Below, in pieces: positions 1 through 64,000 of a stretch of 64,000 nucleotides of DNA. The translations under genes were made by a program, and so were the position numbers. Below the pieces are notes generated by a model. That model had not been told where the DNA came from. It saw nothing but the letters and a program-made list of their open reading frames with translations, and did no database searches. Position 1 is the first letter of the stretch. Each line of letters opens with the position of its first letter. Source of the stretch: Vreelandella zhuhanensis (GTDB lineage Bacteria; Pseudomonadota; Gammaproteobacteria; Pseudomonadales; Halomonadaceae); NCBI RefSeq assembly GCF_009793355.1, contig NZ_WTKP01000003.1, forward strand, positions 124,001-188,000, given 5' to 3'.

Positions 1-3000
1 AAGATGCCGGCGAGCGGCTTCGGCTTCCAGCGGTGCCAGGGTGACGTTTCCTGCCTTAGAAAGAAGTTGCGTGGTCATGGGGCTTTCCAGGTTACCCGCC
101 AAATGCGAAACCCAGGGACGCAGCAAGTGATGCCAGTGGTAGGTTTTTTTCTTGATCAGGCTGCTGCTGAGTAGCAGCAACCGGCAGCGGTTGCCGTGAC
201 TATCGGTGCGTATGGCGTCCAGCCAGTCCTCCAGCGGTGGCGAGCCGGGGTGCGAATAATACACCGGCTGTGGTTCCTCCATGGCATGGGGCCACTCTTC
301 CAGGGCGTTCGCGTAGTCCTCGAACAGCGCCGCCATGGGGTCGGCGAGCTGCTGGCGCATACGCTCGGCGAAGGCGCCCATGGCCAATACACCCTGGCCT
401 TGCAGGCGTTCGAGTGTGTCGTGCAATGCCTGCTCACGCGGCTGGCCGTTGTCGATGGCGTGGCGCTGCGCCTGGATCAGGGTATCTTGCAGCTGCCAGT
501 TTTCCAGGCCGTTCAGGGTGAAGGGTTCCTGGTCGAGGCTCAGGATATCCTGCTGTTCGAGGTAGATCTTGAGCCGGGTGGTGAAAAACGCCTTGGTCGG
601 GTCGCGCAGAAAATTGCCCAGCTGGCTCAGCGTCAGGGGGTTATCCTGCTCGAAAGCGGCCAGAGGGCCTTCGGTTTCCGCGTCTTGCGAAAGCTTATTC
701 GGAAGGTCGCTGAGTACCAGAGGATCGCTGTGTACCTCGCGCCATTCATGGGCATAGGTGATCAATCGCTGGGCGGCGACATCGCAAGCGGCGTGTTGCG
801 CGGGGCTGGGGAAGTAGACACGGCTGAACGGCTGCAAGGGGTGTTCGGTGGTCAGGGCCGCGAGCAACGCTTCCCCGGCGTCTGCATCTGCCTGGCTGTC
901 TCGCCAGCCCGCCTTGAGATGGTCGCGCAGCTGGCCGACCAGCACCGAAGGCGGCTTGTCGGAGTTATCCACGATGCTACGTCCCACCCAACTGAGATAG
1001 AACTGGTCACGCGCCGAAAGCAAGGCCTCCAGAAATAGGTAGCGGTCATCCTCGCGGCGCGAGCGATCGCCGGGGCGGTAGTCGACGTTCATCAGATCGA
1101 AATCCAGCGGGGGATGGCTTCTGGGGTAGTCGCCGTCGTTCATGCCCAGCAGGCAGACGCGCTTGAAGGGAATCGCGCGCATCGGCATCAGGGTGGCGAA
1201 GTTGACCGCCCCGGCCATGAAGCGCTGGGAGAGACTGTGCTCATCGATCTGTTCCAGCCAATGTTCGCGGACGATGGCCAGCGGCAGCTCATTCACTAGC
1301 CCGGCTTCCTCGGTGCTTTCCTGAAAACGTTGCAGGGCGTCTTCGAGCTGGGTCAGCATCAGGCTGTCGCGCGCGTCCTCGGCGCGAAAACAAGCTTCCA
1401 GTAGACCGCGCAAGCGCTGTGCCCACTGTTGGGCATCGCTCGGGCTCTGAAGCTTTTCCCACCAGTCCTCCAGCGTTTCGAGCAAACCGGCCAAGGCGCC
1501 GGCCAGGGCGGCTTCCAGGCCGCCGATATCATCGAAAGGCTCGATGCCTTGCCAGGCGCCGCTTCCGGCATTGCCCAGGGTGTAGCCCAACAGCAAACGG
1601 CGTAGGCCGAACGCCCAGGTGTTCTGTTCCATGCCCTCAGGCAGGTCCAGGTTGTGACGCTGGCCGCTGTGCAGCCCCCAGCGAATGCCGGCGCCTTGAA
1701 TCCAGCGCGCGAGAGTCGGGAGGTCACTTTCCTGGATACCGAAGCGTGCACGCAGTGCAGGTACCTCCAGCAGGTCCAGAAGCTCGCTCACCGACAGGCG
1801 CAGTTCGGGTAGGCGCAGCAGGGTTTCCAGGGCAATCAACAGCGGTAAACGGTGGCGGCTACCCTGGTCGGAAAGCGTAAAGGGAATATAGCGCGGGTCG
1901 TCGCGTTCGAGCCGGCCGAAGACCGCCCGTATATGCGGGGCATACTGGTCGATATCCGGCACCATCACGATGATGTCTCGGGGGCGCAACTCGGGGTCGC
2001 CACTAAAGGCGGCGAGCAGCTGGTCGTGGAGTATTTCCACTTCGCGCTGGGGGCCATGAGTGACATGAAACACGATGGACGCGTCCTGACGGGGATCAGC
2101 GTTCGGCCAGTGCTCGCGGGTTTCCGCTAAGGGGCGCAGTTCGCGGATGTCGTCCTGCAGTTGATGCAGCAGGCGGGGCTTGTCCGACTCATCGACGAAG
2201 GGTTCGAACAGATCGATACGCAGCGCCTGATGTTCGAACAACCCCTGATAGGCACCGGCGTCGTCGTGTTCGTCGAGCAGGCGCAGGTAATCGCGCCCCT
2301 GCTTGCCCCAGGCCGCCAGCAGCGGTTGGGCGTGCAGGTGCAGATCGGCTTCGCCATCGCCTGCGCCCAGCACATCCAGGCGTTCGGGCATACCGCTCTT
2401 GCGCCGTTGGCGACGACTTGTGGCTCTCAAAAGCTCCTTGTGCTCGATGATATCGGCCCAGTAATACTGGCAGGGATTATGCACGCACAGCAGCACTTGG
2501 CTGAAGCGGGCGATGGCGGCCAGGGCTTCCAGGGTTTGCTGGGGCAGTGAGGAAATGCCGAACACGATCACCCGGCGCGGCAGGCCGGGCGGAGGTTGAG
2601 ACGCGCTGAATGCCTGGGTGGCGTCGAGAAAGCGCCGATGCACCTGGGCACGGCTCGAAGAAATGTCATCCTGGGCGATGTCGTTGGCGACACTTTCACA
2701 GACAGCCCGCCACAGCGCCGGTTGCCAGCGCTGAGCATCGTCCAGGGGCTTGGGTTCGCCATGGGCGCCGAGCAAGGTGTCCTGTCCTTCGGCCCAGACT
2801 TCCAGCCAGTCGGCGCGATAGACCTGATATTGGTCGAAAAGGTCGGCCAGGCGCTCGGCGAGTTGATGGTGCTTGCGCAAGTCGTTATCACCATCCAGAA
2901 ACTGGCGCAGCGCAGCGAACTCTTCGCGTTCGACCAATTCCGGCAGCAGGCGCAGCAATCGCCATACCAGGCGAGACTTGTCGAAGGGCGAGGTGGTGGG

Positions 3001-3309
3001 CACGGCGTCTGTTTCGCCCCCACCTTCATGGGCGTTGAGCACCGAGCGATACGCCTGCCACAGAAAGCGTGCCGGCAAGCTGATATCCAGTGCGGCGGCG
3101 ATACCCGCCCCGCCCTGGGCCGCGTCTTCGGCCAGCGCCAGTTTCAGCCACTGGCCGATGCCGTTGCTCTGTACCAGGATGGTCTCGTTTTCCAGCGGGC
3201 CGAGAGGATGGCGCTGCATCCATTCCACCGCCAGGCCGCGCAGGTCTTCCATGCGGTTGCCATGGATGACCATGAAACCGGGTGTAAGAGCGGCGGCAGT
3301 GCTGAGCAT
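1..3309 (-). CDS. recC: RecC, exodeoxyribonuclease V gamma subunit (3' end beyond window)
   Basis: RecC is the Chi-recognising subunit of the RecBCD helicase-nuclease, which processes double-strand breaks for RecA-dependent repair. The reading frame is open for 1103 codons from the ATG at 3309 to the window edge; the family is about 1120-1160 residues, so only the extreme C-terminus is missing. Recognisable RecC signatures are the N-terminal FMVIHGNRMEDLR, the FGISSLPQQ segment, MVPDIDQYAPHI and the LLGMNDGDYPRS motif. An AAGGA element sits about 7 bases before the ATG. recB and recD would be expected leftward, outside the window. A 20-bp tandem duplication lies just upstream of the start. 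Identification is firm from these motifs and the length. Confidence 0.95.
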   Translation of the reverse strand, partial: MLSTAAALTPGFMVIHGNRMEDLRGLAVEWMQRHPLGPLENETILVQSNGIGQWLKLALAEDAAQGGAGIAAALDISLPARFLWQAYRSVLNAHEGGGETDAVPTTSPFDKSRLVWRLLRLLPELVEREEFAALRQFLDGDNDLRKHHQLAERLADLFDQYQVYRADWLEVWAEGQDTLLGAHGEPKPLDDAQRWQPALWRAVCESVANDIAQDDISSSRAQVHRRFLDATQAFSASQPPPGLPRRVIVFGISSLPQQTLEALAAIARFSQVLLCVHNPCQYYWADIIEHKELLRATSRRQRRKSGMPERLDVLGAGDGEADLHLHAQPLLAAWGKQGRDYLRLLDEHDDAGAYQGLFEHQALRIDLFEPFVDESDKPRLLHQLQDDIRELRPLAETREHWPNADPRQDASIVFHVTHGPQREVEILHDQLLAAFSGDPELRPRDIIVMVPDIDQYAPHIRAVFGRLERDDPRYIPFTLSDQGSRHRLPLLIALETLLRLPELRLSVSELLDLLEVPALRARFGIQESDLPTLARWIQGAGIRWGLHSGQRHNLDLPEGMEQNTWAFGLRRLLLGYTLGNAGSGAWQGIEPFDDIGGLEAALAGALAGLLETLEDWWEKLQSPSDAQQWAQRLRGLLEACFRAEDARDSLMLTQLEDALQRFQESTEEAGLVNELPLAIVREHWLEQIDEHSLSQRFMAGAVNFATLMPMRAIPFKRVCLLGMNDGDYPRSHPPLDFDLMNVDYRPGDRSRREDDRYLFLEALLSARDQFYLSWVGRSIVDNSDKPPSVLVGQLRDHLKAGWRDSQADADAGEALLAALTTEHPLQPFSRVYFPSPAQHAACDVAAQRLITYAHEWREVHSDPLVLSDLPNKLSQDAETEGPLAAFEQDNPLTLSQLGNFLRDPTKAFFTTRLKIYLEQQDILSLDQEPFTLNGLENWQLQDTLIQAQRHAIDNGQPREQALHDTLERLQGQGVLAMGAFAERMRQQLADPMAALFEDYANALEEWPHAMEEPQPVYYSHPGSPPLEDWLDAIRTDSHGNRCRLLLLSSSLIKKKTYHWHHLLRPWVSHLAGNLESPMTTQLLSKAGNVTLAPLEAEAARRHL

Positions 3310-3327
3310 GGCGGTTCCTTCGCGAGG

Positions 3328-3366
3328 TTTCGGGGCTAGTCAGGCAGTTTCGGGGCTGGTCAGGCA
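3328..3366. repeat. Tandem 20-bp duplication upstream of recC
   Basis: The 19-base unit beginning TTTCGGGGCT and ending CAGGCA occurs at 3328-3346 and again at 3348-3366 with one A/G difference, giving a period of 20. It lies in the leader of recC. It may be a simple slippage duplication; no function is evident. Confidence 0.7.
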
Positions 3367-3535
3367 AGGCGTATGGTGCCATAGCATAAGGGTCGAGTCT
3401 GCTATCAACTCGATGCCTCTTGGGACGAGTGGCAATTGGATCGAGTGGCAAGCGGCGTTGCAAGACCAGCGGACTTGGCTAAGGTGAGAAGTGACTACGT
3501 GCTTTTATCGAGACAGAATTTTAACAGGAGTCAAT

Positions 3536-3724
3536 ATGCCTAAGGCGAACAATAAACAAGCCCGTATCGAGCCTATCTATGAGGCCGACGATCTGCATCA
3601 GAACGTGATCGGTTGGCATGTGATAGATGAAACGGAGCCCGAAAACGAGGTGGTGGTCAGTGAACATGAAACACAACAGGAGGCGATCGAGGCGGCCAAG
3701 GAATTTGAACAACGCGAAATTTGA
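3536..3724 (+). CDS. Small acidic protein of unknown function (62 aa)
   Basis: A 62-residue protein starting MPKANNKQARIEPIYEAD. The start at 3536 is chosen because AGGAG at 3526-3530 precedes it at ideal spacing, while the upstream in-frame ATG/GTG options have no ribosome site. The C-terminal half (GWHVID, then EVVVSEHETQQEAIEAAKEF) has the look of short DUF2188-type proteins, a beta strand pair followed by an alanine-rich helix, but I do not claim the family. There is no signal peptide or membrane segment. It stands alone between recC (divergent) and a convergent HTH gene, with a strong hairpin after its stop. Likely a real gene because of its good ribosome site and typical codon use. Confidence 0.7.
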   Translation: MPKANNKQARIEPIYEADDLHQNVIGWHVIDETEPENEVVVSEHETQQEAIEAAKEFEQREI

Positions 3725-3775
3725 AAGCGCTAGGCTTCATCAATCCGCAGTCTAGGCCATTCAAGGCACAGAATA

Positions 3776-3800
3776 ACAAGCGCGCCATAGGCGCGCTTGT
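3776..3800. terminator. Hairpin terminator between convergent genes
   Basis: A perfect 11-bp stem (ACAAGCGCGCC, loop ATA, GGCGCGCTTGT) lies between the stop of the 62-aa gene and the stop of the leftward HTH gene. T-rich sequence follows on the minus strand (TTGTTATT). It probably terminates both convergent transcripts. Confidence 0.75.
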
Positions 3801-3838
3801 CGTTCGAGATAGGTGGGTATAGCAACGTCGCACTGGTC

Positions 3839-4117
3839 TTATGGTGGCGTGAGCTCCGGTTCGATGGTGCGGCGCAGGATGAGCAATTCATCGAGGCTCA
3901 AATGTTCCAGGCGACCGGATAGCAGGTCGCTAATCTTCTGCACGGGAAGGCCTGCACGCTGAGCGATTTCACGGCTTCCCAATTCCGAGGCGGCAATCAG
4001 CCGGGTAAGAATGCGCATCAAGCGCGTGCGTTTTTCCAGTTCCCTGACGTCGAGGTCAGGGCTGCTTCGCGGAGGATCAACCAGATCCGTGCCAGCGAAC
4101 GAATGTGCCGTACTCAT
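3839..4117 (-). CDS. Small HTH (XRE-like) transcriptional regulator
   Basis: A 92-residue protein with a helix-turn-helix in its C-terminal half: the run ELGSREIAQRAGLPVQKISD followed by LLSGRLEHLSLDELLILRR is the classic Cro/C1 pattern (helix 2, turn G, recognition helix, then a fourth helix). It is close in size and layout to solitary HigA/COG5606-type antitoxin-like regulators, but no toxin gene is adjacent. The start at 4117 is preferred over a longer frame because GGAG lies 5 bases upstream. It is transcribed away from purE. Target and ligand are unknown; autoregulation is plausible but not shown. Confidence 0.75.
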   Translation of the reverse strand: MSTAHSFAGTDLVDPPRSSPDLDVRELEKRTRLMRILTRLIAASELGSREIAQRAGLPVQKISDLLSGRLEHLSLDELLILRRTIEPELTPP

Positions 4118-4311
4118 GGTGCTCCAATAGGCAATTGCGACAGGCACAGAATGCCGCTAATCGCAGCGCATTTTCAATGGAAAAATGATGAAAATTTCAT
4201 TGCCGAGGCAAATGCCCTGCGAATGGCTGGCTCTGGTAGACTGTGCGCCTTATTTTTCGGGTGTCATTGCACCGCGTTTTCTCGATTGGCCGCTTGGCCG
4301 AGGAGTTATGG

Positions 4312-4827
4312 ATGTCGTCGAACAGCTCGCCCAAGGTGGGTGTGATCATGGGGTCAAAGTCGGATTGGCCGGTAATGGAACATGCCGTCGCCATGCTGGA
4401 GCGTCTGGGCGTGAGCTATGAAACCCGTGTGGTATCGGCACATCGCACCCCGGATTTGCTGTTCGACTATGCCAAATCCGCCGCCGACCGTGGCCTTCAG
4501 GTGATTGTGGCCGGTGCCGGTGGTGCAGCGCACCTGCCGGGGATGGTGGCCTCGCAAACGCCGCTTCCTGTCTTGGGTGTGCCGGTGGAGTCCAAGGCGC
4601 TCAAGGGACTGGATTCATTGCTCTCGATTGCTCAGATGCCGGGAGGCATTGCCGTGGGCACGCTGGCGATTGGCAAGGCAGGTGCCACCAATGCCGGACT
4701 TCTGGCAGCGCAGATCGTCGGCTTGCATGATAAGGCCGTGCGCGAGGCCGTCGAGGCGTTTCGTTCCGAGCAGACGCAGAACGTGCTTGATAACCCGGAC
4801 CCGCGTCCCACCCCCGAGTCACAATGA
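4312..4827 (+). CDS. purE: PurE, N5-carboxyaminoimidazole ribonucleotide mutase
   Basis: PurE moves the carboxylate of N5-CAIR to C4, giving CAIR in de novo purine synthesis. The 171-residue protein shows the class I PurE signatures: GSKSDWPVM (14-22), SAHRTPD with the catalytic histidine (residue 45), [11 protein letters not shown] (68-78) and [16 protein letters not shown]. The start at 4312 is supported by AGGAG six bases upstream; the longer frame lacks similarity before this Met. purK follows immediately, so the two cytoplasmic enzymes form a two-gene operon. Dependence on PurK (class I chemistry) is expected from the pairing. Confidence 0.97.
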
Positions 4828-4853
4828 GCCTGAACCGCAATGAGGATAGCACC

Positions 4854-5966
4854 ATGAATATCGGCATATTGGGAGCTGGCCAGCTGGGCCGGATGTTGGC
4901 ACTGGCCGGTTATCCTCTGGGTAATCGGTTCACGTTTCTGGACACCACTGGCAACCCCAGCGTGGGCATTGGGGAGGTGATTGTCGACCCGGAAAACACC
5001 CAGCTCGAGACCTTTCTCGACCAGGTGGACCTAGTGACCTACGAATTCGAACATTTGCCCGTCGAGCTGGTACGCGAGATCGAAGCGCGCAAGCCGGTGT
5101 ATCCAAGCAGCCGTGCGATTGCGGTATGCCAGAACCGGGTGGAAGAAAAGACGTTGTTCGAGCGCCTGGGCATTCCCACCCCGGCCTATCGGGTGGTGGA
5201 AAGCGCCGAGCAGCTGAAAGCAGCAGCCCTTGAACTGGGTTGCCCGGTAGTGGCTAAGTCGGTCACCGAAGGCTATGACGGCAAGGGGCAGGCGGTACTC
5301 AAGACGCCCGAACAGGCCGAGCAGGCCTGGGCCGAGATCAAGCATTCCAAGCTGATCGTCGAGGCTTTCGTCGATTTTGTGCGTGAGGTCTCGATGATCG
5401 CCGTGCGCGGCCGCGATGGCGACGTGGTGTTTTATCCCATGGCGGAAAATGTCCATGTGGACGGTATTCTGCGCTACTCCCTGGCGCCGCTGCCCGATCT
5501 GGACGAAGGCGTTCAGCAAACCGCCGACAGCTATATTCTGTCTTTGCTCGATGAACTGGATTACGTCGGCGTGCTGGCGCTGGAGTTGTTCCAGACGCCT
5601 GATGGCGGACTTCTGGCCAACGAGATGGCACCTCGGGTGCATAATTCGGGCCACTGGACGCAGAACGGTGCCGTCACCAGCCAGTTCGAGAATCATTTAC
5701 GTGCCATTCAAGGTCTGCCCCTGGGCCAGACCGCCGCACTGGCACCGACCTGCATGGTCAATGTCATCGGTCGTGAAGGTGACAGCGCTGACATCCTGGC
5801 GTTACCCGATGCCCATCTGCATCGTTACGACAAAAGTGAGCGCCTCGGTCGAAAGCTGGCCCATATCAACCTGGTGGCGCCCACCCATGGTGAGCTTCTG
5901 GAGAAGGTGCGTCGCTGCGCCGCTTTATTGCCGGAGGCTTCCGCGCCGCGCTTCAGCTTCGAGTAG
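4854..5966 (+). CDS. purK: PurK, N5-carboxyaminoimidazole ribonucleotide synthase
   Basis: PurK is the ATP-grasp enzyme that carboxylates AIR with bicarbonate and ATP, supplying PurE. The 370-residue sequence begins MNIGILGAGQLGRMLALAGY, the typical dinucleotide-like start of the family, and has the ATP-grasp core with VAKSVTEGYDGKGQ near residues 145-160 and ANEMAPRVHNSGHWT near 255-270. An ATGA overlap with the purE stop offers an upstream start at 4824, but the ATG at 4854 matches the family N-terminus and has GAGGA about 8 bases upstream. It is the second gene of the purEK operon. Confidence 0.96.
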   Translation: MNIGILGAGQLGRMLALAGYPLGNRFTFLDTTGNPSVGIGEVIVDPENTQLETFLDQVDLVTYEFEHLPVELVREIEARKPVYPSSRAIAVCQNRVEEKTLFERLGIPTPAYRVVESAEQLKAAALELGCPVVAKSVTEGYDGKGQAVLKTPEQAEQAWAEIKHSKLIVEAFVDFVREVSMIAVRGRDGDVVFYPMAENVHVDGILRYSLAPLPDLDEGVQQTADSYILSLLDELDYVGVLALELFQTPDGGLLANEMAPRVHNSGHWTQNGAVTSQFENHLRAIQGLPLGQTAALAPTCMVNVIGREGDSADILALPDAHLHRYDKSERLGRKLAHINLVAPTHGELLEKVRRCAALLPEASAPRFSFE

Positions 5967-5995
5967 GCCTAGGCTGCTATTTTAGGCGCCCATCT

Positions 5996-6304
5996 TTAAG
6001 CGCCTATGATACCGCCGTCCTCACGGCTGATGACCAAGGTGGCCGAGCGGGGAAGGGCCTGTCCGCCTTCGGGCCAATGACTGGATAACTCGCCACTGGC
6101 GAAGGCTTCGGCGCTGGTGCTTGCGCCGGGGTACTGGACATTGACGAACAGGGTGCGTTGGTCGGGGGTCATGATCACGCCGGTAATTTCCTGGCCGACT
6201 GGGCCGGTGAGAAACCGCTTGATCTCACCGGTTTCAGGATTGGCTGCATGGTGCAAAAAGCTCGCCTCGGAGTCGTCCGATATGATGACAATGCAGACCG
6301 TATT
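5996..6304 (-). pseudogene. C-terminal remnant of a PhoX/DUF839-type phosphatase
   Basis: This frame encodes about 100 residues that look like the end of a PhoX-family (DUF839) alkaline phosphatase: PETGEIKRFLTGPVGQEITG, MTPDQRTLFVNVQYPG and the terminal PRSATLVISREDGGIIGA. The similarity-like stretch continues upstream of the only candidate start (a TTG) through SDDSEASFLHHAANP, then meets an in-frame stop at 6305-6307. The roughly 500-600 N-terminal residues of such enzymes are absent; the sequence there is the start of the rightward prenyltransferase gene. It is best read as a truncated relic. The call rests on recalled family motifs. Confidence 0.7.
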
Positions 6305-7181
6305 TCAGGCAACAAGGCCCGGATTTCTGATCTTGGCCCCGCTTTGTGCCCTGCTGGGAATCTTGCTGGCGGTGCACCAGCCTATCTTGCTGGCTCCCTT
6401 GGAGATCGTGTTAGTCATGGTGGGCGGGTTGTTGGCTCATGCTGCCGTCAACCTGCTTAACGAATACGAGGACTTCCATTCGGGGCTCGACCAGATAACA
6501 CAGCGCACGCCATTTTCAGGCGGTAGCGGCGCTCTGCCAGCCGAACCCACGGCAGCACCGGCGGTATTGAGTGCGGGGGTGGCAGCGCTAGTTGGCGTGG
6601 TGGCTATCGGGGGCTACTTTTTCTGGGTGCGAGGTTGGCCGGTGCTGGCTTTCGGGACTATCGGGCTGGTGCTCGTCGTTACCTATACGCGCTGGATCAC
6701 GCGTTCAGCATGGCTTTGCCTGCTGGCCCCGGGAGTGGGATTCGGCTTGGCAGTGACTCTGGGCGCACTGATAGCGCTCGGTGGCCGAGTCGATTTGTCG
6801 GCACTGATGGTATCTGTGGTGGTCGGGCTGCTGGTAAGCGAGTTGTTGCTGCTCAATCAGTTCCCGGACAGCGAGGCTGACCGACATATTGGGCGCCGGC
6901 ACCTGCCGATCGCGATTGGACTGCACCGCGCCGCTTGGCTGGTGGTCGTGATGCTGCTTGGGAGCTATGCAGTGACAGGACTGGCCGTGCTGACCGGATG
7001 GCTACCAGTGGCAGCCATGTTGTCCTGGCTAACACTTCCTGGTGCGCTTTGGCTGGCCTGGCAACTGCCTGGGGCACTGAAAGATCGGTCGCGTCTCGAG
7101 CCTTTGATGGGGCTCAACGTGGTGGTGTTGCTGGTGACTCTTGCTTTGCTGGCGGCAGGGCTTTGGTTAGGTTGGCCCTGA
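6282..7181 (+). CDS. UbiA-family prenyltransferase (MenA-like)
   Basis: A 299-residue, strongly hydrophobic polytopic membrane protein of about eight to nine predicted helices. The two Asp-rich motifs of the UbiA superfamily are visible: NEYEDFHSGLD at 60-70 and NQFPDSEADRHIGRR in the middle, which bind magnesium-prenyl diphosphate. The form of motif 1 and the following PFSGGSGALPAE resemble 1,4-dihydroxy-2-naphthoate prenyltransferase (MenA) more than UbiA itself. No other menaquinone genes are nearby, so the acceptor substrate is unknown. The start is one of three close Mets; 6282 has CGGAG nine bases upstream. The extended frame from 6117 runs antisense through the PhoX relic and is rejected. 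Confidence 0.85.
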   Translation: MMTMQTVFQATRPGFLILAPLCALLGILLAVHQPILLAPLEIVLVMVGGLLAHAAVNLLNEYEDFHSGLDQITQRTPFSGGSGALPAEPTAAPAVLSAGVAALVGVVAIGGYFFWVRGWPVLAFGTIGLVLVVTYTRWITRSAWLCLLAPGVGFGLAVTLGALIALGGRVDLSALMVSVVVGLLVSELLLLNQFPDSEADRHIGRRHLPIAIGLHRAAWLVVVMLLGSYAVTGLAVLTGWLPVAAMLSWLTLPGALWLAWQLPGALKDRSRLEPLMGLNVVVLLVTLALLAAGLWLGWP

Positions 7182-7214
7182 CGCTCGGGTTCGTGGAGGG
7201 CGAAGATGGCGTAG

Positions 7215-7304
7215 GACATCGACGGCTACAGCGGCGCCACCCTGCGCGGCAACAAGGTTCGCTCGGCGTTTCGTGACGCGCTCAACCGCAGGGTCTACAG
7301 CTGA
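7215..7304 (+). pseudogene. Possible remnant of an FMN-binding-domain protein
   Basis: Thirty codons after an in-frame TAG read DIDGYSGATLRGNKVRSAF followed by RDALNRRVYS and a stop. The D-x-x-SGAT pattern close to a C-terminus is typical of FMN-binding (RnfG/NosR-type) domains. There is no start codon or upstream coding sequence, so if the likeness is real this is the tail of a deleted gene. Evidence is weak: one short motif in about 150 bp between two genes. Confidence 0.35.
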
Positions 7305-7328
7305 CCTTTCACCGCGATTGTTGGGCGG

Positions 7329-8117
7329 CTATCGAGACAGGTAGCCACCATCAATCAGCAGTTCGCTGCCGGTGACGAACTTGGACTCGTCTGACGCCAG
7401 GTACAGCGCGCCATAGGCGATATCGTCTGGTTCGCCCACATGGCCAATGGGGTGTAGCGCATCCAGTTGTTTACGAAATGCCTCGACCCCTTCCGGCGAT
7501 TCCTTGCCCAAATTTTCCACCAATGGTGTCCAGATAAACCCTGGATGAATCGAATTGACGCGAATATTATCCTTGGCATAGAAGAGCGCATCGTTCTTGC
7601 TCATCACCCGTACCGCCCCCTTGGAGGCATGGTAGGGCGGAAGGTCGGCAGCCCCTACAATGCCGTAGATCGAAGACAGGTTGATGATGCTGCCTTGCCC
7701 GGCTTTCTGCATGAAAGGAATCGCGTGCTTGGTGCAGAAAAATACCCCGTTGACGTTGATCGCCATGAGGTTGTTCCACTCTTCAGCCGTTACCTCATGC
7801 GTCGGCTTGTTGGGTCCCGAGATCCCCGCATTGTTGACCAGAACATTGAGGCTGCCGAAGGTGTCGGCCACCTCAGAAAATACGTTTTTCACTTGTTCTT
7901 CGCTGGACGTATCGAGGTGCCAATACTCGGCGGTACCACCGGCGTTGTTGATCTCCTCAACGACTTTTTTACCTTCTTCATCCTGAATATCCGTGACCGC
8001 CACCTTGGCTCCCTCGCGTGCCAATAGCAGGGAAATAGCGCGGCCAATGCCAAATACGCCACCAGTGACCAAAACTACTTTATTTTCCACACGCTTATTC
8101 GAACTTGCGTTGCTCAC
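7329..8117 (-). CDS. SDR-family NAD(P)-dependent oxidoreductase
   Basis: A classical short-chain dehydrogenase/reductase of 262 residues. The cofactor motif TGGVFGIG is at 18-25, the NNAG motif near 91-94, a catalytic Ser in INLSSIYG, and the YxxxK pair in PPYHASKGA. The C-terminal LLIDGGYLSR is the family norm. An Asp after the second beta strand (VTDIQDEEG) suggests NAD preference, which is inference. It resembles glucose 1-dehydrogenase/3-oxoacyl reductase-type enzymes; the substrate cannot be told. Translation starts at GTG (8117) with GGAG six bases upstream. It is a single-gene unit transcribed away from phaC. Confidence 0.85.
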   Translation of the reverse strand: MSNASSNKRVENKVVLVTGGVFGIGRAISLLLAREGAKVAVTDIQDEEGKKVVEEINNAGGTAEYWHLDTSSEEQVKNVFSEVADTFGSLNVLVNNAGISGPNKPTHEVTAEEWNNLMAINVNGVFFCTKHAIPFMQKAGQGSIINLSSIYGIVGAADLPPYHASKGAVRVMSKNDALFYAKDNIRVNSIHPGFIWTPLVENLGKESPEGVEAFRKQLDALHPIGHVGEPDDIAYGALYLASDESKFVTGSELLIDGGYLSR

Positions 8118-8232
8118 GGTCTTCTCCTTTTTTCAGCAACGAAGCGAAAGGCTCCATTTTAAACTGTTTTTAAAGTTCTGCTTTTGTAACGCAGTGCTAT
8201 GTATTGATGTGATTCAAGTCTAGTCCAAACCG

Positions 8233-8262
8233 TTGGTCTTACAAAAAATTGGTCTTACAAAA
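8233..8262. repeat. Short direct repeat between SDR gene and phaC
   Basis: TTGGTCTTACAAAA occurs at 8233-8246 and exactly again at 8249-8262. It lies in the 270-bp region between the divergent SDR and PHA synthase genes. With 16-bp spacing it could be a tandem operator, but it may be incidental. Confidence 0.5.
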
Positions 8263-8389
8263 TAAAGCGTCAGCCAGCCGTAGGCTCTGGACTCATGCGA
8301 TACGGACTTTCCAATACGACGCTCTCAACTATGCTGGAGTATGCATTGCAGTTGTTGTGTGAATGAGACCCTGCTTGAGGGAGGAAAGG

Positions 8390-10276
8390 ATGCAAGACAC
8401 CAATGAAGGTAAAGGCACCCAGCGTGGGCCGAAACGTCGCGAAGAAACCGGTGCGTCTAAACGTCCCTTGGCGCCGCGGCCAGTGACATCGGAGCTGCCT
8501 CTCCGCAAGCGCCGCCATGCGGCCAGTGGCGGACAATGGGAGGCCAAGGGTGAAGGCGATATTTTTAGTGTCACCGACCGAACGGCACATGCCGCCCTCG
8601 GCCGAATGACGGGTGGGGTTTCGCCGGTGGCTCTCATGCAGTCCTTCAGCGATTGGGCCTGGCACTTGAGTCTCTCCCCGGGAAAACAGGCCCAGCTGGG
8701 TGTCAAAATGGCACGCAAAGCAGCCCGGCTATGGGGATTTTTACCTAGCGCTGTACAGGGCGAAGGATGCAAGCCTTGTATTGAACCCCTGCCCGAGGAT
8801 GATCGATTCGAGAGTGAGGCGTGGCAGAAATGGCCCTACAATGTCATTTACCAATCATTTCTGTTAAATCAGCAATGGTGGTACAACGCCGCCGTGGATG
8901 TGGATGGCGTCACACCGCACCACGAGGATGTGGTGGAGTTCGTGTTTCGGCAAATCCTTGACGGACTTTCACCGAGCAACTCGCCATTGACCAACCCCGA
9001 AGTGACAAAGCGGGCTCTGGAAACCGGGGGCAGCAATTTCGTCAGTGGCTATTTGCATTTCCTGGAAGATGCGCGGCGCCTTTCGGCGGGTGAACGACCG
9101 GTCGGCGCCGAGAAATACCGTCCCGGCGAAACGGTAGCGGTGACGCCGGGCAAGGTTATCTACCGCAACCGCTTGATGGAGCTGATTCAGTACAGCCCCA
9201 CCACGGACAAGGTTCAAGCAGAGCCTTTGCTGATCATTCCTGCCTGGATCATGAAATACTACATCTTGGATCTTTCACCGGATAATTCCCTGGTGCGCTG
9301 GCTAGTGGGGGAGGGATACACGGTGTTCATGGTGTCATGGAAGAACCCCGATGCTGAAGATCGCGATATGGGGATGGAGGATTATCGCAGCCTCGGCGTG
9401 ATGGAGGCCCTCGACGCCGTCAATGCCGTGGTTCCGAATCAGAAAGTTCATGCCGTGGGGTATTGTCTGGGAGGAACCTTGCTGTCGATTGCGGCCGCCG
9501 CCATGGCACGTAACAAGGACGATCGTCTGGCCTCGTTGAGCCTGCTTGCGTCAGAAACGGATTTCGAAGAGCCCGGCGAGCTGGAACTGTTCATCGACGA
9601 AAGTCAGGTGAGCTTTTTGCAGGACTTGATGTGGCAGCAGGGCTATCTGGACAAATGGCAGATGCGCGGTACCTTCGTGTTCCTGCGCTCAAATGACCTT
9701 ATCTGGTCCGCTTGGGTGAAGTCTTACTTGATGGGAGAGCAGCTGCCGATGTTCGATCTGATGGCCTGGAGTACCGATGCCACTCGCATGACCTACCGCA
9801 TGCATTCGGAATATCTGGAACGGCTGTATCTCGAAAATGCACTGGCTGAAGGCAACTACTGGGTAGACAACCACCCGGTGTTGTTAAGCGATATTCAGGT
9901 ACCGCTTTTCTCGGTGGCCACTCGCACCGACCATATAGCCCCTTGGCGCTCCGTCTATACTATTCATTTACTGGCAGACACGGACATTACCTTTATCTTG
10001 ACCAGTGGCGGGCATAATGCCGGCGTCGTCAGTGAGCCGGGAAAAACCCATCGTGTCTATCAAATTGCCGATACGCCTAGCGATGCATCTTACGTGGATC
10101 CCAACACCTGGCGAGAATTTGTTCCAGAGCGCCGAGGTTCCTGGTGGCCTGAATGGAAAGCCTGGTTGAGGGAACGTTCCAGTGGTGAAACCACGTCGCC
10201 ACCCTCCATGGGGGCGCCGAAATTTGGCTATCAACCAATGGACGATGCTCCGGGGCGGTACGTGCTGCAGGAGTGA
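8390..10276 (+). CDS. phaC: Class I poly(3-hydroxyalkanoate) synthase
   Basis: PhaC polymerises (R)-3-hydroxyacyl-CoA into PHA storage granules. The 628-residue protein has the alpha/beta-hydrolase synthase core: the lipase-box variant GYCLGG with nucleophile Cys359, Asp514 in ATRTDHIAPW and His542 in TSGGHNAGVV form the expected triad, and PLLIIPAWIMKYYILDL, WKNPD and FLRSNDLIW are class I signatures. The first 60 or so residues are a basic, low-complexity extension (KRREETGASKRPLAPR, LPLRKRRHAA). The start at 8390 follows GGGAGGAAAGG; the longer frame is unsupported. No phaA, phaB, phasin or phaR is adjacent, so this may be a second synthase. A hairpin terminator follows. Confidence 0.95.
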   Translation: MQDTNEGKGTQRGPKRREETGASKRPLAPRPVTSELPLRKRRHAASGGQWEAKGEGDIFSVTDRTAHAALGRMTGGVSPVALMQSFSDWAWHLSLSPGKQAQLGVKMARKAARLWGFLPSAVQGEGCKPCIEPLPEDDRFESEAWQKWPYNVIYQSFLLNQQWWYNAAVDVDGVTPHHEDVVEFVFRQILDGLSPSNSPLTNPEVTKRALETGGSNFVSGYLHFLEDARRLSAGERPVGAEKYRPGETVAVTPGKVIYRNRLMELIQYSPTTDKVQAEPLLIIPAWIMKYYILDLSPDNSLVRWLVGEGYTVFMVSWKNPDAEDRDMGMEDYRSLGVMEALDAVNAVVPNQKVHAVGYCLGGTLLSIAAAAMARNKDDRLASLSLLASETDFEEPGELELFIDESQVSFLQDLMWQQGYLDKWQMRGTFVFLRSNDLIWSAWVKSYLMGEQLPMFDLMAWSTDATRMTYRMHSEYLERLYLENALAEGNYWVDNHPVLLSDIQVPLFSVATRTDHIAPWRSVYTIHLLADTDITFILTSGGHNAGVVSEPGKTHRVYQIADTPSDASYVDPNTWREFVPERRGSWWPEWKAWLRERSSGETTSPPSMGAPKFGYQPMDDAPGRYVLQE

Positions 10277-10295
10277 GCGCTTTGGAATATCTCGA

Positions 10296-10330
10296 ACAGC
10301 CCGCTTCAAAACTTGGCTGAAGCGGGCTGT
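10296..10330. terminator. Convergent hairpin terminator after phaC
   Basis: A 13-bp perfect stem (ACAGCCCGCTTCA and TGAAGCGGGCTGT, 9-base loop) lies between the phaC stop and the end of the leftward ABC transporter cluster. It is followed by TGT and can serve both strands. Confidence 0.8.
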
Positions 10331-10378
10331 TGTATGGCAGAACAAGTACGAAATAGCTAATTTGAAGGGGCTAGGCGC

Positions 10379-11149
10379 TTATTCTTCCTCACCGAAATAT
10401 TTCTGGTGGATTTCGTCGTAGGTGCCGTCTTGCTGCACCTCGTCCAGGGCTTCGTTGAAACGCTCGGCCAAGGCTTCATCGCGCTGACGGAAGGCGATGC
10501 CGAAACCGTCACCGAAGTACTCCTTGGGTTCGGTGATCTTTTCGCCGACCACTTGATAGTCACGGTTCTCGCTATCGATCAAGGTGGCTTTTCCTACGGG
10601 GTAGTCCAGAAAGACGATATCCAGGCGCTCGGCTTCCATATCCAGCACCATATCATCAGCGGTGGAGTAGCGGTTGATATCGGCCACGTTGCCATACATG
10701 TCAGTGACGTAATTGTCCTGCAGGGTGCCGCGTTGCACGCCGATGGTCTTGCCTTCGAGGCTTTCCTTGGTGGTTTCTTCCAGTTCGCTGGTTGCCGGAG
10801 CGAACCAGGCGGAAGGCGGCGTGAAGTAAGGGTCGGAAAACAGCACGGTCTGGCGGCGTTGATCATTGATGGTCATCGACGACATGATAGCGTCGTAGTT
10901 ACGCGCCAATAACCCGGGAACGATGCCATCCCACTCCTGCTCGATCCATTCGCAGGTCACCCCGACCCGCTCGCAAAGCTCGTTACCCAGGTCGATGTCG
11001 AACCCGGTCAGCTCACCCTCGGGAGTACGGTATTCCATCGGCTCGTAGGGAACATCGACGCCGATACGTACATGATCATAATCGCGTGCCTGAGCGGTGG
11101 TGGCGGCAATTGCCAGGCCGAGTAGAGAAACGGTCAACAACTTCTTCAT
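10379..11149 (-). CDS. Basic amino acid ABC transporter, periplasmic binding protein
   Basis: A 256-residue family 3 solute-binding protein with a Sec signal peptide cleaved after TAQA. The mature part opens DYDHVRIGVDVPYEPMEYRT and carries LTGFDIDLGNELCERV, the SBP_bac_3 signature, as well as the paired Cys of ArgT/HisJ-like proteins (ELCERVGVTCEW). It is the last gene of a leftward cluster with two permeases, an ATPase and astE, so arginine and/or ornithine are the most likely ligands (as in AotJ/HisJ); this is inferred from context. The start has AGGAG seven bases upstream. A 125-bp gap to the permease gene could allow separate expression. Confidence 0.92.
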   Translation of the reverse strand: MKKLLTVSLLGLAIAATTAQARDYDHVRIGVDVPYEPMEYRTPEGELTGFDIDLGNELCERVGVTCEWIEQEWDGIVPGLLARNYDAIMSSMTINDQRRQTVLFSDPYFTPPSAWFAPATSELEETTKESLEGKTIGVQRGTLQDNYVTDMYGNVADINRYSTADDMVLDMEAERLDIVFLDYPVGKATLIDSENRDYQVVGEKITEPKEYFGDGFGIAFRQRDEALAERFNEALDEVQQDGTYDEIHQKYFGEEE

Positions 11150-11274
11150 TATTTGACTCCTGTCGAGAGAGGTTCACCTGATGGTGATCAGCATTAACCT
11201 AACCCAGGATGCGAGCGAGGCAAAGTATTTGGTTAACGCGGAACCAACGTTTGTTTGAGCCAGGCGCGCTCGGC

Positions 11275-12003
11275 TCAGCTGAGTGGCCTGAGGTGTGCCA
11301 GCAATTTTTTCTCCAGAAAGCGAAAAAAATACAGGATCGCGAAGGTCAGGCACAGGTAAATTGCCGCCACGAACAGGAAGGCTTCGAAAGGCGCGTAATA
11401 CCGTGCATAGACGAAACGGGCCGCCCCGGTCAGGTCCATCAGGGTGACCACACTGGCGATGGCGCTGGCGTGCAGCATGAAGATCACTTCGTTGCCATAG
11501 GCAGGCAGCGCCCGCCGAAAAGCGCTGGGGAGAATTATGCGGCGCATCATCAGATTCTGTGACATGCCATAGGCGCGCGCGGCTTCAATCTCGCCGCGGG
11601 CGGTAGCCTTGATGGCGCCGTGAAAAATTTCCGTGGTGTAGGCCGCCGTGTTCAAGGTGAAGGCAATCAGTGCGGGATAGAAGGCTTCACGCAGCAACGG
11701 CCAAAGAAAAGATTCCTGAATACCGTCGACGAATACCACGCCGTAATAAATGATATACAGCTGAATCAGCAGCGGTGTGCCGCGAAACACATAGGTGTAA
11801 AGATAAATCGGCAGACGAATCCATTGATGCTTCGAGCCGCGTAGTACCGCCAGTGGCACCGCCATTACCAGGCCTATTACCAGGGATAGAAATACCAGCT
11901 GGGTGGTGGTTACCAGGCCTTCCCAATAATAGCCCAGGGTTTGGGCGGTAAAGATTAGGTTGCCGGCTAGAATATCGTTGAACCAGGTGGAAATGTCCAG
12001 CAT
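11275..12003 (-). CDS. Basic amino acid ABC transporter permease (HisM/AotM type)
   Basis: A 242-residue inner-membrane permease with five predicted helices. It has the polar amino acid transporter pattern TYVFRGTPLLIQLYIIYYG and the EAA loop EAARAYGMSQNLMMRRIILP, which contacts the ATPase. The start at 12003 matches family N-termini and has GGAG nearby; a longer frame to 12075 overlaps the upstream permease gene. Only one base separates it from the stop of that gene, implying tight translational coupling. It pairs with the other permease to form the HisQM/AotQM-like channel. Confidence 0.92.
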   Translation of the reverse strand: MLDISTWFNDILAGNLIFTAQTLGYYWEGLVTTTQLVFLSLVIGLVMAVPLAVLRGSKHQWIRLPIYLYTYVFRGTPLLIQLYIIYYGVVFVDGIQESFLWPLLREAFYPALIAFTLNTAAYTTEIFHGAIKATARGEIEAARAYGMSQNLMMRRIILPSAFRRALPAYGNEVIFMLHASAIASVVTLMDLTGAARFVYARYYAPFEAFLFVAAIYLCLTFAILYFFRFLEKKLLAHLRPLS

Positions 12004-12004
12004 G

Positions 12005-12706
12005 TCAGTGCCCTCCGAAGCCGATGTTGTAGCGCTTTTGTAGCCGCGCGAAGATCCATTCGGAGACGCTTGCAATCACCAGGTAGGCCGCGGCCACCGG
12101 CAGCAGAAAAACAAACGGTTCATGGGTGGCGCGTGATGCTTCTGCAGCTACTCGCACCATATCGGTCAAACCGATGACCGAGACCAGAGCGGTGGTCTTT
12201 AGCAGCACCATCCAATTGTTGGAAAGCCCGGGAAGGGCGTGGCGCATCATTTGCGGAAAGCGAATGCGGCGAAACAGCAGCCAGTTATTCATGCCATAGG
12301 CACGGCCAGCTTCTATCTGGCCGTTATCCACCGCCATGAAGGCGCCCCGAAAGGTTTCTCCCATGTAGGCGCCGAAGATGAAACCAATGGTGAGCACCCC
12401 GGCGGCAAAGGCGTTGAAACTGATGTAATAATCTATCCCAAAATTATCGTAGAGCATGTCACTGATGACATTGACCCCCATCTGGCCGCCGAAAAATAAC
12501 AACATCATCAGCACAAGGTCCGGTACACCCCGAATCAGTGTGGTGTAAACGGTGGCGGTTGCATGGACCAACCGGTTGCGGGACATCTTGGCGCTGGCGG
12601 TAACAAGCCCCAATACCAGTGCCAGCGCCAGTGACAACAGCGCCAGCTGGATAGTGACCCCGGCACCTTCGAGCAGGCGGGGGCCGTAACCTTGCAGGTC
12701 GAGCAT
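12005..12706 (-). CDS. Basic amino acid ABC transporter permease (HisQ/AotQ type)
   Basis: A 233-residue permease starting MLDLQGYGPRLLEGAGVTIQ, the usual HisQ/AotQ beginning. TTLIRGVPDLVLMMLLFFGG and the EAA loop EAGRAYGMNNWLLFRRIRFP are characteristic. Five transmembrane helices are predicted. It lies 17 bases after the ATPase gene and 1 base before the second permease, so the three genes are one operon. Substrate (arginine/ornithine) is inferred from the neighbouring astE. Confidence 0.92.
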   Translation of the reverse strand: MLDLQGYGPRLLEGAGVTIQLALLSLALALVLGLVTASAKMSRNRLVHATATVYTTLIRGVPDLVLMMLLFFGGQMGVNVISDMLYDNFGIDYYISFNAFAAGVLTIGFIFGAYMGETFRGAFMAVDNGQIEAGRAYGMNNWLLFRRIRFPQMMRHALPGLSNNWMVLLKTTALVSVIGLTDMVRVAAEASRATHEPFVFLLPVAAAYLVIASVSEWIFARLQKRYNIGFGGH

Positions 12707-12723
12707 GCTAAGCCTCGCAGGAG

Positions 12724-13494
12724 TCAGTATTTAGGTGCCAGAAATTGTTTCAGGCGCGGGGATTGAGGGTTATTGAGTACTTCCTTGGGATGGCCGGCTT
12801 CTTCGACGAGCCCCTGGTGCAGGTAAATCACCTGGCTGGATACATCGCGAGCAAACCCCATCTCATGGGTGACCACCACCATGGTGCGGCCTTCATCGGC
12901 AAGGTCGCGCATGACTTTGAGCACATCCCCGACCAGTTCCGGATCAAGGGCCGAGGTAGGCTCATCAAATAGCATCACTTCGGGATTCATCGCCAAGGCG
13001 CGGGCGATGGCACCGCGTTGTTGCTGCCCACCTGACATTTGGGCAGGGTAGGCATCGGCACGCGCAGTCAACCCGACACGTTCGAGCAGGGCGCGAGCGT
13101 GCTCGATAGCCTCTTTTTTAGGTTGGCCTAACACATGAACCGGAGCTTCTATGATGTTTTCCAGAAGCGTCATATGAGCCCAGAGATTGAAGCTTTGAAA
13201 TACCATGGAAAGCTTGGCACGCATGCGTACCACTTGTTTCCAGTCCGCTGGTTCGCGGCCGTAACGCGTCTGCTTGAAGCGAATTTCTTCTCCGTGAAGC
13301 AGCAGGTCGCCTTCATCAGGTTGTTCCAATAAATTCATGCAACGCAGAAAAGTGCTCTTGCCTGATCCCGAGGCTCCGATCAAGGTGATGACATCACCTT
13401 TATGGGCTTTCAGTGAGAGACCCTTGAGCACCTCTGTCTCGCCGAAGCGCTTCTTGATGTTGCGCACTTCAAGGGGAATAGGCGTAGCGGCCAT
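12724..13494 (-). CDS. Basic amino acid ABC transporter ATP-binding protein (HisP/AotP type)
   Basis: A 256-residue ABC ATPase. Walker A is GASGSGKST near residue 38-46, the signature is [15 protein letters not shown], Walker B is [13 protein letters not shown], and the switch histidine is in [11 protein letters not shown]. The insertion [13 protein letters not shown] ahead of the Q-loop is typical of HisP-like proteins. It heads the transporter genes, 90 bp downstream of astE, which suggests that uptake and catabolism are co-transcribed. GGAG lies 8 bases before the ATG. Confidence 0.94.
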
Positions 13495-13583
13495 GACATA
13501 GGCTCCAATACGGGTGGTTGGCGCGAAAAGGAGGCGATTCTAACAGCCATGGCGTCAGAGAGGCGTCAACGGTAGCATTTTGA

Positions 13584-14570
13584 TTATTCGACTTTAGTGG
13601 TAGACGTTGCCAGCAGTGCCGCGCGTTCGCCAAGCGCCACTCGAGCGTTGGGAAATACCACATGGAGCGGTGCTCCCTCCACACGAAACTCACCTGTCGC
13701 ACTATCCCAAGCCAGACAGGCACCTGGTGGAAACGCCGTAAAGTTGGGAATAGCCTCGGAAAAACACAGCTGAAAGTCCACTGAATGGCGCCTTATCTCG
13801 TGGGTCACCTGGAAGAACGCCATGCTCTGGGGGTCTGCGGTGGCGGGCGGCTCCCCTTTTACCAAGGCCTTTAATAGCCCAAGGAAGGGCTGGAGAGACT
13901 GGAGGTCATTGTCGCCGAAGGGCGCAACACGGCCGAGTTCAAGAGTAAACGATTGGGCGCCGTGGTAGTGTCGCGAATAATGAGAAAACGTCCAGCTGGG
14001 CTGATGTTGACGCAAGACGGCCTGGATGTCGGCCGCGGCCAGCCATTGCCATTGCTCAGGCTGAGTAGGCGTTTCGGCAAACGGTTCAACCACAAAGCGC
14101 GGGTAACGGCTCTCACGAATGGCGGTATGCAGATCATAGTGCAGGGCAGGAAAACCGACATGTGATTGATAGAATGTATCCACGGCCGCCATGAGTTCCC
14201 GAGCGCGGTTGGGTTCCTCCCCAACATCTTCAAGACCGCGTTTAAAAAGACGGTTGAGGTTAGTGGTAATAAAGCGTTCGTTGTTCACCAGCGCTGTCAG
14301 GTTGCCCAGAATGATCAGTACCGGCGCCCCTAGAGAAAGTGTGCCGGCCTCAAGCCCTGCCAGCAATTCGCCGACAAGCTCCACCGGGGCGGTTTCATTG
14401 CCGTGAATGGCGGCGGAAATGATACAGGCGTGTGCGTCAGGGCGTGGTTGAGTAGGGATAAGTTCCAGAATGCCCGGGGCAGGGGAGTAATAACGCCCCA
14501 AGGGCAAGTTGCCGCTCAAGACGCTGGTCTCATCGCCACCCAAGGCTGCATCCAGCCAATCGTTTAACAT
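13584..14570 (-). CDS. astE: Succinylglutamate desuccinylase
   Basis: AstE catalyses the last step of the arginine succinyltransferase pathway, releasing glutamate and succinate. The 328-residue zinc hydrolase shows AIHGNETAPVELV (metal-binding H-x-x-E), the YDLHTAIR motif with the third ligand, and FTLELGRVAPFG with the catalytic glutamate. The family is about 320-340 residues. The ATG directly abuts the TGA of the upstream hemerythrin-like gene (TGAATG), so translation is probably coupled. The other ast genes are not in this window; only astE is grouped with the transporter. Confidence 0.94.
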   Translation of the reverse strand: MLNDWLDAALGGDETSVLSGNLPLGRYYSPAPGILELIPTQPRPDAHACIISAAIHGNETAPVELVGELLAGLEAGTLSLGAPVLIILGNLTALVNNERFITTNLNRLFKRGLEDVGEEPNRARELMAAVDTFYQSHVGFPALHYDLHTAIRESRYPRFVVEPFAETPTQPEQWQWLAAADIQAVLRQHQPSWTFSHYSRHYHGAQSFTLELGRVAPFGDNDLQSLQPFLGLLKALVKGEPPATADPQSMAFFQVTHEIRRHSVDFQLCFSEAIPNFTAFPPGACLAWDSATGEFRVEGAPLHVVFPNARVALGERAALLATSTTKVE

Positions 14571-15011
14571 TCAGGCATCTCGTTGTCGCTGCATTTCTTG
14601 CTGGTATTCGTCGGCCAGCGCTGTTTTTTGGTCGTCGGCAATGCCACGCCCGGCTAGCTGGAATGCTTCCTGTTCTTCCTCATCGAGATGATGAGTCACC
14701 AGATGCTGAAGCTGCTTGGCGTGGGTCAACCAGCTGGTGGCGCTGTAGTCAGTCTCATCCAGGCATTCGAGCAATTCATCGATTTCGTGATGCTCGGCGA
14801 TGCTGTGACGGGCCTTTTCCTGAGTCAAGTCAACTTCCAGCATGGGTATGTAAAGCGCCCGCTCTTCGGCTGCGGCGTGGGAGTGCAGCTCTGTGCGTAT
14901 TCTTTTATAAAGCGTATCGCGTTCCTCGCTGGCACCCTGAGTGGCAACCAGCTGGCTGAGCAAGTCTCGCTGAATCTCGTGGTCTTGGCGTAGCGCTTCG
15001 AAAATCGTCAT
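14571..15011 (-). CDS. Hemerythrin HHE-domain protein
   Basis: A 146-residue four-helix protein with the hemerythrin iron-ligand pattern: His in LRQDHE, HSHAAAEE(R), a HSIAEHHEIDELL segment and HLVTHHLDEEEQ, giving the H-HxxxE-H-HxxxxE style di-iron site. Such proteins bind oxygen or NO, or sense iron and redox state; which applies here is unknown. The start at 15011 has GGAGG seven bases upstream. It is the first gene of the leftward cluster, coupled directly to astE, an unusual partner. Divergent wrbA, a redox stress gene, lies 250 bp away. Confidence 0.88.
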   Translation of the reverse strand: MTIFEALRQDHEIQRDLLSQLVATQGASEERDTLYKRIRTELHSHAAAEERALYIPMLEVDLTQEKARHSIAEHHEIDELLECLDETDYSATSWLTHAKQLQHLVTHHLDEEEQEAFQLAGRGIADDQKTALADEYQQEMQRQRDA

Positions 15012-15263
15012 GACTGTGCCTCCCATTGAATCAACGTTCTCTATTAATAGCGACAAGGAAGAAAGAGCGCAAGCCGGGCACATATCACTGGCTGGGCGAG
15101 TTCTATCGAGAAAATCGCATCAAGGCATCGAAAACCTTCGCTTTTTTCAGCCGTTAACTCGTCTATCTTGAAAGCTGGTGTTTTGGCCATTTGCCTATGA
15201 GCACCCTCTGATATCCACAACAGCTATCTATCACAGCTTTCCATTACAGCAAGGAGTCAGTTC

Positions 15264-15863
15264 ATGACTAAGGTTCTGGTACTTTACTATTCCATGTACG
15301 GGCATATCGACACCATGGCAAAGGCCGTAGCGGAAGGCGCCAAGGCCGTCGAGGGAGTGGAAGTGACGCTCAAGCGTGTACCGGAAACCATGGACCCTCA
15401 GGCTTACGAGAAGGCCGGCGGCAAACAGGACTTTGATACTCAGGAAGCCACCCCTGCGGAACTGGCCGACTTTGACGCCATCATCGTGGGAACGCCCACG
15501 CGCTTTGGCAACATGACCGGACAGATGCGCACCTTTTTCGATCAGACCGGCGGGCTGTGGTTCAGCGGTGCACTGCGCGGCAAGGTGGCCAGTGTCTTCA
15601 CGTCCACCGGTACCGGAGGTGGAGAGGAGATGACCATTACCTCCACCTGGACGACGCTGGCCCACCACGGCATGGTGATCGTGCCGATCGGTTATGGTAT
15701 CGAGGAGCAGTTCGATATTTCCCAGGCCAGTGGCGGAACGCCCTATGGAGCCTCCACCATGGCCGGCGCCGACGGCTCGCGCCAGCCCGATGAACGCGAG
15801 CTCAAGATCGCCCGTTTTCAGGGCGAATATGTGGCAGGCATTGCCGCAAAGCTTGCAGGCTGA
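15264..15863 (+). CDS. wrbA: WrbA, NAD(P)H:quinone oxidoreductase type IV
   Basis: WrbA is a flavodoxin-like FMN enzyme that reduces quinones by two electrons and protects against redox cycling. The 199-residue sequence shows the FMN phosphate loop [12 protein letters not shown] (9-20), [20 protein letters not shown], and STGTGGGEE and PYGASTMAG, all diagnostic of the family. AAGGAG lies seven bases before the ATG. It appears monocistronic. The protein is cytoplasmic and normally a tetramer. Confidence 0.96.
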
Positions 15864-16163
15864 TGCCGACCTGCCGGGCGGGCCCATCCTGTCAATGACC
15901 GTAGCCACGCAGGTCCCGATCCGCTGGGCCATCATGAAGGCTGCCACCAGTGCCAAGGGCGCCAGGATGCCGGTGAGCATGGGGTAGCGCCGATAGGGCA
16001 CCGTGTCTCGATTGAGCTCCTTGGTCCGTCAAGTTGACTTGCATTTGACTTGTATCAAGGTGCTCCCAGATGACCCGGGCAGACAATACGACAATACGAC
16101 AATACGACAATGCACTAAGCTCTAGGTGTTGTGAAAAAAGTTATTCTCTTAGAGGTTTAAGTT
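15864..16163. other. Intergenic region with 8-bp tandem repeat
   Basis: No gene is supported in these 300 bp. A minus-strand stretch around 15885-15997 reads like the hydrophobic N-terminus of a membrane protein (YRRYPMLTGILAPLALVAA), but it runs into the antisense of wrbA, so it would be at best a truncated relic. The region ends with the repeat below and the promoter area of the rhodanese gene. Confidence 0.4.
16083..16110. repeat. ACAATACG tandem repeat
   Basis: ACAATACG is repeated three times in perfect tandem with a fourth partial unit (ACAATGC). It lies 55-80 bp upstream of the rhodanese start, within reach of its promoter. Slippage could vary the copy number. Confidence 0.85.
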
Positions 16164-16751
16164 ATGAAAATGACGCATTCATTGGCGGGTTCTTTGCTGG
16201 CGGCAACGCTCTTTTCCGGCCCTGCCTTGGCTGAGGAAGACGTCCCCGCCTACCGGGAGACGCAACTGGGACTCTACGTCACGGCGAGCGAGGCCTATGA
16301 ACTGATGCAGGACAAGGAGCGAGCCGTCCTGATCGACGTGCGCGATCCCATCGAGATCAAGTTCACCGGCTTCGCCGAGCCCACTGATATCCATGTGCCT
16401 TGGGTGCTGGCCGACCGGAGAAACTTCGATGAGGAAGCGAAGACCTGGCCAATGGTCAGGAATGTCGATTTCGAGACCCAGGTGCGCGACGAACTGGAAG
16501 CCTTGAACGTGGCCGAGGACGACCCGATCATCGTCATGTGCCGCTCCGGCGCCACTCGCAGCGCCCCGGGCGCCGACATTATCACTGAGATGGGCTTCAG
16601 CCAGGTCTATTCGATGACCGATGGTTTCGAGGGTGGCAAGCTCGAGGAGGGCGACTCCAAAGGCGTGCGTGCGGTCAACGGCTGGCGCAATTCCGGCCTG
16701 CCCTGGAGCTACGAGATCGACCCCGACGTCGCCTGGCGCGCGGCTGAGTGA
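16164..16751 (+). CDS. Periplasmic rhodanese-like protein
   Basis: A 195-residue exported protein with a Sec signal peptide (MKMTHSLAGS, cleavage after ALA). The mature part is a single rhodanese domain: VTASEAYELMQ, VLIDVRDPIEIKFTG and the active-site loop MCRSGATR with the catalytic Cys. An extension after the first beta-alpha unit (VPWVLADRRNFDEEAKTWPM) is unlike housekeeping GlpE/PspE and is seen in rhodaneses encoded near sulfur-compound cytochromes. Immediately downstream lies the decayed octaheme cytochrome/cytochrome b locus, so it probably once acted with those proteins in periplasmic sulfur metabolism. The gene itself looks intact. Confidence 0.88.
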   Translation: MKMTHSLAGSLLAATLFSGPALAEEDVPAYRETQLGLYVTASEAYELMQDKERAVLIDVRDPIEIKFTGFAEPTDIHVPWVLADRRNFDEEAKTWPMVRNVDFETQVRDELEALNVAEDDPIIVMCRSGATRSAPGADIITEMGFSQVYSMTDGFEGGKLEEGDSKGVRAVNGWRNSGLPWSYEIDPDVAWRAAE

Positions 16752-16911
16752 ACGCCATCAGGAGGCCTTAGCCGCCGCTGGCTACCGGCTTGTTGGGTCT
16801 GCTTTGTCGCCAACTCGGGTTTCAGGGCCTGATGGTTAGAGATGGTGACGCCTTGTCGCTTGGCAAATTGGGAAAGACTGACTTCCGTCCAGGCGCTGGC
16901 GAGCCTCAGGA

Positions 16912-17527
16912 ATGTTGGCGCTGATGTATCTTGTGCTGGTATTGCCGGCGCTGGCCAGCACCGCAGACCACCATGAATTCGAGACACTGCAGGGGCCTTT
17001 CGAGAGGGGTGAGGAAGTCACCAAGGCTTGCTTGAGCTGTCATACCGAGGCAGCACAGGAGGTGATGCAGCGGTGGACGGCGGAGACTTTCGCTGCAGCA
17101 CCTGTCATCAGACCGAGAATCATGCGGTGCCCGGTAGCCGCATTCAGGTTTCGGCGGTGGACCACAATCGGGCGATCCGCCGAGGTGAGGACACCGATCG
17201 AAACCCGGCCACCTGCCAGGCGTGCCATGGCAATGCGCCTCACGAGGAGGGCGCAATGGCTTCGCGCCTCAACGAGCATACCCGGGCGCTGGCCTGCCAG
17301 ACCTGCCACATTCCCACCTTCGCTCGCGGTGGGGTGCCTACCAAGATGGGCTGGGACTGGAGCAGGTGGCCGGGCTGCACGCCCTGGGCGCCTTCCTGAT
17401 GCTCGCCTTCGTGATCATCCACGCCTACCTGGCCACCGTGGGCCACACGCCCACAGCGCATATCAAGGCGATGATCACCGGCTGGGAGGATGTACATGAC
17501 AAGGAGGTGATCAAGCGCAGATCCTGA
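16912..17527 (+). pseudogene. Octaheme tetrathionate reductase-type cytochrome c and cytochrome b remnants, fused by deletion
   Basis: Three frames carry pieces of two genes. Frame A (16912-17070) gives an exported N-terminus, then FERGEEVTKACLSCHTEAAQ with one CxxCH. Frame B (about 17075-17360) gives CSTCHQTENHAVPGSR, NPATCQACHGNAPHEEG and LACQTCHIPTFARGGVPTKM, three more heme sites of the octaheme (Otr) type, but the central part with the other hemes is missing. Frame C (about 17357-17527) gives VAGLHALGAFLMLAFVIIHA and AHIKAMITGWEDV, the C-terminal helix and tail of a thiosulfate-reductase-like cytochrome b. Thus at least two internal deletions and frame changes have fused the relics. Family assignment is from remembered motifs. 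Confidence 0.8.
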
Positions 17528-17551
17528 AAGTGAGAGACGTGAGTGGAACGA

Positions 17552-17581
17552 CGACGGCCACCACCAAGGTGGTGGCCGTCG
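17552..17581. terminator. Strong palindromic terminator
   Basis: A 14-bp palindrome (CGACGGCCACCACC, AA, GGTGGTGGCCGTCG) sits between the cytochrome relic and the convergent dehydrogenase gene. It probably ends transcription from both sides; a U-run is lacking. Confidence 0.65.
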
Positions 17582-17603
17582 CGCCATGACAAGGTAAGCC
17601 CGC

Positions 17604-18677
17604 TCAGGCAGTGATGTGCTCGGCGATGGCGCGTCCCAGGCTCTGGGTGGTGCCTTTACCGCCTATGTCGGGCGTCAATAGCTGGGCGTCCCCGCTTTCC
17701 AGTACCGCTTCGATAGCCTTTACCAGCGTATCGGCGGCCTCCTGATGACCTAGGTGCTCAAGCATCATCGCCCCCGACCAGATTTGACCAATGGGGTTGG
17801 CAATGCCCTTGCCGGCGATATCCGGGGCGCTGCCGTGAACCGGCTCGAACAGGCTGGGGAAATTGCCTTCCGGATTGATATTAGCCGAGGGAGCGATGCC
17901 GATGGTACCGGTACAGGCGGGGCCGAGATCCGAGAGAATATCGCCGAACAGGTTGCTGCCCACCACCACATCGAACCAGTCCGGGTGAAGCACGAAGTTG
18001 GCAGTGAGAATGTCGATATGGAACTTGTCCACAGCGATTTCCGGATAGCCCGCGGCCATCGCCTCCACGCGTTCATCCCAGTAGGGCATGGTAATCGAGA
18101 TGCCGTTGGATTTGGTGGCCGAGGTGAGCTTCTTTCGAGGGCGGGTGGCCGCCAGTTCAAACGCGTACTTGAGCACGCGGTCCACGCCCGTGCGCGTCAT
18201 GATCGTATCCTGAATCACTACCTCGCGTTCGGTACCCTCGAACATCTTGCCGCCCACGCTCGAGTATTCACCTTCGGTGTTTTCGCGTACCACGTAAAAG
18301 TCGATATCGCCCGGCTTACGTCCGGCCAGCGGGCCCTTGATGCCAGGCATCAGCTTGCAGGGGCGCAAGTTGATGTACTGGTCGAAGCGCCGACGGAACT
18401 GTAAAAGCGAGCCCCATAGCGAGATGTGATCGGGTACTTTTTCCGGCCAGCCCACGGCCCCGTAGAACAACGCATCGAAGTCCTTGAGCTGCTCGAACCA
18501 GTCGTCCGGCAGCATCTTGCCGTGTTCGAGATAATAGTCGCAGCTGCCGAAGTCGAATGTCTGAAACTCAAGCGCAATATCGAAGCGTTCGGCGACTGCT
18601 TTCAATGCGCGCAGCCCTTCGGGGATGACTTCGGTACCGATGCCGTCACCGGCGATCACAGCAATACGGTGACTCAT
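17604..18677 (-). CDS. dmlA: D-malate/tartrate dehydrogenase (decarboxylating)
   Basis: A 357-residue member of the isopropylmalate/isocitrate dehydrogenase family. Features specific to the D-malate/tartrate branch are SLWGSLLQFRRRFDQYINLR, ENTEGEYSSVGGKM, TSATKSNGISITMPYWDERV (catalytic Lys), and the Asp cluster FGDILSDLGPACTGTIGIAPSAN split here by its metal ligands. It likely oxidises D-malate to pyruvate and CO2 with NAD; tartrate and isopropylmalate are alternative substrates in homologues. AAGGAG lies about 9 bases before the ATG. It follows the DUF1338 gene by 73 bp on the same strand. Confidence 0.9.
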   Translation of the reverse strand: MSHRIAVIAGDGIGTEVIPEGLRALKAVAERFDIALEFQTFDFGSCDYYLEHGKMLPDDWFEQLKDFDALFYGAVGWPEKVPDHISLWGSLLQFRRRFDQYINLRPCKLMPGIKGPLAGRKPGDIDFYVVRENTEGEYSSVGGKMFEGTEREVVIQDTIMTRTGVDRVLKYAFELAATRPRKKLTSATKSNGISITMPYWDERVEAMAAGYPEIAVDKFHIDILTANFVLHPDWFDVVVGSNLFGDILSDLGPACTGTIGIAPSANINPEGNFPSLFEPVHGSAPDIAGKGIANPIGQIWSGAMMLEHLGHQEAADTLVKAIEAVLESGDAQLLTPDIGGKGTTQSLGRAIAEHITA

Positions 18678-18750
18678 AGAGGGGCACTCCTTAAACTGGC
18701 ACCCAGGCCAGCCGTTATATTAAGTTCGCTGAAGGCCATGAATCGAGGAG

Positions 18751-19551
18751 TCATGACATTTTGGTGGAATCGAATATCTTGTCGGCGCTAGCGGCGACAA
18801 AACCTTGAAACAGCGTGCCATCCGCTTTTGGATAACGCTTGGCGAATTCGTAGTAGCAGGTGGCGATTTCTTCTACCTGGCCGTCGGCAAAGGTGAACGG
18901 CTGACGGTCGGCAAGTGTCGATCCCTGCTCCAGTAACGCCTCGGGTGACCCCTTGACCCGGCCCCCGGATTCGTTGATTTTCAACCCCAGCGATTCGACC
19001 TTTTCGAGCAGCTTTTCCACGCTGTCGTAATGCGTTAGATGATTGACGCTGATGGTGAAGTGATTGGCCCTTAGCCCGATGATCGAAAGCCAAGCCGCGT
19101 ATTCGCTCTCTCCCATCAAGAGGCGGTATTCATCGAAAGTGGGCGCTTCCCATAGGCGACCGCTCCACAGAATCTCGGGCGTGTTGACTGAATCCGGATC
19201 GACCTGCGCCACTAGGCGGTCGATGACTGCTTGAGACTCCAGAGAAAGTTCATCGCACTTCAATTCGGAAAGAAATACCCTCGGCTGGTCCTGCTGGGGT
19301 GGAAGGTAGCCCCAGGCACGCAAGTACTTGGCTTCGAAATCATAAGGCTCAAGCGGCGTATACCCCAGTGCCAACAGATGAGGTTCGAGAGCCGCCAAGG
19401 TGATCGGGCCGCGGTCGAAGGTGCGAAAGGCCACGTGATCGTTGACGATGGTTTCACCGTCTTCGATCAAGGCGTCATGGATACGCTTGGCCTGGGGCGT
19501 CATGGCGGTGTAGTCGTGCCAGAGGTGCTGGAAAAACTCATCGATAGTCAT
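18751..19551 (-). CDS. DUF1338 protein (2-oxoadipate dioxygenase/decarboxylase-like)
   Basis: A 266-residue protein of the DUF1338 superfamily, whose characterised member HglS is a non-haem iron 2-oxoadipate dioxygenase/decarboxylase in lysine breakdown. The N-terminal VNDHVAFRTFDRGPI holds the expected metal histidine, ANHFTISVNHL the second one, and CYYEFAKRYP a downstream glutamate ligand candidate. HglS-type enzymes are about 460 residues; this is the short form, so the substrate may differ. It lies upstream of the D-malate dehydrogenase gene, consistent with 2-hydroxy/2-oxo acid metabolism, but this is only context. Confidence 0.8.
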   Translation of the reverse strand: MTIDEFFQHLWHDYTAMTPQAKRIHDALIEDGETIVNDHVAFRTFDRGPITLAALEPHLLALGYTPLEPYDFEAKYLRAWGYLPPQQDQPRVFLSELKCDELSLESQAVIDRLVAQVDPDSVNTPEILWSGRLWEAPTFDEYRLLMGESEYAAWLSIIGLRANHFTISVNHLTHYDSVEKLLEKVESLGLKINESGGRVKGSPEALLEQGSTLADRQPFTFADGQVEEIATCYYEFAKRYPKADGTLFQGFVAASADKIFDSTKMS

Positions 19552-19659
19552 AAAAAAATAATCCTTGAGGTATCCGGTCTAGTCGAGTCGTTTCGGGTCT
19601 TGGCTGTCTGGCTACCGCTTAGCTTGTTCTATAGGAAGCTTGTTCAGCGAAAGAACACG

Positions 19660-20208
19660 TCAGGCGGCGGAGGCTGGAGGATTTGGGCATGCATTGCCTT
19701 GCTCCACCTCGATCAAGTCGTCTATCGGAAAGTCCAGCTCGGCGGCACGTTGTCGCAATCGCTGCTCGACTTGGGGGTCGAGTTGCGGAGTCCGCGAGAG
19801 TATCCACAGGTAATCGCGATTGGGTCCGGCCACCAATGCCCAGTCGTAGTCTTCATCCAGTTCAAGAATATTGTACCCACCATAGAAAGGGCCGAAGAAA
19901 CTGACTTTCAACCTTCCAACGGTCTTGTCTTCTATGAAATAGGCCCGTCCTTCCGCTTCGTTCCAAGTACCCTCCTCCAGATTGTAGCCACGATTGATGA
20001 CGCGCACCCCCTCGTCATCGCGCAGGCTGTAATCTGCAGTAACGCAATCCAGCCCCCGCTCGAAGGAATGATCCAGGCGGGCGATCTCGTACCATTGGCC
20101 AAGATAGCGCTCGAGCTCAAAGCCAGTGACCGCCTCGGTGCCCTTGGGGATGCCGGTACATCCGGAGAGCGTCACCCCGGCGATACTTGCGTATAACAAT
20201 TTGCGCAT
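19660..20208 (-). CDS. blc: Outer-membrane lipocalin Blc
   Basis: A 182-residue bacterial lipocalin. The signal peptide ends in a lipobox LSGC (14-17), so Cys17 should be lipidated. The lipocalin signature is FELERYLGQWYEIARLDHSF, with the conserved GxW, and NRGYNLEEGTWNEAEGRA and DYLWILSRTP are typical Blc blocks. Blc proteins bind fatty acids or lysophospholipids and are stress induced in E. coli. CAGGAG lies 8 bases before the ATG. It sits between a small membrane protein gene and DUF1338 on the same strand. Confidence 0.93.
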   Translation of the reverse strand: MRKLLYASIAGVTLSGCTGIPKGTEAVTGFELERYLGQWYEIARLDHSFERGLDCVTADYSLRDDEGVRVINRGYNLEEGTWNEAEGRAYFIEDKTVGRLKVSFFGPFYGGYNILELDEDYDWALVAGPNRDYLWILSRTPQLDPQVEQRLRQRAAELDFPIDDLIEVEQGNACPNPPASAA

Positions 20209-20262
20209 TAGCTGGTCTCCTGACTCAAAAAATTAACGAAGGTGATGAATGACGGCGTAGGG

Positions 20263-20598
20263 TCAGTCGCGGGTCTCGCGTAACAGAAAGCTCAAGGGGT
20301 GCAGGTAGAGATAGGCGATTACCGCCACCCAGAATGCGCAGGTAGCGAGCACCACCCAGCCGAAAAACGAATCCACGTAGGCCAATTGCGAGTCGACCAG
20401 TAAAGGAAGCCACCAGAAGGCGGAGGCGCCCACCAGCAGTGAGGCGATAATCGCGCCATAACAGCGATAAACCAGAAATTGGTAGCCATGAATATAGGCG
20501 GCCAAGTGCAGTCCCAGTAGAATAATCAGCGCAATCGCAAGCGGCCATACATAGGGCTGAAACGTATCAATAAGAGAGTTCAAAAAATAAAGGTTCAT
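20263..20598 (-). CDS. Small membrane protein, unknown function (111 aa)
   Basis: An 111-residue hydrophobic protein with three predicted transmembrane segments, roughly residues 15-38, 45-65 and 78-100 (YVWPLAIALIILLGLHLAAY, AIIASLLVGASAFWWLPLL, WVVLATCAFWVAVIAYLYL). I do not recognise the family. No clear ribosome site precedes the ATG, which lowers confidence, but the hydrophobic periodicity and the tidy 54-bp gap to blc support it. An overlapping frame at 20225-20548 lacks these features. Confidence 0.6.
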   Translation of the reverse strand: MNLYFLNSLIDTFQPYVWPLAIALIILLGLHLAAYIHGYQFLVYRCYGAIIASLLVGASAFWWLPLLVDSQLAYVDSFFGWVVLATCAFWVAVIAYLYLHPLSFLLRETRD

Positions 20599-20616
20599 CG
20601 ATTTACGCGGGATACT

Positions 20617-20633
20617 CCCGGCTTTTAGCCGGG
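20617..20633. other. Hairpin in divergent intergenic region
   Basis: CCCGGCT, loop TTT, AGCCGGG forms a perfect 7-bp hairpin just upstream of the small membrane protein gene. The rest of the 260-bp region up to the glycosyltransferase holds nothing else I can identify. Confidence 0.45.
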
Positions 20634-20858
20634 CAGGGGTAGCGCAATGTACGTCAGTACGCCTTGGCTACCGCCTTTCCCACGCCTCCTTGTGTGTTTT
20701 GAGTGGCGGATGTCAGGGAATGGTGGTGGGTGTCGATGTCTTTGATTCTTTTATCGCCTATCTTGAATATGGTAATCAGGATAGTCACCCTTCATCGTCG
20801 GGCACGCAAGTGTTGGGCGATAAGGGTGGGAAAAAGCGACAACCAGGGAGCCAATCGT

Positions 20859-22172
20859 TTGAACATACTCATGTTTACCAATACATATTGTCCAATCGTG
20901 GGTGGCGTCAGTGAGTCGGTCAAGCGGCTTAAATCTCGCCTTCAGGCGCTGGGGCATCAAGTATTGGTGGTGGCGCCCAAGATGACAGGGCAGCCGAGGC
21001 ATGAATCCGATGTGATTCGAGTGGCAGCGGTTCAGCATTTCAACGGCAGTGATTTTTCACTGCCGGTTCCGATTCCCGGCCAGCTTTACGAGGCGATAGA
21101 AGCGTTCGCCCCCGATATCGTGCATTCCCATCATCCCTTCCTGTTGGGTGATACTGCGGCGCGAACTGCCGAGACCTACGGCTTACCCTTGGTATTCACT
21201 CATCATACGCTTTACGAACACTATACCCATTACGTGCCTGGGGATTCACCGCGCATGCAACGCTTCGCTGTGGCGTTATCCACGGAATACACCCACCTAT
21301 GCGATGCGGTTATCGCACCCAGCGAGAGTATCAGGGATTTATTACACAGGCGTGGGGCAAACCCGGCGGTGCATGTGGTGCCCAGTGGCGTCGATACGCA
21401 GCGCTTCTTGCAGGGAGATGGCGCCGGGTTTCGCCGACGATACAAGATTCCAGCAAAGGCTTATGTGGTCGGGCATGTGGGCAGGCTGGCGAACGAAAAA
21501 AACCTGCCTTTTCTGACCGAGGCCATTGTGCAATTGCTGCGCAAGCAGCCGGAAACCCACTTTCTTGTGGTGGGGGAAGGCGATGCACGCCTGGCCATGC
21601 AGCGTGCGGCCACCGAGGCTTCAGTGGTCGAACGCTTTCATTTCACCGGTAAGTTGCATGGCCAAGCCCTGATCGATGCCTACCATGGTATGGATGTATT
21701 CGCTTTCGCCTCGCATAGCGAAACCCAGGGAATGGTGCTGGTAGAGGCGATGGCTGCCGGGTTGCCGGTCGCTGCGATCGATGCACCCGGCGTACGTGAA
21801 GTGGTGGAACAAGGCCGAAACGGTTGGCTTCTACCCAGTGACGACGCAGGCGCTCTGTGTGAAGTGCTCGCCGGCATGAGCGAAAAGGCTTCGTGTGAAA
21901 TGTTGCGCCAGGGCGCGCTGAATACCGCACGAGGTTTTGATGAAGCCTGCTGTGCGGCGCGCTGTCTGGACGTCTACCGAGAGGTGATCGCTACGGAGAA
22001 CACCACCCATCAGCATGTCGATACTGATGCCTGGGGGCGGGTGCGGGGCCGGTTGGAAGCGGAGTGGCAACTGCTTTGCCACCGCGGGCGAGTACTGCGC
22101 CTGGTGTTTCAGGACAAGCCCGAAAGCGACCTGCTGGCGCCTTCCAAAACGCCGGAAACCTTTCGCAAGTAG
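20859..22172 (+). CDS. Family 4 glycosyltransferase
   Basis: A 437-residue GT-B fold enzyme. The N-terminal MFTNTYCPIVGGVSESVKRL is the acceptor-domain start with the GGV loop, IVHSHHPFLLGDTA lines the cleft, and the donor domain has VGHVGRLANEKN, the FHFTGKL segment and the EX7E-like SETQGMVLVEAMAAGLPVAA. It resembles diacylglycerol or trehalose-type GT4 enzymes but the acceptor is unknown. I choose the TTG at 20859 because AGGGAG lies 7 bases upstream and the longer frame upstream is low-quality sequence; an ATG four codons later is an alternative. It is convergent with the TVP38-family gene. Confidence 0.85.
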   Translation: MNILMFTNTYCPIVGGVSESVKRLKSRLQALGHQVLVVAPKMTGQPRHESDVIRVAAVQHFNGSDFSLPVPIPGQLYEAIEAFAPDIVHSHHPFLLGDTAARTAETYGLPLVFTHHTLYEHYTHYVPGDSPRMQRFAVALSTEYTHLCDAVIAPSESIRDLLHRRGANPAVHVVPSGVDTQRFLQGDGAGFRRRYKIPAKAYVVGHVGRLANEKNLPFLTEAIVQLLRKQPETHFLVVGEGDARLAMQRAATEASVVERFHFTGKLHGQALIDAYHGMDVFAFASHSETQGMVLVEAMAAGLPVAAIDAPGVREVVEQGRNGWLLPSDDAGALCEVLAGMSEKASCEMLRQGALNTARGFDEACCAARCLDVYREVIATENTTHQHVDTDAWGRVRGRLEAEWQLLCHRGRVLRLVFQDKPESDLLAPSKTPETFRK

Positions 22173-22192
22173 TCGGCTGGCCTCCATCCATC

Positions 22193-22915
22193 TCAATGAC
22201 GCAATCGCCGTTGACGACGACGAGCGGCGTAACGGTTCAGGCCCCACATCGCCACCACGGCCAGCGCCAGACCGCCCACGGCAAGCCCCAGTTCGAAACG
22301 GTTTTCAGCGGTAAGAAGCGCTTCAAGCTGGCTACTCAGTAGCATGAGAACTGCCAGGCCCGGCACAATGCCCAGGGTAGAACCGATCATGTAGGCGCGA
22401 AATTTCAGGTGAAAGGCGCCGGCCATCATGTTGGTCAGGGTAAAAGGCGCCAACGGCAAGAGGTTTATCACGATCATGGTGCGAATGCCGCGCCGCGATA
22501 AATAGCGTGACATACCCCGTAAATGGCGGCCGCCGTAATGCAGCAAGGCGTCGCGCCCTAGCCAACGGCCTACCCAGTAGGAAGCCGCCGAGGACGCCAG
22601 CGTACCCAGCAGAGCGTAGCCGAACCCCCAGGTCGGACCAAAAAGCAAGCCGGTGCCCACCACCAGCAAGCTGAGTGGCAGCATGATCAGCAAGGCAGCG
22701 GCATAGATGAGCATGACCACCAGAAACATCCAGGGTGCATTGCGCCAGCGAGAAAGCTGACTGGCAAGCTCTGCCAAATATTGGGCGGTGAGAAAATCAT
22801 GACGACTCAGCCACTGCCACATAACCCCCAGCAGTAGAAGCGCCAGCCCTCCAATGATTACCTTGATTAATCTGCCTTGCATGAAAATGACGCCTATACG
22901 CGCAGCCGAAGCCAT
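22193..22915 (-). CDS. TVP38/TMEM64 (VTT-domain) membrane protein
   Basis: A 240-residue inner-membrane protein with about six hydrophobic segments. The VTT/SNARE-associated core includes LPLSLLVVGTGLLFGPTWGF, ASSAASYWVGRWLGRD and INLLPLAPFTLTNMMAGAF, the GRWLGRD and P-x-P-F motifs being typical. Members of this group (related to DedA) are now linked to lipid scrambling or membrane homeostasis; the role here is unknown. The start could be 22915 or the Met at 22882; a hairpin overlaps the first, making the second credible. The protein ends in a very basic RRRQRRLRH tail. Confidence 0.82.
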   Translation of the reverse strand: MASAARIGVIFMQGRLIKVIIGGLALLLLGVMWQWLSRHDFLTAQYLAELASQLSRWRNAPWMFLVVMLIYAAALLIMLPLSLLVVGTGLLFGPTWGFGYALLGTLASSAASYWVGRWLGRDALLHYGGRHLRGMSRYLSRRGIRTMIVINLLPLAPFTLTNMMAGAFHLKFRAYMIGSTLGIVPGLAVLMLLSSQLEALLTAENRFELGLAVGGLALAVVAMWGLNRYAARRRQRRLRH

Positions 22916-22938
22916 CAGGATACGCTAACGTATCCTGA
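22915..22938. terminator. Palindrome at the TVP38-family gene start
   Basis: TCAGGATACG, loop CTAA, CGTATCCTGA is a perfect 10-bp inverted repeat that overlaps the first possible start codon of the leftward gene. It may terminate the upstream binding-protein transcript or act as an operator. There is no U-run. Confidence 0.5.
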
Positions 22939-23010
22939 GCTGAACTTTTCCTCAATAGTTGGGGTGCTTGGCCTCAGGGACTGGGTTTGACAGCGGGGTT
23001 AATCAGTTTA

Positions 23011-23952
23011 TCAGTCAGTGAACGTCGCCTGAATCACCGGCCAGGCGGGCCGGCCGTCACGGCTGGTGACGCCGTCGAGCATCGCTTCGACCTGGTCGAG
23101 ATTGCCGCGAATCCATTCGTTGGCCACGGTGTCTGAATCTCGCTCCTCCTGGCCGAACTGCTCAATCATCCAGCTTTGCTCTTCGGCCGTGAACGCGAAG
23201 CCTTCAAAAAATGCTTCCAGGTTCGGGTGCTCATCGGCGAACTCGCTGCGCATTACCGTCAGGACGTCGCTCTCGCCGTTGTTCTCGCCGAACAGGTCTT
23301 TCGGATCGTCCAGATAGCGCATGGGTAGTTCAAGGTTCATCCAGTGTGGTGTCCAGCCGACCCAGACGATCGGTTCTTTGCGTGAAATCGCATCTTGCGC
23401 GGCGGACAGCATGCCGACCTCGCTGGTATCGACGAGGCTCCAATCGCCCAGGCCCCAGACGTCGTTGTCGATAGCATCGTGTAAAATCTCGCTGGCGGCG
23501 GAGCCTGCACCAAAGCCGTGAATCTGGCCGTCAAAAAGGCCTCGGTTGGCATCCAGGTCGGCGAAGCTTTGCACGCCCGCCTCGTAGGTATATGCCGGTA
23601 CCGCGAGGGTCATCTGAGCGCCCTCTACATTATGCCCCGCATCGCGGATGACCCCGGATTCCTGGCGCGGATAAAACATCTCGCGCTGAGCGGGCAGCCA
23701 GGCGCCCAGGAAAACGTCGATGTCGCCGCTTTCCATGCCTTGATAGATCACCTGCAGGCCAATCTCATGCAGGCGTGTGTCGTAGCCCAAGGGAGTCAAC
23801 AGCTGTTCGGCAATGGCGGTCTTGACGGTAATGCCGGGCCAGGCCGGTACGCCGAAATCAAGGGTGGCATCGTCGCCGTAAGCGCTGGTCGTGCTCAAGC
23901 CAGCGGCACTCAGCGCTACGGCTAAAGTGGTTTTCGTCAGGGAATGTTGCAT
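23011..23952 (-). CDS. Betaine/carnitine-type ABC transporter binding protein
   Basis: A 313-residue OpuAC/ProX-family periplasmic protein with a Sec signal peptide (cleavage near TSAYG-DD). VPAWPGITVKTAIAEQLL, the IYQGMESGDIDVFLGAWLP segment and IVWVGWTPHWMN hold the Trp and Tyr residues that form the aromatic cage for quaternary ammonium ligands. It follows the gamma-butyrobetaine hydroxylase gene by 37 bp on the same strand, so gamma-butyrobetaine or carnitine is the likely ligand (CaiX-like); this is inferred. No permease or ATPase gene is nearby, so it must share a transporter encoded elsewhere. Confidence 0.9.
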   Translation of the reverse strand: MQHSLTKTTLAVALSAAGLSTTSAYGDDATLDFGVPAWPGITVKTAIAEQLLTPLGYDTRLHEIGLQVIYQGMESGDIDVFLGAWLPAQREMFYPRQESGVIRDAGHNVEGAQMTLAVPAYTYEAGVQSFADLDANRGLFDGQIHGFGAGSAASEILHDAIDNDVWGLGDWSLVDTSEVGMLSAAQDAISRKEPIVWVGWTPHWMNLELPMRYLDDPKDLFGENNGESDVLTVMRSEFADEHPNLEAFFEGFAFTAEEQSWMIEQFGQEERDSDTVANEWIRGNLDQVEAMLDGVTSRDGRPAWPVIQATFTD

Positions 23953-23989
23953 GTGTCTCTCCTTGCGTCGTCGTTATAATGGGGCGCGA

Positions 23990-25153
23990 TCAATGAAGTT
24001 GGCGAGCGAGCACCCGTAACCGTGACTCAAGCATGTCGCGGTCGAGGTAGGTGCCCTGCAGATGGCGCTGGCCACTGTTGGGGTCGAAGGCACGCCGGCC
24101 GTGGAGCACGCGGCGGTTGTCGAAGGCGATCATTTGCCCGGGCTCCAGGGTGAACTCCAGCTGGTGCTCATCGCTGTGGAACAGCTCCCAGAGCGTGCGA
24201 TAAGCGCGGTACCAGGCGTCCATTTGCTCGGCCGGCAGATGCAGGGTATCGCGAATCCAGTTGTTGAAGCGCAGCTCGCGCAGGCTGCCGTCGGCGTTGA
24301 GGTCAATCAGCGGGGCGCGCATGGCGATATCGTGGGCCTCGTCCTGAAAACGAAAGTCGATCGGCGTTTCGCTCAGGGTTCGCAGCGCGCTCGGGTCCTG
24401 CGCGCGCAAGGCTTCGACCACGCGAACGCCGTCGGCAAACAGCGATTCGCCGCCGCTTGCGCCGTTTTGCAGGCAGTAGAGCAGCTGAATATCTGGCGGA
24501 TGATGCCAATTGGGCAAATCAATGTGCAGCGCCAAGCCCACCGCCGTATAAGCGGCGTTGTTGGGATTGGGTTTGGAACGTACATCAAAGCGGTCACCGA
24601 AATTGGTGGCACGTTGGGGGCCGATTTTTTCCGCCAGGCGGCTCACTTCTTCCTCTACCAGCGGCCCGTCGGTGAGCAGCGCCAAGCCGTCACGCAGTAT
24701 CGCAGTGAGCCAGGCTTGTTCGCCTTTCTCGGTCAGAAAAGCCGCATGCTCGATGCGTTCAGGCGTAAAGTGGTCGCGCCAGGCGCTAGCTTCAGGCAGC
24801 ACGTTCGGCAGAGCGACTTCCGGACGGCGTTGGTGAAGCCAGCCGCCATGAAAGGCGCTGCGATGGCCGTCGGCCCAGGTTAACCGCAAATGGCCGTTGA
24901 TCACGTTCATTTCAGGGGCGACCGCAATCGGTACCAGCGGGATATACAGTCGCTCGCGGGTTTGCGGATGGCGGCACTCGGCGCAGGCGCAATGGTCGCG
25001 CAGCCATAGCCAGGGGAGCTGTGTGGTATCGCCGTTTTGCCACTTAAGCTGGATGCTGCCTGTGTCGGGTGTCGCTGAGGCCAGACGGGGGCCGTCGGCA
25101 TAGGGAAATAGCTCCTGCATGTCAGGAGCGCCAGGTGTCGCCACGCTGTTCAT
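23990..25153 (-). CDS. Gamma-butyrobetaine 2-oxoglutarate dioxygenase
   Basis: A 387-residue two-domain enzyme. The N-terminal DUF971-like domain (about 25-110) has WLRDHCACAECRHPQT, the zinc-binding Cys/His set of gamma-butyrobetaine hydroxylase. The C-terminal TauD/TfdA Fe(II)/2-oxoglutarate domain has ALHIDLPNWHHPPDIQLLYC with the HxD pair and VLHGRRAFDP with the distal His. It makes L-carnitine from gamma-butyrobetaine. The start at 25153 has CGGAG upstream; the longer frame to 25270 reaches into the promoter area. It is divergent from a LysR gene and upstream of the betaine-type binding protein, forming a compact uptake and conversion unit. Confidence 0.9.
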   Translation of the reverse strand: MNSVATPGAPDMQELFPYADGPRLASATPDTGSIQLKWQNGDTTQLPWLWLRDHCACAECRHPQTRERLYIPLVPIAVAPEMNVINGHLRLTWADGHRSAFHGGWLHQRRPEVALPNVLPEASAWRDHFTPERIEHAAFLTEKGEQAWLTAILRDGLALLTDGPLVEEEVSRLAEKIGPQRATNFGDRFDVRSKPNPNNAAYTAVGLALHIDLPNWHHPPDIQLLYCLQNGASGGESLFADGVRVVEALRAQDPSALRTLSETPIDFRFQDEAHDIAMRAPLIDLNADGSLRELRFNNWIRDTLHLPAEQMDAWYRAYRTLWELFHSDEHQLEFTLEPGQMIAFDNRRVLHGRRAFDPNSGQRHLQGTYLDRDMLESRLRVLARQLH

Positions 25154-25316
25154 TGTTGCTCTCCGAGAGAGATCGATCCCGAAGGAGCAATCCCGAAAAG
25201 GTCGGTTAAGTTGGCACGGCGCCGTAGTGTGATGACTAGGATGCGGATTGACAGAGGTGGTGACAAACAATCAATCTGGCAGCTAAGGCCGAGCTCAGCT
25301 TATAGGTAACTTTTTC

Positions 25317-26183
25317 ATGAACAGTCTTCCGCCCTTGATATGGCTACAGGCGTTTGAGGCGGCGGCGCGAACGTTGAGCTTTACCACCGCTGGACACGAG
25401 CTTGGCGTGACACAAGCGGCCATTAGCCAGCGTATCCGATTGCTGGAGGATCGCCTGGGACAAAAGCTGTTCGTTCGTCATCCCCGGAGCCTGTCGTTAA
25501 CCCCTGCCGGCCAGGCGTGGCTACCGAGCATTCACGATGCCTTTGCGCGGCTGCAGGAAGGCACCTCGGAAGTGTTCGGACATACCAGCGGACAGCCGGT
25601 GACGCTACGCGCGACGCCGGTGATCCAACAGGCGTGGTTGGCGCCACGTCTGGTGGTCTTTCATCGCCAGGCGCCACAGGTGGCGATTCGCACCGTCAGC
25701 GCGATCTGGCCGGATGATTTTGGCCCGGAAGGCGCGGACATCGAGATTCGCTACGGTCGTGGCGACTGGTCGGGGGTGGAGATGTGCTCGCTAGGGGCAG
25801 AGTCGCTATTGCCTGTCTGCTCGCCGGCACTTGCCAAGACGTTACCCAAACCGGAAGCCTTGGCGGGGCATACGCTGATTCACGCGGTGGGGTTTGGCAG
25901 CGGCTGGGCTGCGTGGCTTGCGCAAGCGGGAGTGGCTGAGGTAGAACAGCATTGTTTTGCGCTGACCTGCGACAATCAGGTGATGACACTGGCTCTCGCG
26001 GCGCAGGGCGGCGGTGTCGCGTTAACGCACCGACGGCTTTTGCAGCAGCGTGCTGACTTGGTCGCGCCGTTCGATTTGCCGCTGCCCAGCGACGAGGGCT
26101 TCTGGCTGGTGCGCCCCAGCCGCCGTCACGTGAGCGACGAGGCGCAGCAGCTATGGCAGTGGCTGTGCCATGATCTGTCGTGA
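25317..26183 (+). CDS. LysR-family regulator (GcvA-like)
   Basis: A 288-residue LTTR. The winged helix is in the first 60 residues (LIWLQAFEAAARTLSFTTAG, then GVTQAAISQRIRLLEDRLGQ) and the effector domain follows, with GQPVTLRATP beginning the RD-I lobe. The PPLIWLQAFEAAAR opening is characteristic of GcvA-type regulators. It is divergent from the gamma-butyrobetaine hydroxylase gene with 163 bp between starts, the usual LTTR arrangement, so it probably controls that operon in response to carnitine-related compounds; this is inference. Confidence 0.9.
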   Translation: MNSLPPLIWLQAFEAAARTLSFTTAGHELGVTQAAISQRIRLLEDRLGQKLFVRHPRSLSLTPAGQAWLPSIHDAFARLQEGTSEVFGHTSGQPVTLRATPVIQQAWLAPRLVVFHRQAPQVAIRTVSAIWPDDFGPEGADIEIRYGRGDWSGVEMCSLGAESLLPVCSPALAKTLPKPEALAGHTLIHAVGFGSGWAAWLAQAGVAEVEQHCFALTCDNQVMTLALAAQGGGVALTHRRLLQQRADLVAPFDLPLPSDEGFWLVRPSRRHVSDEAQQLWQWLCHDLS

Positions 26184-26227
26184 CTTGTCATACGAGAGGC
26201 AACGCACGGAACGCGAGGAGAGCAACG

Positions 26228-26524
26228 ATGTCGCGTCCTGACCTGCTTGAGCAGATTTATACGATTGTCGATCAGATTCCAGCGGGACGGGTGACGACCT
26301 ACGGGCGCATTGCGGCAATGACCGAGGGCGCCACACCGCGAATGGTGGGAACGGCGATGCGTAAACTACCCGAAGGAAATACGCTGCCATGGCATCGCGT
26401 GGTATCGGCGACACGCCGCGTGGCGGATCATGGCGGCGCGCAACGTCAGATGGAAAAACTGCGCGAGGAGGGCATTGTGGTCGATGCTCATCGCCGCATC
26501 CCCACGCATCTATTCTGGCCTTAG
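26228..26524 (+). CDS. Alkyltransferase-like (ATL) DNA repair protein
   Basis: A 98-residue protein with the DNA-binding fold of O6-alkylguanine-DNA alkyltransferase (IPAGRVTTYGRIAAM, GTAMRKLPEG). The active-site PCHR is replaced by PWHR (Trp55), the hallmark of ATL proteins. These cannot dealkylate; they bind O6-alkylguanine and hand the lesion to nucleotide excision repair. The start at 26228 has GAGG about 9 bases upstream. It follows the LysR gene by 44 bp but is functionally unrelated. The C-terminal RRIPTHLFWP is typical of the family. Confidence 0.92.
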   Translation: MSRPDLLEQIYTIVDQIPAGRVTTYGRIAAMTEGATPRMVGTAMRKLPEGNTLPWHRVVSATRRVADHGGAQRQMEKLREEGIVVDAHRRIPTHLFWP

Positions 26525-26535
26525 GTGATGGCTTG

Positions 26536-28107
26536 TTACTGGTCGTCGAGATTGGCCCCGGACTTCCACGACCAGTCACGCCAGCGCAGATCGAACAGAT
26601 CCTTGCGGCGATCCTTCAGGTTGGTCACCGAGCCTTCGGCCCGCACCACAGTCAGGCGGGTAAGATCCAGATCCGAGAAGAAGATCATTTCGGTGTTGGG
26701 GGTGGTTTCCGCCAATACCGCATCGTGGGGAAAGGCGAAATCCGATGGCGAAAATACCGCTGACTGGGCGTACTGGATATCCAGATTTTCGATTGACGGC
26801 AAGTTACCCACGCTGCCGCATAGCACCACGTAACATTCATTTTCAATGGCGCGCGCCTGAGCACAGTGACGCACACGCAGATAGCCGTTCTTGGTGTCGG
26901 TCCAGAAGGGCACAAACAGGATGTCCATGTCCTGGTCGGCGAGCAGACGGCTGATCTCGGGGAATTCCACGTCATAACAGATGGTAATCCCCACGCGCCC
27001 GGCGTCGGTGTCGAAGACCCTCAGTTCATCGCCACCTTCGATCACCCAGTCGCGTCGTTCCTGCGGGGTGATATGCAATTTGGCTTGGCGTTCAACGTTA
27101 CCGTCGCGATGGAACAGATAGGCGATGTTGTAGAGACGGTCGTCGTCGCCTACTTCGATCATCGAACCGCCAATAATGTTGATGTTGTAGGAGATCGCCA
27201 TGCGCGAAAGTTCAGTCTTGAAGCGTTCGGTGAAGCCGGCCAGAAAGCGGATGGCCCCCAGTTGGTCCTGTTGGGCGGAACGGTCTTGCAGCCCCATCAG
27301 CGGGGCGTTGAACAGCTCGGGGAAAACGGCAAAATCGCTCTGGTAATCGGACAGAGCATCGACGAAGTATTCAATCTGTTGCAATGCCGCTTCGACCGAG
27401 GCGAACTCACGCATTTGCCACTGCACCGCGCCCACGCGCACCTGAGTGGGGCGAGTTTCGAGTACGCTTTCGGCGGGCTCGTACAGAATGTTATTCCACT
27501 CGAGCAGGGTGGCATAACCCCGCGACTGTTCATCTTCCGGCAGGTACTTGTGCAACAGGCGCTTGACCTGAAAGCCGTTGGCCAGTTGGAAGGAGAGAAT
27601 CGGGTCGTAGATTTCCTTGCGCGAGACTTTTTCTATGTACTCGGCGGGGGAAAGTGAGTCGGAGTGCTGGTGATAGCCGGGAATCCGCCCGCCGGCGAGA
27701 ATCGCACGCAGATTCAGTGAGCGGCATAGCTCCTTGCGCGCTTCGTATAAACGCCGTCCGAGACGATAGCCGCGATAGTCGGGGTGAATCAGTACATCCA
27801 GCCCATACATGGCGTCGCCATCCTCGTCGTTGAGGATGATTTCGCGGTGGCCGATCAAGTCGTCGTACTTGTGCGGATTGGAAAAGTCGTCGTAATCCAC
27901 CTGCACGGTCAGGGCCACGCCGATCAGCTTGCCTTCGTCTTCGATGGCGATCTGGCCGTCGGGAAATTCCTGGATCAGCTTGTCGATGGTGCGTTTGGGC
28001 CAGGCGCCCCCGATGTCATGATAGACGGCATCCATCAGAGCCTTGAGCGGCTCGTAATCTTCGGGGGTCAGGTTGCGCAGATTGAGATGCAGTTCTTCGA
28101 GGGACAT
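26536..28107 (-). CDS. GNAT acetyltransferase-nitrilase fusion protein
   Basis: A 523-residue two-domain protein. Residues about 8-180 are a GNAT domain with the acetyl-CoA loop RGYRLGRRLYEARKELC after strand 4 (YGLDVLIHPDY). Residues about 223-500 are a carbon-nitrogen hydrolase with the Glu-Lys-Cys triad: FAVFPELFNAP, KLHITPQERRDW and ITICYDVEFPE. The order and length match a known bacterial family in which both domains are conserved; its substrate is unknown to me, possibly an amidated or acylated small molecule. It is convergent with the ATL gene, stop codons 12 bp apart. Confidence 0.9.
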   Translation of the reverse strand: MSLEELHLNLRNLTPEDYEPLKALMDAVYHDIGGAWPKRTIDKLIQEFPDGQIAIEDEGKLIGVALTVQVDYDDFSNPHKYDDLIGHREIILNDEDGDAMYGLDVLIHPDYRGYRLGRRLYEARKELCRSLNLRAILAGGRIPGYHQHSDSLSPAEYIEKVSRKEIYDPILSFQLANGFQVKRLLHKYLPEDEQSRGYATLLEWNNILYEPAESVLETRPTQVRVGAVQWQMREFASVEAALQQIEYFVDALSDYQSDFAVFPELFNAPLMGLQDRSAQQDQLGAIRFLAGFTERFKTELSRMAISYNINIIGGSMIEVGDDDRLYNIAYLFHRDGNVERQAKLHITPQERRDWVIEGGDELRVFDTDAGRVGITICYDVEFPEISRLLADQDMDILFVPFWTDTKNGYLRVRHCAQARAIENECYVVLCGSVGNLPSIENLDIQYAQSAVFSPSDFAFPHDAVLAETTPNTEMIFFSDLDLTRLTVVRAEGSVTNLKDRRKDLFDLRWRDWSWKSGANLDDQ

Positions 28108-28239
28108 TACTCACCCCTTTTTCGAAAATAGATCGACCATCCTAACATGTCGCATCCCTTCGACCGGAAGCCCGTTGGCACTCTTTACCCGTTACGGCTC
28201 CCCAGCTTTACGCATTACAGTCTTAGCTTTACGCAACAA

Positions 28240-28262
28240 AAAGCCCCGGCGGCCGGGGCTTT
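28240..28262 (-). terminator. Rho-independent terminator of the SANDP-repeat gene
   Basis: A 10-bp GC-rich stem (AAAGCCCCGG, loop CGG, CCGGGGCTTT) lies 30 bp after the stop of the leftward repeat-protein gene and is followed on the minus strand by CTTTTTG. Confidence 0.88.
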
Positions 28263-28291
28263 CTCGCATTGCAGGGGGTTAGCATTAAAGA

Positions 28292-28606
28292 TCAATCATC
28301 GGGATCATTGGCCGAATCCACGCCGCTATCCGGTACTACCTCCCCATTCTCTACCTTGCTTTGGGGATCGATCATGGCGTCGTCAGGGTCATTCGCGCTA
28401 TCGACGCCACCTTCTGGATCGAGCACAGGCTCGTCGGGGTTCACTTCACCACGAGCCTCGGGATCATAAGGGACGTCGGTAGGATCATTGGCCGAATCCA
28501 CACCACCGTTCGGGTCGATGTCTTCACCGGGCTGCTCTGCAACCGCCATGCCTGACAATAAACTGAATGTGCCAACCAGTGCCGCAGCCTTGAGGATATG
28601 TTTCAT
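28292..28606 (-). CDS. Secreted acidic protein with GVDSANDP repeats
   Basis: A 104-residue exported protein: Sec signal peptide of about 23 residues (MKHILKAAALVGTFSLLSG, cleavage after AVA) followed by a low-complexity acidic chain. The motif GVDSANDP-x-D occurs three times (GGVDSANDPTD, GGVDSANDPDD, SGVDSANDPDD, the last ending the protein), with proline- and aspartate-rich linkers (VPYDPEARGEVNPDEPVLD). No Cys and almost no hydrophobic residues follow the signal peptide, so it is probably disordered and might bind cations. GAGG lies before the ATG and a good terminator follows. I know no function. Confidence 0.8.
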   Translation of the reverse strand: MKHILKAAALVGTFSLLSGMAVAEQPGEDIDPNGGVDSANDPTDVPYDPEARGEVNPDEPVLDPEGGVDSANDPDDAMIDPQSKVENGEVVPDSGVDSANDPDD

Positions 28607-28748
28607 GACAACCTCGTATCGTTTGGGTTAAGGGGCATTAGCATCCATTCATTATAGTGACGACTTTTTTTGGATGATGATGTAAACCTAGCTGGCTTAT
28701 CTGGCTTTTCAAGTATTGTTGCATCATCAAGAAAGAGACGTTTCCTCA

Positions 28749-29657
28749 TCAAGACAGAGACTCTCGGGTTCGAGGCAGGCGGTTCAGTGGCTGGGTCAGC
28801 AGTTGCGCCATGATTACGCCGGCAAGTATTAACAGGCCACCGACGAGATGGAAGCCGGCCACGATTTCGCCAAGAAATGCCATGGCAATCAAGGCGCTGA
28901 ACAACGGCATCAAGTTGATGAAGATGCTCGCCTGGTTGGCACCTATCTGGCGTACCGCCCGCATCCACAGGAAGGTGGTAATGATGGAAGCCGGGATGCC
29001 GGCATACAGGATCAAACCGATATTAGCGGTACTGACGGGCGTCATCGGGCCGAGAAGATAGCCTGGCAGCAAGAAGAGTACGGCAAAGCACACCTGGGCA
29101 TACAGCATTACCCAGGGTGGCAGTGCCATCGGCCAGCGTTTCAGCATCACTCCATACAGGGCGTAGCAGCTGGCGGCCACTACCATCAGCGCATCACCGA
29201 ATGCCACTTCAAAGTGCAGCAACGAAAGCGGGTTGCCACGCCCCAGCAGCACCGTTACCCCGATAAATGCCACTATCCCACCGGCGATGCCGCCAAGCGT
29301 CGGTGCGACACGCAGGATCAGGGCGCTCAGCAGTACGGTGAGAAGGGGTACCATGGCGGCCAGGATGCCCATGTTGGTCGCGCTGGTGGTTTCCGCCGCC
29401 ACGTAGGCCAACCCTTGCCACAAGCCCATGCCGAGCAAGCCGAGAAAAGCCAGTTTCGGCCACTGGCGGCCGAGTTCTTCCCGGTGACGCCATACTGCCG
29501 GCAGCACGAAGGGCGTCATGACGGCAAGGGCCAACACCCAGCGCAGAAAGGCGATACTGGTGGGAGCAATGGCACCGACGCTGAGCTGGTTGATGGTCAT
29601 GTTGCCCGACCAGATCAGTACGGTGGCCAGGGGGACCAGAAAGTAGATCAACGGCAT
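28749..29657 (-). CDS. EamA-family (DMT) transporter
   Basis: A 302-residue inner-membrane protein with ten predicted helices in two EamA repeats (first about 5-135, second about 150-290). Typical are PLATVLIWSGNMTINQLSVG, ISFLRW-like AFLRWVLALAVM, and GEIVAGFHLVGGLLILAGV near the end. Members export amino acids or metabolites; the substrate is unknown. The start at 29657 has AGGA upstream; the extra 14 residues of the longer frame are polar and unlikely. It is divergent from fadH. Confidence 0.88.
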   Translation of the reverse strand: MPLIYFLVPLATVLIWSGNMTINQLSVGAIAPTSIAFLRWVLALAVMTPFVLPAVWRHREELGRQWPKLAFLGLLGMGLWQGLAYVAAETTSATNMGILAAMVPLLTVLLSALILRVAPTLGGIAGGIVAFIGVTVLLGRGNPLSLLHFEVAFGDALMVVAASCYALYGVMLKRWPMALPPWVMLYAQVCFAVLFLLPGYLLGPMTPVSTANIGLILYAGIPASIITTFLWMRAVRQIGANQASIFINLMPLFSALIAMAFLGEIVAGFHLVGGLLILAGVIMAQLLTQPLNRLPRTRESLS

Positions 29658-29797
29658 GGGATGTTCCTGTTGGCAAGCTTGGCAGGGGCTGTACGTCACA
29701 CTCAGGATGGCATACGCTTGTTTGAATTTCGATTGGACGCTACCAGTATCGACTGGTTACTTCGATTGGTTACTCTACTAACAAAAGAGACTCTATC

Positions 29798-31819
29798 ATG
29801 TCGCAAGCGTCTGCCTACCCCCATCTGTTTCGTCCTTTGAATGTCGGGCATCTGACACTGCCCAATCGTATTCTCATGGGCTCGATGCATACCAATCTGG
29901 AGGAGGTGCCGGAAGGCTTCGAGCGCTTGGCGGTGTTCTATGCCGAGCGGGTGCGCCATGGGGTGAGCCTTATCGTAACCGGGGGTATCGCCCCTAATCG
30001 GGAAGGTGCGGTATTCGAGAACGCCAATGCCTTGATAGATAACGATCAGCTGCCGCCTCATCAAGAGATGGTCAAGGCGGTACATGAGGCCGGAGGCTAC
30101 ATTTGCATGCAGATATTGCATGCCGGTCGTTATGCTTATTCTCCGGATCTGGTGGCGCCTTCGGCGCTTCAGGCGCCGATAAACCCCTTCATGCCGCGCG
30201 CCTTGAGCACCCAGGAAGTTGAGCAACAAGTCGATGATTACGTGCGCTGCGCCGCCCTTGCCCGGGAAGCCGGTTACGATGGTGTGGAAGTCATGGGGTC
30301 GGAAGGCTATCTGATCAACGAATTCATCTGTCCGCGTACCAATCACCGCGAAGATCAATGGGGCGGAAGTTTCACCAATCGCATCCGCTTCGCCGTGGAA
30401 ATCGTGCGGCGAATTCGCGAGACGGTCGGCAAGGATTTTCTAATCATCTTTCGCCTTTCGATGATCGACCTGGTGGCGGATGGCAGCACCTGGGAAGAGG
30501 TAATCGCCCTAGGGCGGGCCATTGAAGCGGCCGGTGCCGACGTAATCAATACCGGTATCGGCTGGCACGAAGCCCGGATACCCACCATCGTCACCAGTGT
30601 GCCGCGTGCGGCGTTTACGCAAGTCACGCAGCGCCTGAAAGCTGAGCTTTCCATTCCCCTGATCACCACCAACCGTATCAACATGCCGGAAACCGCTGAG
30701 CGGGTATTGGCGCAAGGCCATGCCGACATGGTGTCCATGGCGCGCCCGTTTCTCGCCGACCCGGCCTGGGTGGAAAAGGCCCAGGCGGGCAAGTCGCAGG
30801 AAATCAATACCTGTATCGCCTGCAATCAGGCCTGTCTGGATCATACCTTTGCCGGCAAGTTGACCTCCTGTCTGGTCAATCCGCGTGCCTGCCATGAAAC
30901 GGAGTTGATGATTGAGCCGGCGAGCCGGATCAAGCGAGTGGCGGTGGTGGGTGGCGGCCCGGCGGGACTGGCGACGGCGGTAACGGCCGCCGGCCGTGGT
31001 CACGAGGTGGTGCTGTTCGAGCAAAACGCCGAGCTTGGCGGGCAGTTCAACTACGCGCGCAAAATTCCCGGCAAGGAGGAGTTTTCCGAAACCCTGCGCT
31101 ATTACCGGGTGATGCTCGACAAATACGCTGTGGAAGTGCGTTTGAACACACAGGCCGATACCCAGATGCTGAGAGACTTCGATGAGGTGATACTGGCTAC
31201 CGGGGTGCGCCCTCGCGAGCTGGCCTTGCCCGGCAGTGACCACCCCAGCGTGCTGAGTTATGCTCAAGCGATCACCCACCCCGAACGCGTGGGTCGGCGT
31301 GTGGCGGTGATCGGTGCCGGTGGCATCGGTTTCGATGTCTCGGAACTGCTTTCGCATCAGGGCCACCCGACGCTGGATGTCGACGCCTGGTGCGATGAAT
31401 GGGGCGTCGACCTGGACGTTTCGTCGAGAGGTGGGCTGAAGGCCCCGCAACCGCCTGAGGTGCCGCGAGAAATCACCATGCTCCAGCGCAAGGCTTCCAA
31501 GCCGGGCAAGTATCTGGGCAAGACCACGGGCTGGGTGCACCGCGTTTCTCTCAAGCAACGGGGCGTCACCACCCTGGCGGGCTGTGACTACCTCAAGATC
31601 GATGACCAGGGGCTGCATATACGCCAGGATGAGATTGCCCGGGTATTGACGGTTGACAGCATTGTGGTATGTGCCGGGCAGGAGTCGGTACGTGAATTGT
31701 TGGCACCATTGAATGCGGAAGGTGTCGCGGTGCATATCATTGGCGGCGCCGATGAGGCCGCCGAGCTTGATGCCAAACGCGCCATCGAACAAGGCACGCG
31801 TCTGGCGGCAGCGCTGTAG
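29798..31819 (+). CDS. fadH: 2,4-dienoyl-CoA reductase (NADPH)
   Basis: FadH reduces 2,4-dienoyl-CoA from unsaturated fatty acids, feeding beta-oxidation. The 673-residue protein has an N-terminal FMN TIM barrel of the old-yellow-enzyme type (1-330; GSMHTNLEE, QILHAGRYAYSP, EGYLINEFICPRTNHR), a 4Fe-4S site (CIACNQACLDH and a later Cys), and a C-terminal FAD/NADPH module (VVGGGPAGLATAV, VIGAGGIGFDVSE). Length and order equal the E. coli enzyme. It stands alone between an EamA gene and ltaE. Confidence 0.96.
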   Translation: MSQASAYPHLFRPLNVGHLTLPNRILMGSMHTNLEEVPEGFERLAVFYAERVRHGVSLIVTGGIAPNREGAVFENANALIDNDQLPPHQEMVKAVHEAGGYICMQILHAGRYAYSPDLVAPSALQAPINPFMPRALSTQEVEQQVDDYVRCAALAREAGYDGVEVMGSEGYLINEFICPRTNHREDQWGGSFTNRIRFAVEIVRRIRETVGKDFLIIFRLSMIDLVADGSTWEEVIALGRAIEAAGADVINTGIGWHEARIPTIVTSVPRAAFTQVTQRLKAELSIPLITTNRINMPETAERVLAQGHADMVSMARPFLADPAWVEKAQAGKSQEINTCIACNQACLDHTFAGKLTSCLVNPRACHETELMIEPASRIKRVAVVGGGPAGLATAVTAAGRGHEVVLFEQNAELGGQFNYARKIPGKEEFSETLRYYRVMLDKYAVEVRLNTQADTQMLRDFDEVILATGVRPRELALPGSDHPSVLSYAQAITHPERVGRRVAVIGAGGIGFDVSELLSHQGHPTLDVDAWCDEWGVDLDVSSRGGLKAPQPPEVPREITMLQRKASKPGKYLGKTTGWVHRVSLKQRGVTTLAGCDYLKIDDQGLHIRQDEIARVLTVDSIVVCAGQESVRELLAPLNAEGVAVHIIGGADEAAELDAKRAIEQGTRLAAAL

Positions 31820-31955
31820 TCTGCCGGGTGACGCTCGAAGGAAAGGGCGATAAGGTGACGTATCCGGCCAAGCGGTTATCCCGTCTTGGCCGTCCATGGC
31901 GCCGGTGGCACCCGGCTGGCGCCGCGACTACGCTTGCCTACAAGGACTTTTACTC

Positions 31956-32999
31956 ATGACTTCGGAGTGCACTCCGCGCTTTCTTGCCAGCGACAACACT
32001 TCCGGCATCTGCCCGGAAGCGATGGAATACCTGCTCAAAGCCAACCAGACGGACGATCTGGCCTATGGCAATGATCACTGGACGGCTCGGGCGGCGGATC
32101 GTTTTCGTGAATTATTCGACTATGATTGCGAAGTGTTTTTCGTTTTCAACGGTACCGCAGCCAACTCCCTGGTGCTTTCAGCCATGGCGCGCAGTTATCA
32201 CAGCGTGATCTGTCATGAACTGGCGCATATCGAAACTGATGAGTGCGGGGGACCGGAATTCTTCTCCAATGGGTCCAAGCTGCTTACTGCACCGGGCCCC
32301 AACGGCAAGTTGACCCCGGAAGGCATCGAGGCGCTGGTCACTAAGCGCAACGACATTCACTACCCGAAACCGAAAGTCATTTCGCTGACGCAACCCACCG
32401 AAGTGGGCACGCTTTATTCGCGTGAGGAATTGCTGGCCATAAGGGCGGTTGCCGACAAGTACGACCTGCGCCTGCACATGGATGGTGCCCGTTTCGCCAA
32501 TGCCTGTGCCAGTTTGAACGTCACCCCGGCGGAATTGACCTGGCAGGTAGGGATAGACGCCCTGTGTTTTTCCGGAACCAAGAACGGCCTGGCCTTCGGG
32601 GAAGCCATCCTGTTCTTCAACCGTGACCTGGCCGAAGATTTTGCCTGGCGTTGCAAGCAGGCAGGCCAATTGGCCTCCAAGATGCGTTTCGTGGCGGCGC
32701 CTTGGCTAGGGCTGCTGGAAAGTGGCGCCTGGCGCACCAATGCGCAACACGCCAATGCCATGGCAAGTTATCTGGCCGAAGGGCTGAGCGCCTTGCCAGG
32801 CATATCCCTGATGTTTCCCACCCAGGCCAACAGTGTGTTCGTGGAATTGCCGCCGGCGGTGATCGAGTTTCTGCGCCAGCGTGGCTGGACGTTCTATACG
32901 TTCATTGGGGCCGGTGGGGTGCGTTTTGTGTGTGCCTGGAATACCACCACTGCGCTGCTTGATAACTTGATTGCCGATATTCAAACCGCCCTGAGCTGA
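31956..32999 (+). CDS. ltaE: Low-specificity L-threonine aldolase
   Basis: A 347-residue fold-type I PLP enzyme. FLASDNTSGICPEAMEYL starts the family, FNGTAANSLVL binds cofactor phosphate, LRLHMDGARFANA holds the Asp-Arg that contact PLP, and CFSGTKNGLAFGE has the Schiff-base lysine. It cleaves threonine or allo-threonine to glycine and acetaldehyde and can act on other beta-hydroxy amino acids. The start at 31956 has AAGGA upstream; the listed longer frame begins in unrelated sequence. It is 136 bp after fadH. Confidence 0.93.
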   Translation: MTSECTPRFLASDNTSGICPEAMEYLLKANQTDDLAYGNDHWTARAADRFRELFDYDCEVFFVFNGTAANSLVLSAMARSYHSVICHELAHIETDECGGPEFFSNGSKLLTAPGPNGKLTPEGIEALVTKRNDIHYPKPKVISLTQPTEVGTLYSREELLAIRAVADKYDLRLHMDGARFANACASLNVTPAELTWQVGIDALCFSGTKNGLAFGEAILFFNRDLAEDFAWRCKQAGQLASKMRFVAAPWLGLLESGAWRTNAQHANAMASYLAEGLSALPGISLMFPTQANSVFVELPPAVIEFLRQRGWTFYTFIGAGGVRFVCAWNTTTALLDNLIADIQTALS

Positions 33000-33045
33000 T
33001 CCTTCCTCGCCTTCTCCGTTTGCTGCTCTGTTCAAATCTTCTGCT

Positions 33046-33116
33046 TTCAACGCAACCAATTTCCTTTCAGGCTTTCTTAGAATAGAACGAATAAAACAAA
33101 ATTGGGTTGCGTTGAA
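33046..33116. repeat. Long imperfect inverted repeat upstream of prkA
   Basis: TTCAACGCAACCAATTT at 33046-33062 is mirrored by AAATTGGGTTGCGTTGAA at about 33098-33116, with only one extra G in the right arm and about 35 AT-rich bases between. It lies between ltaE and prkA. It could form a large hairpin ending ltaE transcription, or be a regulatory site for the prkA operon. Confidence 0.7.
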
Positions 33117-33218
33117 GCGACCATCATCGTTATTGCTAATGCTGACTACGCTGATAGAAGAGGTACCTCGCGTTAGCCGACGCGTCGTATCGCCGAGGTT
33201 GGGCCAGAGGAGGCATCA

Positions 33219-35141
33219 ATGAGCATCTTTGACCACGTTCAAAATCGTTTTTCCCGTGTTCAGCAAGAAGACATGAGCCTGCAGGAGTACTTGGAGTTGT
33301 GCCGGCGCGATGCGTCTGCGTATGCCAGCGCTTCAGAGCGGATGCTTGAGGCCATAGGCGAGCCCGAAGTGATCGATACCGCCAAGGATCCGCGCCTCTC
33401 GCGGATTTTCTCCAACAAGGTGATTCGTCGCTATCCGGCGTTCGCGGAATTTCATGGAATGGAAGAAGCCATCGAGCAGATCGTGGCGTATTTTCGTCAT
33501 GCTGCTCAAGGACTCGAGGAACGTAAGCAGATTCTCTACCTGCTGGGGCCGGTGGGTGGGGGTAAGTCATCACTGGCGGAACGCTTGAAGCTGTTGATGG
33601 AGCGTATTCCGTTCTATGCCATCAAGGGCTCTCCGGTGTATGAGTCGCCTTTGGGCCTGTTTTCTCCCGAGGAAGATGGCGAGCTGCTGGAAAAGGAATA
33701 CGGTATTCCGCAGCGCTACCTGAAAAGCGTGATGTCGCCCTGGGCGGCCAAGCGGCTCAAGGAGTACGGTGGGGATATTTCCGAATTCCGCGTGGTGCGC
33801 CTGTACCCCTCGCGGCTGCATCAGATTGCCATTTCCAAGACCGAGCCCGGTGACGAGAACAACCAGGATATTTCCTCTCTGGTGGGTAAGGTGGATATCC
33901 GTCAACTGGAACTTTATTCCCAGGATGACCCCGATGCCTACAGCTTCTCTGGCGGGCTGTGTCGCGCCAACCAGGGGCTGATGGAATTCGTCGAGATGTT
34001 CAAGGCGCCTATCAAGGTGCTGCATCCATTGCTGACCGCCACTCAGGAAGGCAACTACAATCCCACCGAAGGGATGGGGGCGATTCCCTTCAACGGTATC
34101 GTCCTGGCTCACTCCAACGAGTCCGAGTGGCAGGCATTTCGTAACAACCGTAACAACGAGGCATTTCTCGACCGGGTGTATATCGTCAAGGTGCCTTATT
34201 GCCTGCGCGTTTCCGAGGAGATCAAGATCTACGAGAAGCTGCTCGAAGATTCCTCCTTGAATGCAGCGCCCTGCGCGCCGGACACCCTGCGCATGTTGTC
34301 TCAGTTCTCGGTGCTTTCACGGCTCAATGTGCCGGAAAACTCGAATCTTTTTTCCAAGATGCGCGTCTATGACGGCGAAAACCTGAAAGACACCGACCCA
34401 CGCGCCAAGTCGATCCAGGAATACCGTGATGCAGCGGGTGTGGATGAAGGCATGCAGGGGCTTTCCACGCGCTTTGCATTCAAGATTCTCTCCAAGGTAT
34501 TCAACTTCGATGGCACCGAGGTAGCGGCCAACCCGGTGCATCTGCTGTATGTGCTGGAACAGGCACTCGAGCGTGAGCAGCTGCCCAGTGAAGTCCATGA
34601 GCGTTATCTGGGCTTTATCAAGGAGTTTCTGGCCCCGCGCTACGTCGATTTCATCGGCAAGGAGATCCAGACCGCCTATCTTGAATCCTATAGCGAATAC
34701 GGCCAGAACATCTTTGACCGCTACGTCATCTATGCCGATTTCTGGATTCAGGATCAGGAATACCGGGACCCGGAAACCGGTGCGCTGCTCGACCGTCAGT
34801 CGCTCAACGAAGAGCTGGAAAAGATCGAGAAACCGGCGGGTATTTCCAATCCCAAGGACTTTCGTCATGAGGTGGTCAACTTTGTGCTGCGGGCGCGTGC
34901 TCAGAACAATGGCATGAACCCCAGCTGGCAGTCTTATGAAAAACTTAAAGGGGTGATCGAACACAAGATGTTCGCCAATACCGAAGAGCTTCTGCCAGTG
35001 ATCTCGTTCAATGCCAAGGCGTCGACATCGGATCAGCGCAAGCATGAGGATTTCGTGGCGCGCATGGTGGACCGCGGATATACCGAGAAGCAGGTGCGTT
35101 TGCTGTCGGAGTGGTATCTGCGAGTGCGTAAATCTCAGTGA
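33219..35141 (+). CDS. prkA: PrkA/YeaG serine protein kinase
   Basis: A 640-residue AAA+-related protein kinase (PrkA AAA domain followed by the kinase-like C-terminal domain). It opens MSIFDHVQNRFSR, has Walker A LLGPVGGGKSSLAER near residue 108, and conserved blocks YESPLGLFSPEED, PFNGIVLAHSNESEW and RNNEAFLDRVYIVKVPY. E. coli YeaG acts in nitrogen starvation and stationary-phase stress. GGAGG lies before the ATG. It is followed after 18 bp by yeaH and then spoVR, the well-known three-gene module. Confidence 0.95.
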   Translation: MSIFDHVQNRFSRVQQEDMSLQEYLELCRRDASAYASASERMLEAIGEPEVIDTAKDPRLSRIFSNKVIRRYPAFAEFHGMEEAIEQIVAYFRHAAQGLEERKQILYLLGPVGGGKSSLAERLKLLMERIPFYAIKGSPVYESPLGLFSPEEDGELLEKEYGIPQRYLKSVMSPWAAKRLKEYGGDISEFRVVRLYPSRLHQIAISKTEPGDENNQDISSLVGKVDIRQLELYSQDDPDAYSFSGGLCRANQGLMEFVEMFKAPIKVLHPLLTATQEGNYNPTEGMGAIPFNGIVLAHSNESEWQAFRNNRNNEAFLDRVYIVKVPYCLRVSEEIKIYEKLLEDSSLNAAPCAPDTLRMLSQFSVLSRLNVPENSNLFSKMRVYDGENLKDTDPRAKSIQEYRDAAGVDEGMQGLSTRFAFKILSKVFNFDGTEVAANPVHLLYVLEQALEREQLPSEVHERYLGFIKEFLAPRYVDFIGKEIQTAYLESYSEYGQNIFDRYVIYADFWIQDQEYRDPETGALLDRQSLNEELEKIEKPAGISNPKDFRHEVVNFVLRARAQNNGMNPSWQSYEKLKGVIEHKMFANTEELLPVISFNAKASTSDQRKHEDFVARMVDRGYTEKQVRLLSEWYLRVRKSQ

Positions 35142-35159
35142 GCCTTGCCGGGAGGTCAC

Positions 35160-36446
35160 ATGACCTATTTCATCGATCGAAGGCCCAATGCCAAGCACAA
35201 GAGCGCTGTGAATCGGCAGCGCTTTCTGGAGCGTTATCGTAAGCATATCAAGCGCTCCGTGGAAGAATCGGTCAACCGACGCTCGATCACTGACATGGAG
35301 CGTGGCGAAAAGATTTCGATACCCACGAAGGATATTTCCGAACCGGTGTTTCAACATGGCCAGGGTGGTTCGCGCTCGATCGTGGCGCCGGGTAACAAGG
35401 AGTTTCTCGAAGGCGACCGGATACAACGCCCCAAGGGGCAGGGCGGCCAGGGAGGAGGCCAAGGCGATGCCTCCAACCAAGGTGAAGGCATGGACGAATT
35501 CGCCTTCACCTTGAGCCGAGAGGAGTTTCTGGAGTTCGTCTTCGATGGTCTGGAACTTCCGCATTTGCAGCGCAAGCCGCTCAAGTCCCTGGATGAAGTG
35601 AAAATGGTACGGGCCGGCTTGAGCCGTGACGGTGTACCTTCACGTATCAGTATTACCCGCTCGATGCGAGAAGCCTATGCCCGGCGGATTGCCTTGCGCG
35701 CGCCGATCCGGCGTGCCTTGAAGAAAGCTCAGGAGGCGCTGCAAGCGGAAGAGCGCAAGGATTCCGTGTTACGTAATCCGGCGCGAATCATCGAACTCAA
35801 AGCGGAAATCGAGCGGCTGGAAAAACGCCTTGAGGCAATACCGTTCATCGACACCTATGACTTGCGTTACCACCAGCTCAGCGCTCAGCCGCAGCCGTCA
35901 AGTCAGGCGGTGATCTTTTGCGTCATGGATGTGTCGGGCTCGATGACGCAAAACCACAAGGATATCGCCAAGCGCTTTTTCCTGCTGTTGTATCTGTTCC
36001 TGGAGAAGCACTACGAGAAAGTCGAACTGGTCTTCGTGCGCCACCATACGGCGGCGCGGGAAGTGGGCGAGGAGGAATTCTTCTACTCACGCGAAACCGG
36101 CGGGACCATCGTTTCCAGCGCCTTGAGGTTGGTCGACAAGATCATCGAGGCGCGCTATCCCCCCGGGAAGTGGAACCTCTATGTGGCCCAGGCCAGCGAT
36201 GGGGATAACTGGGACGATGATTCGGATGTCTGTCGGGAACTGCTGCTCAAGAAACTGATGCCGCAACTGCAATATTTTGCCTACGTGGAAATCACCCCGC
36301 ATGAGCATCAATCCCTGTGGCAGGAGTACGAGGCAGTGGCTGAGGTGTTTTCCGACCGCTTCGCCATGCGCCAGATCGTCGAAGCCGGAGACATTTATCC
36401 GGTGTTTCGCGAGCTGTTCAAGCGTCGGCTCAGCCAGAGACAGTGA
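35160..36446 (+). CDS. yeaH: YeaH/DUF444 von Willebrand-type protein
   Basis: A 428-residue DUF444 protein. The N-terminus is basic ([20 protein letters not shown]), a Gly/Gln-rich linker ([18 protein letters not shown]) sits near 95-115, a coiled-coil follows (about 195-235), and the C-terminal half is a vWA domain with the MIDAS motif [11 protein letters not shown]. It is the conserved partner of PrkA, probably a scaffold or substrate. The start at 35160 has GGGAGG five bases upstream. It ends 22 bp before spoVR. Confidence 0.94.
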
Positions 36447-36468
36447 GACGACACTCAAGGAGTGCGCC

Positions 36469-38034
36469 ATGAATGACAAACGCCGTCCAATTGCCAGCGG
36501 CTCTGACTGGAACTTCGCCATACTCCAGCGTTTCGATACGGAACTTGCGTGTCTGGCGGATGAATACCGCCTGGATACTTATCCCAACCAGATCGAAGTC
36601 ATCACCACTGAACAGATGATGGATGCCTACGCCAGCGTAGGCATGCCGGTGGGCTATCATCATTGGTCGTTCGGCAAGCAGTTTCTGGCCGTGGAACAGG
36701 CCTACCGGCGGGGCCAGATGGGCCTGGCCTATGAGCTGGTGATCAATTCCGACCCCTGCATCGCCTATCTCATGGAAGAGAACACCCTGATGATGCAGGT
36801 GCTGGTCATGGCCCATGCCTGTTATGGGCATAATTCCTTCTTCAAGGGCAATTATCTATTCCGGGCCTGGACGGATGCCGAATCGATCGTCGACTATCTG
36901 GTATTCGCCCGCAAGTACATTGCCCAGTGCGAAGAGCGCCACGGGGTCCAGGCCGTGGAACAGCTGCTGGATGCGTGTCACGCCTTGCAGAACTACGGTG
37001 TGGATCGCTATAAGCGGCCATCGCCGATTTCGGCAGAAGAAGAAATACGTCGCCAAGATGAACGGGAAACCTATCTCCAGACTCAGGTCAATATGCTCTG
37101 GCGGACTATTCCTGAACCCCCGCGCGGTGATGCGTCGCTAGCGGGTGGCATGAGCCCGGAAAACGATCCGCTGGGATTACATGCCACTGGCCGGTATCCT
37201 TCTGAGCCACAGGAGAACCTGCTGTATTTCATCGAGAAAAATGCGCCACTGCTGGCGCCTTGGCAGCGCGAGATCGTACGTATCGTACGCAAGTTGGCCC
37301 AGTATTTTTATCCCCAGCGCCAGACCCAGGTGATGAATGAAGGCTGGGCATGCTTCTGGCATTACACTTTGATGAACCGGCTATACGACGATGGCTTAGT
37401 TGACGAAGGATTGATGCTGGAGTTTCTTCAGTCGCACTCAGCGGTTATCCATCAACCCGATTTCGATAGTCCCAATTTCAGCGGCATTAACCCTTACGCG
37501 CTGGGATTTGCCATCTTTACCGACATAAAACGTATCTGTGTGTCGCCAACCGAGGAAGACAGGGAGTGGTTTCCGGATATGGCGGGAAGCTCATGGCGCG
37601 AATCGGTGGAATTTGCCATGCGTAACTTCAAGGATGAATCTTTTATTCAGCAGTTTCTATCTCCCAAAGTGATGCGCGACCTGAAGCTCTTTCTGGTAGT
37701 GGACGATGACCAGGAGGAAACCCTGGAAGTGGGCGCCATTCACAATGAGCGTGGCTATCGGCGTGTGCGCGAAGCCTTGGCCATGCAATACGCGCTTTCG
37801 GTCCGTGAGCCCAATGTTCAGATAGTCGAGGCGGATATTCGAGGGGATCGTTCCTTGACGCTGCATCATGTCCAGGATGCACGGCGCCCGCTAGGACGGA
37901 GTGTCTACCCGGTAATGCGCCATCTGCATCAGTTATGGGGCTTTCCGGTCAGGCTTGACTCCTTTGAAGCGGAGCGTGTTACTCGACGGTACCATTGGCC
38001 GATAGAAGGGGAGGAGGTTCAGGCCGGTCGTTGA
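36469..38034 (+). CDS. SpoVR-family protein (YcgB)
   Basis: A 521-residue SpoVR/YcgB protein, beginning SDWNFAILQRFDTELACLAD and showing the signatures MPVGYHHWSFGKQF, LVINSDPCIAYLMEEN, HACYGHNSFFKGN, MNEGWACFWHYT and NPYALGFAIFTDIKRIC. The His/Glu-rich HxxxH and NEGWACFWH motifs suggest a metal site. The biochemical role is unknown, but it is co-conserved with PrkA and YeaH. The start at 36469 has AAGGAG six bases upstream; a frame from 36277 overlaps yeaH and is rejected. It ends the operon. Confidence 0.94.
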   Translation: MNDKRRPIASGSDWNFAILQRFDTELACLADEYRLDTYPNQIEVITTEQMMDAYASVGMPVGYHHWSFGKQFLAVEQAYRRGQMGLAYELVINSDPCIAYLMEENTLMMQVLVMAHACYGHNSFFKGNYLFRAWTDAESIVDYLVFARKYIAQCEERHGVQAVEQLLDACHALQNYGVDRYKRPSPISAEEEIRRQDERETYLQTQVNMLWRTIPEPPRGDASLAGGMSPENDPLGLHATGRYPSEPQENLLYFIEKNAPLLAPWQREIVRIVRKLAQYFYPQRQTQVMNEGWACFWHYTLMNRLYDDGLVDEGLMLEFLQSHSAVIHQPDFDSPNFSGINPYALGFAIFTDIKRICVSPTEEDREWFPDMAGSSWRESVEFAMRNFKDESFIQQFLSPKVMRDLKLFLVVDDDQEETLEVGAIHNERGYRRVREALAMQYALSVREPNVQIVEADIRGDRSLTLHHVQDARRPLGRSVYPVMRHLHQLWGFPVRLDSFEAERVTRRYHWPIEGEEVQAGR

Positions 38035-38087
38035 GCTCATCTACAGGAAGTAGATGGAGCTGCTATACAGAATTGCTACACAGACAA

Positions 38088-38113
38088 TTGTCCCGCGTCT
38101 AAACGCGGGACAA
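38088..38113. terminator. Hairpin after the prkA-yeaH-spoVR operon
   Basis: TTGTCCCGCGT, loop CTAA, ACGCGGGACAA is a perfect 11-bp stem 55 bp after the spoVR stop and 38 bp from the stop of the convergent HiPIP gene. No strong U-run follows. Confidence 0.65.
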
Positions 38114-38150
38114 AGGTACAGTTGCTTAAGATGCTTCAGGCAGAAACAGA

Positions 38151-38465
38151 TTACATCTGAGCAGTCCAGGACTGGCACCAGCCCTGGGGTTCTACGCTGT
38201 TTTGCGGGAATAGCTGGCAACCTTCATTCTCTTCCACGAAGAACATGCAGTTATTGCAAAATTCGCCTTCGCTGTAGGCCGGATGATCGCTGGCTTCGCT
38301 GGCCACTTCGACATAATTCAGGGCTTGGGCGTTACTGGAGGAAGGGTCCAGGCGAGGTAATGTTTGGGCAAAGGCGGCCTTGGAAAGGATGCCGGCGCCC
38401 AGTGGCAAGGCGGCAAGGCCCATAAGGCTGTTACGCATGAACTTGCGACGGCTTTGATTAGCCAT
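38151..38465 (-). CDS. High-potential iron-sulfur protein (HiPIP)
   Basis: A 104-residue precursor with a twin-arginine signal ([20 protein letters not shown], cleavage near AFAQ) and a mature domain of about 70 residues. The four 4Fe-4S ligands are in FCNNCMFF, EGCQLFP and GWCQSW, exactly the CxxC-x(n)-C-x(n)-C HiPIP pattern. It carries one electron in the periplasm, typically to a terminal oxidase, reaction centre or other redox partner. It is monocistronic and convergent with spoVR; the physiological partner is unknown. GGAG lies before the ATG. Confidence 0.94.
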   Translation of the reverse strand: MANQSRRKFMRNSLMGLAALPLGAGILSKAAFAQTLPRLDPSSSNAQALNYVEVASEASDHPAYSEGEFCNNCMFFVEENEGCQLFPQNSVEPQGWCQSWTAQM

Positions 38466-38705
38466 GGTGTCTCCTTAAACGTCACGGTCTGACGTATGGT
38501 CACGATTGATAGGGTGGTTTGCCCACCTCTTACTCCGATAACATCTGAACAACGGAGTCCCGGAACCTATGCTAGCGGAAGGCGACACGGTCTGCGAATA
38601 CCTGTTTCAACCCAGCGACAATTAGTCACGGCCTGGGGCGAGTGCTGTGGCAAACAGAGGTGGGTGTTATACTCGCTGCGCATTTCTTTTTATGAAGGGT
38701 TCGTC

Positions 38706-38981
38706 ATGCAAAATGCTGTCATCTTGATCAACACCGAGAAAGGCCAGGTGAAAGCGGTAGCCGAGCGCCTGGCGGACGTCGAAGGCATCAGCGAGGTCTA
38801 TTCCACTTGTGGACGTTACGATCTGGTGGCCATTGCCCGGACCCGTGACTTTGAAAGCCTCGCGGAGTTGGTGACGGAACGTCTCAATGCCGTGGAAGGC
38901 GTGAGTGACACTGAAACCTTGAATGCAATGCAGGTGCATTCCCGCCACGATCTGGAAACCATGTTCTCCCTGGGCTGGTAA
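38706..38981 (+). CDS. Stand-alone Lrp/AsnC effector-domain protein
   Basis: A 91-residue protein consisting only of the RAM (AsnC ligand-binding) domain: beta-alpha-beta-beta-alpha-beta with AVILINTEKGQVKAVAERL, the turn YSTCGRYDLVAIART and MQVHSRHDLETMF. The helix-turn-helix found in Lrp-type regulators is missing. Such proteins form oligomers and can modulate Lrp proteins or bind amino acids. The start at 38706 has AAGGG upstream; the longer frame from 38496 is not coding-like. Confidence 0.88.
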   Translation: MQNAVILINTEKGQVKAVAERLADVEGISEVYSTCGRYDLVAIARTRDFESLAELVTERLNAVEGVSDTETLNAMQVHSRHDLETMFSLGW

Positions 38982-39043
38982 CAATTATCGGATAAAAAAA
39001 GCTGTTGTTGGATAGAACAAACCGCCAAGCGGAGAAATCGATC

Positions 39044-39904
39044 TTGCGTAACTCACTATCTCGTTGGCGCCGCCGGGGCCGCAACCTCGGTGTTTCGCTG
39101 TTATTCGTGGTAATGGCATCGGGGTTATGGCATTTCCAGGAGCGCCAGTACCGCGATGACTACAACTGGATGGGCACGCCGACCTGGGAGTCTTTGCATC
39201 CCACCACCTTTCATCGTGTATTGCGTAATGACGGCTTTCTGGTGGGTTGGTCGGATGTCCGGGTCAACGCTCTTTGGGTCAGCTATCAGCTACATGCCGT
39301 GGAAGATGCGCGCATTGGCGCGCGACCGACTTTCCAGGCGGATTGGCGCACGCTATGGCCGATTGGCACCAACGAATATTCTGGCAGTGGTTACGATCGT
39401 GGGCACTTGGCGCCAAATTACGCGATCGCCGCGGTGCACGGGCGTGCAGCGCAGTTGCATACCTTTCGCATGAGCAATATGGCACCGCAGCGCCCCGACC
39501 TCAATCGGCAGCTATGGCAGCGACTGGAAGAGTCGGTGATGGATCATTTCGCCCCGCGTTTCGAGCAGTTGCAGGTGATTACCGGGCCGGTATTTCCGGA
39601 ATCCTTCATGGATAACGTCTTCAATCGTGTCGGCCTGGTGGAAATTCCCGAAGCCTTCTACAAGATTATCGTGGCGCCTCACGCCGAAGCGCCGCAGGCA
39701 TTGGCGTTCATCATGCCTCAGACCGCACGTGGTAATGAGCCGTTGGACGATTATCTGGTGAGTATCGATCAGGTAGAGGCACGTACCGGTTTGGACTTCT
39801 TCCCCAATCTGCCTCAGGACGTTGAGCAACGTCTGGAAAGCCGCATCGAGACGGACGGCTGGGCGTTGGAAGAGGTAGCCAAACGGCCGGGACGGTTTCA
39901 GTAG
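39044..39904 (+). CDS. Membrane-anchored DNA/RNA non-specific endonuclease
   Basis: A 286-residue NUC1-type beta-beta-alpha-metal nuclease. A basic N-terminus (RNSLSRWRRRGRNLG) precedes one hydrophobic anchor (VSLLFVVMASGLWHF), placing the catalytic part outside the cytoplasm. The active site is DRGHLAPNYAIA, with the catalytic His, and the metal Asn is in MSNMAPQRPDLNRQLW. It may degrade external nucleic acid for nutrition. The start is uncertain: TTG at 39044 has GGAGAAA upstream and is preferred over TTG at 39005. It follows the AsnC-domain gene by 62 bp. Confidence 0.88.
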   Translation: MRNSLSRWRRRGRNLGVSLLFVVMASGLWHFQERQYRDDYNWMGTPTWESLHPTTFHRVLRNDGFLVGWSDVRVNALWVSYQLHAVEDARIGARPTFQADWRTLWPIGTNEYSGSGYDRGHLAPNYAIAAVHGRAAQLHTFRMSNMAPQRPDLNRQLWQRLEESVMDHFAPRFEQLQVITGPVFPESFMDNVFNRVGLVEIPEAFYKIIVAPHAEAPQALAFIMPQTARGNEPLDDYLVSIDQVEARTGLDFFPNLPQDVEQRLESRIETDGWALEEVAKRPGRFQ

Positions 39905-40080
39905 ATAACGGATTGCTTGAAGGTCAATATAAACAGTGGCTAATACAGCAAAAAATTGGCGCGACAAGCGGGACTATACGGTTGGGACTATATGGTATGA
40001 CTGGATGGTACGATGGGAAGATGACGCAGAAAGAAGGGGAAATAATAAGAAATGATGCGGTTGGACGGTACCATGAAGCA

Positions 40081-40167
40081 TGGTGCCCAGGAGAGGACTT
40101 GAACCTCCACGTCCATACGGACACTAGCACCTGAAGCTAGCGCGTCTACCAATTCCGCCACCTGGGC
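40081..40167 (-). tRNA. tRNA-Leu(CAG), copy 1
   Basis: An 87-base tRNA with a paired GCCCAGG/CCTGGGC acceptor stem, encoded CCA end, long variable arm typical of leucine tRNAs, and anticodon loop TTCAGGT, giving anticodon CAG. It is the first of three units repeated every 131 bp, and the last in transcription order. Confidence 0.96.
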
Positions 40168-40211
40168 GCATCATGTTGCTGCTTTTTCGATGTGATCGGT
40201 TGTGTTCGGTA

Positions 40212-40298
40212 TGGTGCCCAGGAGAGGACTTGAACCTCCACGTCCATACGGACACTAGCACCTGAAGCTAGCGCGTCTACCAATTCCGCCACCTGGGC
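40212..40298 (-). tRNA. tRNA-Leu(CAG), copy 2
   Basis: The tRNA sequence is identical to copy 1, with the same CCA end and CAG anticodon. The 44-bp spacer on its left is identical to that between copies 2 and 3, so the unit is an exact tandem duplication. Confidence 0.96.
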
Positions 40299-40342
40299 GC
40301 ATCATGTTGCTGCTTTTTCGATGTGATCGGTTGTGTTCGGTA

Positions 40343-40429
40343 TGGTGCCCAGGAGAGGACTTGAACCTCCACGTCCATACGGACACTAGCACCTGAAGCT
40401 AGCGCGTCTACCAATTCCGCCACCTGGGC
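40343..40429 (-). tRNA. tRNA-Leu(CAG), copy 3
   Basis: Identical tRNA sequence to copies 1 and 2. Right of it the sequence diverges, so it is the promoter-side member of the tandem array. Confidence 0.96.
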
Positions 40430-40542
40430 GAACACAAGCCTGCCTACATTTTATGCGACTGTCTTCAAGTACAGCCTTCACTACTTCACCTCGCTGTGAC
40501 CGAGGTAACCAGACATTCTTGAATAATATACTCAAAAACTAA

Positions 40543-40629
40543 TGGTGCCCAGAAGAGGACTTGAACCTCCACGTCCATACGGACACTAGCACCTGAAGCT
40601 AGCGCGTCTACCAATTCCGCCATCTGGGC
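40543..40629 (-). tRNA. tRNA-Leu(CAG), copy 4, variant acceptor stem
   Basis: Same 87-base gene and CAG anticodon, but the seventh acceptor pair is changed on both sides (GCCCAGA/TCTGGGC in place of the GG/CC pair), a compensatory double change that keeps pairing. It is separated from copy 3 by 113 bp of unrelated sequence and is first in transcription order. Confidence 0.96.
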
Positions 40630-40906
40630 AAGTGGCGCGTATATTACCCGCCTGGTAATGGAATGCAAGCCTTTGACGGCGTTTTTTCTTGCCCTACAGG
40701 CGATAAACAGCAAGGAAGATGGTTGGGTCATTCAAACAGCGGCGCTATACTGCGGGCATGACCAATCATAGACTTGTTTTTTCCGACACATTCGCTGCTG
40801 GAACCTTGTGCATGCGACGCTTGGCGTCCGCGCTCCATCATCACTTCTCTTTAGAGCACCTGCTTCTAAATACTCTTCCCCTGCCGCCGCTGAGGATGCC
40901 GAAAGC

Positions 40907-43273
40907 ATGACGCAATGGACTTTACGTGACGATCCGCACGCCGAACGCGAAGCGCATAAGTACGACAAACCCGCGCCTAGTCGCGAATATCTTCTAGCTG
41001 CGCTTGAAGAGTACGGCAAACCTATTACCCACGAAAACATGAGCCGGATGCTGGGCCTTGAAGATGAAGATCTTCAAGAAGCAGTACGTCGTCGCATGGC
41101 CGCCATGGAGCGTGACGGCCAGGTGCTACGCAATCGCCGCAATGCCTATGCCTTGATCGATAAGCTGGACTTGATCAAGGGTAAGGTGCTGGGCCATCGA
41201 GATGGCTTCGGTTTTCTGGTGCGCGATGACGGCAAGAAGCCCGACCTGGTGTTGCAGTCGCGGCAAATGCGTCGCGTCTTCCATGGCGACCATGTCCTGG
41301 CACGTGTCACCGGACGTGACCGCCGCGGGCGTGACGAGGCCACCATTTCCGAGGTGCTGACACGCAACACCCAGACAATCGTGGGCGTGTATCGGGCCAA
41401 TACGCCTGAATTCGGCATCCTGATTCCCGAGAACCCTCGTGTCACCCAGGAAGTGATCATTCCTCACAGTGCCTGTGGTGGTGCCCAGGACGGGCAGGTG
41501 ATTTCAGCCAAAATCGTCAAACAGCCAGAAACGCGCGTGCAGCCGGTAGGGGAAGTCGTCGAAGTACTGGGCGAACGCATGGACCCCGGCATGGAAATCG
41601 ATATTGCGATTCGCAGTTACGATATTCCTGCCGAGTTTCCACCAGAGGTGCTGGATCAGATTGCTGGTATCTCGGCGGAAGTCGTAGAAGCCGACAAGGC
41701 CCACCGTATCGACCTGCGGGATACGCCGCTGGTGACCATCGATGATGAGTCGGCAAAAGACTTCGACGATGCGGTCTGCGCCTGGAAGACCAAGTCGGGC
41801 AGCTGGAAATTGCTGGTGGCGATTGCCGACGTTTCGCATTACGTTCGGCCGAGTGCAGCGCTGGATGAAGAAGCGCGTACACGTGGCACCTCGGTATACT
41901 TTCCGGGCCAGGTCGTGCCGATGCTTCCGGAGCTTCTTTCCAACGGTCTGTGTTCACTGAACCCGCATGTCGACCGTCTGGTGCTGGTCTGCGAAATGAA
42001 TATTTCCAAGACAGGCACCATCAGCCGTCACCGCTTTTATGAGGCGGTAATGCGCTCTCATGCGCGCCTGACCTATAACAAGGTGGCGGCGATGCTCGAT
42101 GAGTCGAGCAAAGAGGGCGAGGCGCTGCGTAACGAGCATTCCTCCTTGGTCAAGCCGATCAAGAACCTGCATGAGCTTTACAAGCTGCTCCGTCAGGCAC
42201 GTGAAGAGCGTGGGGCGATCGATTTCGAGACCACCGAAACCGCGATCATCTTCAATGAAGAGCGCAAGATCGAAAAAATCGTGCCGCGCTCACGCAACGA
42301 TGCTCACAAGGTAATCGAGGAATGCATGCTCGCGGCCAACGTGGCCACGGCACGCTTTCTCGACAAGCATGACCTCCCGGCGCTTTACCGCATTCATGAG
42401 CGTCCCGCTCCGGAGCGCCTCGACAAGCTGCGCCTGTTTCTCAATGAATTGGGGCTTTCCCTGGGCGGCGGCGACGAGCCCACCCCTCAGGACTACCGTA
42501 CTTTGGCGGAGACGATCAAGGGTCGGCCGGATTTCGATATCATTCAAACCGTGATGTTGCGCTCGATGAGTCGTGCCGTGTATTCACCGCAGAATGACGG
42601 CCACTTCGGCCTGGCGTATCCCGCCTATGCTCACTTCACCTCACCGATCCGGCGTTATCCGGATCTGTTGGTTCACCGCGCCATTCGTTCGGTGATTCGC
42701 GGGCCACGCCAGACCAATACGGTGCTGCGTGCCGAAGGCGCGCCGGTCGAGCCGCCAAGTAAATGGTGTCCTTATACGTTCGAGCAGATGGTCGAGCTGG
42801 GTGAGCACTGTTCGATGGCCGAACGTCGCGCTGACGATGCCACCCGTGATGTCGAAGACTGGCTCAAGTGCGAGTTCATGTCCGACAAGCTGGGTGAAGT
42901 CTTTGAAGGGACCATCGCCACGGTGACCCAGTTCGGGCTTTTCGTGCGCCTGGATGAATTCTATGTGGAAGGGCTGGTGCACGTCACATCGCTGCCATCT
43001 GACTATTACCACTACGAAGCCGAAAAACATCGACTCAAGGGTGAGCGGACCGGTTCGAGCTATCGCTTGGGTGATGGCCTCACGGTGCAGGTCGCGCGTG
43101 TGGACATGGATGATCGTAAGATCGACTTCGCCCTGGAAAATGACAAGCCACGTCCTAAGCGTCAGCCGCGCAAAAGCCGCTCGGCGGACAAGAAGGAAGG
43201 CACCCATAATAGCGGTGAGGGTGCACGGCGAACTCGCCGCGGGCCACGCAAGACGTCACCCAAGAAGGGGTAA
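40907..43273 (+). CDS. rnr: Ribonuclease R
   Basis: RNase R is the processive 3'-5' exoribonuclease that degrades structured RNA and defective rRNA. The 788-residue protein has an N-terminal HTH-like region (SREYLLAALEEYGKPITHEN), two cold-shock domains (about 75-220; GHRDGFGFLVRDD), the RNB core with the catalytic aspartates in TIDDESAKDFDDAV and TSPIRRYPDLLVHR, an S1 domain (about 640-725; GTIATVTQFGLFVRLDEFYV) and a Lys/Arg-rich tail. The start at 40907 has GAGGA upstream; a 33-residue longer frame lacks likeness. rlmB follows three bases later, the usual gammaproteobacterial pair. Confidence 0.96.
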   Translation: MTQWTLRDDPHAEREAHKYDKPAPSREYLLAALEEYGKPITHENMSRMLGLEDEDLQEAVRRRMAAMERDGQVLRNRRNAYALIDKLDLIKGKVLGHRDGFGFLVRDDGKKPDLVLQSRQMRRVFHGDHVLARVTGRDRRGRDEATISEVLTRNTQTIVGVYRANTPEFGILIPENPRVTQEVIIPHSACGGAQDGQVISAKIVKQPETRVQPVGEVVEVLGERMDPGMEIDIAIRSYDIPAEFPPEVLDQIAGISAEVVEADKAHRIDLRDTPLVTIDDESAKDFDDAVCAWKTKSGSWKLLVAIADVSHYVRPSAALDEEARTRGTSVYFPGQVVPMLPELLSNGLCSLNPHVDRLVLVCEMNISKTGTISRHRFYEAVMRSHARLTYNKVAAMLDESSKEGEALRNEHSSLVKPIKNLHELYKLLRQAREERGAIDFETTETAIIFNEERKIEKIVPRSRNDAHKVIEECMLAANVATARFLDKHDLPALYRIHERPAPERLDKLRLFLNELGLSLGGGDEPTPQDYRTLAETIKGRPDFDIIQTVMLRSMSRAVYSPQNDGHFGLAYPAYAHFTSPIRRYPDLLVHRAIRSVIRGPRQTNTVLRAEGAPVEPPSKWCPYTFEQMVELGEHCSMAERRADDATRDVEDWLKCEFMSDKLGEVFEGTIATVTQFGLFVRLDEFYVEGLVHVTSLPSDYYHYEAEKHRLKGERTGSSYRLGDGLTVQVARVDMDDRKIDFALENDKPRPKRQPRKSRSADKKEGTHNSGEGARRTRRGPRKTSPKKG

Positions 43274-43276
43274 GTA

Positions 43277-44062
43277 ATGAAACCGGCGTCTTCTCGTCAG
43301 CATCTCAAGGTGCCGAATGGCCTTGAGCTGGTATTTGGTGTGCATGCGCTGCGCAGCCTGCTCGATCGTGGTGAAGCTCCCCGTGAATTATGGGTGCAGC
43401 AAGGGGCGGGCACGCGCCTTGCGGCTCTAGTGGACGAAGCTCAATCCAAGGGAGCATTGGTCAAGGAACGGCCCCGCGAAGTGCTCGACCAACTGACCCA
43501 GGGCGGTGCCCATCAGGGTGTGGCGGCGTTCTGCTCGCCTTTGACACCCGAAGGCGAAGAGTCGTTGTGGCTCAAGTTGCGCGCCTGGCGGGCACCACAG
43601 CCGCCATTGTTTCTGGTGCTCGATGGTGTGACCGACGTGCATAACTTCGGTGCTTGCCTGCGCAGTGCCGATGCAGCCGGTGCGCATGGGGTGATCGTGG
43701 CCAAGGACAAGGCCGCTCCGCTCAATGCCACCGTACGCAAGGTGGCCTGCGGTGCTGCTGAAGTGGTGCCGGTCTATCAGGTCACCAATCTGGCGCGCAC
43801 CCTGGCCAAGCTCAAGGTCGAAGGTGTATGGATTACCGGTACCGCCGGGGAAGCCGAATCCAGCATCTATCAGATCGACTTCACCGGCCCTGTCGCCCTG
43901 GTGATGGGCGCCGAAGGCAAGGGCATGCGCCGCTTGACCCGCGAAGCCTGCGATAATCTCGCCAAGCTGCCCATGGCGGGGCAGGTGTCGAGCCTGAATG
44001 TTTCGGTGGCCACGGGTATCTGCCTGTTTGAGGCGGTGCGCCAACGACAGCTTGCAAGTTAG
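43277..44062 (+). CDS. rlmB: 23S rRNA (guanosine-2'-O)-methyltransferase RlmB
   Basis: RlmB methylates the ribose of G2251 in 23S rRNA. The 261-residue SPOUT enzyme has an N-terminal substrate-binding domain (LELVFGVHALRSLLD) and the three SPOUT motifs: DGVTDVHNFGACLRSADAAG, VMGAEGKGMRRL and SSLNVSVATGICLFE, the last forming the SAM-binding knot. It is coupled to rnr with three bases between stop and start and is followed by a hairpin. Confidence 0.96.
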   Translation: MKPASSRQHLKVPNGLELVFGVHALRSLLDRGEAPRELWVQQGAGTRLAALVDEAQSKGALVKERPREVLDQLTQGGAHQGVAAFCSPLTPEGEESLWLKLRAWRAPQPPLFLVLDGVTDVHNFGACLRSADAAGAHGVIVAKDKAAPLNATVRKVACGAAEVVPVYQVTNLARTLAKLKVEGVWITGTAGEAESSIYQIDFTGPVALVMGAEGKGMRRLTREACDNLAKLPMAGQVSSLNVSVATGICLFEAVRQRQLAS

Positions 44063-44084
44063 TCGCTGCGCCCCTAAAATGCCT

Positions 44085-44111
44085 GCGCCCGTTTGCCTGA
44101 CAAGCGGGCGC
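44085..44111 (+). terminator. Hairpin after rlmB
   Basis: GCGCCCG at 44085-44091 pairs with CGGGCGC at 44105-44111, extendable with GT pairs, followed by TATTCTACTT. It separates the rnr-rlmB unit from the ribosomal protein operon. Confidence 0.7.
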
Positions 44112-44249
44112 TATTCTACTTGATGCCTCCGGCGTCTCGTCGCTTGCTGCGATGACTCGAACGGAGGCATTTCAATCACCTCCTTGCTTCCCTGTCGTGG
44201 TGCCTCGGTAGCACGCGCATTGGAAGCTGCCAAACCGCAAGGAGATCGT

Positions 44250-44618
44250 ATGCGTCATTATGAAATCGTGTTCATGGTCCATCCGGACCAGAGCGAGCAA
44301 GTGCCGGCCATGGTCGAGCGCTATACCAGCATTGTCACCGAAAATGGTGGTACCGTGCATCGTCTGGAAGATTGGGGCCGTCGCCACCTGGCTTACCCGA
44401 TCAACAAGATCCACAAGGCTCACTACGTGCTGATGAACGTCGAGTGCGGCGGCGAGACTCTCGACGAAATCGAGAACATCTTCCGTTTCAACGATGCCAT
44501 CATCCGCAGCTTGGTCTTGCGCTGCAAGGAAGCTGTCACCGAAGCTTCTCCGATGATGAAGCCGGCAGAAGAAAAGCGTCCGCGTCGCGAAGACAAGCCC
44601 CGCGAAGAAACTGCCTGA
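44250..44618 (+). CDS. rpsF: 30S ribosomal protein S6
   Basis: S6 is a 30S platform protein that pairs with S18. The 122-residue sequence starts [18 protein letters not shown] and has [20 protein letters not shown], the standard S6 blocks, ending in a basic/acidic tail ([14 protein letters not shown]). AAGGAG lies 5 bases before the ATG at 44250; the longer frame is not supported. It begins the rpsF-rpsR-(DUF2232)-rplI operon. Confidence 0.98.
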
Positions 44619-44651
44619 TTTTATTATTTGCACGTTTGAAGGAGTTATTCC

Positions 44652-44879
44652 ATGGCACGTTTTTTCCGTCGCCGCAAGTTTTGCCGCTTCACCGCTGAAG
44701 GCGTAAAGCAGATCGATTACAAGGATCTGGATACGCTGAAAGCTTACATCACCGAAACCGGCAAGATCGTTCCAAGCCGCATCACCGGCACCAAAGCACG
44801 TTATCAGCGCCAGTTGGCGACAGCTGTAAAGCGCTCGCGTTACCTGGCGCTTCTGCCCTACTCCGATAGCCACAAGTAA
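44652..44879 (+). CDS. rpsR: 30S ribosomal protein S18
   Basis: The 75-residue S18 starts [20 protein letters not shown] and has the conserved [20 protein letters not shown] and [20 protein letters not shown] segments. It binds S6 in the small-subunit platform. AAGGAG lies 7 bases upstream and the gene follows rpsF by 33 bp. Confidence 0.98.
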
Positions 44880-44888
44880 GTTGCTAGC

Positions 44889-45743
44889 GTGATGTTGGTA
44901 CTCGCCCGATGGCTGATGCGCGGCATACCCTACGCCGCCGCCGGGGCTGCTTTGGCAACCCTGGTGCCTTGGCTATTCTGGCTGGGGGCGGCAATCGCCG
45001 CCCTGGCGACGCTGCGCCATGGCCTTGTGCCGGCGCTTCCTGTGGTTATCGCCGCCGCGCTACCCGCCGGCTGGTGGTGGTCGCAGGGTGATGTGATTCC
45101 GCTTGCCAGCGTACTGCTGGTGACGCTGATGGCCGTTATTCTGCGTGAGCGAATGCGCTGGAGTGAGGCACTGATTGGTGGCTCGCTGGCTGCCTCGGCA
45201 ATGATCCAGTTGGGTGTTTTCACTCCGCCGGGTGACACCCGCTTGATGCTTGAGGAGTTGCGTAAAGGCTCCCCTGAGATTGATCGCATGCTGACCGAGT
45301 TCACCAGCCAAGGGTTTGATACTCAGGTGCTGGCTGAACTGGTCATCAGTGGCGTCACCGGGTTAGTGGTATTGCTGGCATCGATAGGCTGTCTGGCACT
45401 GGCGCGCAGCTGGCAGGCCGGGCTTTATAACCCGGGAGGCTTTCGCGAGGAGTTTCACGCCTTGCGCCTGGCGCCTCGGGAACTGGCCGTTCTGCTGGTG
45501 CTGGGTGTGGGGGGCATGCTGCTGGGAATTGCGCCGTTGGCCATGCTTGGGTGGGTACCTTTGCTGATCGCTGGCATTGCGTTGGTACACGGGGTTATTG
45601 GATTAAAAGGGATGAATGGCTTGTGGTTGGTAGCGTTCTACGCGCTGCTTATCACCACATGGCCCGCGATTCTCATCGTGCTGCTGTTGGGCCTGATCGA
45701 TACGCTAGCGAATTTTCGCGCACGGTTGGCTCGCAGCAACTGA
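44889..45743 (+). CDS. DUF2232-type membrane protein
   Basis: A 284-residue polytopic membrane protein with about eight predicted helices, in the position between rpsR and rplI where gammaproteobacteria such as Pseudomonas carry a DUF2232-type gene. Hydrophobic blocks include AALATLVPWLFWLGAAIAAL and LLVLGVGGMLLGIAPLAMLG. The start is either GTG 44889 or the adjacent ATG 44892. Function is unknown. Confidence 0.8.
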   Translation: MMLVLARWLMRGIPYAAAGAALATLVPWLFWLGAAIAALATLRHGLVPALPVVIAAALPAGWWWSQGDVIPLASVLLVTLMAVILRERMRWSEALIGGSLAASAMIQLGVFTPPGDTRLMLEELRKGSPEIDRMLTEFTSQGFDTQVLAELVISGVTGLVVLLASIGCLALARSWQAGLYNPGGFREEFHALRLAPRELAVLLVLGVGGMLLGIAPLAMLGWVPLLIAGIALVHGVIGLKGMNGLWLVAFYALLITTWPAILIVLLLGLIDTLANFRARLARSN

Positions 45744-45758
45744 CAAGAGGTTTACGAG

Positions 45759-46205
45759 ATGGAAGTCATTCTGCTCGATAAGATTGGTAAGCTGGGCGGC
45801 CTCGGTGACAAGGTCACTGTAAAGCCTGGTTATGGTCGTAACTACTTGGTGCCTTACGGCTTGGCCGTGCCGGCCACCAAGGAAAACATCGAAGCCTTCA
45901 ATGCCCAGCGCTCCGAGCTCGAAGCTCAAGCTGCCGAGCGCAAGGCCGAAGCCGAAGAGCGTGCAGCACAGCTCAATGAAATCGAACTGTCCTTGACATC
46001 GAAAGCCGGTGACGAAGGCAAGCTGTTCGGTTCCATCGGTCCGCGTGATATCGCCGATGCGATTTCTTCCGCGGGTATTGATGTGGTCAAGAGCGAAGTT
46101 CGCATGCCGCAAGGTCCGATTCGTCACACCGGCGAATTCGACATCGATCTGCATCTCCATCCAGAAGTGAATGCAGTGGTGCGTGTGGTGATTGTGGCTG
46201 AATAA
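45759..46205 (+). CDS. rplI: 50S ribosomal protein L9
   Basis: L9 is a 148-residue two-domain 50S protein that affects frame maintenance. The N-terminal domain [19 protein letters not shown] with [13 protein letters not shown] is diagnostic; a long helix (about 42-75) links to the C-terminal rRNA-binding domain with [16 protein letters not shown]. It follows the membrane-protein gene by 15 bp. AGAGG precedes the ATG. Confidence 0.98.
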
Positions 46206-46347
46206 GCCGCTTGATCTCGCCAGACCATCAAAGGGCGCGGGCTATCCCGCGCCCTTTGTCGTTCCGGGTTTATCAACGACACCCCAGTCACTGATTTACC
46301 CCTCAGGCTACCGGTTTGAACGATATCGAGCGTTCAAGGAGCAAATG

Positions 46348-47736
46348 ATGCAGGACAGGTCTTCTTCCGACCAGGAAACGGCAGCGCTCAAGCTGCCTCC
46401 TCATTCGTTGGAGGCGGAGCAGTCGGTTCTCGGCGGGTTGATGCTGGATAACCAGGCTTGGGACAATGTGTCGGACCGGTTGGTGGCCGATGATTTCTAT
46501 CGCTACGAGCATCGCCTGGTATTCAACGTCATGACCTACATGGCGGAAGCCGGACAGCCGCTGGATGTGGTCACGCTCTCGGAGGCCCTGGAAGCACGCG
46601 ACCAGCTGGATACGGTCGGTGGCCTGGCATTTCTGGCCGAACTTGCCCGCAATACCCCCTCGGCGAGCAATATTCGCGCCTACGCCGATATCGTGCGTGA
46701 GCGGGCGACGTTGCGAAAGTTGATCCGTGCCGCCAGCCAGATAGCCGATGGTGCTTTCAGCCCCCAAGGGCGTCCTGCCGATGAACTGTTGGACGAGGCC
46801 GAGCGTCTGGTCTTCCAGATCAGCGAGGAGCGGCCTAAAAGCGGTGGTCCTCTCGGCATGAGCGAGCTTTTGACCAAGGCCGTGGATCGCATTGACGAGT
46901 TGTTCAATCTCAAGGGCGAAATGACCGGCTTGTCCACCGGTTTTCGTGACCTGGACGAGATGACGACCGGCTGGCAGCCCTCGGATCTGGTGATCATTGC
47001 CGGAAGGCCTTCGATGGGCAAGACCTCCTTTGCCATGAACCTGGTGGAACACGCGGTAATTTCCAGCGATAAGGCGGTGATGGTGTTTTCCATGGAGATG
47101 CCCGCGGAATCCTTGATGCTGCGGATGCTGTCCTCCCTGGGGCGAATCGACCAGACACGTGTGCGTACTGGCCAGCTGGAAGATGAGGATTGGCCACGGC
47201 TGACCTCGGCGGTCAACCTACTTAAAGACAAGCAGCTGTTCATCGACGACACTGCGGCGCTTTCGCCCAACGAGATGCGTTCGCGCATACGCAGGGTGGT
47301 ACGCGAGCACGGCAACATGGCATTGATCATGATCGATTATCTGCAGTTGATGCAGATTCCTGGTTTTTCCGAAAATCGTACCGGGGAAATCTCGGAGATT
47401 TCGCGTTCGTTAAAAGGGATGGCCAAGGAATTCGGTTGCCCGGTGGTAGCGCTTTCCCAGCTTAACCGTTCATTGGAGCAGCGTCCGAACAAGCGCCCGG
47501 TGATGTCGGATTTGCGGGAGTCCGGGGCCATCGAGCAGGATGCGGATGTGATCGCCTTCGTCTATCGTGATGAGGTATACAACCAGGACAACCCGGATAA
47601 CCAGGGGCTGGCCGAATTGATTATCGGCAAGCAACGTAACGGCCCCATCGGCACGGTGCATATGGCATTTATCGGTAAATACACCCGTTTCGAGGACTTG
47701 GCCCCGGACAGCTACGGGGAAGCCTTCGGCGGTTGA
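46348..47736 (+). CDS. dnaB: Replicative DNA helicase DnaB
   Basis: DnaB is the hexameric 5'-3' helicase at the replication fork. The 462-residue protein has the N-terminal collar (LPPHSLEAEQSVLGGLMLDN), linker and RecA-like motor with Walker A IIAGRPSMGKTSFAMN, Walker B MIDYLQLM and the sensor region KEFGCPVVALSQLNRSLEQR. No intein is present. ATG 46348 is six bases from AAGGAG; the ATG just before it (46345) is too close. It follows rplI by about 140 bp. Confidence 0.97.
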   Translation: MQDRSSSDQETAALKLPPHSLEAEQSVLGGLMLDNQAWDNVSDRLVADDFYRYEHRLVFNVMTYMAEAGQPLDVVTLSEALEARDQLDTVGGLAFLAELARNTPSASNIRAYADIVRERATLRKLIRAASQIADGAFSPQGRPADELLDEAERLVFQISEERPKSGGPLGMSELLTKAVDRIDELFNLKGEMTGLSTGFRDLDEMTTGWQPSDLVIIAGRPSMGKTSFAMNLVEHAVISSDKAVMVFSMEMPAESLMLRMLSSLGRIDQTRVRTGQLEDEDWPRLTSAVNLLKDKQLFIDDTAALSPNEMRSRIRRVVREHGNMALIMIDYLQLMQIPGFSENRTGEISEISRSLKGMAKEFGCPVVALSQLNRSLEQRPNKRPVMSDLRESGAIEQDADVIAFVYRDEVYNQDNPDNQGLAELIIGKQRNGPIGTVHMAFIGKYTRFEDLAPDSYGEAFGG

Positions 47737-47866
47737 GCCGATGTTGAGAGACGGTTGAGGCGCAATGGCCAAGCCGCATAATGCCCAGTCGCGAAGGGCA
47801 GGGCCGATAAGCAAACGCACGAACGAGACTGGCGTGCGAGTGGCAATCAATCAAGTGGAGAAAGCA

Positions 47867-48160
47867 ATGGCTGGTGGTTTTCGACGGGGTAATCGTCCGC
47901 GCATTCCCAAGTTGGAAGCGCGGGGTGAGCTACAATCGCTGGAGAAGGAAGGGCCGTTCAAGGAATGGCTGGGGATGCCGGATCTTTACCGTTATCATTT
48001 GGTGGTGGAAGGCGAGGCCTACAGTTATCAGACGGAAGACAGTGAGTTGCCTGTCGCGGTCGGTGACAAGGTGGTGTTCCGCTATAAGCAGACCAAGGCG
48101 GGTAACTGGATTGACCGTAACTCATTGGGAAAGGCGATCGACCCAGCTGATTATCAGTAA
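47867..48160 (+). CDS. Small protein of unknown function (97 aa)
   Basis: A 97-residue protein beginning MAGGFRRGNRPRIPKLEARG. The N-terminus is basic and probably disordered; the rest (YRYHLVVEGEAYSYQTEDSE, GDKVVFRYKQTKAG) reads as a small beta-rich domain. I do not recognise the family. The start at 47867 has GGAG six bases upstream; a longer frame to 47765 is possible. It lies 130 bp after dnaB. Confidence 0.6.
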   Translation: MAGGFRRGNRPRIPKLEARGELQSLEKEGPFKEWLGMPDLYRYHLVVEGEAYSYQTEDSELPVAVGDKVVFRYKQTKAGNWIDRNSLGKAIDPADYQ

Positions 48161-48237
48161 TATTTGATGAAGATACTTGGAACTCCCTTGCAGCATTGCC
48201 GTCATATTTGTGACACTCAACCGCAATGGAAATGTCA

Positions 48238-48262
48238 TCAGGCACAGTCAAGCTGTGCCTGA
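48238..48262 (+). terminator. Hairpin between two small genes
   Basis: TCAGGCACAG, loop TCAAG, CTGTGCCTGA is a 10-bp perfect stem followed by GTTGTATTT. It lies 78 bp after the 97-aa gene and 26 bp before the next start, so it could be a terminator or a leader structure. Confidence 0.65.
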
Positions 48263-48287
48263 GTTGTATTTAATGCAGGAGGGAACC

Positions 48288-48590
48288 ATGGAGTTCAAGT
48301 CACTCAAGCCGTTCGTCAAACAGCATGATAATTTTGAAATACGGGTGATTACCCACGCCGGCAGCCGTTTCTATCAAGTGGAACTTGAAGATGTGGAAGG
48401 GCAGCGCCACATGCTGACTAATCGTAAAAAACCGATGCTATTTCGCGCGCTCGACGATGTTTACCTGGAGCTCAAGCGAGCCGGTATTCACCGTGCTTAC
48501 TTGGTGCAGTATGTGCCCCAAGATGAAGTGGTCGGTCGCGAAGCCCATTATGATGCCCCTCTGACATCGCGCATGCCGCTAGTCTTTTGA
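48288..48590 (+). CDS. Small DUF6482-like protein (100 aa)
   Basis: A 100-residue soluble protein, MEFKSLKPFVKQHDNFEIRV, with a beta-rich first half (GSRFYQVELEDVEGQRHML) and LDDVYLELKRAGIHRAYLVQ near the end. The layout recalls the DUF6482 proteins of Pseudomonas and Halomonas, but the match is from memory. CAGGAGGG lies just before the ATG at 48288. Function is unknown. Confidence 0.65.
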   Translation: MEFKSLKPFVKQHDNFEIRVITHAGSRFYQVELEDVEGQRHMLTNRKKPMLFRALDDVYLELKRAGIHRAYLVQYVPQDEVVGREAHYDAPLTSRMPLVF

Positions 48591-48796
48591 GTATCTGATG
48601 GTTGTATAGCAACCTCGTTTTTTAAGGTCGTTCTCAAGACCGTTTAGCACAACGTTTAGCTTGGCGTTTTTCCCACCACTGGCCCAGCCGTACCCGGCGG
48701 CGGGCACAGAAGCGCTAACCGGCATTCGTGCCCTTATGCCACGCCCCTATCCAATACGCCCCCATCCAACATGCCGTCTGTCCAATACCAGAGGTT
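48591..48796. other. Intergenic region before hemH promoter
   Basis: This is most of a 324-bp gap before hemH. I see no convincing gene; a short frame at 48661-48843 has no start context or family likeness. The regulatory part is described separately. Confidence 0.5.
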
Positions 48797-48844
48797 TAGA
48801 CAAAAGCTTGTCTATTGTTATACAAATTATGTCAATAGTATAAC
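48797..48844 (+). promoter_or_regulatory. AT-rich operator/promoter region of hemH
   Basis: Two dyads lie 71-118 bp before the hemH start: TAGACAA-AAGC-TTGTCTA at 48797-48814, and GTTATAC (48817-48823) with its exact inverse GTATAAC (48838-48844), 14 bases between, so the half-sites are 21 bp or two helical turns apart. TTGTTA/TATAAC-type promoter elements coincide. This looks like an operator for a dimeric regulator. A related TTATACAA block occurs before the cryptochrome gene, suggesting a MerR-type light regulator, which is inference. Confidence 0.55.
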
Positions 48845-48914
48845 TTTATGCCGCCGCGGTGATGAAAAATGCTAAGATTCAGTCACGGATAATGTATTTG
48901 CCTAGGAGTATTGC

Positions 48915-49985
48915 ATGACCACGACTGTAGAGAAGGACCAGCCCGGTACAGGGCGCTTGGCGCATGCCGCCTCCGACCACCCGCCGGTGGCCCCCACCAA
49001 GGTCGGTGTGGTGCTGGCCAATCTGGGCACGCCCGATGCCACCGATTACTGGTCGATGCGACGTTACCTAGGTGAATTTCTGTCCGACAAGCGGGTGGTG
49101 GATTACGCCGATTGGAAATGGCAGCCCCTGTTGCAGCTGGTCATTCTCAGCAAGCGTCCCTTCTCTTCGGGAAAAGCGTATAAAAGTATCTGGAATATGG
49201 AAAACAACGAAAGCCCGTTATTGACCATTACCCGTGCGCAAACCGAGAAAGTGACTACGGCGCTGCACGAGCTTTACGGTGATAATGTGGTGGTGGATTT
49301 CTGCATGCGCTACGGCAATCCTTCCACCGATAGCGTGATTCGGCGACTTCAGGCCCAAGGCTGCGAAAAAATCGTGTTCTTCCCGTTATATCCGCAATAC
49401 GGCTCACCGACCACCGCGACTGCCAACGATCAGGCCTTTCGCACCTTGATGAAACTCAAGTGGCAGCCCTCCATTCGTACGGTGCCGGCATATTTCGAGC
49501 ACCCGGAATATCTCACGGCGCTGGCCAATTCAGTGCGGGAGGTCTATGAAAACACGGCGTCACGCCCGGAAAAATTGGTGGCCAGTTACCACGGCGTGCC
49601 CCAGCGTTATCTGATGGAAGGCGACCCCTATCATTGTCACTGCCAGAAGACCACGCGCCTGTTGAAAGAACGGCTGGGGATGGCGGATGAAGAGATCGTG
49701 ACCACTTTCCAATCCAAGTTCGGGCCGGAGAAGTGGGTGGGGCCGGCTACCGTGGACTATGTGGCGGAGCTTGCCAGGCAGGGCAAGAAACATATAGCGG
49801 TGATATCCCCAGCGTTCGCCTCGGATTGTGTAGAAACGTTGGAGGAAATTCAGGAAGAGATCCGCGATAGCTTTCTGGAGGCCGGGGGCGAGACCTTCAC
49901 CTATATTCCTTGTCTGAATGACCGCGACGATCATATCGCAGCCCTGACAGCAATTATCCGCAACGAACTGGGTGGCTGGCTCTAG
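48915..49985 (+). CDS. hemH: Ferrochelatase
   Basis: HemH inserts ferrous iron into protoporphyrin IX, the last step of haem synthesis. The 356-residue protein has VGVVLANLGTPDATDYWSM, the active-site histidine in VASYHGVPQRYL, the CHCQKTTRLL block and ISPAFASDCVETLEEI with the conserved glutamate. AGGAG lies 6 bases before the ATG. It is monocistronic, with a distinctive operator-like promoter and a convergent terminator before the Mrp cluster. Confidence 0.96.
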   Translation: MTTTVEKDQPGTGRLAHAASDHPPVAPTKVGVVLANLGTPDATDYWSMRRYLGEFLSDKRVVDYADWKWQPLLQLVILSKRPFSSGKAYKSIWNMENNESPLLTITRAQTEKVTTALHELYGDNVVVDFCMRYGNPSTDSVIRRLQAQGCEKIVFFPLYPQYGSPTTATANDQAFRTLMKLKWQPSIRTVPAYFEHPEYLTALANSVREVYENTASRPEKLVASYHGVPQRYLMEGDPYHCHCQKTTRLLKERLGMADEEIVTTFQSKFGPEKWVGPATVDYVAELARQGKKHIAVISPAFASDCVETLEEIQEEIRDSFLEAGGETFTYIPCLNDRDDHIAALTAIIRNELGGWL

Positions 49986-49993
49986 CCAATGAA

Positions 49994-50025
49994 AAGGCCA
50001 ATGTATCAACGACTACATTGGCCTT
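49994..50025. terminator. Convergent terminator between hemH and mrpG
   Basis: A perfect 12-bp stem (AAGGCCAATGTA, 8-base loop, TACATTGGCCTT) lies 9 bp after the hemH stop, followed by TCTC on the plus strand and TTTC on the minus strand. Confidence 0.85.
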
Positions 50026-50045
50026 CTCGCTACCCATCCTGCTTG

Positions 50046-50438
50046 TCAGCCGTGTCCCTGATCGGGGTGCGGCACCGGCTTGTCACCGATTTCTTCATCG
50101 CGCAGCTCCGAAGGCCGGCCTTGGGTCTTGTCGACATGAGGCAGCTGCAAGTGCAGCCCGGTCTTGGCCAGCAAATGCGCGCTGACCGGGGCGGTGATGA
50201 ACAAGAACAAGGTAATCAGTATTTCCTGGATATCCGGCTTGCCCTGGGCACCCCAGAAATACAGCATCGAAGCCAGCAGAATGCAGCCAATGCCCAGGGT
50301 GGTTGCCTTGGTGGGGCCGTGCAGGCGCATGTAGAAGTCGCGCAGGTGGGTCATGCCCAGCGAGCCGATAAATACGAAGATGCCGCCTGCAATCAGCAGG
50401 AAACTGATCACGCCCTCAAGAATCACGTTAATCGTCAT
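50046..50438 (-). CDS. mrpG: Mrp antiporter subunit G (operon 1)
   Basis: A 130-residue small membrane subunit with three helices: VISFLLIAGGIFVFIGSLGM, the MRLHGPTKATTLG motif typical of MnhG/PhaG, and ILITLFLFITAPVSAHLLAK. It is the last gene of the leftward Mrp operon. A hydrophilic C-terminal tail (HVDKTQGRPSELRDEEIGDK) is longer than in many homologues. GGAGG lies 4 bases before the ATG. Confidence 0.93.
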   Translation of the reverse strand: MTINVILEGVISFLLIAGGIFVFIGSLGMTHLRDFYMRLHGPTKATTLGIGCILLASMLYFWGAQGKPDIQEILITLFLFITAPVSAHLLAKTGLHLQLPHVDKTQGRPSELRDEEIGDKPVPHPDQGHG

Positions 50439-50457
50439 GGAGCCTCCAAGGCCTTTT

Positions 50458-50727
50458 TTATTCGATGATATCGCCGCGTAGCAAGTACTTGCACACCGCT
50501 ACCGTGCTGATGAAACCGAGCATGGCGATCAACAGTGCCGACTCGAAATAGGTCTTGGTGTTGAGCCACAGGCCCATCATCACAATCAAGGCAATGGAAT
50601 TGACGTACATGGTGTCCAGGGCCAGCAGTCGGTCGGGAAGCGAGGGACCCACGGTGAGTCGATAGACATTCAGCAACAGCGCCAGGATCACTAGCGCCAG
50701 ACTGATCTTGAGTGCGATAGCTAGCAT
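50458..50727 (-). CDS. mrpF: Mrp antiporter subunit F (operon 1)
   Basis: An 89-residue three-helix subunit. VYRLTVGPSLPDRLLALDTM is the MnhF/PhaF signature, with the Pro-Asp pair in the membrane. The gene overlaps the 3' end of mrpE by 7 bp and precedes mrpG by 19 bp. The subunit lies in the part of the Mrp complex linked to sodium binding. Confidence 0.93.
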   Translation of the reverse strand: MLAIALKISLALVILALLLNVYRLTVGPSLPDRLLALDTMYVNSIALIVMMGLWLNTKTYFESALLIAMLGFISTVAVCKYLLRGDIIE

Positions 50728-51218
50728 TCATATATCTCCATAAGCGGTCGCTCGTAACGCTCGCGAATGTGATTGATAAGCGCCTCTTCGTCCTCCACAT
50801 CCAAAGCGTGGATCAGCAGCGTCTTGCCATCCATGCGCAGGTTGGCCGAGACCGTTCCCGGGGTAAGGCTGATGGTATTGGCCAGCAAGGTAACCGTGAA
50901 ACGCTTCTTTACCATCAGTGGATACTCAACGAAATGCGGACGCATGCGGCGCCAAGGGTTGATGATCAACCAGGCCACCTCGAGATTGGCGACGATGATA
51001 TCGCCGAGTACTCGCAGAACGAAGCGCAGCAACAGCCAGGGTTGGCTGACATGCGGCTGTAGATCCCAGAAACGGTAGGTAAGCAGAGGAATGACGATCG
51101 CCAGTACGCTCCCCAGCAGAATCTGGCCGAAGGCCATGCTACGTGTCATGAGTAGCCATACCAGCAACAGCAGGATCGACAACAGAGGTGTCGGCAGCCA
51201 AGAGCGGGGCTTGATCAT
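50721..51218 (-). CDS. mrpE: Mrp antiporter subunit E (operon 1)
   Basis: A 165-residue subunit with an N-terminal hydrophobic region (LLSILLLLVWLLMTRSMAFG) and the cytoplasmic-side signature FTVTLLANTISLTPGTVSAN shared by MnhE/PhaE. The start at 51218 has GGAGAG upstream and overlaps the mrpD stop by 4 bp (ATGA). The longer frame to 51362 runs into mrpD. Confidence 0.93.
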   Translation of the reverse strand: MIKPRSWLPTPLLSILLLLVWLLMTRSMAFGQILLGSVLAIVIPLLTYRFWDLQPHVSQPWLLLRFVLRVLGDIIVANLEVAWLIINPWRRMRPHFVEYPLMVKKRFTVTLLANTISLTPGTVSANLRMDGKTLLIHALDVEDEEALINHIRERYERPLMEIYEC

Positions 51219-52717
51219 CGAGACTCTCCGTCGAGAAGGGCATGAATCATGCTCTGGGGGTTGGCCAATTGGACGGCGGTGGCGTGAGTGTAGTCGCTGA
51301 TCGGGCCCGCCAGTACCACCAGCAGGGGGGATGCGCCCAATAACCAGACGACGCCGAACCATTGGCGGCGCGGTAACGTTTCGCCAGCGGCTTCACCGTG
51401 GCTGCGCCAGAACAGGGTGGAGCCGGCGCGGGAAAGGGCAATCATCATGCACAACCCACCGCCCAGCAAGATGGGCCACAGCCACAACCGCTGAGTGCCT
51501 TCGGCGGCTATCAGCAGAAATGCCTTGCCGATAGCGCCGGACAGCGGAGGCATGCCCGCCACCGCTATGGCCCCGAGAAAGAATAGCCCCGCCAGCCAGC
51601 CGCCCTGTTTGAGAGGGCGGCCTTTCACCAGCCGTGTTCCGGCTTTACCGCGTTGCACACCGATCAATTCGGCAAGCAGGAAGAGCCCGCCGGTCACCAG
51701 GGTGGTATGAATCAGATAATAGAGTAGCGCGGAGGTGGCCTCTACCGAGCCGATGCCGATGCCGGCCAGCAGGGTGCCGACCGAAAACAACACCAGATAG
51801 GCGACCATCAGGCGCAGATCCCGTGCCGCCAGTATACCCATGGCGGCGGCTACCAAGGTGGCCAGGGACAACCACCAGACCCAGGATTGTTCCAGTCCGG
51901 CGAGCGGCCCCGCCTGTTCGCCGAAGAGCAGCGAGTAGACCCTGAGAATCGCATAGATACCTACCTTGGTCATGATGGCGAACAGCGCCGCTACCGGGGC
52001 AGGAGCCGCGGCATAGGCACGCGGCAGCCAGAAGTAGAGGGGCAGGATGGCGGCCTTGAGGCCGAACACCACCAGCAGCATCAGGGCGCCGGCCGTCACC
52101 AGGCCGGCCCGTTCGGCAGGGAGTTCGCTGATCCGCACGGCCATATCGGCCATGTTGAGAGTGCCGGTGGCGCCGTAGAGCACGCCCACCGCAATCAGAA
52201 ACAGTGAAGAGCCTGCTAGGTTGAGTACCACATAATGCACCCCGGCCTGAATGCGTGCCTTGCCGCCGCCATGCATCAGCAGGGCGTAAGAAGCCAGTAA
52301 CAAGACCTCGAAAAATACGAAGAGGTTGAACAGGTCGCCGGTGAGAAAGGCACCATTGATGCCCATCAGCTGGAGCTGGAAGAGCCCATGGAAATTGCTG
52401 CCTTTCTCGTCGTCACCGCCACAGGCGAAGACCACCGCACCCAGCGCAAGCACGGCGGTCACCAATACCATCAAGGCTGACAGGCGATCGAGCACCAGAA
52501 CGATACCAAAGGGAGGCTGCCAACCGCCCAGCGCGTAGTAGCTTACTTCGCCGCCGGCGGCTTGGGCCAGCAGTGCGATGCCGATCATCACCAGCAATGC
52601 AGTCGCGCCCACGCCGATCAGGCGCTTGGAGCGGGTGCCGCCCTGGCGGCGGCGCAAGGTCAGAATGCCGGCCACCAACGGCAGGACGACCGGCAGGACA
52701 ATCAAATGCTGTATCAC
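51215..52717 (-). CDS. mrpD: Mrp antiporter subunit D (operon 1)
   Basis: A 500-residue, 14-helix subunit homologous to Nuo/Complex I antiporter-like subunits. The conserved membrane Lys in FGLKAAILPLYFWLPRAYAA and the Glu in LFNLFVFFEVLLLASYALL mark the proton channel. It starts at 52717, overlapping the mrpC stop by 4 bp. With MrpA it carries proton translocation coupled to monovalent cation export. Confidence 0.95.
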   Translation of the reverse strand: MIQHLIVLPVVLPLVAGILTLRRRQGGTRSKRLIGVGATALLVMIGIALLAQAAGGEVSYYALGGWQPPFGIVLVLDRLSALMVLVTAVLALGAVVFACGGDDEKGSNFHGLFQLQLMGINGAFLTGDLFNLFVFFEVLLLASYALLMHGGGKARIQAGVHYVVLNLAGSSLFLIAVGVLYGATGTLNMADMAVRISELPAERAGLVTAGALMLLVVFGLKAAILPLYFWLPRAYAAAPAPVAALFAIMTKVGIYAILRVYSLLFGEQAGPLAGLEQSWVWWLSLATLVAAAMGILAARDLRLMVAYLVLFSVGTLLAGIGIGSVEATSALLYYLIHTTLVTGGLFLLAELIGVQRGKAGTRLVKGRPLKQGGWLAGLFFLGAIAVAGMPPLSGAIGKAFLLIAAEGTQRLWLWPILLGGGLCMMIALSRAGSTLFWRSHGEAAGETLPRRQWFGVVWLLGASPLLVVLAGPISDYTHATAVQLANPQSMIHALLDGESR

Positions 52718-53049
52718 TGGCGTTCCTCCTCGCGGCCGTCGACATGATCGTTACCCGCCTCGCTGCGGGCGCGCATCGCGAGAATCACCACGAAGGCGGT
52801 CATGGCGAAGCCGATGACGATGGCCGTAAGTACCAGTGCCTGCGGCAAAGGGTCGGCATAGCTTGCGGGGCCGTCAACGATAGCGGCCCCATCGGTGGTC
52901 AGCCCACCCATGGAGAACAGAAAGAGGTTCACGGCATAGGAGAGCAAGGTCAAACCGACCACAACCGGAAAGGTGCGTCCGCGTAGTGTCAGGTAGAGAC
53001 CACAGGCGGTGAGAACACCGGTGGTGATGGCGTAGAGGCCTTCCATCAA
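52714..53049 (-). CDS. mrpC: Mrp antiporter subunit C (operon 1)
   Basis: A 111-residue NuoK-like subunit with three helices. [20 protein letters not shown] and [20 protein letters not shown] are the MnhC/PhaC signatures. It overlaps mrpAB by 4 bp upstream and mrpD by 4 bp downstream. The hydrophilic tail after the last helix is short and charged. Confidence 0.95.
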
Positions 53050-55871
53050 CGTTTCTCCTTGGTGGAACGTTCGGTATCGCTTGATGCTGGTTGCTTGACC
53101 GGGCGGTGCGCGGTGGTGACCTTGCCCAGATTGGCCAGAATCATGAGGGTAGCTCCTACCACCGCCAGATAGACGCCTAAATCGAAAAGCATGGCGGTGG
53201 CCAATTCGAACTTACCCACCAGCGGTAGATGGAAGTAGCCGAAAGCCGAGGTCAAGAACGGCTTTCCGAACAACCAGCTGCCCAGACCGGTAAGAGTAGC
53301 GATGGCGACCCCGGCAATAGCGACCGGTTGGTAGGGAAAGTCGAGGCGGTACTGGACCCATTCGACGCCACGCGCCATGTAGACCAGGATAAGGGCCACG
53401 GCGGTGATCAGCCCGGCGATAAAGCCGCCGCCCGGCATGTTGTGTCCGCGCAGGAAGATGAAGGCCGAGACCAGCAGCGCCAGAGGTAGTATGGCCTGGG
53501 AAATGGTGGTCAGGATCATCGGATAGCAGTCCGGCGACCAGAGGCGCCCCTCGTTATCGCTGTGAGGCATGAACAAGCGCAGACGATTGAGTAGCTTGAA
53601 GATCGCCAGCCCCGCGAGGGCCAGTACGGTGATTTCACCCAGGGTATCGAAGCCGCGAAAGTCGACCAGAATCACGTTGACCACATTGTGACCGCCACCG
53701 CCGGGCACGCTGTTTTCCATGAAAAAGCCCGATATCGGGTCGTTGTCACGGGTTAGCACCGCATAGTTGAGGCTTGCGATGACCGTGCCTAGGGAGCCGG
53801 CCAGGGCTATGTCGCGCAGGTTGCGGCGTGGCGAGGACTCGCTGGCGGTTTTCTGGGGCAGAAAGAACAGCGCCAACATCAACAGAATCATGGTGACGAC
53901 TTCCACCGACAGCTGCGTCAGGGCCAGGTCGGGAGCGGAGAATCGCGCGAAAGTCAGCGCGACCACCAGCCCCACGACGGAAAGCATCAGCAGCGATATC
54001 AGGCGGTGGCGGTGGGTGAGCACGGTACCGATGCCACCGAAGATCAATAGACCGGCGCCCAGCAACAGTACCCCGTCGAGAGGCTGGTTGCCCCGGCTGC
54101 CGGTAAGGGCTCCCATGCCGGCCAGGCCCAGTGTGCCCATGACCAGGGCGGCGAACAGCAACAACCCCATGTAACGTTGCAGTGAGCCGCCATCGAAGCG
54201 GGCCAGGCCGCTTTCCGCCCGGCGAGCCAGGCATTGCATGGCACTCTCGAAGACCAGGCGAGCATCCACCGGCTGGAAGCTTTTGGCAAAACTTTTCAGG
54301 TAGGGGTGACGCCAGTAGAGAGCAATACCCGCGACGATGGCCACGAAGCTCATGGCCAGCGGCAGATTGAAGCCATGCCACACTGCCAGGTAGAACGTCA
54401 GGGCTTCACCGAGCACAGCCTGGGTGGCCAGCCCCAGCAGGCCGGTGGCCAAGGCGGCAGGAAATATCCCCACCAGAACGCAAAGAACCACCAGCAATTC
54501 CACGGGTAAGCGCATCAGATGTGGCGGCTCATGAGGAGATTTCGGCGGTGCTTGGCGAGCCGGCTTGAAGAAGACTGCATATACCAGGCGTAGTGAATAA
54601 GCCACCGACAGTACGCCACCCAAGGTCGCCAGGACAGGCATTATCCAGCTCAACCCGCCCAGCACCGGTGTGACCAGCGTCTCGGTGAAGAACATTTCCT
54701 TGGAGAGAAAGCCATTGAGTAGCGGTAGCCCGGCCATGGCGGCGGCGGCCACGGTGGTCAACAGGGCGGTGACCGGCATGGCGCGCCTGAGCCCGCCGAG
54801 GTGGCCAAGCTCGCGGGTGCCGGTTTCGTGATCGATGATCCCCGTACTCATGAACAGCGCCGCCTTGAAGGTGGCATGGTTGAGTATATGAAAGAGCGCG
54901 GCGAGCACCGCCATGGGACTGCCGATGCCCAACAGCACCGTGATAAGCCCCAGATGGCTGACCGTGGAAAACGCCAGGATGGACTTGAGGTCGGTCTTGA
55001 TCAAGGCGAACCAAGCGCCGTACAGCATGGTGACGATACCCACCAGCGGTACGATGACCGACCATAGCTCACTGCCGGCGATAGCCGGATGCAGTCTGGC
55101 CAGCAAGAAGATACCCGCCTTGACCATGGTGGCCGAGTGCAGATAGGCCGACACCGGCGTCGGTGCGGCCATGGCGTGGGGTAACCAGAAATGAAACGGA
55201 AACTGGGCCGATTTGGTAAAGGCGCCGAGCAGCACCAGTATCAGCATCACCGGATAAAGAGAGTCGGCAACAATCAGCTCGCCGCTGGCCAGTACCACAT
55301 TCATGTCGAAGCTGCCGACCATGTTCCCCAGCAATATCAGACCGGCAAGCAAGGCCAGTCCGCCCGCGCCGGTGACGGCCAAGGCCATGCGTGCTCCTTT
55401 GCGAGCATCGCTGCGATACGACCAGAAACCGATCAGCAGGAAGGAGGAAAGGCTGGTAAGTTCCCAATAGAGCCACAGCAGCAAGAGGTTGTCGGACATG
55501 ACGATCCCGACCATCGACGCCATGAACAGGATCAAATAGGCATAGAAGCGTCCGAAAGGCTCCTCCGGCGACAGGTAATAATGCGCGTAGAGAAGAATCA
55601 ACAGACCGATGCCGATTATCAGCAGGTTGAAAAGCAGTGACAAGCCGTCAAGGCGAAACGCCAGGTCCAGCCCCAGGCCGGGGATCCAGTCAACGGAGAA
55701 GCGTAGTGCTTCGCCGGCGTTCAGCGCAGGCAACTGAGCGAGCGTCAGTAACAGGGCAAGGGCCGGCAGCAAGGCGGTGGCCAGAGAACAAAAATGCCGA
55801 CCGCGTCGAGCGGTCAGCACAGGCACCAGTACCCCTAGCAGGGGCAGCAGGGCTATCCACAGCAATGTCAT
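53046..55871 (-). CDS. mrpA: Mrp antiporter subunit A-B fusion (PhaAB type)
   Basis: A 941-residue fusion of MrpA and MrpB, as in PhaAB of group 2 systems. The first about 500 residues are the NuoL-like antiporter core ([40 protein letters not shown], with the channel Lys and Glu), a MrpA extension follows (about 500-790; [20 protein letters not shown]), and the last about 140 residues are MrpB ([20 protein letters not shown]). Operon order is A/B-C-D-E-F-G, leftward. Whether it exports Na or K cannot be read from sequence. Confidence 0.95.
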
Positions 55872-56098
55872 CGATCAGTCATCCTGCACGGGTCCGAAAG
55901 AAGGGTGGGTGAGAACCGTCTTGCTCACCGCAGCGTCGATAGCTCTACTGTAACGTAAAACAGCGCTTCTGGCTCCCTCCTTGCCTTTCAACATCTTGGC
56001 TCTATACAGTAAGGGTTTCTGCAGTTGTGATTCATGTCGTTGTGATTCGCCGCCTTGAGTGGGGGGTGTCGAATCGGCGCATGCCGGGAGGATGCATC
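55872..56098. promoter_or_regulatory. Divergent promoter region of the two Mrp operons
   Basis: The two antiporter operons start 227 bp apart and diverge. TACTGTA at 55946-55952 and its inverse TACAGTA at 56005-56011 lie 59 bp apart within it, and CTATACAGTAAG resembles a -10 element. A shared regulator binding both half-sites is possible. The GTGAGAAC/GCTCAC pair near 55910-55927 is a further weak dyad. Confidence 0.4.
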
Positions 56099-58432
56099 AT
56101 GCAACTCGCAGTGCTGGGAGGTTTTGTGGTGGCGGGGATGGCGCCCCTGCTGCATCGCTGGTTCGGTGCTCGAACACCTATGCTAATGGCGTTGTTGCCC
56201 GCGTCCTTGACGCTGTGGCTGCTGTGGCAGTGGCCGACTATCATCGCGGGAAATGTGCTGCTGTTGGAGTGGGCCTGGGTGCCGGGGCTCGATATCACCC
56301 TGACGTTTCTGATAGACGGCCTGGCTTGGCTATTTGCCATGTTGATCAGCGTGATCGGCGCACTGGTGCTGGTGTATAGCGGCGACTACCTGCGCGGCCA
56401 TCAAGATCTGCCCCGCTTTTTGGTGGTGATCACCGCTTTCATGATGTCGATGCTTGGTCTGGTGCTCGCCGATAACCTAGTGACCCTGTTCGTGTTCTGG
56501 GAACTCACCAGTATTACCTCCTACCTCTTGATCGGCTTCAACCACACCGACCTTGCTGCACGCAAAGCGGCCCTCCAAGGGCTAATCGTTACCGCAGGCG
56601 GAGGCTTGGCGCTACTCGCAGGCTTCGTCATGCTGGCAGTGGCGGGAGGCAGCTGGTCACTTTCCGAGCTCATCACGCAAGGCGAGGTATTGCGCGAGCA
56701 TTCGCTCTACACAGCACTGCTGATCTGTGTGTTGATTGGCGCCTTCACCAAATCGGCGCAGTTTCCGTTTCATTTCTGGCTACCCAATGCCATGGCCGCC
56801 CCGACGCCGGTGTCGGCCTATCTGCACTCGGCCACCATGGTCAAGGCAGGTATCTATCTGCTGGCTCGGCTGCATCCCGCCCTGGGGGGCACCGATACCT
56901 GGGTGATCAGCCTGTCGCTGGTGGGGGCCTTGACCATGGCGACCGGCGCCTTTCTGGCGATCCAGCACACCCATATCAAGAAAATGTTGGCGTATTCGAC
57001 GATCATGGCACTGGGCACCTTGACAATGTTGTTGGGTATCGGCACCCAGGGTGCCCTGGTGGCTTTCGTGGTTTTCCTGCTGGCGCATTCGCTCTACAAG
57101 GGGGCGCTGTTCATGGTGGCCGGCATTCTCGACCATGCAACCGGCACCAAAGATGTCACCGCCATGGGCGGGCTAAGGCATGCCATGCCGTTGACTGCCG
57201 CAGCGGCTTGCATCGCCGCTCTTTCATTGGCCGGCTTGCCGCCGCTACTTGGCTTTGTGGGCAAGGAGCTGATGTTCGAGTCGGTGCTTGAAGCGAGCCA
57301 TTATCAAGGCGTTATTCTGATACTGGCATTCATCGCGGCTTTTCTGACATTGGCGGTGGCGGTGATCGTCGCCTTGCGGCCCTTCTTCGGCCCGCGGCGC
57401 GAAACGCCAAAAACACCTCATGAAGCACCGCCGGCGATGCTGATTGCCCCGGTCCTGTTGGCCGAGCTGTCGCTATTGCTGGGCTTGGTCCCGGCGCTGC
57501 TGGATGGCTTGGTCGCGGCTGTCGTGACAGGCATAAGCCTTGGTGAAGTCAGGGGGGTAAAGCTGTCGCTGTGGCATGGCATCAACCTGCCGCTGTTACT
57601 TTCCCTGGCTAGCCTGGCGGCGGGAGTGCTGGTTTTTCGTTACTGGCATGCATTGCGCGCCAGACTGGCACGCCTGGAGCCGATCATGGCGCGTGGCCCG
57701 GAAGCCGGTTACGAGGCGTTGATGCGCGGCCTGGTCAATGTGGCAGAATGGCAGACGCGGCTGCTTCAGAATGGCTATATCCGTAACTATCTGGTGATGA
57801 CCCTGCTGGTGTTCTTGGGGTTGGTCGGCCATGCGTTAGTGTTTCGCCACTCACCGAATATAGCGCTGTCCATAGACGTGTATTTCCACGAAGCGGTGGC
57901 GGCGGGGCTGATGGTGTCCGGTGCGATAGTGGCCTGCGTGATGCGTTCGCGTCTGGCGGCGGTGGCGGCGCTGGGGGTCATGGGTTTTTCGATCGCCCTG
58001 ACCTTCGTGCTGTTCAGTGCGCCGGATCTGGCGATTACTCAGTTGCTGGTGGAAACCTTGACGGTCATTCTGCTGGTGCTGGTACTGTTTCGCTCGCCAC
58101 GCTTTGCCGACCTCTCCACGCCTGTCGAGCGATTGCGTGACCTGGTGGTTGCCGTGCTCACCGGGGGGTTGACAACCCTGCTGATGCTGGCGGTATTGAA
58201 CGGGGAGCGATTGCCGCGAATTTCCGATTACATGGTGGCCAACAGCCAGCCGCTTGGGCATGGCCACAATATCGTCAATGTCATCTTGGTGGATTTCCGG
58301 GCACTGGATACCTTGGGCGAGATGTTCGTTCTCGCCTTGGCGGCAATGGGGGTCTACGCCATGCTGCGTTTTCACGTCGTGGACTACGATGCCCGGCATC
58401 CCCCGACCCCCCGGGAGAATACTGATGATTAG
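56099..58432 (+). CDS. mrpA: Mrp antiporter subunit A (operon 2, unfused)
   Basis: A 777-residue MrpA, with the antiporter core ([40 protein letters not shown]) and the MrpA-specific extension ending [20 protein letters not shown] then a hydrophilic tail. It lacks the MrpB domain present in the divergent A-B fusion; mrpB is a separate next gene. The start at 56099 has GGAGG seven bases upstream; the longer frame from 56027 is rejected. It is about as similar to the operon 1 protein by eye as paralogues would be, not a recent copy. Confidence 0.95.
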
Positions 58433-58886
58433 ATCAGGTACCTTGATTCTCAACGTGACGGCACGCCTGTTGCTGCCTTTGCAGCTGCTGTTTTCGGTGT
58501 TTCTGTTATTGCGGGGTCATGACGAACCGGGCGGCGGTTTCATTGCGGGTCTGGTGGGGGCGGGAGCCTTCGTGCTCTACCTTTTTGCCTACGGCAGGGC
58601 CTCGCTGCACGCCATGCTCAAGGTGACGCCTCAGGATCTGGTGGGGGCGGGGTTGTTGCTGGGAATATGCTCGACACTGCCTGCCTGGTGGTACGGCGAG
58701 CCTTTCTTTACCGCCCATTGGTGGACGGTACCGATTATCGGTTTCAAGGCGTCCACCACGCTGATCTTCGATATCGGCGTCTACCTGACAGTACTGGGAT
58801 CGGTGCTGACAGCGATCACTTCGCTGGTGAGAACCGATCAGGAGGAGCATCGAGACAGTGCCGAGGAGGTGCCATGGAATCGTTGA
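58425..58886 (+). CDS. mrpB: Mrp antiporter subunit B (operon 2)
   Basis: A 153-residue four-helix subunit. [20 protein letters not shown] is the MnhB signature, and [20 protein letters not shown] completes it. The start overlaps the mrpA stop by 8 bp, and mrpC overlaps its end. The equivalent sequence is fused to MrpA in the neighbouring operon. Confidence 0.94.
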
Positions 58887-59221
58887 TGGCGATTGCTATC
58901 GGTATTCTTTTTGCCGCTGCCATCTACATGATGTTGCGCCGCTCCATCGTCAAGCTGGTGATTGGCCTGATGTTGCTTTCCAATGCTGCCAATCTGCTGA
59001 TCTTCGTTACCGCCGGGATGACCCGTGGGGCGCCGCCGTTGGTCCCCCAGGGGCTGACGGCCCCGCCAGGTATCGTGGCCGACCCCTTGCCCCAGGCGTT
59101 GGTGCTCACGGCCATCGTGATTTCCTTCGGCGTACTCTCGTTTGCCGTGGTGCTGGTGCGTCGTGCCTGGGAGATCGTCAAGGCCGATGACCTGGACAAG
59201 ATGAAGGATACCGATACGTGA
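58874..59221 (+). CDS. mrpC: Mrp antiporter subunit C (operon 2)
   Basis: A 115-residue NuoK-like subunit, with [20 protein letters not shown] and [20 protein letters not shown]. The longer loop with [14 protein letters not shown] distinguishes it from the operon 1 copy. GAGGAGG lies 6 bases before the ATG. It overlaps mrpB upstream and mrpD downstream. Confidence 0.95.
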
Positions 59222-60735
59222 ACCCGCAAATCGCGCTTCCTATCCTGATCCCGCTGTTTTCGGGTGCCTTGTCATTGGTGTTCTGGCGTTCGAGGGCCGT
59301 GCAGCGAGTGATTGCCGTGGGCGGTACGGCGGCCTTGTTGCTGACGTCGCTGTGGCTGCTGGTGACGGTCAATCGTGACGGCATTCTGGTGATGCATATG
59401 GGCTCCTGGCCGGCACCTTTCGGTATCAGCCTGGTCGCCGATCTGCTGGGTGCCATCATGGTGGTGCTCACCGGAATCATCGGCTTTGCCGTGGCATTGT
59501 TTTCACTGGCGACCGTGGGCCGGGGGCATGAGGCCTATGGCTACTTCCCGTTGATGCACCTGCTTCTGGCGGGGGTCGCCGGTGCCTTTCTCACCGGGGA
59601 TATCTTCAACCTTTATGTCTGGTTTGAAGTGATGTTGGTGGCTTCCTTCGCCTTGCTGATTCTGGGTAGCGAAAAGGCGCAGATGGAAGGCGCCATCAAG
59701 TACGTCACGCTCAACCTGGTGTCGTCGGTAATTTTTCTGGTCGCGGTAGGGCTGCTTTACGGCATGGTGGGAACGCTCAACATGGCCGATATCGCCCGTC
59801 GTCTGGCGACGCTCGAAAACGACGGTATGGTCGATGTGTTGGCGATGATGTTCATGGTGGCCTTCGGCATCAAGGCGGCGGCGTTTCCGTTGTTCTTCTG
59901 GCTGCCGGCTTCCTACCACACGCCGCCGGTGGCGGTCTCGGCACTGTTCGCCGGCCTGCTCACCAAGGTGGGGGTCTATGCACTGTTTCGGGTGTTCACG
60001 CTGATCTTCCATCACAGCCCGGGCTATACCCATGAGATCCTGTTGTGGGGGGCGGGGTTGACCATGCTTTCCGGCGTGCTGGGGGCGGCGGCCCAGTTCG
60101 AGTTCCGGCGAATCCTGTCGTTTCATATCGTCAGCCAGATCGGTTACATGATTCTGGGGCTGGCGCTGTTCACGCCGCTGGCGCTCATCGGCGGGGTCTT
60201 CTACATCATGCATCACATCATCGTGAAGACGAACCTCTTCCTGGTCAGTGGTATCGTGCACCGCCTGCGCGGCAGTTATGACCTCAAGAAGCTTGGTGGA
60301 TTGTATAAAAGCCATCCCGGCTTGGCGGTACTGTTCTTGATCCCGGCACTATCCCTGGCCGGCATGCCGCCGCTTTCCGGTTTCTTTGCCAAGTTCATCG
60401 TGGTTCGTGCCGCCATCGAGGCCGAGGCCTACGGTGTCACCTTCATCGCGCTGCTGGTGGGGTTGCTGACGCTTTATTCGATGACCAAGATCTGGGCGGA
60501 AGTGTTCTGGAAAGCCACACCGCCGGAAGGGGATATCGTCCCCTTTCCGGCGGTTAGCCAGCGCGAGCTCTGGTTGATGTCGGCGCCGGCGGTGGGCCTG
60601 GCCGCCTGTACCCTTCTGATCGGGCTCAATGCCGAACCCTTCTATGCGCTGGCCGAAGCCTCGGCGGCGGAGCTGCTTACGCCTGAACGCTACATCGAAG
60701 CGGTGCTCGGCAAGGCAGAGGAGACAACGCCATGA
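59218..60735 (+). CDS. mrpD: Mrp antiporter subunit D (operon 2)
   Basis: A 505-residue antiporter-like subunit with [20 protein letters not shown] (channel Lys), [20 protein letters not shown] (channel Glu) and [20 protein letters not shown]. It starts with GTG in a GTGA overlap with the mrpC stop. It is homologous to the operon 1 D subunit but clearly diverged. Confidence 0.95.
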
Positions 60736-61205
60736 TCGGAGCTGCCTGGAATTTGCTGCTCGGGTTGGCCTGGATCGTGCTTAGCGGGGATTTCAGCGGG
60801 GGCAATGTCCTCGCCGGGCTAATCTTCGGCTATCTGGTGCTGGCGCTTATTCAATCCCAGGTACCGGCGCTTGACGGTTATGCCCAACGCTTGCCCCGGC
60901 TGATTTGTTTTATTGGTTTTTTCTTCAAGGAACTGCTGGTAGCTAATCTCAAGGTATCCTATGACATCGTGACGCCACCCTGGTACATGAAGCCTGGGGT
61001 AATTGCCATGCCGCTCAAGGCGCGTACCGAGTTCGAGATCGCCTTCGTCGCCAATCTGATTTCGCTGACACCGGGCACGCTCAGCCTGGATGTCTCCGAT
61101 GATCGACGCGTGCTGTATATTCATGCGATGTTTCTGCATGACGAAGTGGAACTGCGCCAGGGCCTGGCCGAGCTCGAGCGTCGGGCGCTGGCGCTTTTTC
61201 ACTGA
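60732..61205 (+). CDS. mrpE: Mrp antiporter subunit E (operon 2)
   Basis: A 157-residue subunit with [20 protein letters not shown], the MnhE signature, and [20 protein letters not shown] before it. The start overlaps mrpD by 4 bp (ATGA). A 45-bp gap to mrpF is the only sizeable break in the operon and includes a TTGCTTCTTGTA direct repeat. Confidence 0.94.
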
Positions 61206-61250
61206 TTGCTTCTTGTAGATTGCTTCTTGTAAATGTAAAGGAGGCGCACC

Positions 61251-61520
61251 ATGTCGACCCTGATCTTGCTGAGCTTGGCGTTGATGTCACTGGCACTGTG
61301 TCTGGCTTTCGTGCGGCTTTTTCGCGGCCCCAGTCTGCCGGACCGGGTGGTGGCCCTGGAGCTATTTTCATCGATTCTGGTCGGCATCATCGGGCTGGTC
61401 GCCATCGCGACCGATGTGCCCAGTCTGGTCGATGTGGCTATCGTCATGGCATTGATGGCGTTCATGGCGGCGATCGGTTTCGCTCGCTTTCTGGAACGAG
61501 GAGGGCCGCGCGATGATTGA
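61251..61520 (+). CDS. mrpF: Mrp antiporter subunit F (operon 2)
   Basis: An 89-residue three-helix subunit with FVRLFRGPSLPDRVVALELF, the MnhF signature. AAGGAGG lies 6 bases before the ATG. It overlaps mrpG by 8 bp. Confidence 0.94.
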   Translation: MSTLILLSLALMSLALCLAFVRLFRGPSLPDRVVALELFSSILVGIIGLVAIATDVPSLVDVAIVMALMAFMAAIGFARFLERGGPRDD

Positions 61521-61917
61521 GCTTCTAAAGGGCGGGCTGATCCTCGCAGGAGCATCGTTCATGTTTGTGGCGGCCCTGGGGATACTGCGCCTGCCCGATC
61601 TGCTGACGCGCATGCATGCCACCACCAAGGCGGCGACGCTGGGTACCACCTTGATCATGCTGGCGGTGGCGTTGCACTTTGCCGAGGCGGCGGTGGTCGC
61701 CCGAGCCTTCGCGGTCATTATCTTCATCATGATGACCGCGCCGGTAGCGGCCCATGTGATTGGCCGTGCGGGCTATTTTGTGGGCTCGAAACTCTGGTGT
61801 GGAACGGTAAAAGATGAGCTTAGGCCTAACTATGACCCTTTGACTCATGAACTCAAAAGCGGCATGGAAACCGTTGAGAATGCCCAGCGTCAGCCGCGGG
61901 ATACCGATCCGGACTAA
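61513..61917 (+). CDS. mrpG: Mrp antiporter subunit G (operon 2)
   Basis: A 134-residue subunit with FVAALGILRLPDLLTRMHAT and the TKAATLGTTLIM motif of MnhG, ending in a hydrophilic tail of about 40 residues. It completes the A-B-C-D-E-F-G order. A good terminator follows. Confidence 0.94.
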   Translation: MIELLKGGLILAGASFMFVAALGILRLPDLLTRMHATTKAATLGTTLIMLAVALHFAEAAVVARAFAVIIFIMMTAPVAAHVIGRAGYFVGSKLWCGTVKDELRPNYDPLTHELKSGMETVENAQRQPRDTDPD

Positions 61918-61974
61918 TCAGATAAAAGTAATTGAAATCAAATGTTTGTAGCAAGCTAGCGCTCTTTGCATACG

Positions 61975-61995
61975 CCACCTTCGGGTGGTTTTTTT
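61975..61995 (+). terminator. Rho-independent terminator with UUCG loop
   Basis: CCACC, loop TTCG, GGTGG is followed directly by seven T residues, 58 bp after mrpG. It ends the second Mrp operon. Confidence 0.9.
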
Positions 61996-62028
61996 GTGCC
62001 TGAAGAAAGGCCTGCAAGCAATTCTTGA

Positions 62029-62066
62029 ACAGTAATTACACGGCAATATATGTACAGTAATTATAC
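62029..62066 (+). promoter_or_regulatory. AT-rich repeat upstream of the cryptochrome gene
   Basis: ACAGTAATTACAC at 62029-62041 recurs as ACAGTAATTATAC at 62054-62066, 25 bp apart, inside a very AT-rich promoter (TTATACAATATAATATATTT). The TTATACAA element also occurs before hemH. It is a candidate operator for a light- or stress-responsive regulator; this is inference. Confidence 0.45.
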
Positions 62067-62152
62067 AATATAATATATTTGGTTAAATAATTTACCGGTC
62101 AGCACGCGTAGCGACGAGCCAACAGCAGGGGAAATGATATGGAGAAAACAGT

Positions 62153-63442
62153 ATGCACGGTGGCACAGGCATGACGGCTGACATCGTATGGTTGCAGGAT
62201 GATCTACGTATCGCGGATAACCCGCTATTTCACTTCGATACCGCACCGGATCAGCTGCTGTGTCTTTATGTTCTGGATCAACACTGGCTAAATACGCTTT
62301 TCCAGGAAGAAGATGTGGCGCGGATGGGGTCAGCGCGTCTGCGTTTCATATGGCAGAGCCTGATGGCGTTGCGCGGCGAATTGCTCAAGCGGGGCAGTGA
62401 CCTGCTGGTACGCATCGGGTCGCCGGACAAGGTAGTGGGTGATCTTGCCAAGCAATTGAATGTACGCAGTATTCGTGTACGGCAAACCGCCGGCCTGGAC
62501 GAAAGACGCTATCAAGCGGCTGTGCGCGCCAACCTTCCCGCGAGTACCGAACTGCAGACGGTGGAAAGCGGGCTGTTGCTTGCGGCGCAATCGCTACCCT
62601 TTGCCTCGCACGCCTTGCCGACGAGTTTTTCGGCGTTTCGCCGCCAAGTGGAAGCCCAGTGGTCAGTGCCTTCGGCCTTGCCGGCGCCCATCACTCTACC
62701 GCCTTGGCCGGAAGCGCCCCGGGGGTTTCCGGCGCTCCAGCTGGTGTGTGAAAAAAGTGCCGACTGGCAACCCGATGCACGTCAGGGGTTGGCATACGTG
62801 GGTGGCGAAGACGCCGCTCACAAGCGCCTGGAAGATTATCTCTGGCACCAAGGTGGAGTCGCGACTTATAAACAAACCCGGAATGGCTTGTTGGGCGCGT
62901 ATTTCTCCACTCGGTTCTCACCCTGGTTGGCGCAGGGATGCCTCTCTGCTCGACAGGTATATGGCGAGGTGCGCCGATGGGAAGCCTGTCATGGGGCCAA
63001 TGAGTCCAGCTATTGGATCATCTTCGAATTGCTCTGGCGGGAATATTTTTATCACGCTGCCCGATTGGAAGGGGCCGCCTTGTTCGGCTCCCGTCAACTG
63101 CCCATCTCCTGCGCCAATTTCAATGCCTGGCGTGATGGCAGAACAGGCGTTGCCTTCATCGATGCCGCCATGCTCGAACTGAAAAGTACCGGCTGGTTAT
63201 CCAACCGCGCCCGTCAGAACGTGGCCAGCTTTCTGGTCAAGGACTTGAATGTCGATTGGCGGTTGGGCGCCGCCTGGTTCGAACATTGTTTGATTGACTA
63301 TGATGTAGCGAGCAACTGGGGAAACTGGCGCTATATTGCCGGTATTGGACGTGATCCACGTAAAGATCGCCACTTCGACGTGCTCAAGCAAGCCGAGCAT
63401 TACGATCCGGACGGTCTGTATGTCGCGCACTGGTTGCCCTGA
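62153..63442 (+). CDS. DASH-type cryptochrome/photolyase
   Basis: A 429-residue member of the photolyase/cryptochrome family. The N-terminal Rossmann domain (DIVWLQDDLRIADNPLFHFD) is followed by the FAD domain with TRNGLLGAYFSTRFSPWLAQ, FELLWREYFYHA and DWRLGAAWFEHCLIDYDVAS then NWGNWRYIAG, the last forms typical of cry-DASH. Homologues repair single-stranded DNA dimers or act as light receptors. The N-terminal Met at 62153 has GGAG 8 bases upstream. The sequence ends slightly short, without the extended tails of plant members. Confidence 0.88.
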   Translation: MHGGTGMTADIVWLQDDLRIADNPLFHFDTAPDQLLCLYVLDQHWLNTLFQEEDVARMGSARLRFIWQSLMALRGELLKRGSDLLVRIGSPDKVVGDLAKQLNVRSIRVRQTAGLDERRYQAAVRANLPASTELQTVESGLLLAAQSLPFASHALPTSFSAFRRQVEAQWSVPSALPAPITLPPWPEAPRGFPALQLVCEKSADWQPDARQGLAYVGGEDAAHKRLEDYLWHQGGVATYKQTRNGLLGAYFSTRFSPWLAQGCLSARQVYGEVRRWEACHGANESSYWIIFELLWREYFYHAARLEGAALFGSRQLPISCANFNAWRDGRTGVAFIDAAMLELKSTGWLSNRARQNVASFLVKDLNVDWRLGAAWFEHCLIDYDVASNWGNWRYIAGIGRDPRKDRHFDVLKQAEHYDPDGLYVAHWLP

Positions 63443-63497
63443 ACTCGAAGTGTGGCCCTCAAGGGTTGAACGAATCCGCTAAATAGAGAAACACAGC

Positions 63498-63962
63498 ATG
63501 GCGAAAATGATTGATGACAGACGTGTAGTTTGGCTCTTGGGGTTGGCTGGACTGATTCCCTTCATCGTTACCGGCGTTCTTGCATGGACTGCGCCATCGT
63601 CATGGCAGCTCATCGCGGTATATGCCTTTCTATATTACAGCGCGGTCATTCTTTCCTTTCTGGGCGGTGTGCAATGGGGCATGGCGTTGAGCCATCACGC
63701 TGGCGAAAGGGCTGGTATCAGTCGGCGTCTGGCGTTGGCGATGGTGCCGAGTTTGATCGCCTGGCCGGCCCTTCTCCTGAACCTCAGTACGGGCGCATGG
63801 GTGCTGGCTATCGGTTTTATACTGATCTGGGCCTACGATACTAGCCGGGAGGGGCGCGCCGGATTTCCCGGATGGTATTTGCCGCTGCGTTCATTGCTAT
63901 CGGTCGTAGTGATATTGACCCATTTGTTGGTTATCTGGCGGCTAAGGTATCTGTCGGGCTAG
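63498..63962 (+). CDS. DUF3429 membrane protein
   Basis: A 154-residue protein with five predicted helices. VILSFLGGVQWGMALSHH is the DUF3429 signature, and the following RLALAMVPSLIAWPALLLNL is conserved. Function is unknown, although such genes often lie beside photolyases and light-related genes. It follows the cryptochrome gene by 55 bp and may be co-transcribed. Confidence 0.85.
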   Translation: MAKMIDDRRVVWLLGLAGLIPFIVTGVLAWTAPSSWQLIAVYAFLYYSAVILSFLGGVQWGMALSHHAGERAGISRRLALAMVPSLIAWPALLLNLSTGAWVLAIGFILIWAYDTSREGRAGFPGWYLPLRSLLSVVVILTHLLVIWRLRYLSG

Positions 63963-64000
63963 CGTGATCACCCGATCTGCGAGATCATCGCGTGCTTTAA

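Follow-up and report, generated by a model that had tools for sequence, protein, structure and literature searches.

How does a single rhodanese gene remain intact beside a respiratory operon that has been reduced to fragments? This question is raised by a short block between two genes of genome G000, presumably wrbA and leuB, which was studied here within a window of 64 kb, i.e. the whole stretch of DNA analysed (G000:C17:124001-188000; draft genome of 3.25 Mb in 23 contigs). A first-pass annotation had placed at positions 16912-17527 an octaheme tetrathionate reductase (OTR)-type cytochrome, fused by deletion to the tail of a cytochrome b. The block is probably what is left of a sulfur-respiration operon that was acquired by horizontal transfer and destroyed not long ago, and of which the rhodanese was retained. 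With respect to the first-pass annotation, the apparent foreign origin of the block and the likely reason for the survival of the rhodanese are new.

The family comparison set consisted of 275 genomes, G000 included. The genus of G000 (g1) was represented by 82 genomes, and the wrbA-leuB site was compared in 60 other g1 genomes, of which G060 was the most similar. A sister genus (g14) contained many OTR copies; its member G159 (locus L143) was the closest intact relative found and served as the reference for the deletion map. The features of the block and its neighbours are listed in Table 1. No tRNA genes occurred in positions 1-30000 of the window, and a promoter and terminator scan of positions 15850-17700 returned nothing.

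Table 1. Features between and including the wrbA-like and leuB-like genes (positions in the window).
Feature	Position	Strand	Remarks
wrbA-like gene flanking the block on the left, intact, native to g1	15264..15863	+	96% amino acid identity to G060
Stub, N-terminal membrane segment of a gene that precedes the rhodanese divergently in certain g14 genomes	15930..16001 (lower end approximate)	-	Left edge of the block
Exported rhodanese, 195 codons, intact, apparently foreign copy	16164..16751	+	Open frame; PF00581; 89% to G159
YgaP-TM gene relic, 21 bp	16774..16794	+	95% to L143 3818-3838, E 1.4e-4 (small search)
Remnant of the spacer 5' of OTR	16829..16887	+	80% over 61 bp (16829-16889), L143 from 4029
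OTR piece 1, residues ~8-68, with signal peptide and heme 1 but without the original start codon	16888..17070	+	
OTR piece 2, residues 217 to ~312, hemes 5-7, frame different from piece 1	17070..17357	+	
Cytochrome b561 piece, residues 152-207 of 207 in G159, third frame	17357..17527	+	
Inverted repeat after the cytochrome b tail	17552..17581	.	93% self-match, other strand; no terminator found there by scan
leuB-like dehydrogenase gene flanking the block on the right, intact, native to g1	17604..18677	-	95% amino acid identity to G060

Remnants of an OTR-cytochrome b operon

Piece 1 (from 16912) matched positions 1-36 of TIGR04315 (E 1e-11, 44.5 bits) and piece 2 (about 17070-17357) positions 184-268 (E 1.1e-29, 103.7 bits), in line with the assignment to an OTR-type cytochrome; the curated cut-off of 375 bits was not reached by the window copy, the two scores coming from two frames. 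Similarly, piece 3 is the terminal part of a cytochrome b of the b561 type (PF01292 positions 132-179, E 1.1e-7, 32.2 bits, cut-off 30.1), as had been proposed, and does not contain the full 179-position domain, which in G159 is spanned from position 2 to 179 (92 bits). All pieces were free of stops in their own frames, and the order read earlier, namely heme 1 with a signal peptide, three CxxCH motifs and the cytochrome b end, was recovered. The CxxCH motifs at 17029, 17094, 17214 and 17295 are equivalent to hemes 1, 5, 6 and 7 of the G159 OTR, which has eight. With four out of eight motifs, in two frames, the window copy is an OTR gene remnant and not a functional OTR. Indeed, OTR activity is not expected, since heme 2, described as the catalytic heme (heme II) of Shewanella OTR in the available part of PMC4484225, was lost. 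As to the fusion by deletion, the joining of the pieces by deletions stands, whereas no fusion protein is expected, because the three pieces lie in three different frames. Among the 80 named loci kept, the best match of piece 2 was to Halomonas sp. Y3 (75% identical), which makes membership of G000 in the Halomonas family most likely. No further OTR match was found in the G000 genome. The stretch 16912-17527 is best described as an ordinary, recent pseudogene with an unusually clear history.

Deletions relative to the intact operon of G159

Locus L143 of G159 encodes, in this order, a rhodanese (2542-3129), a DsrE-like protein (3202-3675), a YgaP-type membrane protein (YgaP-TM; 3705-3896; PF11127, 77 bits, above the cut-off of 25.3), OTR (4167-5768) and cytochrome b (5771-6394). 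Its OTR is a member of the TIGR04315 family, scoring 589.7 bits against the cut-off of 375 and carrying eight CxxCH motifs. Alignment of the window to this complete locus allowed the deletion ends to be mapped. Positions 16103-16769 corresponded to L143 2481-3147 (85% DNA identity), 16884-17070 to 4184-4370 (89% over 187 bp), 17070-17360 to 4815-5105 (93% over 291 bp) and 17354-17561 to 6221-6427 (87% over 208 bp), the identities of the three pieces being far above chance. A deletion of 100 bp removed the OTR start codon and the sequence preceding it, one of 445 bp removed hemes 2-4 and changed the frame, and one of 1122 bp removed heme 8, the OTR C-terminus and the cytochrome b body; their junctions share 2, 1 and 4 bases, respectively. 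Relative to G159, the interval from rhodanese to OTR was shorter by a net 822 bp, and the DsrE-like gene and nearly all of the YgaP-TM gene were absent. As the 21-bp relic and 61 bp of the spacer remain, a single deletion is required here, and a second one if the relic is true. Alignment to G159 thus points to at least four deletions, five if the YgaP-TM relic is accepted, consistent with the at least two deletions counted earlier.

An assembly error or collapsed reads could imitate such deletions, and the genome is a draft. This explanation is extremely improbable, as the block is internal to a long contig, every one of at least four junctions would need to be an artefact, and the identity of the pieces to G159 is 87-93% rather than 100%; moreover, a matching loss of the native rhodanese occurs at a second, unlinked place (see below).

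The first-pass annotation had also judged the loss to be recent. Indeed, the dN/dS of the pieces (0.096) was the same as that of intact OTR (0.097, G159-G116), and less than one-tenth of the piece divergence was gathered without constraint, as a rough hand estimate. The loss is therefore recent relative to the dS of 0.35 that separates the pieces from G159. Low dN/dS would also be expected if the short form were a working, single-heme exported protein, and the frame from 16912 is open over 195 codons, with a signal-peptide-like start and one CxxCH. Such a protein is barely credible, given that the original start codon and its upstream sequence went with the 100-bp deletion, that the frame departs from the OTR sequence after about residue 52, and that low dN/dS fits a recent loss equally well. 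In addition, relatives sharing the short form, which would have spoken for a gene under selection, were encountered nowhere among the 275 family genomes, G000 included, in which no second short form of the wreck DNA was found.

Origin of the block

To G159, a member of another genus, the dS of the pieces (0.35, 200 codons) and of the rhodanese (0.59) was lower than that of leuB (1.12). This does not simply reflect a slowly evolving gene, as within g14 (G159-G116) the dS of OTR (0.54) was not below that of leuB (0.45). To G060, the dS was 0.28 for leuB and 0.26 for wrbA; the rhodanese was saturated in this comparison, whereas the neighbour genes and DsrE were at about 0.3. Moreover, window positions 15865-17617 were missing from G060, in which wrbA and leuB almost touch and the flanks are 93% alike. 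With a dS to another genus below that of the neighbour genes and an absence from the nearest relative, the block between wrbA and leuB looks foreign to the genus.

Phylogenetic trees were consistent with this view. The OTR tree was built on 146 columns and 21 rows (the window, 17 of the 19 OTR family genomes, G228 and G229 being left out, and three outgroups) and placed the window with G159, G116 and G171 (support 100/99), and with G159 within these (88/70). The OTR of G229 is split over two contigs, and that of G171 (L145 5547-7107) matched in two frames meeting at about residue 105 and so looks frame-shifted as well, whether through a genuine break or a sequencing error. In the rhodanese tree, which comprised the window copy and those of 34 of the 61 other matching genomes, the window fell among g14 rows (94/80, not starred). 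Constraining the window rhodanese to all native g1 rows but G065 was rejected (p 0.0003), constraining it to G060 and G002 alone was not (p-AU 0.353), and constraining it to all g14 rows was rejected as well (p 0.0005), because some g14 rows fall elsewhere in this tree. The rhodanese of another g1 genome, G065 (G065:C14:280488-281072; L193), is nearer to the g14 type and 84% identical to that of the window; more than one entry of this gene into g1 is therefore possible.

An OTR match over the cut-off occurred in 19 of the 275 family genomes. In nine of these (G016, G116, G140, G145, G161, G171, G176, G177 and G181), OTR-cytochrome b adjoins leuB, and one of them, G016, belongs to g1; the other ten displayed no leuB within the stretches compared, some of which were short. 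The nine genomes, and genus-mate G016 in particular, would accord with a block that was ancestral at the wrbA-leuB site, decayed in G000 and was lost by most genus-mates, without any transfer. Such vertical inheritance is very unlikely, as it is at odds with the dS values of the pieces and leuB to G159, with a rhodanese saturated versus G060 beside neighbours and a DsrE that are not, and with the OTR tree, in which a constraint of the window to G016 was rejected (p-AU 4e-5).

A horizontally acquired block, as favoured here, has a left edge marked by a stub that is 47-58% identical over 40 residues to L196, L201 and L209, the likeness being concentrated in about the first 22 residues and the open reading frame being full-length in L201. 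The donor was not found among the 275 family genomes. G159 is the nearest of these at the block DNA, yet its OTR lies on C13 and its leuB on C26. A plasmid source was considered too, but matches were limited to 5 of 72,556 records and covered no more than 14% of the query. About 50 bp upstream of the rhodanese start, the window contained a perfect tandem repeat, GACAATAC (8-bp unit, 3.8 copies, 16082-16111).

The rhodanese and its presumed DsrE-like partner

The rhodanese gene next to the wreck is intact, as had been stated, with an open frame and a PF00581 score of 35.4 bits, above the gathering cut-off of 22.2. Its loop CRSGATRS holds a cysteine, and the protein is a predicted sulfurtransferase. 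Signal-peptide-like starts were read by eye on both the rhodanese and the DsrE-like protein. G000 contained a single rhodanese of the window type (E <= 1e-40) and one DsrE, the latter elsewhere in the genome. Indeed, G060 possesses a native rhodanese-DsrE pair on C144, to which G000:C12:405673-406307 could be aligned, with 80% identity for the leader and first codons and 94% for DsrE. About 580 bp, the rhodanese, were missing between the aligned sides, and the ATG at the head of the G060 rhodanese corresponds to ATA in the remaining G000 stub. With the native rhodanese deleted and the DsrE of the window removed, G000 thus has one apparently foreign rhodanese and one native DsrE.

The native DsrE-like protein of G000 scored 15.7 bits with PF02635, below the gathering cut-off of 22.7, and the copy of G159 gave no PF02635 match at E 0.1. 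A search of the DsrE profile against PDB sequences yielded one weak, unrelated match (E 0.49), and a fold search was used instead. The structure model of the native G000 protein (mean pLDDT 83.5; four other models 38-44) had its best PDB matches among YchN, DsrE/F-like proteins and DsrEFH (E 2e-6 to 3e-4). As the predicted fold matches and the Pfam score lies below the cut-off, the protein is called DsrE-like and not a Pfam family member.

A rhodanese match (E <= 1e-40) was found in 61 other family genomes and was absent from 213 of the 275. Among the 29 other rhodanese loci fetched from these 61 genomes, DsrE came next in 28 and YgaP-TM was present in 23. The rhodanese occurred in 7 of 19 OTR genomes versus 54 of 255 others (p 0.10), a co-occurrence that is not significant. 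The one strong YgaP-TM copy of G000 (C17:235928-236110) lies near neither locus but in the vicinity of genes resembling YeeE/YedE transporters. Judged from gene content, G000 is thus unusual in having the predicted rhodanese and DsrE partners at unlinked places, one apparently foreign and one native.

The wrbA-leuB junction in relatives

The matched ends of wrbA and leuB were less than 250 bp apart in 28 of the 60 g1 genomes, G060 included (hand count). The leuB of G167 and G143 is still accompanied by the final cytochrome b codons and the inverted repeat, with a flavoprotein gene instead of the operon and no OTR or cytochrome b match left at the site; the remnants indicate that loss at this junction occurred more than once. 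Similar flavoproteins, putatively sulfide:quinone-reductase-like, were present at the site in G002 and, alongside OTR, in G140 (L032 2032-3453, L147 4796-6130, L157 2245-3654 and L158 3908-5257 for G002, G140, G167 and G143, respectively). A Pyr_redox_2 domain was detected in the copies of G002 and G167, the two that were scanned, and a small membrane protein accompanies the flavoprotein. In G000, the flavoprotein gave no match at E 1e-5 in a search that had no positive control; a 111-residue membrane protein (window 20263-20598, minus strand) is 37-44% like the small companion. Across the family, the site thus holds OTR-cytochrome b in nine genomes, the flavoprotein in four (one also with OTR) and nothing in many others. 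Two g1 genomes displayed further irregularities, namely one TAG within the OTR match of G009 (L023, G009:C1:1187353-1188717) and two frames meeting at about residue 60 in the wrbA of G016 (L027 872-1458), which looks frame-shifted.

A wider reading of these data, put forward tentatively and held with somewhat less conviction than doubt, is that the wrbA-leuB junction may act as a family swap site for periplasmic sulfur-redox genes, and that the operon that came into G000 displaced the host rhodanese, leaving an unlinked pair of foreign rhodanese and native DsrE and a rhodanese kept alive in a dead operon.

Proposed course of events

The intact operon, as present in G159, codes for a rhodanese and a DsrE-fold protein, both exported, and further for a YgaP-type membrane protein, octaheme OTR and a cytochrome b561 resembling PhsC. 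Electrons from quinol would pass via cytochrome b to OTR, which would reduce tetrathionate or a similar substrate, and sulfane sulfur would be carried by the rhodanese and DsrE. The chemistry might involve thiosulfonate transfer from tetrathionate, as for DsrE3A and TusA; DsrE3A of Metallosphaera cuprina reacts with tetrathionate, according to the available part of PMC4175335. In G000, a copy near the sister-genus type lies between wrbA and leuB. Here, deletions have wrecked the OTR and cytochrome b genes and eliminated DsrE together with almost the entire YgaP-TM gene, whereas the native locus has lost its rhodanese and kept DsrE. The rhodanese frame would then be open beside the wreck because the foreign rhodanese and the native DsrE still work together.

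Alternatively, given the same wreck and transfer, the rhodanese could be a passenger that has merely not been hit yet, its pairing not being selected and the native loss being a coincidence. The piece dN/dS, still like that of intact genes, indicates a wreck young enough for an unselected gene to look intact, and with 213 of 275 family genomes lacking a match, the rhodanese is dispensable in general. However, several deletions struck the genes around the rhodanese and none struck the rhodanese itself; in addition, the native rhodanese is gone while DsrE was kept, although these partners are rarely apart (together in 28 of 29 loci). The passenger explanation is hence considered unlikely, and loss of the native rhodanese elsewhere in the genome is the likely reason why the window rhodanese survives. 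The split pair would represent a reciprocal loss after gene transfer.

An intact-operon relative, a genus-mate without the block and mapped deletions together form a natural experiment on the gain and loss of a respiratory module. From the complementary loss of the native rhodanese, it appears that the exported rhodanese and DsrE constitute a pair which the cell retains even when OTR is gone. This split sulfur-transfer pair and its reciprocal loss are the part of most worth, beyond an ordinary pseudogene. In the accessible portions of the literature searched, neither the wreck nor the split rhodanese-DsrE pair was described, nor was a function of the exported pair. Two Halomonas papers deal with TsdA and sulfide oxidation, the term octaheme occurring in neither main text as available (PMC9237845, PMC8014003).

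Comparison with known systems

The OTR of Shewanella oneidensis (PDB 1sp3; TIGR04315) is the closest known counterpart of the destroyed enzyme: the G159 OTR matched residues 39-484 of 1sp3 (E 9.6e-104) and has eight CxxCH motifs, and in G159 the cytochrome b gene comes after OTR. Compared with the Shewanella enzyme, the window copy keeps hemes 1, 5, 6 and 7 only and lacks a start codon and heme 2.

Sulfur-transfer modules of the rhd-tusA-dsrE2 type are cytoplasmic. As in these modules and in DsrE3A-TusA of M. cuprina, a rhodanese adjoins a DsrE-fold protein in the intact loci. Unlike the rhd-tusA-dsrE2 modules, both proteins have signal-peptide-like starts here, no TusA adjoins them in the stretches read, and in 23 of the 29 loci they are followed by a YgaP-type membrane protein.

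In xenologous gene displacement, an incoming copy is kept and the resident copy is lost. G000 would resemble such displacement, or reciprocal loss, in that the incoming rhodanese was kept and the resident one lost, and the reverse happened to DsrE. It would differ from plain displacement in that one pair became split into a foreign and a native half, while the operon that came in lost its principal enzymes.
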